Shown here: in pieces, positions 1 to 13,978 of the stretch
Position numbering within the stretch: the first letter of the stretch is position 1
How the letters are laid out: each line of letters starts with the position of its first letter
Assembly: GCA_006226895.1 (NCBI GenBank)
Contig: SBFN01000192.1
Location: 1 to 13,978, forward strand
DNA: 13,978 bases
Direction: 5' to 3'
From: Deltaproteobacteria bacterium
GTDB lineage: Bacteria; Desulfobacterota; Desulfuromonadia; Desulfuromonadales; BM103
Notes under the pieces: model-generated
Databases searched by the model: none
Told to the model about the DNA's origin: nothing
Seen by the model: only the letters and a program-made list of their open reading frames with translations
Made by a program: the position numbers and the translations under genes

Positions 1-202
1 CTACAGGGCAAACGCGGCAACACTCCCCGCAACCGATGCATTTGGCTGCAGTAAAGAGCTTTTGGACTTTTGGTGAGATGCTTTCCGGGTTATGACACCA
101 CTGACAATTCAGCGGACAGCCCTTGAAGAAGATTGTGGCCCGGATACCCGGGCCATCATTAATCGAGTAACGCTTGATGTCAAAAATCAGCGGTTGAGTC
201 AT
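1..202 (-). CDS. hypE: Glycyl radical enzyme activating enzyme (radical SAM), N-terminal part only
   Basis: This gene runs off the left edge; only its first 67 codons are present. Reading leftward from the ATG at 202, the protein starts MTQPLIFDIKRYSINDGPGI and continues with CPLNCQWC (residues 29-36), the CX3CX2C motif that binds the radical-SAM 4Fe-4S cluster. A second cysteine cluster, CIGCGECCRVCP, begins at residue 55 and matches the ferredoxin-like insert of the glycyl radical activase family. Such enzymes use SAM to place the glycyl radical on their partner. The ATG lies one base past the hypD stop, so the two genes are almost certainly co-transcribed and translationally coupled, and the partner is the enzyme encoded just upstream. 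An in-frame ATG at 217, inside the end of hypD, is an alternative start; neither start has a strong ribosome binding site. The family assignment is secure; the name hypE depends on the partner being HypD. Confidence 0.93.
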   Translation of the reverse strand, partial: MTQPLIFDIKRYSINDGPGIRATIFFKGCPLNCQWCHNPESISPKVQKLFTAAKCIGCGECCRVCPV

Positions 203-203
203 A

Positions 204-2660
204 TCAGAACGACTCATTTTCAGTACGCTCAACAACTTCCTGCTGCAGGTCTGCGTTCATATCATTGAAGTAATCACTGTAACCAGCCATGCGTACTAAC
301 AGGTCCTTATAATCCTCGGGAGCCTCCTGGGCTGCTTTCAGGGTTGCAGTATCAACGATATTGAACTGAATGTGGTGACCGCCCAAAGCAAAATAACTGC
401 GCACCAACTGACCCAACCTTGCAACGTCCTCGTTCCGCTTGAGCAGGCTCGGCAAGAAGCGTTGATTAAGCAGAGTTCCACCAGACAAAGTGTGATCAAG
501 CTTGGTCAACGAGCGAACAACAGCTGACGGGCCATGGGTATCCGCACCATGAGACGGCGAGGTGCCGTCAGAGATTGACTTGCCGGCCAAGCGCCCATTA
601 GGAGTCGCCCCCATCACCTTGCCAAAATAGATATGGCAGGTCGTAGAGAGCATGTTGAGATGAAAGGCTTCACCCTTAACATTCGGCTTGCCATCAATCG
701 CAGCAAACAGGTCAGCATAGATCTGCAGGGCGATATCATCCGCATAATCGTCATCATTGCCAAAGAAAGGCGTCTTGTTGAGAACTGTCTGTCGCACGAA
801 CTCTTCACCCTCGAAATTATTAGCAACGGCGTCAAGGAGACGCTCCATGCTGAATGTTTTCGCCTCAAACACATGTTTTTTTAGTACAGCGAGGCTGTCT
901 GTCGTCGTACCAAGACCAGTGCACTGAATATAATTGGTATTATAGCGAGGTCCGGCATCATAATAATCCCGACCCTTGCTGATACAGTCCTCGATTACAA
1001 CCGAGAGAAAAGGGGCCGGGGCATACTTGGCGAACATACGATCGATATAATTACTGACTCTGATCTTGGTATCGACAATAAAATTCAACTGCTTGTTAAA
1101 TGCCTCGTAGAGATCTTCATAAGAGGTAAAGTCACGCGGATTACCCGTCTCAATCCCCGCCCGTTTACCGGTCACCGGGTCGATGCCGTCGTTCAAAGTG
1201 ACCTCGAGGATCTTCGGCACGTTCAGGTAGCCGGTCAGAACGTAGGCCTCCTTGCCAAATGCGCCGACCTCGATACAGCCGCTGCAGCCGCCCTCCCGGG
1301 CGTCCTTGAGAGACTTGCCCTGACGCAGCAGCTCCTCCACGTAAATATCAGGGTTAAAGATTGACGGGTAGCCGTGCCCCTGACGAATCACCTTGCAGGC
1401 CGACTCAAGGAAACGATCCGGCGTCTTGCTGCTGACATGAACAGAATTGCCCGGCTGCAGAACATGTAACTCCTCGACCACTTCGAGCATAATATAGGAG
1501 ACATCGCTGACGCCGTCCTTACCGTCACCAGTGATCCCGCCAATATTGATATTAGTGAAATCGTTATAGGTACCGCTCTCACGGGCCGTAATACCGACCT
1601 TGGGTGGTGCCGGGTGGTTGTTGACCTTGATCCAGAAGCAGCAGAGCAACTCCTTGGCCTGCTCGCGGGTCAAAGTACCAGCAGCAAGCTCAGCCTCATA
1701 AAAAGGAGCCAGATGCTGATCGAAGTGGCCGGGGTTCATGGCATCCCAGCCGTTGAGTTCGGTAATGGTGCCAAGGTGAACAAACCAGTACATCTGGATC
1801 GCTTCGTGAAACGTGCGTGGCGCATTGGCCGGAACCCAGCGGCAGATTTCGGCGATTTTTTGCAGCTCTGCAACACGTCCAGGGTCTCTCTCACCAGCAG
1901 CCAGTTCTTCGGCCAGATCGGCATGACGCTCGGCAAATACGATCACTGCATCACAGGAGACATCCATCGCCTTGAGCTCTTCGAACTTGTCGGTGGCTTC
2001 CGGGTCGCTGAGATAATCAAGGGCTTCGATTTCAGTCGCAATCTGACGTTTGTAATCGAGCATCCCCTTAACATAGATCTGACCATCAAGGGCCGTATGA
2101 CCAGGGGCTCGCTGCTCCATGAACTCGGTAAAGAGCCCGGCCTCGTAAGCCGCCCGCCATTCCTCCGGGACATGGCTGAAGATCCGCTCGCGGATTGTCT
2201 TGCCCTGCCAATAAGGGATCACCTCACTGGCATAGATTTCAACGTCTTCATCGCTGATAGTGTAACGTTGCTGGTCGCGGGTATTGAGGACGTGAAAGTC
2301 TTCAACGCTGTGGCAGGTCAACTCGGGGAAAGTCGGCACCGCATTGGGCTTCGGGCCGCGCTCGGCAACGATCAATTCGCCATCGCCGATATAGAGAGTT
2401 TTCTTCTGGCAGTGGTCGAGAAAATTCAGGGCGCGCAGCATCGGGGTCGAGTGCTTGCCATAATTCTCTTTATAAAAAGCAGTCTCATGCAGGGCACGCT
2501 CAATAGAAAGACTCGGCTCTGTCTCAACACTCAACTTGCGCAAACGCTGGATTCGCTCATTCATTCCAGGGCCGATAACGTTCCTGCTTGGCGAATAAAA
2601 GTTCCCCTCGGCATCAGCATGACGCTGGGGAACAACCTTCAAGTCTCTCTCTTTTGACAT
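204..2660 (-). CDS. hypD: Glycyl radical enzyme, trans-4-hydroxy-L-proline dehydratase type
   Basis: An 818-residue glycyl radical enzyme. The glycyl radical motif RMAGYSDYF places the radical on Gly793, 25 residues from the C terminus. The active-site cysteine is Cys462 in GCSGCIEVG, followed by Glu464, the C-x-E arrangement of dehydratase-type members. Compared from memory with Clostridioides difficile HypD (789 residues), the residues reported around the substrate appear conserved at a constant offset of 28: Asp306, Ser362, Phe368, Cys462, Glu464, Tyr478, Thr673 and Gly793. HypD removes water from trans-4-hydroxy-L-proline to give 1-pyrroline-5-carboxylate, which ProC reduces to proline; the enzyme is cytoplasmic and oxygen-sensitive. 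The N terminus is about 28 residues longer than in C. difficile. The start at 2660 is preceded by a GGGAAGAG stretch; Met33 (2564) is the alternative. A sigma-54 promoter lies about 150 bp upstream and the activase follows directly. A related ring-opening enzyme (HplG type) is not excluded. Confidence 0.85.
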   Translation of the reverse strand: MSKERDLKVVPQRHADAEGNFYSPSRNVIGPGMNERIQRLRKLSVETEPSLSIERALHETAFYKENYGKHSTPMLRALNFLDHCQKKTLYIGDGELIVAERGPKPNAVPTFPELTCHSVEDFHVLNTRDQQRYTISDEDVEIYASEVIPYWQGKTIRERIFSHVPEEWRAAYEAGLFTEFMEQRAPGHTALDGQIYVKGMLDYKRQIATEIEALDYLSDPEATDKFEELKAMDVSCDAVIVFAERHADLAEELAAGERDPGRVAELQKIAEICRWVPANAPRTFHEAIQMYWFVHLGTITELNGWDAMNPGHFDQHLAPFYEAELAAGTLTREQAKELLCCFWIKVNNHPAPPKVGITARESGTYNDFTNINIGGITGDGKDGVSDVSYIMLEVVEELHVLQPGNSVHVSSKTPDRFLESACKVIRQGHGYPSIFNPDIYVEELLRQGKSLKDAREGGCSGCIEVGAFGKEAYVLTGYLNVPKILEVTLNDGIDPVTGKRAGIETGNPRDFTSYEDLYEAFNKQLNFIVDTKIRVSNYIDRMFAKYAPAPFLSVVIEDCISKGRDYYDAGPRYNTNYIQCTGLGTTTDSLAVLKKHVFEAKTFSMERLLDAVANNFEGEEFVRQTVLNKTPFFGNDDDYADDIALQIYADLFAAIDGKPNVKGEAFHLNMLSTTCHIYFGKVMGATPNGRLAGKSISDGTSPSHGADTHGPSAVVRSLTKLDHTLSGGTLLNQRFLPSLLKRNEDVARLGQLVRSYFALGGHHIQFNIVDTATLKAAQEAPEDYKDLLVRMAGYSDYFNDMNADLQQEVVERTENESF

Positions 2661-2812
2661 CTTCTCTTCCCTTCAAACATCGCGACCCTAAGGGGTACAC
2701 CACCAGGCAACAACATCAGATTCAATTTTACCCCGCACGACTTCCTGAACACAACAAAGGCCATACGCGTCCTCCACAAAGGCAACGGTAGAATCTTCTT
2801 ACATACCTCAAG

Positions 2813-2828
2813 AGCAAGAAGAGTACCA
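2813..2828 (-). promoter_or_regulatory. Sigma-54 (-24/-12) promoter of hypD
   Basis: The minus strand reads TGGTACTCTTCTTGCT. It has GG and GC separated by exactly ten bases, and matches the sigma-54 consensus TGGYACRNNNNTTGCW at nearly every fixed position. GG is at 2827-2826 and GC at 2815-2814. Transcription should begin about 12 bases further, near 2802, leaving a leader of roughly 140 bases before the hypD ATG at 2660. Two sigma-54 activators are encoded nearby, so an activator-dependent promoter fits the context. Confidence 0.8.
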
Positions 2829-2850
2829 ACGGGAAGAAGCCATGGGACCG

Positions 2851-2866
2851 TTATAAAGCCTTATAA
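2851..2866. repeat. Inverted repeat upstream of the hypD promoter
   Basis: The sequence TTATAAAGCCTTATAA has two perfect six-base arms around a four-base spacer. It starts about 23 bases upstream of the sigma-54 promoter. It could be an operator or an AT-rich bending site. It does not match the palindrome seen near livK and the 13476 regulator gene, so no specific protein can be assigned. Confidence 0.4.
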
Positions 2867-3001
2867 TCATGAGCTATTTACCTACCTACAAACACAAGAC
2901 AGGGACAGCAAGCCAGGCCCTTTATTCGTTTTCGTATTTTTTATTCATTGGCGCATACAGAAGGGACAAGAAGAACTCGCTAGTGACAGGTGGTGAGCCC
3001 G

Positions 3002-3403
3002 CTATTTATTCTTTACGGACTCCAACAAGTGCACATTGATAAGTCCAGAGGGGTAAATAACATAAACCAGACTCATTGTCTCACCATCCTTCCCGATACT
3101 CCGGCCATAAGGCAGTGCAACAGTGTACTTCCATTCCCTACCGTCATCATCACGCCAGCTTACAGATGCCTTACGAGCAAGGAGAGGGTGCTCCGAAAAA
3201 CCTATATCCAAGGACTTATGCGGAAGAATAGCATTGACTGCCCCATATCTTTCCGTCGGTTCATGACGCACCTTTACATCGGTGATCCTACTGTTTGTGG
3301 CATTTTTGACATAAACTCTATCAAGCACGGTTTGCGAACGCCCACAAGCCGACAAAACCAAAGAGAGCAAAACACAGACAAAGAACGACAGCCAACTTTT
3401 CAT
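3002..3403 (-). CDS. Small predicted lipoprotein of unknown function
   Basis: This encodes a 133-residue protein with a clear lipoprotein signal. After Met-Lys comes a hydrophobic stretch (residues 4-17) ending in the lipobox LVLSAC, with Cys20 as the residue to be lipidated after cleavage by signal peptidase II. The rest, about 113 residues, has short alternating hydrophobic stretches that suggest beta strands, and no motif I recognise. The residue after Cys20 is Gly, not Asp, which favours outer-membrane sorting if the Lol rules apply. An AGGATGAG stretch precedes the ATG but is not well spaced. The gene follows the methyltransferase on the same strand with a 129-bp gap, so co-transcription is possible but not shown. 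I do not recognise the family and infer no role in amino-acid metabolism. Confidence 0.75.
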   Translation of the reverse strand: MKSWLSFFVCVLLSLVLSACGRSQTVLDRVYVKNATNSRITDVKVRHEPTERYGAVNAILPHKSLDIGFSEHPLLARKASVSWRDDDGREWKYTVALPYGRSIGKDGETMSLVYVIYPSGLINVHLLESVKNK

Positions 3404-3490
3404 ATTTTTCTCATCCTAACAAGAAGCAACTACAAATTGGCCCAAACTTAAAGAAACAGACTAACAACCCAAACAAATGCTCTTAGGATT

Positions 3491-3513
3491 TAACGCAAAG
3501 GCGCGAAGGGGAA
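3491..3513. repeat. Short degenerate GCAAAG-type intergenic repeat
   Basis: Between the methyltransferase and lipoprotein genes the plus strand carries AACGCAAAGGCGCGAAGG, two imperfect copies of a roughly eight-base CGCAAAGG unit. Purine-rich CGCAAAG tandem units occur between genes in several bacteria (general knowledge), but with only two copies here the call is weak. It may be chance. Confidence 0.2.
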
Positions 3514-3532
3514 GAGAAAGCCCGTAAAGAAA

Positions 3533-4150
3533 CTATCTGAGCGACGCCCTGCCCCGGTAGTTAAACGATGCCGGCCGCCATCCGGGGAGATACTCTTTCT
3601 TTATTTCATTGAGCTTAAAGCCACCTCGCTCAACCAGCTCAGGAATGTTGCGATTAAGGTGACAACCTCCACCAACAACCTTCCAGAGGGGATTAATAAA
3701 ATTTTGCATTCTCCGAACACCCGGGTCTGGCGCGACACCATGTTCACAAAATATGAGTTCACCAGCGGGCTTGAGGACACGTGCCATTTGCTCAAGAGCC
3801 TGGTCGGTATCAAAAATTGTGCACAAAGTGTAAGTAACCAGAACGGTGTCAACGCTGTTGCTCTCCAGGGACAACTCCTCCCCGGCCGAACAAATGAATT
3901 CAACATCGAATTTAACAGAAGCTGCTCTTGCTTCTGCCATTCCGAGCATCTCCGACGAAGGGTCAAGGCCCCAGACTTTGCTGACCTTATCTGCATCATA
4001 GTAAGAAAGGTTTAAACCTGAGCCCAGCCCAACCTCCAGCACCCGGCCTCGCGCAAACGGCACAACCTTTCCTCGTTGACTCATAACTGACTGCATATTG
4101 CAGGCGCAGTGGACGAGCTTCGGAAGAACATGCTTGCTGTATAGGCCCAT
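3533..4150 (-). CDS. Class I SAM-dependent methyltransferase (Methyltransf_11/UbiE-like)
   Basis: This 205-residue protein has the Rossmann fold of class I methyltransferases. Motif I, VLEVGLGSGLN (residues 37-47), binds SAM; the acidic residue after strand 2 is in GLDPS (61-65). An SVDTVLVTYTLC segment (99-110) and a VLKPAGELIFCEHG segment (125-138) match the later strands of the Methyltransf_11 domain. The start MGLYSKHVLPKL resembles the usual start of the small methyltransferases of this group, which supports the ATG at 4150 although only a weak GAG precedes it. The substrate cannot be told from sequence; members of this group act on small molecules or lipids. It lies 180 bp beyond the last gene of the transporter operon on the same strand and has no recognisable sigma-54 promoter, so its link to the module is unclear. 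Confidence 0.88.
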   Translation of the reverse strand: MGLYSKHVLPKLVHCACNMQSVMSQRGKVVPFARGRVLEVGLGSGLNLSYYDADKVSKVWGLDPSSEMLGMAEARAASVKFDVEFICSAGEELSLESNSVDTVLVTYTLCTIFDTDQALEQMARVLKPAGELIFCEHGVAPDPGVRRMQNFINPLWKVVGGGCHLNRNIPELVERGGFKLNEIKKEYLPGWRPASFNYRGRASLR

Positions 4151-4330
4151 AACGACTCAGTTAACCACGCCGGAAGGTCAGGAACACCAGTTCACCCTCC
4201 CGACAAAATGCGGGCGCGACAAGAAAGGACCCAACGGCAGTCAACAGAGATTGCCTTGACGGGTGCAAAAATGCCTCGCAAGAGCTAACAATCAAAAGGC
4301 GACAGGAATCATGTTGCGTGAACAATTTAT

Positions 4331-5749
4331 TTAACCTTTCGCACTCGCGCCATGAGAGCCGACTCCATACTTCTGCAGTTTTCTGGCGACCGTAGGCTGG
4401 CTCATACCAAGAGCTTCGGCAATGTCCTGCTGCTTTCGATAGCGCTTACTGGCTTCGGAAAGTACTCGCTTTTCAACACTCTCCAGAATTTGCGTCATTT
4501 TCATCCCGTCTGGCCAATTGCTTTCCACGAGACAACCCTCACCATTGCCCCCCATAATCACGTCCTGAGGCAGATCACCAACATCGAGCATCTCAGTTTC
4601 AGACATCACGACCAAACGCTCGCAGATATTCATCAATTCACGCACATTACCGGGATAATGGTAATGAACCAGAACCTCGAGAGCTGCAGCACTCAGTTTT
4701 CTTGAAACATTGGACCGTAAAGCAAAATGATCGATGTAGGAGCGAATCAGCGCAACCAGGCATTCCTTACGTTCACGCAGGGCCGGGACAAGCAAAGGTA
4801 TAACACTCAAACGGTAGAACAGATCGGTGCGAAATTGGCCGGAAGCAACCAACTGATCAAGGTCACGATTGGTTGCGGCAAGCAGACGGACATCAACTTT
4901 CCGACTCTGAGTGCTTCCCAGGCGAGCAACCACACCATCCTCCATGAAACGCAGAAGCTTGACCTGCGAAGCCAGCGGCAGTTCGGCGACTTCATCGAGA
5001 AACAGGGTGCCACCATCAGCGAGCTCAAGATGGCCCGGCTTGCTGGAAGAGGCGCCGGTAAATGCCCCTTTTTCGTAGCCAAACAATTCGGCTTCGATAA
5101 GCGTTTCCGGGATGGCGCCACAATTGATTTTTATGATGGGTTTGTCGCAACGACGGGAGTTCTTGTGAATCAGGTCCGCGACCAGACCCTTACCAACCCC
5201 CGACTCACCGAGGATCAGAACCGTCGAGTCGACTTCACTGACTTTCAGCGCCTGCCTGAGTGCCTTGACCATACAAGGACTTTTGGCAATCACCGGCTGA
5301 CGGGAGAGAAACTCTTCCTGTAGTTCTTGTACCTGGTGACGAAAATGATCACCGATCGCCTGCTGTTCTTCCAGTTGCCGTTGCAGACGATCCGCTTCAG
5401 TAATATCGCGTTCGCTAACCACCACTCGGATCAGTTCGCCGGCATCATCAAACACGGGAGTCGCCGTAGAAATAAGTTTTCGACCTAAACGATTTTCCTG
5501 CAGCAGGCTGACTACGCTGCGGGACTTGATGGCTTCAAGGGCTGCCGAAGGGAGAATAACCAACCCTTCTTCGGCAACGTCGAGATAGGAACGACCAACC
5601 AACTGTTCAGCAGTGGCATTGTTGATTCGTTGAGAAGCGGGGTTGACACGCAGGATAAGACCGGCACCATCGCAGACAAAGAGGCCATCCGAAGAGGAAT
5701 CGATGATCGCATCATGTTCCCAGGTCAGTTCCTGGATACTCCTGTCCAT
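4331..5749 (-). CDS. Sigma-54 activator: PAS, AAA+ and TyrR/Fis-type HTH domains
   Basis: This 472-residue protein activates sigma-54 RNA polymerase from a distant site. It has a PAS sensor (about 10-118, with the [13 protein letters not shown] start), a predicted coiled coil (119-150), an AAA+ domain (about 155-380) and a C-terminal helix-turn-helix (about 437-462, [20 protein letters not shown]). The AAA+ domain is complete: Walker A GESGVGKG (181-188), the sigma-54-contacting loop GAFTGA (228-233), Walker B LFLDE (249-253) and GNVREL (367-372). There is no response-regulator domain, so it probably senses a ligand or internal state through PAS. A strong AAGGAG sits five bases before the ATG. 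The gene starts 25 bp after the stress protein ends, so it is probably the last gene of the liv operon, which would give feedback control. It is a clear paralogue of the 11746-13476 protein. Confidence 0.93.
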
Positions 5750-5774
5750 GGCCTCTCCTTGAAATGGCTTGGCT

Positions 5775-6581
5775 TTAGTGCGACATCAGCACCGGGACAG
5801 TCATTGACTGCAGCAGATAACGGCCGACATCGCCAAGGACCTGGTTGCCACGACGGAACTGGGAAAAGGCGCCGAAGACCATCAGGTCGGTCCCCTCATC
5901 GGCACAGCGATTGAGCAACAAGTCGCCGATACTAAGCCCTGCGGTAACATGTTTTTCGGCAATCGCATTGACATCGTAGTGACGCAAATGATTGCAGATA
6001 TCGGCGTTATGAGATTCGTAGGCCTCATCGCCTCCATAACCCTGGATAGATATGACGTGAACGGAATCGGCCGCACGCAACAACGGCATGGAATCGTGCA
6101 TGGCTCGCGAAGATTCGGGGCCACCACGCCAGACCAGCATCACTCGCTTGCCTATTCTTTTGATGTCACTGGTGTACGGGACAACCAGTACAGGACGACC
6201 AGCCCCTAACACCGCTTTTTCCGGGAGGTCAACAGGAACTGACTGTTGCTTTGCGTCATGGTCAGACTGGCTGACGATCAGCATGTCGCGATAATGGGCG
6301 TAAAGATTGATCGACTGGACCAAATCAAGTTTGTTTCTGGAGGAGTCGGCACATATCCACTCCGATTCCAGCCCTGCCTGTTCGACCGCTTGCTGGAACT
6401 TCAGCTTGGCCTGATCCGCCAGCTTATAGGGTTGTTCAAAGTCGCTGACTCGATGAGGTGGTATTGTGTAGAGACCTGTCAGCTTGGCATTCTGCTGCTG
6501 AGCCAACTGGATTGCTGTGGCCAGTCTGGTTGAACAGGTTGAGCTTAAATCGATATACACCAGAAGGTCTTTTAAGTTCAT
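5775..6581 (-). CDS. Universal stress protein with two Usp domains
   Basis: This 268-residue cytoplasmic protein has two tandem Usp domains. The first begins NLKDLLVYIDLS and ends near PVLVVPY (about residue 145). The second begins at KRVMLVWRGGPESSRA and ends with the typical TVPVLMSH. Neither half shows the G-x2-G-x9-G-S/T nucleotide loop of the ATP-binding class in full, so ATP binding is doubtful. The start is set by GGAGG eight bases before the ATG at 6581; a longer open frame from 6623 has no such site. The gene lies 44 bp after livF and 25 bp before a sigma-54 activator, inside what looks like one operon. Usp genes often accompany transporters, but the exact role is not known; modulating the transporter or protecting cells during starvation is only a guess. 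Confidence 0.88.
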   Translation of the reverse strand: MNLKDLLVYIDLSSTCSTRLATAIQLAQQQNAKLTGLYTIPPHRVSDFEQPYKLADQAKLKFQQAVEQAGLESEWICADSSRNKLDLVQSINLYAHYRDMLIVSQSDHDAKQQSVPVDLPEKAVLGAGRPVLVVPYTSDIKRIGKRVMLVWRGGPESSRAMHDSMPLLRAADSVHVISIQGYGGDEAYESHNADICNHLRHYDVNAIAEKHVTAGLSIGDLLLNRCADEGTDLMVFGAFSQFRRGNQVLGDVGRYLLQSMTVPVLMSH

Positions 6582-6589
6582 TGATTGAT

Positions 6590-6594
6590 CCTCC
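6590..6594 (-). promoter_or_regulatory. Ribosome binding site setting the usp start
   Basis: GGAGG on the minus strand lies eight bases before the ATG at 6581. It decides for this start over the upstream in-frame ATG at 6623. Confidence 0.8.
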
Positions 6595-6625
6595 CGGGAC
6601 ACAGTGCTGTCTTGTCCCGCCAAGA

Positions 6626-7345
6626 TTAATGCTTCTTACCCAGGTAAGCTTCCTGAACTTTCTCCGAAGCCAACAGTTCTTCCGAGGTGCCGGAGAGGGC
6701 AATTTTACCGACGTCAAGAACATAGCCACGATCTGCCAGCTTCAGCGCAGCCTTGGCATTCTGCTCAACCAGCAGCACCGTCACACCTTTCTTGGCAATC
6801 TCCTTGATTTGCTTGAAGATCGCCTTAACCAGGATCGGAGCGATACCAAGAGAAGGTTCGTCGAGCAGCAGCATCTCGGGATTACTCATCAAGGCCCGAC
6901 CAATCGCCAACATCTGCTGTTCACCACCGGAGAGGGTTCCGGCCAGCTGTTTACGGCGTTCCTGCAGACGAGGGAAAAGCTCGTAGACCCAGGCGAGGGT
7001 TTCACGATCCATCTTGCTCTGGGAGAAGGCACCAAGCATCAGGTTCTCTTCAACAGTGAGAACGCCAAACACGCGACGACCTTCTGGAGAATGACTAATC
7101 CCCAACTTGACGATCTTGTGAGCAGGCAGCTTGGTCAACTCCTCACCCTTGAACTTGATCGAACCGGCCTTAGCTTTAAGTAGCTGGCTGATGGTGCGCA
7201 TGGTCGTGGTTTTGCCGGCACCGTTGGCACCAAGGATGGTTACGATTTCTCCCTTGTGCACTTCGAGAGAGATGCCCTTGATGGCTGCAATGCTGCCATA
7301 GGAGACTTCAAGGTCTTTTATTTCAAACAAAACGTCATTATTCAT
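6626..7345 (-). CDS. livF: Branched-chain amino acid-type ABC transporter, ATPase LivF
   Basis: One of two cytoplasmic ATPases that power the Liv-type importer. With the start chosen here the protein has 239 residues, normal for LivF. Walker A is GANGAGKTT (39-47), the ABC signature LSGGEQQ (138-144) and Walker B MLLLDEP (158-164). The segment SPEGRRVFGVLTVEENLMLGA is typical of LivF and separates it from LivG. The ATG at 7345 is preferred because a GAGG lies nine bases before it; the ATG at 7354 is possible but would abut that GAGG, and a still longer frame (to 7435) has no support. The gene overlaps the end of livG by eight bases, so the two are translationally coupled. It acts with LivG, LivH, LivM and LivK; the substrate class is branched-chain or other hydrophobic amino acids, or related compounds. 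Confidence 0.93.
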   Translation of the reverse strand: MNNDVLFEIKDLEVSYGSIAAIKGISLEVHKGEIVTILGANGAGKTTTMRTISQLLKAKAGSIKFKGEELTKLPAHKIVKLGISHSPEGRRVFGVLTVEENLMLGAFSQSKMDRETLAWVYELFPRLQERRKQLAGTLSGGEQQMLAIGRALMSNPEMLLLDEPSLGIAPILVKAIFKQIKEIAKKGVTVLLVEQNAKAALKLADRGYVLDVGKIALSGTSEELLASEKVQEAYLGKKH

Positions 7346-8117
7346 CGTCGTCATCCTCACTTCCCAAGTAGGCCTCGATGACGGCCGGATTTTTCTGGAT
7401 TTCTTCAGGGGTCCCCTCGGCGATCTTCTTGCCAAAGTTGATCACCGTCAGGTAGTCGGTAACCTCCATAACCATGTCCATATCGTGCTCGATCAGCAGC
7501 ACGGTGACACCTTTGTCACGGATTTTGAAAATAGTTTCCAGAAGCTCCAGGGTCTCTTTATCATTGAGGCCCGCGGCGGGTTCATCGAGAATCAACAGGG
7601 TCGGCTCTACAGCCATCGCCCGGGCAATCTCGACCCGTCTCTGGATACCGTAGGGCAATGAACCCACAGGAGTCGCAGCAAACTCGCTCAGTTTGAAGAA
7701 GTCGAGTTGTTCTTCAACGTTCTTCCAGTTCTCCAGCTCATCCCGTTTCTTCCCAGGGGTAGGGATGATACCATGCCACCATTTCTGCGCGCTCTTGATG
7801 TGACGACCGCTCATGATATTTTCGGCGACCGACATCTGGCCAAACAAGCGGATGGTCTGAAAGGTACGAACAATACCGCGGTCAACAATCTGGTAGGGAG
7901 TCATGCCGCGGATCTCTTCACCTCGCCAGAGAACCGAACCCTCTTCCGATTTGTAGATGCCGGTAATACAGTTAAACACTGTGGTTTTTCCCGCACCGTT
8001 GGGCCCGATGATGCCGTAAATCTGGCCGCTTTCGACCTTGAAGCTCAAAGCATCGACGGCGGTCAATCCCCCGAAGCGCTTGGTGACGTCGGTCAATATG
8101 AGTTCATTATGCGCCAT
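7338..8117 (-). CDS. livG: Branched-chain amino acid-type ABC transporter, ATPase LivG
   Basis: This 259-residue cytoplasmic ATPase pairs with LivF. Walker A is GPNGAGKTT (38-46); the signature reads LPYGIQRR (154-161), a variant of the LSYGQQRR usual in LivG; Walker B is TLLILDEP (173-180), and the switch histidine is in LLIEHDMD. The LivG insert between Walker A and the signature includes the TFQTIRLF segment and a WKNVEEQL helix. The protein ends with an unusually acidic tail, EDDDDE. The codons for this tail also contain the GAGG and the ATG of livF, so the tail may partly reflect the overlap. The start at 8117 is preceded by AAGGA eight bases away and lies inside the end of livM (11-bp overlap), which keeps the operon tightly coupled. 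Confidence 0.95.
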   Translation of the reverse strand: MAHNELILTDVTKRFGGLTAVDALSFKVESGQIYGIIGPNGAGKTTVFNCITGIYKSEEGSVLWRGEEIRGMTPYQIVDRGIVRTFQTIRLFGQMSVAENIMSGRHIKSAQKWWHGIIPTPGKKRDELENWKNVEEQLDFFKLSEFAATPVGSLPYGIQRRVEIARAMAVEPTLLILDEPAAGLNDKETLELLETIFKIRDKGVTVLLIEHDMDMVMEVTDYLTVINFGKKIAEGTPEEIQKNPAVIEAYLGSEDDDDE

Positions 8118-9063
8118 GGTTATTTTCCTTGATCAAGAACTTGGGGATTTTTCCGAAAGTTGCCGGCCAGATACCACGCGGGCGCATAATCATCGCCGCG
8201 ATCATCGCGAAACCGAAAATGAAGTAACGCCAGGTAGCAAACTCGCGGAAAATTTCCGGCAGGACGAACATCACAAATACCCCGAGCAGGACTCCCGGCA
8301 CTGAAGAGCCACCGACCAGAACGATACTGAAGAAGAGTACCGACTGGATAAACTCGAAGGCCTCAGGACTGACTGCCGAATACTGCACGGCAAATACGGT
8401 GCCGGCTAAGCCTGCAATTCCGGCACCGAGGCCGAAGGCGAAGATTTTATAAACGCGCGTGTTGATGCCTATACTCTCGGCCGCCAGCTGATCCTCACGC
8501 AGGTAATGCATAGCACGCCCAGGCTTGCTCCCGGCCAGGTTGTGCATAACCCAGAGGGTCAGCAACAGGACGATAAAAGCAAAATAATAGACCGAGATCT
8601 GGCTCATCAGATCATAGCCGAGGAAACTCAGTGAATCGAGGCCGAAGATACCGTTGGGGCCACCGGTCACACCGCCGAGATTGTTCTGCAGGACTTGAAC
8701 AAAAACAATGTTGAAGCCGATAGTGACGACCAGCAGGTAGTCGCCGCGCAGGTGTACGATCGGACCAGCCAACAGGATACCGAACAGAGCCGGTATGATG
8801 ATCGCCAACGGGATCGTAGCGATGATCGACCATCCATACTCGTTACTAAGGATTGCCGTGGTGTAAGCGCCCATACCGAAGAACAGCGCCTGCCCCATGT
8901 TAAACATACCGCTTTTACCGAGAATAATGTCCTGTGACAACGCCACCACGGAAAAGATCAGGAATGTTATCGCTACCGCCTGCCAACGATCGTCAAGCAT
9001 GTGCGGAAGAACCGCCATAACGACGAAGAAGACCGGGTAAGCAAATTTCTGCAACTCTTTCAT
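8107..9063 (-). CDS. livM: Branched-chain amino acid-type ABC transporter, permease LivM
   Basis: This 318-residue inner-membrane permease forms half of the transport channel with LivH. It is hydrophobic throughout, with about eight to ten membrane segments. Family landmarks are GQALFFGMGAYTTAIL (near residues 57-72), LRGDYLLVVTIGF (near 103-115), GGVTGGPNGIFGLD (near 128-141) and the cytoplasmic loop ending in GAGIAGLAGTVFA, which contacts the ATPases. The start is set by GGAG eight bases before the ATG at 9063. That ATG overlaps the livH stop by one base, in the sequence TGATG, so ribosomes probably restart here. The substrate cannot be read from the permease. Confidence 0.95.
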   Translation of the reverse strand: MKELQKFAYPVFFVVMAVLPHMLDDRWQAVAITFLIFSVVALSQDIILGKSGMFNMGQALFFGMGAYTTAILSNEYGWSIIATIPLAIIIPALFGILLAGPIVHLRGDYLLVVTIGFNIVFVQVLQNNLGGVTGGPNGIFGLDSLSFLGYDLMSQISVYYFAFIVLLLTLWVMHNLAGSKPGRAMHYLREDQLAAESIGINTRVYKIFAFGLGAGIAGLAGTVFAVQYSAVSPEAFEFIQSVLFFSIVLVGGSSVPGVLLGVFVMFVLPEIFREFATWRYFIFGFAMIAAMIMRPRGIWPATFGKIPKFLIKENNHGA

Positions 9064-9959
9064 CAGACTTTCTCCGCAACCCGCTCACCGAGAATACCGG
9101 TCGGGCGGACAATCAAGATTAATATCAGCAGGATAAAGGTAAAGGCGTCAGCCCAAGTACTGGAGACATAACCGGCGATAAAGGCGTTGAACAGACCTAG
9201 CAACATCCCGCCAAGCATAGCACCGGGGATATTACCGATACCGCCGAGAATCGCTGCGATAAAGGCGTAGAGGCCGTATTGCCAACCCATATTAAAGGTA
9301 ATGCCGCGATAGTAGAGACCGATAAACAGGCCACCGACAGCACCAAGCGAAGAACCGATAATAAAGATCAGTGCGATAACACTGTTGACGTTGATACCCA
9401 TTAAGCGAGCTGCATCCTGGTCGATGGAGGAGGCGCGAATCGCTGCACCTATGCGGGTTTTTTCAACGAACAGGTAGAGAGCAACCATCAAAACCAGTGA
9501 CAACACCAGGATGATCACCTGGATCATGCTAATCACTACACCGCCAAAATCCCAATAGACCTGTGGGACCAACTCAGGGAAGATGCGCATCCGTGGTCCC
9601 CAGATAAGCATGATACCGTTCTGGATAACCAGTGAGGCACCAAGCGCCGAGACCACTGCCGACAAACGCGGCGCCTCACGCAAGGGACGATAAGCAACCC
9701 GTTCGAGGATAATGCCGACAATTGCCATGGCAACCGCAGTCAACAGAAAGATAGCAACGACTGCGACCAGCGAGGTCGCCTGCCCCATCACCTGTGTATA
9801 AATTGTCAGGCCGACGAATGCCGAAGCCGCCACCATGTCACCATGAGCAAAGTTGATCAAGCGCATGACGCCGTAGACCATGGTATAGCCGAGCGCAACC
9901 AGAGCGAACATACTACCGATAGTCAGGCCGTTCGCTAACTGTTGTAAAAAAGTGTCCAT
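9063..9959 (-). CDS. livH: Branched-chain amino acid-type ABC transporter, permease LivH
   Basis: This 298-residue inner-membrane permease is the partner of LivM. It opens with the typical LivH sequence GLTIGSMFALVALGYTMVYG, followed by RLINFAHGD. Further landmarks are YRPLREAPRLSAVVSALGAS and, in the ATPase-contacting loop, IDQDAARLMGINVNSVIAL. About eight membrane segments are visible and there is no signal peptide. The ATG at 9959 has GGAG six bases upstream. It follows livK after a 179-bp gap that holds a strong hairpin, which could lower expression of the permeases relative to the binding protein. Confidence 0.95.
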   Translation of the reverse strand: MDTFLQQLANGLTIGSMFALVALGYTMVYGVMRLINFAHGDMVAASAFVGLTIYTQVMGQATSLVAVVAIFLLTAVAMAIVGIILERVAYRPLREAPRLSAVVSALGASLVIQNGIMLIWGPRMRIFPELVPQVYWDFGGVVISMIQVIILVLSLVLMVALYLFVEKTRIGAAIRASSIDQDAARLMGINVNSVIALIFIIGSSLGAVGGLFIGLYYRGITFNMGWQYGLYAFIAAILGGIGNIPGAMLGGMLLGLFNAFIAGYVSSTWADAFTFILLILILIVRPTGILGERVAEKV

Positions 9960-10138
9960 AAACTTCTCCGGGTTTATTGTACGAGTTGCCTTGCAGAAGC
10001 CAGAGGAGGACTATGCCGTCCTCTGCTCGCGCCTGAAGGGCAATTTACTTTGTCTGCACTTAATTCCCTGAATGGGCAAAGATTAAGGGGCGGGGGAAAA
10101 ACTCTCTCCCCCGCCCCTTCCTGAACAATCAGGCGTTC
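9960..10138 (-). other. 179-bp livK-livH gap with hairpins
   Basis: There is no gene here. The region holds the GC-rich hairpin at 10085-10119, a weaker one at 10001-10025 (CAGAGGA/TCCTCTG), a small CCTGA/TCAGG repeat at 10120-10133, and the livH ribosome binding site. I found no sigma-54 promoter, so livH to livF probably depend on transcription from the livK promoter. Confidence 0.6.
10085..10119 (-). terminator. GC-rich intercistronic hairpin after livK
   Basis: Perfect 12-base arms, AAGGGGCGGGGG (10085-10096) and CCCCCGCCCCTT (10108-10119), enclose an 11-base loop, 20 bases past the livK stop. On the minus strand no run of T follows, so it is unlikely to be a full intrinsic terminator. 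It is better read as an RNA-stabilising or partial-attenuation structure that keeps the binding-protein message more abundant than the permease message, a common pattern in binding-protein transporter operons. Confidence 0.6.
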
Positions 10139-11260
10139 TTACTGAACGTACTCGTTGAAGTAGGTTCCATCAGCCTGAATTTTTTTGACGACGTAGGCAC
10201 CGCCTTTGCGGTTGCCGTCTTTAGCGAAGGCAATCGGACCGGTGATTCCTTCCAGCGGCTCTGACATGTTGTGCAGGTAATCAGCGGCCTTCTTGGTGTC
10301 GAAGCTCTTGGTCTGCTCCATGGCGTGAATAATGGCACGCATGCCGTCGATATTCATCAGACCCCAGATGGAAGGTGGCATTTCGCCATACTTTTTCTGG
10401 TAGTCAGCAATGAAGGACTTGGCGATCGGAGTCGGCAGAGCAGCAGGCTCAGGAACGTTGACGATGAATGCGCCAGTAGCGGAGGAACCAGCCAGTTTGA
10501 CAAAGTCAGGGTTGTCGTTGGCGTCACCACCGTAGAAATCAGCTTTGATACCGAGAGCAACCTGCTGTGCACGCAGCTGACCACCGTCGGAGTAGTAACC
10601 GGCGAAGAAGATCGCGTCAGGGTTCTTTGATTTAATGTTGGTCAGGACCGGAGTGAAGTTCTGAGAATCAGCTTTGATCTTGTCGCGGGAAATTACGTTG
10701 CCACCCATCTTCTTAATAGCGGCTTCGGTAGCGTTGGCCAGGCCGTCAGCATAAGTCGAGAAATCGGAGATAACGACGATGCGCTCGTATTTCTTGACGT
10801 CAACCAGGTACTTGGCAACAAACTCAGCTTCAGCGCTGTTCGGGAAGGAGTTACGCAGGAAAGTCCAGTAGCCATTCTCTGTCAGGCTGTCGGCTGTACC
10901 GTCTGATGTTTGCAGAACGCCAGCTTTGAAGTAGGTCTTCTGAGCGGCTTCAGCGCAGGTTGAGGTGTAGGAGCCGATAACCATCTTAGCACCTTTGTTA
11001 ACCAGGTCTTTGGCGCAGATTGCGGCGGCCATTGCGGTCCCTTGATCGTCGCAGACGAGAACTTCGATCTGCTTGCCCATAACGCCGCCATCGGCGTTGA
11101 CCTGCTCAGCGAGCAAACGTACGCCGTTCTCAATGCCTTGACCTTCGTTCGCGTAGCTACCTGTAATTGGCGCCTGAACACCAACTTTGAGCGTGTCTGC
11201 TGCGAACGCGGTGCCGGTTGCAAGGAACACGGCGAGGAATGTTGCCAGATACTTTTTCAT
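10139..11260 (-). CDS. livK: Periplasmic amino acid-binding protein of the Liv transporter
   Basis: This 373-residue protein captures the substrate in the periplasm and delivers it to LivHMGF. Residues 1-20 are a Sec signal peptide (MKKYLATFLAVFLATGTAFA) with likely cleavage before Ala21-Asp22. The mature protein starts DTLKVGVQAPITGSYANEGQ, the standard opening of the Peripla_BP_6 family, and continues with AEQVNADGGVMGKQIEVLVCDDQG. Cys70 and Cys82 may form the disulfide seen in this family. The loop GSYTSTCAEAA (97-107) occupies the position that binds the substrate's amino and carboxyl groups. AAGGAG lies seven bases before the ATG at 11260; a longer frame from 11335 lacks such a site. A sigma-54 promoter is about 155 bp upstream. 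The ligand is unknown: branched-chain amino acids are the default, but the nearby HypD and shared promoter type make hydroxyproline or another imino acid worth testing. Confidence 0.95.
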   Translation of the reverse strand: MKKYLATFLAVFLATGTAFAADTLKVGVQAPITGSYANEGQGIENGVRLLAEQVNADGGVMGKQIEVLVCDDQGTAMAAAICAKDLVNKGAKMVIGSYTSTCAEAAQKTYFKAGVLQTSDGTADSLTENGYWTFLRNSFPNSAEAEFVAKYLVDVKKYERIVVISDFSTYADGLANATEAAIKKMGGNVISRDKIKADSQNFTPVLTNIKSKNPDAIFFAGYYSDGGQLRAQQVALGIKADFYGGDANDNPDFVKLAGSSATGAFIVNVPEPAALPTPIAKSFIADYQKKYGEMPPSIWGLMNIDGMRAIIHAMEQTKSFDTKKAADYLHNMSEPLEGITGPIAFAKDGNRKGGAYVVKKIQADGTYFNEYVQ

Positions 11261-11267
11261 GTCTCTT

Positions 11268-11273
11268 CTCCTT
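11268..11273 (-). promoter_or_regulatory. Ribosome binding site setting the livK start
   Basis: AAGGAG on the minus strand lies seven bases before the ATG at 11260. It places the signal peptide at the very N terminus and argues against the upstream ATG at 11335. Confidence 0.85.
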
Positions 11274-11414
11274 AAAATGGGTTGGAACGTTTGGTGAGTC
11301 GACAGGATGTCGAAAACCCACTGATTAAACTGCATTCAAAAAAACTGCCTATAACTATACCATCTTGAATAAAGCTTAAAAGACGAGCCTGAAAAAAACA
11401 GATGAAAAACCTAG

Positions 11415-11430
11415 AGCAAGGCTGATGCCA
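11415..11430 (-). promoter_or_regulatory. Sigma-54 (-24/-12) promoter of the liv operon
   Basis: The minus strand reads TGGCATCAGCCTTGCT. It matches the sigma-54 consensus TGGCAC-N5-TTGCW with one change in the -24 element. GG (11429-11428) and GC (11417-11416) are ten bases apart. Transcription should begin near 11404, giving a leader of about 143 bases before livK. Confidence 0.85.
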
Positions 11431-11616
11431 AACTCCGTTTTATTTTGCAGCCAAAGACAACTCAAGGCACGTAAAAATTTCAAAAGCCGTACAATTCCCC
11501 AGAAAAGTGGATGTAATTACGATATCTTAGCAAATCAATAAAACATGTTCACGTGTAAAAGGAAATCAACAATCGAGAACACAAGACGCCGTTAAAAGAA
11601 AGTTGGCGGCCGCAGA

Positions 11617-11639
11617 AGGCTTTTAAAGAAGAGAAGCCT
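11617..11639 (-). terminator. Weak hairpin after the 11746 regulator gene
   Basis: AGGCTT (11617-11622) and AAGCCT (11634-11639) can form a six-base stem with an 11-base loop. On the minus strand it is followed by TCTGC, not a T run, so it would be a poor intrinsic terminator. I report it because no better candidate separates the regulator from livK. Confidence 0.2.
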
Positions 11640-11648
11640 GACAGATCC

Positions 11649-11662
11649 ATGCAAATACGCAT
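11649..11662. promoter_or_regulatory. Candidate activator-binding palindrome upstream of livK
   Basis: ATGCAAATACGCAT has perfect ATGC/GCAT arms six bases apart. It agrees at 11 of 14 positions with the palindrome at 13506-13519 ahead of the regulator gene. It lies about 220 bp upstream of the -24 element, a workable distance for an enhancer. Confidence 0.4.
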
Positions 11663-11745
11663 AAACGTGAACAAGGCTGCAATCATATCAGCAGAGAGAA
11701 GTTCTTTTACATTTCAGAACACTGCATGAGGATAGAGACGGTGTG

Positions 11746-13476
11746 TCACAGAAGACCATAACGTTTTAGCTTGCGTGCGATTGTCGACTGGTTCACGCCG
11801 AGAACCTCAGCGATCCTGGCCTGGCTCCTATAGCGCTCACGCGCTTTCGTGAGGAGGTTTCGTTCAACCGTCTCCAGTGCCTCCTGTAAAGTCACGGTTT
11901 CCGGCCAATCCAGCTCTTCCGGCAGGCGAGCCTTGACGCTACCTGCCACCTGTGTCGGCAAGTCAACCAGGTCAATCACCTCGGTTTCCGACATAACAAC
12001 CAGTCGCTCACAGATATTCATCAACTCGCGCACATTGCCAGGAAATGAGTAGTTGCACAAAACATCTATAGCTGCACGCGAGAGACGCCTGGACTCGTTG
12101 TTAAGATGAGAGAAGTGATCAACATAGTGCCTGATCAAAGGGACCAGACAGTCCTTGCGCTCACGTACCGCAGGCACATGTATGGGAATAACATTGAGAC
12201 GGTAATAAAGATCGAGCCTGAAAGTGCCCTTTTCAACCATATCATCCAGGTCTCGGTGAGTTGCCGCGAGTACGCGCACATCAAGCGTACGCCCTTCGGT
12301 CCCTCCCAGTCGTGTGATCCTTCCGTCTTCCAGGAAGCGTAGCAGCTTCACCTGGGCCGACAAGGGCAATTCAGCAACTTCATCAAGGAAGAGGATGCCT
12401 TCATTGGCCAGCTCAAAGTGGCCAGGCTTGCCGCCCGCATTGGCTCCTGTAAATGCACCTTTTTCATAACCAAACAGCTCCGCCTCTACCAGCGACTCGG
12501 GTATCGCACCACAATTGATCTTGATCAACGGCCGATCGGCGCGTCGGGAATTGTGATGGACCATATCGGCGATTACACCTTTACCAACACCTGATTCTCC
12601 GAGGATCAGAACCGAAGAATCAGCTTTAGCCACCCGCATTGCCTGGCGCAAGGCCTTGACCATGGTCGGGCTGCGGGCGATAATTTTCCTCTTCTCAAGC
12701 TCCGTCTGCTGCATTTCCAACATCTGGTGACGAAACTGATCCTTGATCGCCTCCTGATTCTCAAGTTCACGCTGCAAGGAATCGATCTCCGAGATGTCAC
12801 GTTCACTAACCACAACCCTGATCAACTCCCCGGCTTGATCAAATACCGGAGTTCCTATGGAGATCAGCTTCCCGTTGTCGGGCATGTTCTGTAACAAGCT
12901 GACAGTCTCTTTTGTCTGACAAGCCTCCAGCGCCGCAGAGCGATCTATGAACCCCTCAGGAATCAGATCTCGCATATTCCTGCCGACCATCTCGGAAGCC
13001 GGGCGCTTATGGATGCGCTCCGAAGCAGGATTGACACGGATGACGTTCGCATCACCATCACACACGAACAGTCCATCAGAAGAAGAGTCAATGATCGCCT
13101 GAAGTTCAAGAGTCAAGGCCTCGAAGTTAAGCATACGGCGATCACCATCGGGTGTCGTGGGAGCCGGCGGCAGAAGACAAAGAGTCAGCGGTCCGGAAGG
13201 AGACTCCACCGAACTGAGCAGAGCCAGGTAGGGAGCACTCGTGCCACGGAGAATTGTTAGAGGAGGATGAACGGTTGCACTACGGCTGAAATTCCCTACC
13301 GCTTCGGCCAACTTGGGCAGAGGCTCGGCCAGCAGCATTCCTGCCAGAGCTTCTGCCACAGGATTACTGAAGACAATACGCATCTCCCTATCGCATACCA
13401 ACAAAGGAACGGAAAGAGCTTCTATAAAGGCGGGAGCAAGCGACTGCAAATCAACAGACAAGTCATGACTGGGCAT
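11746..13476 (-). CDS. Sigma-54 activator: two sensor domains, AAA+ and TyrR/Fis-type HTH
   Basis: This 576-residue activator of sigma-54 RNA polymerase has a divergent PAS-like N-terminal domain (about 12-105), a typical PAS domain (about 120-232), a coiled coil (233-265), an AAA+ domain (about 268-495) and a C-terminal helix-turn-helix (about 549-572, IAEVLGVNQSTIARKLKRYG). The AAA+ motifs are intact: Walker A GESGVGKG (293-300), GAFTGA (340-345), Walker B ILFLDE (361-366), arginine-finger segment RLDLYYRL (420-427) and GNVREL (480-485). From residue 125 on it aligns with the 4331-5749 protein throughout, so they are paralogues differing mainly by about 115 extra N-terminal residues here. 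AAGGAGG lies four bases before the ATG at 13476. It lies just upstream of livK, so it is the first candidate to activate the liv promoter. No phosphorylation domain is present, so a ligand or redox/energy signal is likely. Confidence 0.94.
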   Translation of the reverse strand: MPSHDLSVDLQSLAPAFIEALSVPLLVCDREMRIVFSNPVAEALAGMLLAEPLPKLAEAVGNFSRSATVHPPLTILRGTSAPYLALLSSVESPSGPLTLCLLPPAPTTPDGDRRMLNFEALTLELQAIIDSSSDGLFVCDGDANVIRVNPASERIHKRPASEMVGRNMRDLIPEGFIDRSAALEACQTKETVSLLQNMPDNGKLISIGTPVFDQAGELIRVVVSERDISEIDSLQRELENQEAIKDQFRHQMLEMQQTELEKRKIIARSPTMVKALRQAMRVAKADSSVLILGESGVGKGVIADMVHHNSRRADRPLIKINCGAIPESLVEAELFGYEKGAFTGANAGGKPGHFELANEGILFLDEVAELPLSAQVKLLRFLEDGRITRLGGTEGRTLDVRVLAATHRDLDDMVEKGTFRLDLYYRLNVIPIHVPAVRERKDCLVPLIRHYVDHFSHLNNESRRLSRAAIDVLCNYSFPGNVRELMNICERLVVMSETEVIDLVDLPTQVAGSVKARLPEELDWPETVTLQEALETVERNLLTKARERYRSQARIAEVLGVNQSTIARKLKRYGLL

Positions 13477-13505
13477 AAAACCTCCTTAACTAAAAAACCT
13501 ACTTT

Positions 13506-13519
13506 ATGCGTAAACGCAT
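13506..13519. promoter_or_regulatory. Palindrome upstream of the 13476 regulator gene
   Basis: ATGCGTAAACGCAT has perfect five-base arms around a TAAA spacer, 29 bp upstream of the regulator ATG. It resembles the 11649-11662 site. It is a candidate autoregulatory site for the regulator, which would then repress or tune its own promoter. GTTTACGC, found within it on the minus strand, also occurs at 13815-13822. Confidence 0.45.
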
Positions 13520-13750
13520 CGACTATGCAACAGGGAATTATTTATTCACAAGACAATGCCTGACAAGAAAAAAAAAGCAAACAAACCCGGACACAAACGA
13601 ATAAAACCCCACAAAAGATACTCTTGGTACAGTCCTTTTGGTTGAGGAACAGAGTTTTTCTATGCGCAAAGGACTCCGTCATAGCTTCTTCACGCACAAA
13701 TCAAAGGCACCAAGGAAGACAACGATAACAAACTGGCCGTCTGCGATCGC

Positions 13751-13978
13751 ATGTTGCAGAGAATCCGTCAAACAGTAACTTATGAGCTGGGACACACAGT
13801 CGATAACCTCAAGTGTTTACGCGCATCTTTTCGCCTTTTTCCAAGACACGCACAGCTGGGCCGCAAACCGCTGTTCAAAAAGACGATTCTCGCACACCTG
13901 CCGGAGAAATATCTGCTTGCTATTCTGGGCAGTAAGATTGCCTTATCCATGGTCTATCGGGAAAATTGCGAAACCGAC
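13751..13978 (+). CDS. Unidentified open frame at the right edge (partial or remnant)
   Basis: This plus-strand frame stays open from 13685 to the window end. Its first ATG at 13751 gives 76 codons, beginning MLQRIRQTVTYELGHTVDNL. The residue pattern (ILAHLPEKYLLAILGSKIAL and similar helices) looks like genuine helical protein, not chance translation. It has no ribosome binding site and would be the only plus-strand gene. A stop TAG in the same frame lies at 13682, and an ATG at 13662 opens a different frame that ends at 13778. It could therefore be the start of a real gene, or a broken remnant whose beginning was lost by a frameshift or nonsense change. I do not recognise the family. Confidence 0.35.
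   Translation, partial: MLQRIRQTVTYELGHTVDNLKCLRASFRLFPRHAQLGRKPLFKKTILAHLPEKYLLAILGSKIALSMVYRENCETD

Follow-up and report, generated by a model that had tools for sequence, protein, structure and literature searches.

A putative sigma-54 regulon for proline and trans-4-hydroxy-L-proline in Desulfuromonadales, with control probably split between two paralogous enhancer-binding proteins

The genes around hypD in the analysed stretch of DNA (13,978 nt, hereafter the window) probably belong to a sigma-54 regulon of Desulfuromonadales for the uptake and breakdown of proline and trans-4-hydroxy-L-proline, with control split between two paralogous enhancer-binding proteins, act1 and act2. Promoters, enhancer dyads, dyad classes, gene order and the agreement between recognition helix and site were established by comparison of sequences. 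The predicted scheme of binding, inducers, transport substrate and enzyme activities would run as follows: LivKHMGF, judged by its context, would import the imino acid; HypE would activate HypD, which would convert hydroxyproline into P5C; ProDH would convert proline into P5C, and P5CDH would oxidise P5C to glutamate. Act2 (helix NQST) would bind TTATGCA-N4-TGCATAA ahead of livK, of P5CDH-ProDH and possibly of act2 too, and act1 (helix SQPT) would bind TGAATAA-type dyads ahead of hypD. Uptake and proline oxidation would then be controlled by act2, and hypD by act1.

By its sequence, the hypD of the window (204..2660, minus strand) is a real HypD, a glycyl radical enzyme for which dehydration of hydroxyproline to P5C is predicted. 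It scores 1183.7 bits against the NCBIfam equivalog NF043068 (cut-off 1100), its closest PDB match is 6vxc (E 5.6e-293), and D367, C462, E464, T673 and G793 align with D339, C434, E436, T645 and G765, the CXE motif being present as C462-I-E464. The 5' part of hypE, the HypD activase (radical SAM), lies at 1..202 (minus strand) in a frame with CX3CX2C, the contig beginning inside the gene; a full-length relative (L040) scores 344.7 bits against NF043069 (below the cut-off of 425) and 331 bits against TIGR02494 (above the cut-off of 174.35).

Two sigma-54 (-24/-12) promoters were located in the window, both on the minus strand and both of the form GG-N10-GC with conserved flanks: that of hypDE at 2813-2828 (TGGTACTCTTCTTGCT), which begins 168 bp from the ATG of hypD, and that of livKHMGF-usp at 11415-11430 (TGGCATCAGCCTTGCT), which begins 170 bp from the likely ATG of livK. 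Nothing else in the window matches TGGCACN5TTGCW at one mismatch or fewer, and the two sites rank as the top two (20.4 and 17.7; third best 11.1) when both strands are scored with a sigma-54 matrix trained on 69 sites from outside the genus. Consensus counting within the window (two observed, 0.57 expected on average, at least two in 26 of 200 shuffles) was too weak as proof, and relatives-trained matrices were used in its place; the two sites are convincing because they are kept in relatives. The original prediction had placed such promoters ahead of hypD and livK only: both sites stand, and "only" holds for the window alone, a third unit lying past its edge in relatives. An Rfam scan of the window gave no match at gathering scores.

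The gene order in relatives is act2-P5CDH-ProDH-livKHMGF-usp, with hypD-hypE inside or beside the run; in close relatives P5CDH-ProDH comes after hypE. A sigma-54 site at or above threshold was found ahead of P5CDH in all 51 upstream regions (from 57 genomes with a match) and ahead of hypD in 30 of 39 (G004 excluded). An own site ahead of livK was found in five of 53 regions (from 54 genomes), in all of which livK directly follows act2. Elsewhere such sites were scarce (livH 0/48, usp 0/33, act1 1/30, act2 0/12); the seemingly enriched sites ahead of livG (10/44) were set aside as conserved coding sequence, because livG is preceded by the coding part of livM. In 41 of the 53 genomes livK stands in a P5CDH-ProDH-livK run, and in another four it follows a ProDH located at the stretch's edge. 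G106 carries act2-ProDH-livK, and its site (14.9) precedes ProDH. Where livK is not behind ProDH it has a site of its own, with the sole exception of G090, counted against the regulon, where no ProDH and no sigma-54 site lie within 1,500 bp of livK. Also counted against it, the assembly that contains the window (60% complete) yielded neither P5CDH nor rpoN; within the genus, 10 of 11 genomes have rpoN. Among the named loci, 78 of 80 had a scorable hypD upstream stretch and 17 scored at least 11; all of the latter except L197 are labelled Desulfuromonadales, Deltaproteobacteria, Geobacteraceae, Desulfuromonas, Desulfuromusa, Malonomonas or Pelovirga. In loci labelled Bacteroidota, a good many of which are short, neither livK nor an activator was matched, and the more distant hypD genes of L079-L085 (54-56%) lack the neighbourhood. 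The proposed uptake-plus-catabolism regulon for an imino acid is supported in that the neighbourhood of hypD, liv genes and activators is conserved in many genomes of the order, joined to P5CDH and ProDH. Its description as a two-unit regulon is not supported, since relatives have a third sigma-54 unit, P5CDH-ProDH, and the count of two reflects the window edge. With P5CDH-ProDH and hypD-hypE together in relatives, the breakdown of hydroxyproline and that of proline would converge on P5C and glutamate.

Both activators that had been proposed are encoded on the minus strand, act1 at 4331..5749 (helix SQPTVA; predicted activator of hypD) and act2 at 11746..13476 (helix NQSTIA; predicted activator of livK and P5CDH-ProDH). 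Each combines PAS, sigma-54 AAA+ and Fis-type HTH domains, and the features of enhancer-binding proteins are present in both: GAFTGA (residues 228 and 340), Walker A, PF00158, PF18024 and PF02954. Where hypD has its own promoter, 24 of 31 genomes yielded act1, defined as matches of at least 64% identity minus G105 and G130 (placed elsewhere in the tree), vs none of the 12 where it does not (Fisher 3e-6, uncorrected for relatedness); among genomes at least 90% complete the counts are 20/23 and 0/6. Counted against the pairing are the seven genomes in which hypD has its own promoter but act1 was not found; three of these (G014, G062, G087) are at least 90% complete.

The upstream enhancers are 18-bp dyads of two classes, TTATGCA-N4-TGCATAA (GC class; livK and P5CDH units) and TTATTCA-N4-TGAATAA (TA class; the commonest ahead of hypD). 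All window dyads assigned to promoters lie on the minus strand. That of livK, TTATGCG-TATT-TGCATGG (11647..11664), is 216 bp upstream of the -24 element and is the best match (19.5) of a dyad matrix likewise trained outside the genus; the second best (14.5), an enhancer-like dyad at 13504..13521 (minus strand), lies 27 bp before the start codon of act2 and is a possible autoregulatory site. The hypD dyad, GTATGCG-CCAA-TGAATAA (2941..2958), is 112 bp upstream of the -24 element, and a second, weaker one lies at 2922-2939. Dyads with a spacing of 4 occur ahead of P5CDH in 47 of 51 regions (shuffled 1.0), ahead of hypD in 29 of 39 (1.4) and ahead of livK with its own promoter in 5 of 5 (0.2), but in the last set the matches of the window and G017 lie downstream of the promoter. 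A GC dyad stands behind act2 in G010, G011, G015 and G017, and in the window with three mismatches. The pattern at three or fewer mismatches was unremarkable in the window (seven observed, 3.9 expected), and the trained matrices alone single out the intergenic sites. In hypD regions, and counted against the scheme, dyads were also seen at spacings of 0 (10/39, 1.0 expected) and 8 (7, 1.4 expected).

Among act2-position activators with at least 60 bp behind them, the dyad class tracks the recognition helix: the best dyad behind NQST activators is of the GC class in 47 of 58 and of the TA class in none, SQPT activators have a TA dyad in four of six, the other two (G092, G093) having TA dyads at or over the activator's 3' end, and crossed best matches number zero. 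The original prediction had uptake and radical chemistry switched on together. This is doubtful, since livK/P5CDH and hypD mostly differ in enhancer class, following the two paralogous activators. A single switch, in which both activators or a mixed hexamer act on both promoters and uptake and HypD rise together with one signal, is an unlikely arrangement, although the hypD dyad of the window mixes both classes, a perfect hybrid (TTATGCA-CGAA-TGAATAA) occurs in G005, and hypD stands directly behind the liv run, hence probably under one switch, in four relatives. In genomes with act1, not one of the 24 hypD regions has a GC/GC dyad as its best match, which argues against such sharing together with the lack of TA best matches behind the 58 NQST activators and of act1 in the 12 genomes whose hypD has no promoter of its own; in G093 and G094, with a put unit of the TA type, the act1 helix is SQSS and the hypD dyad TGGGTAA, as if cross-talk were avoided. 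Split control is itself faced with contrary observations: the window hypD dyad scores 8.1 with the hypD matrix vs 9.3 with the livK/P5CDH matrix, the window's best hypD-matrix match is a TA-like dyad downstream of the livK promoter (11355-11372), and eight of 12 hypD genes without an own sigma-54 site are not directly behind usp. Some shared control is possible in the window, its hypD enhancer being a hybrid; joint control is predicted only where hypD lies directly behind usp, the end of the liv run (G011, G013, G084, G130).

The liv genes (minus strand) were assigned by model matches and by position in relatives: livK, a periplasmic binding protein predicted to bind proline/hydroxyproline (10139..11260; frame open from 11335, start taken from relatives), the permeases livH (9063..9959) and livM (8107..9063), and the ABC ATPases livG (7338..8117) and livF (6626..7345), followed by usp of the universal stress protein family (5775..6623; PF00582; likely start 6581 from relatives). 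All five parts of a LIV/HAAT ABC transporter are present, including a PF13458 binding protein. It is improbable that this is an ordinary branched-chain amino acid transporter beside hypD by chance, even though LivK has its closest PDB relatives among leucine- and Leu/Ile/Val-binding proteins and the top-scoring models are based on E. coli Liv (below the NCBIfam cut-offs: livF 285.9 vs 441, livG 288.3 vs 362, livH 229.9 vs 379, livM 203.2 vs 366, livK 177.7 vs 477), given the P5CDH-ProDH-livK runs with a sigma-54 site at their head and the hypE-hypD of another type (42-53%) that joined the same liv run in G124, G095 and G045.

The hydroxyproline pathway of Clostridioides difficile and commensal Clostridia has proC close to hypD and leads from P5C to proline by reduction. 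In the neighbourhood described here, the partners of hypD are instead P5CDH and ProDH, an indication that P5C is oxidised to glutamate. The HypD reaction predicted here and the catalytic residues are the same as described for those organisms (PMC9044972, PMC7077986). PrdR of Clostridiales is described as a sigma-54 enhancer-binding protein for proline catabolism, with sites, composed of TGT/ACA repeats with a 10-12 bp spacer, upstream of a -24/-12 promoter (PMC6615313). Act1 and act2 are likewise sigma-54 activators, and PrdR (NF041552) is the best NCBIfam match of both; their scores (352.4 and 398.6) lie below the cut-off of 795, and by this model they are therefore not PrdR. PrdR is single and is described as controlling proline reductase (prd) genes through its repeats, whereas two paralogues are present here, the dyads are TTATGCA/TGCATAA, and the predicted targets are oxidation and a glycyl radical dehydratase. 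Proline dehydrogenase is listed among sigma-54-controlled genes in Bacilli (PMC12316311). The word "hydroxyproline" is absent from the main texts of three sigma-54 surveys (PMC12316311, PMC4641369, PMC2725144), as is "proline" from that of the Geobacter paper among them, and a literature search gave no title on such a regulon among the matches listed.

More tentatively, and with somewhat less than an even chance of being right, the paralogues may read enhancers that differ by one bp per half-site (TGCATAA/TGAATAA), as set by the start of the recognition helix (NQST/SQPT); site and helix would have changed together at least twice (f9 plus G105; G130), a third pair (SQSS/TGGGTAA) would have arisen where the first two would otherwise clash (G093, G094), and the hybrid hypD enhancer of the genus would take both inputs. 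If so, HypD in the window's genus would integrate proline and hydroxyproline signals. The regulon predicts an inducible anaerobic route from the hydroxyproline of collagen to glutamate in sediment Desulfuromonadales. It would also be a naturally occurring example of the way in which sigma-54 activators may remain insulated from each other after duplication, through joint change of site and recognition helix, and with one activator not found in the genomes that lack the promoter presumed to be its target.

The sigma-54 sites predicted ahead of hypD and livK were both found, on the minus strand, 168 and 170 bp before the respective start codons. They were the sole window matches to TGGCACN5TTGCW with at most one mismatch; shuffled windows held a mean of 0.57 matches and reached two in 26 of 200 shuffles, and the consensus by itself is therefore little proof. 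When the window was scored with a matrix derived from 69 sites, all in genomes of other genera, the same two sites ranked top (20.4 and 17.7; next best 11.1). The two genes expected to encode sigma-54 activators, act1 (4331..5749) and act2 (11746..13476), both carried GAFTGA and Walker A motifs. The HypD of the window scored above the cut-off of the HypD equivalog model and has kept five residues assigned to the active site in PMC7077986. The interval between act1 and hypD (3002-4150, minus strand) holds a methyltransferase gene and a small ORF resembling a lipoprotein, as in the related stretches L040, L042 and L049; no tie to the regulon was seen.

Promoters in relatives were surveyed over 400 bp upstream at a matrix score threshold of 11. 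A site was present ahead of the P5C dehydrogenase gene (P5CDH) in 51 of 51 cases, ahead of hypD in 31 of 40 (30 of 39 with genome G004 left out) and ahead of livK in 5 of 53. The five livK genes with their own site belong to the genomes in which livK directly follows act2 (the window's genome G000, G010, G011, G015 and G017). Among the other 48, 41 lay in the order P5CDH-ProDH-livK (ProDH, proline dehydrogenase) and four had ProDH at the stretch edge ahead; G106 showed act2-ProDH-livK with a site scoring 14.9 ahead of ProDH, and in G069 and G090 nothing preceded livK within that stretch. An adjoining stretch of G069 (L124) ends in act2-P5CDH-ProDH; G090, with no sigma-54 site within 1,500 bp of livK, is a real exception. 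Control regions gave no sites for livH (0/48), usp (the universal stress protein gene behind livF, 0/33) and act2 (0/12), and few for act1 (1/30), hypE (1/48) and ProDH (2/50); antisense matches numbered 0 to 5 per gene set, and livG had matches in 10 of 44 cases, its upstream region being livM coding sequence. Since livK has its own site only directly after act2 and mostly follows P5CDH-ProDH elsewhere, its promoter in the window takes the role of the one found ahead of P5CDH. The original prediction of a two-unit regulon, with promoters at hypD and livK only, is thus a product of the window's edge.

Upstream of the sigma-54 sites, TGCATAA occurred in 34 of 50 P5CDH regions (2.1 shuffled), and TGAATAA and ATGAATA in 22 and 23 of 30 hypD regions (2.2 and 1.9 shuffled). 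When TTATNCA-Nx-TGNATAA was counted with varied spacing, x = 4 prevailed for P5CDH (47/51; 1.0 shuffled) and hypD (29/39; 1.4), and was found for own-promoter livK (5/5; 0.2) and act2 (7/12; 0.0), with none ahead of act1 (0/30), usp (0/33) or livH (0/48). Other spacings stood out for hypD (10/39 at 0, 7 at 8), act2 (4/12 at 8), ProDH (14/50 at 3) and livH (9/48 at 5). Two of the five livK matches (window and G017) are a dyad downstream of the promoter, scored since the 400 bp examined stop short of the enhancer; G010, G011, G015 and G017 carry a GC dyad (TTATGCA-N4-TGCATAA) behind act2, and the livK dyad of the window (11647-11664) has three mismatches. Best dyads ahead of P5CDH (n=47) were GC in 41 cases and TA (TTATTCA-N4-TGAATAA) in six, one of the latter (G075) tied with GC. 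Ahead of hypD (n=29) TA was commonest (13) and the others varied, the window's family having GA hybrids; act2 leader dyads were mixed as well (2 GC, 4 TC, 1 GA).

The dyads of the window were ranked with matrices built from 37 P5CDH-class and 23 hypD-class sites. The former gave 19.5 for 11647-11664 (livK), 14.5 for 13504-13521, which lies 27 bp ahead of act2, and 9.3 for 2941-2958 (hypD; next 3.9); the latter gave 11.4 for 11355-11372 and 8.1 for 2941-2958, the next score of 5.1 being common to 11647-11664 and a site in livH. The dyads lie 112 bp (hypD) and 216 bp (livK) from the -24 element, compared with about 91-112 and 214-218 bp in genus relatives. On these scores and distances, livK is assigned with fair confidence to control by act2; hypD is predicted to answer to act1, mainly from its association with act1 and its TGAATAA half, the dyad itself being hybrid. 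The TTATTCA-type dyad at 11355-11372 (minus strand), situated between the livK promoter and the livK start and similar in G010, G011, G015 and G017, is possibly an act1 site, or reflects only close kinship.

In raw counts that ignore kinship, act1 turned up in 24 of the 31 genomes that have a promoter for hypD itself versus 0 of the 12 that lack one; its absence could reflect incomplete genomes. Among genomes at least 90% complete the counts were 20 of 23 versus 0 of 6. In G011 and G013 (same genus), G084 and G130, hypD lies directly behind usp, with neither its own site nor an act1 match; the other eight genomes lacking the site fall outside this arrangement.

Activators at the act2 position open their recognition helix with NQST or SQPT. 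Of 58 NQST activators, a set that includes further paralogue groups, 47 had GC as the best dyad behind them, one CC, one TT (the window) and nine none; of the six SQPT activators at the act2 position, four had TA and two none (G092 and G093), and in those two, TA dyads lie at the 3' end of the activator or overlap it. No crossed best match occurred in these two sets. A quick-method tree was built from 96 activators. Its act1 clade comprised 27 SQPT and two SQSS rows, the SQPT rows of family f9 and G105 formed their own group next to the NQST set, and G130 fell on a long branch within the act2 side, its placement unsure. Site and helix would have changed together twice, if the tree placement holds. 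G093 and G094 combine a P5CDH-ProDH unit of TA type with an SQSS helix in act1 and a hypD dyad ending in TGGGTAA.

Among 277 genomes of the class, 62 had a match above the cut-off of the HypD model, and 52 stretches around hypD, 55 further ones around livK, P5CDH or activators and 20 more activator stretches were compared. The complete gene order of the window recurs in L040 and L042, both from relatives of the genus, and partially in L049 and L126. In L040 and L042, hypE is followed by P5CDH (779.3 bits in L040; TIGR01236 cut-off 613.6) and a proline dehydrogenase relative, 63-66% identical to its L055 counterpart, which matches PF01619. The usual order in family f8, also in f9 and others, is act2-P5CDH-ProDH-livKHMGF-usp, often with act1 next; hypD-hypE-MATE-like-EamA lies farther along from usp or directly behind it (L073, L078). 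In L131, L132 and L133 (G124, G095, G045), a different type of hypE or hypE-hypD (42-53% to references) stands behind the same run, an apparently independent pairing. In L055 (17156-19385) and many f8 loci, hypE is followed by a 441-residue membrane-like protein (labelled "mate"; no Pfam match at 1e-5) and then an EamA-type transporter. The protein also occurs after ProDH (L099) and after usp (L113), where hypD was not seen; it may be one more transporter belonging to the regulon.

Two records labelled as lying outside the order, L183 and L188 (Xanthomonadales and Lysobacterales), carry P5CDH (81-84% to the reference) close to a hypD that shares 82-83% identity with that of the window; this either points again to a link between HypD and P5CDH or is a matter of mislabelled bins. 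HypD 77-81% identical to the window's was found in L189, L191-L204 and others labelled Bacteroidota, Anaerolineae, Neomarinimicrobiota and others, with no livK or activator matches in the stretches compared; transfer between phyla or mislabelled bins would account for these.

Among described systems, PrdR of Clostridiales (PMC6615313) comes closest; its model is the best match of both act1 and act2, yet both score far below its cut-off. No sigma-54 regulon for hydroxyproline was apparent from titles in a literature search. Imino-acid catabolism, proposed as the context of the window genes, is borne out by the neighbourhoods of relatives, with P5CDH, ProDH and relatives of hydroxyproline enzymes. 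L039, L045-L047 and L137 each hold at least one relative of trans-3-hydroxyproline dehydratase/proline racemase, cis-3-hydroxyproline dehydratase (AcnX) or a pyrroline-2-carboxylate-reductase-like protein; the three of these proteins that were tested passed Pfam cut-offs and not NCBIfam equivalog cut-offs. Clusters of such genes adjoin hypD or act1 in L039, L041, L045, L046, L047, L137, L145, L147, L162 and L163. In the same genomes act2 precedes a different liv set (LivK about 30%); the GC dyad is nevertheless kept behind act2 in G005, G006, G012, G014 and G018. Judged from gene content, the clusters suggest that several hydroxyproline isomers may be used.
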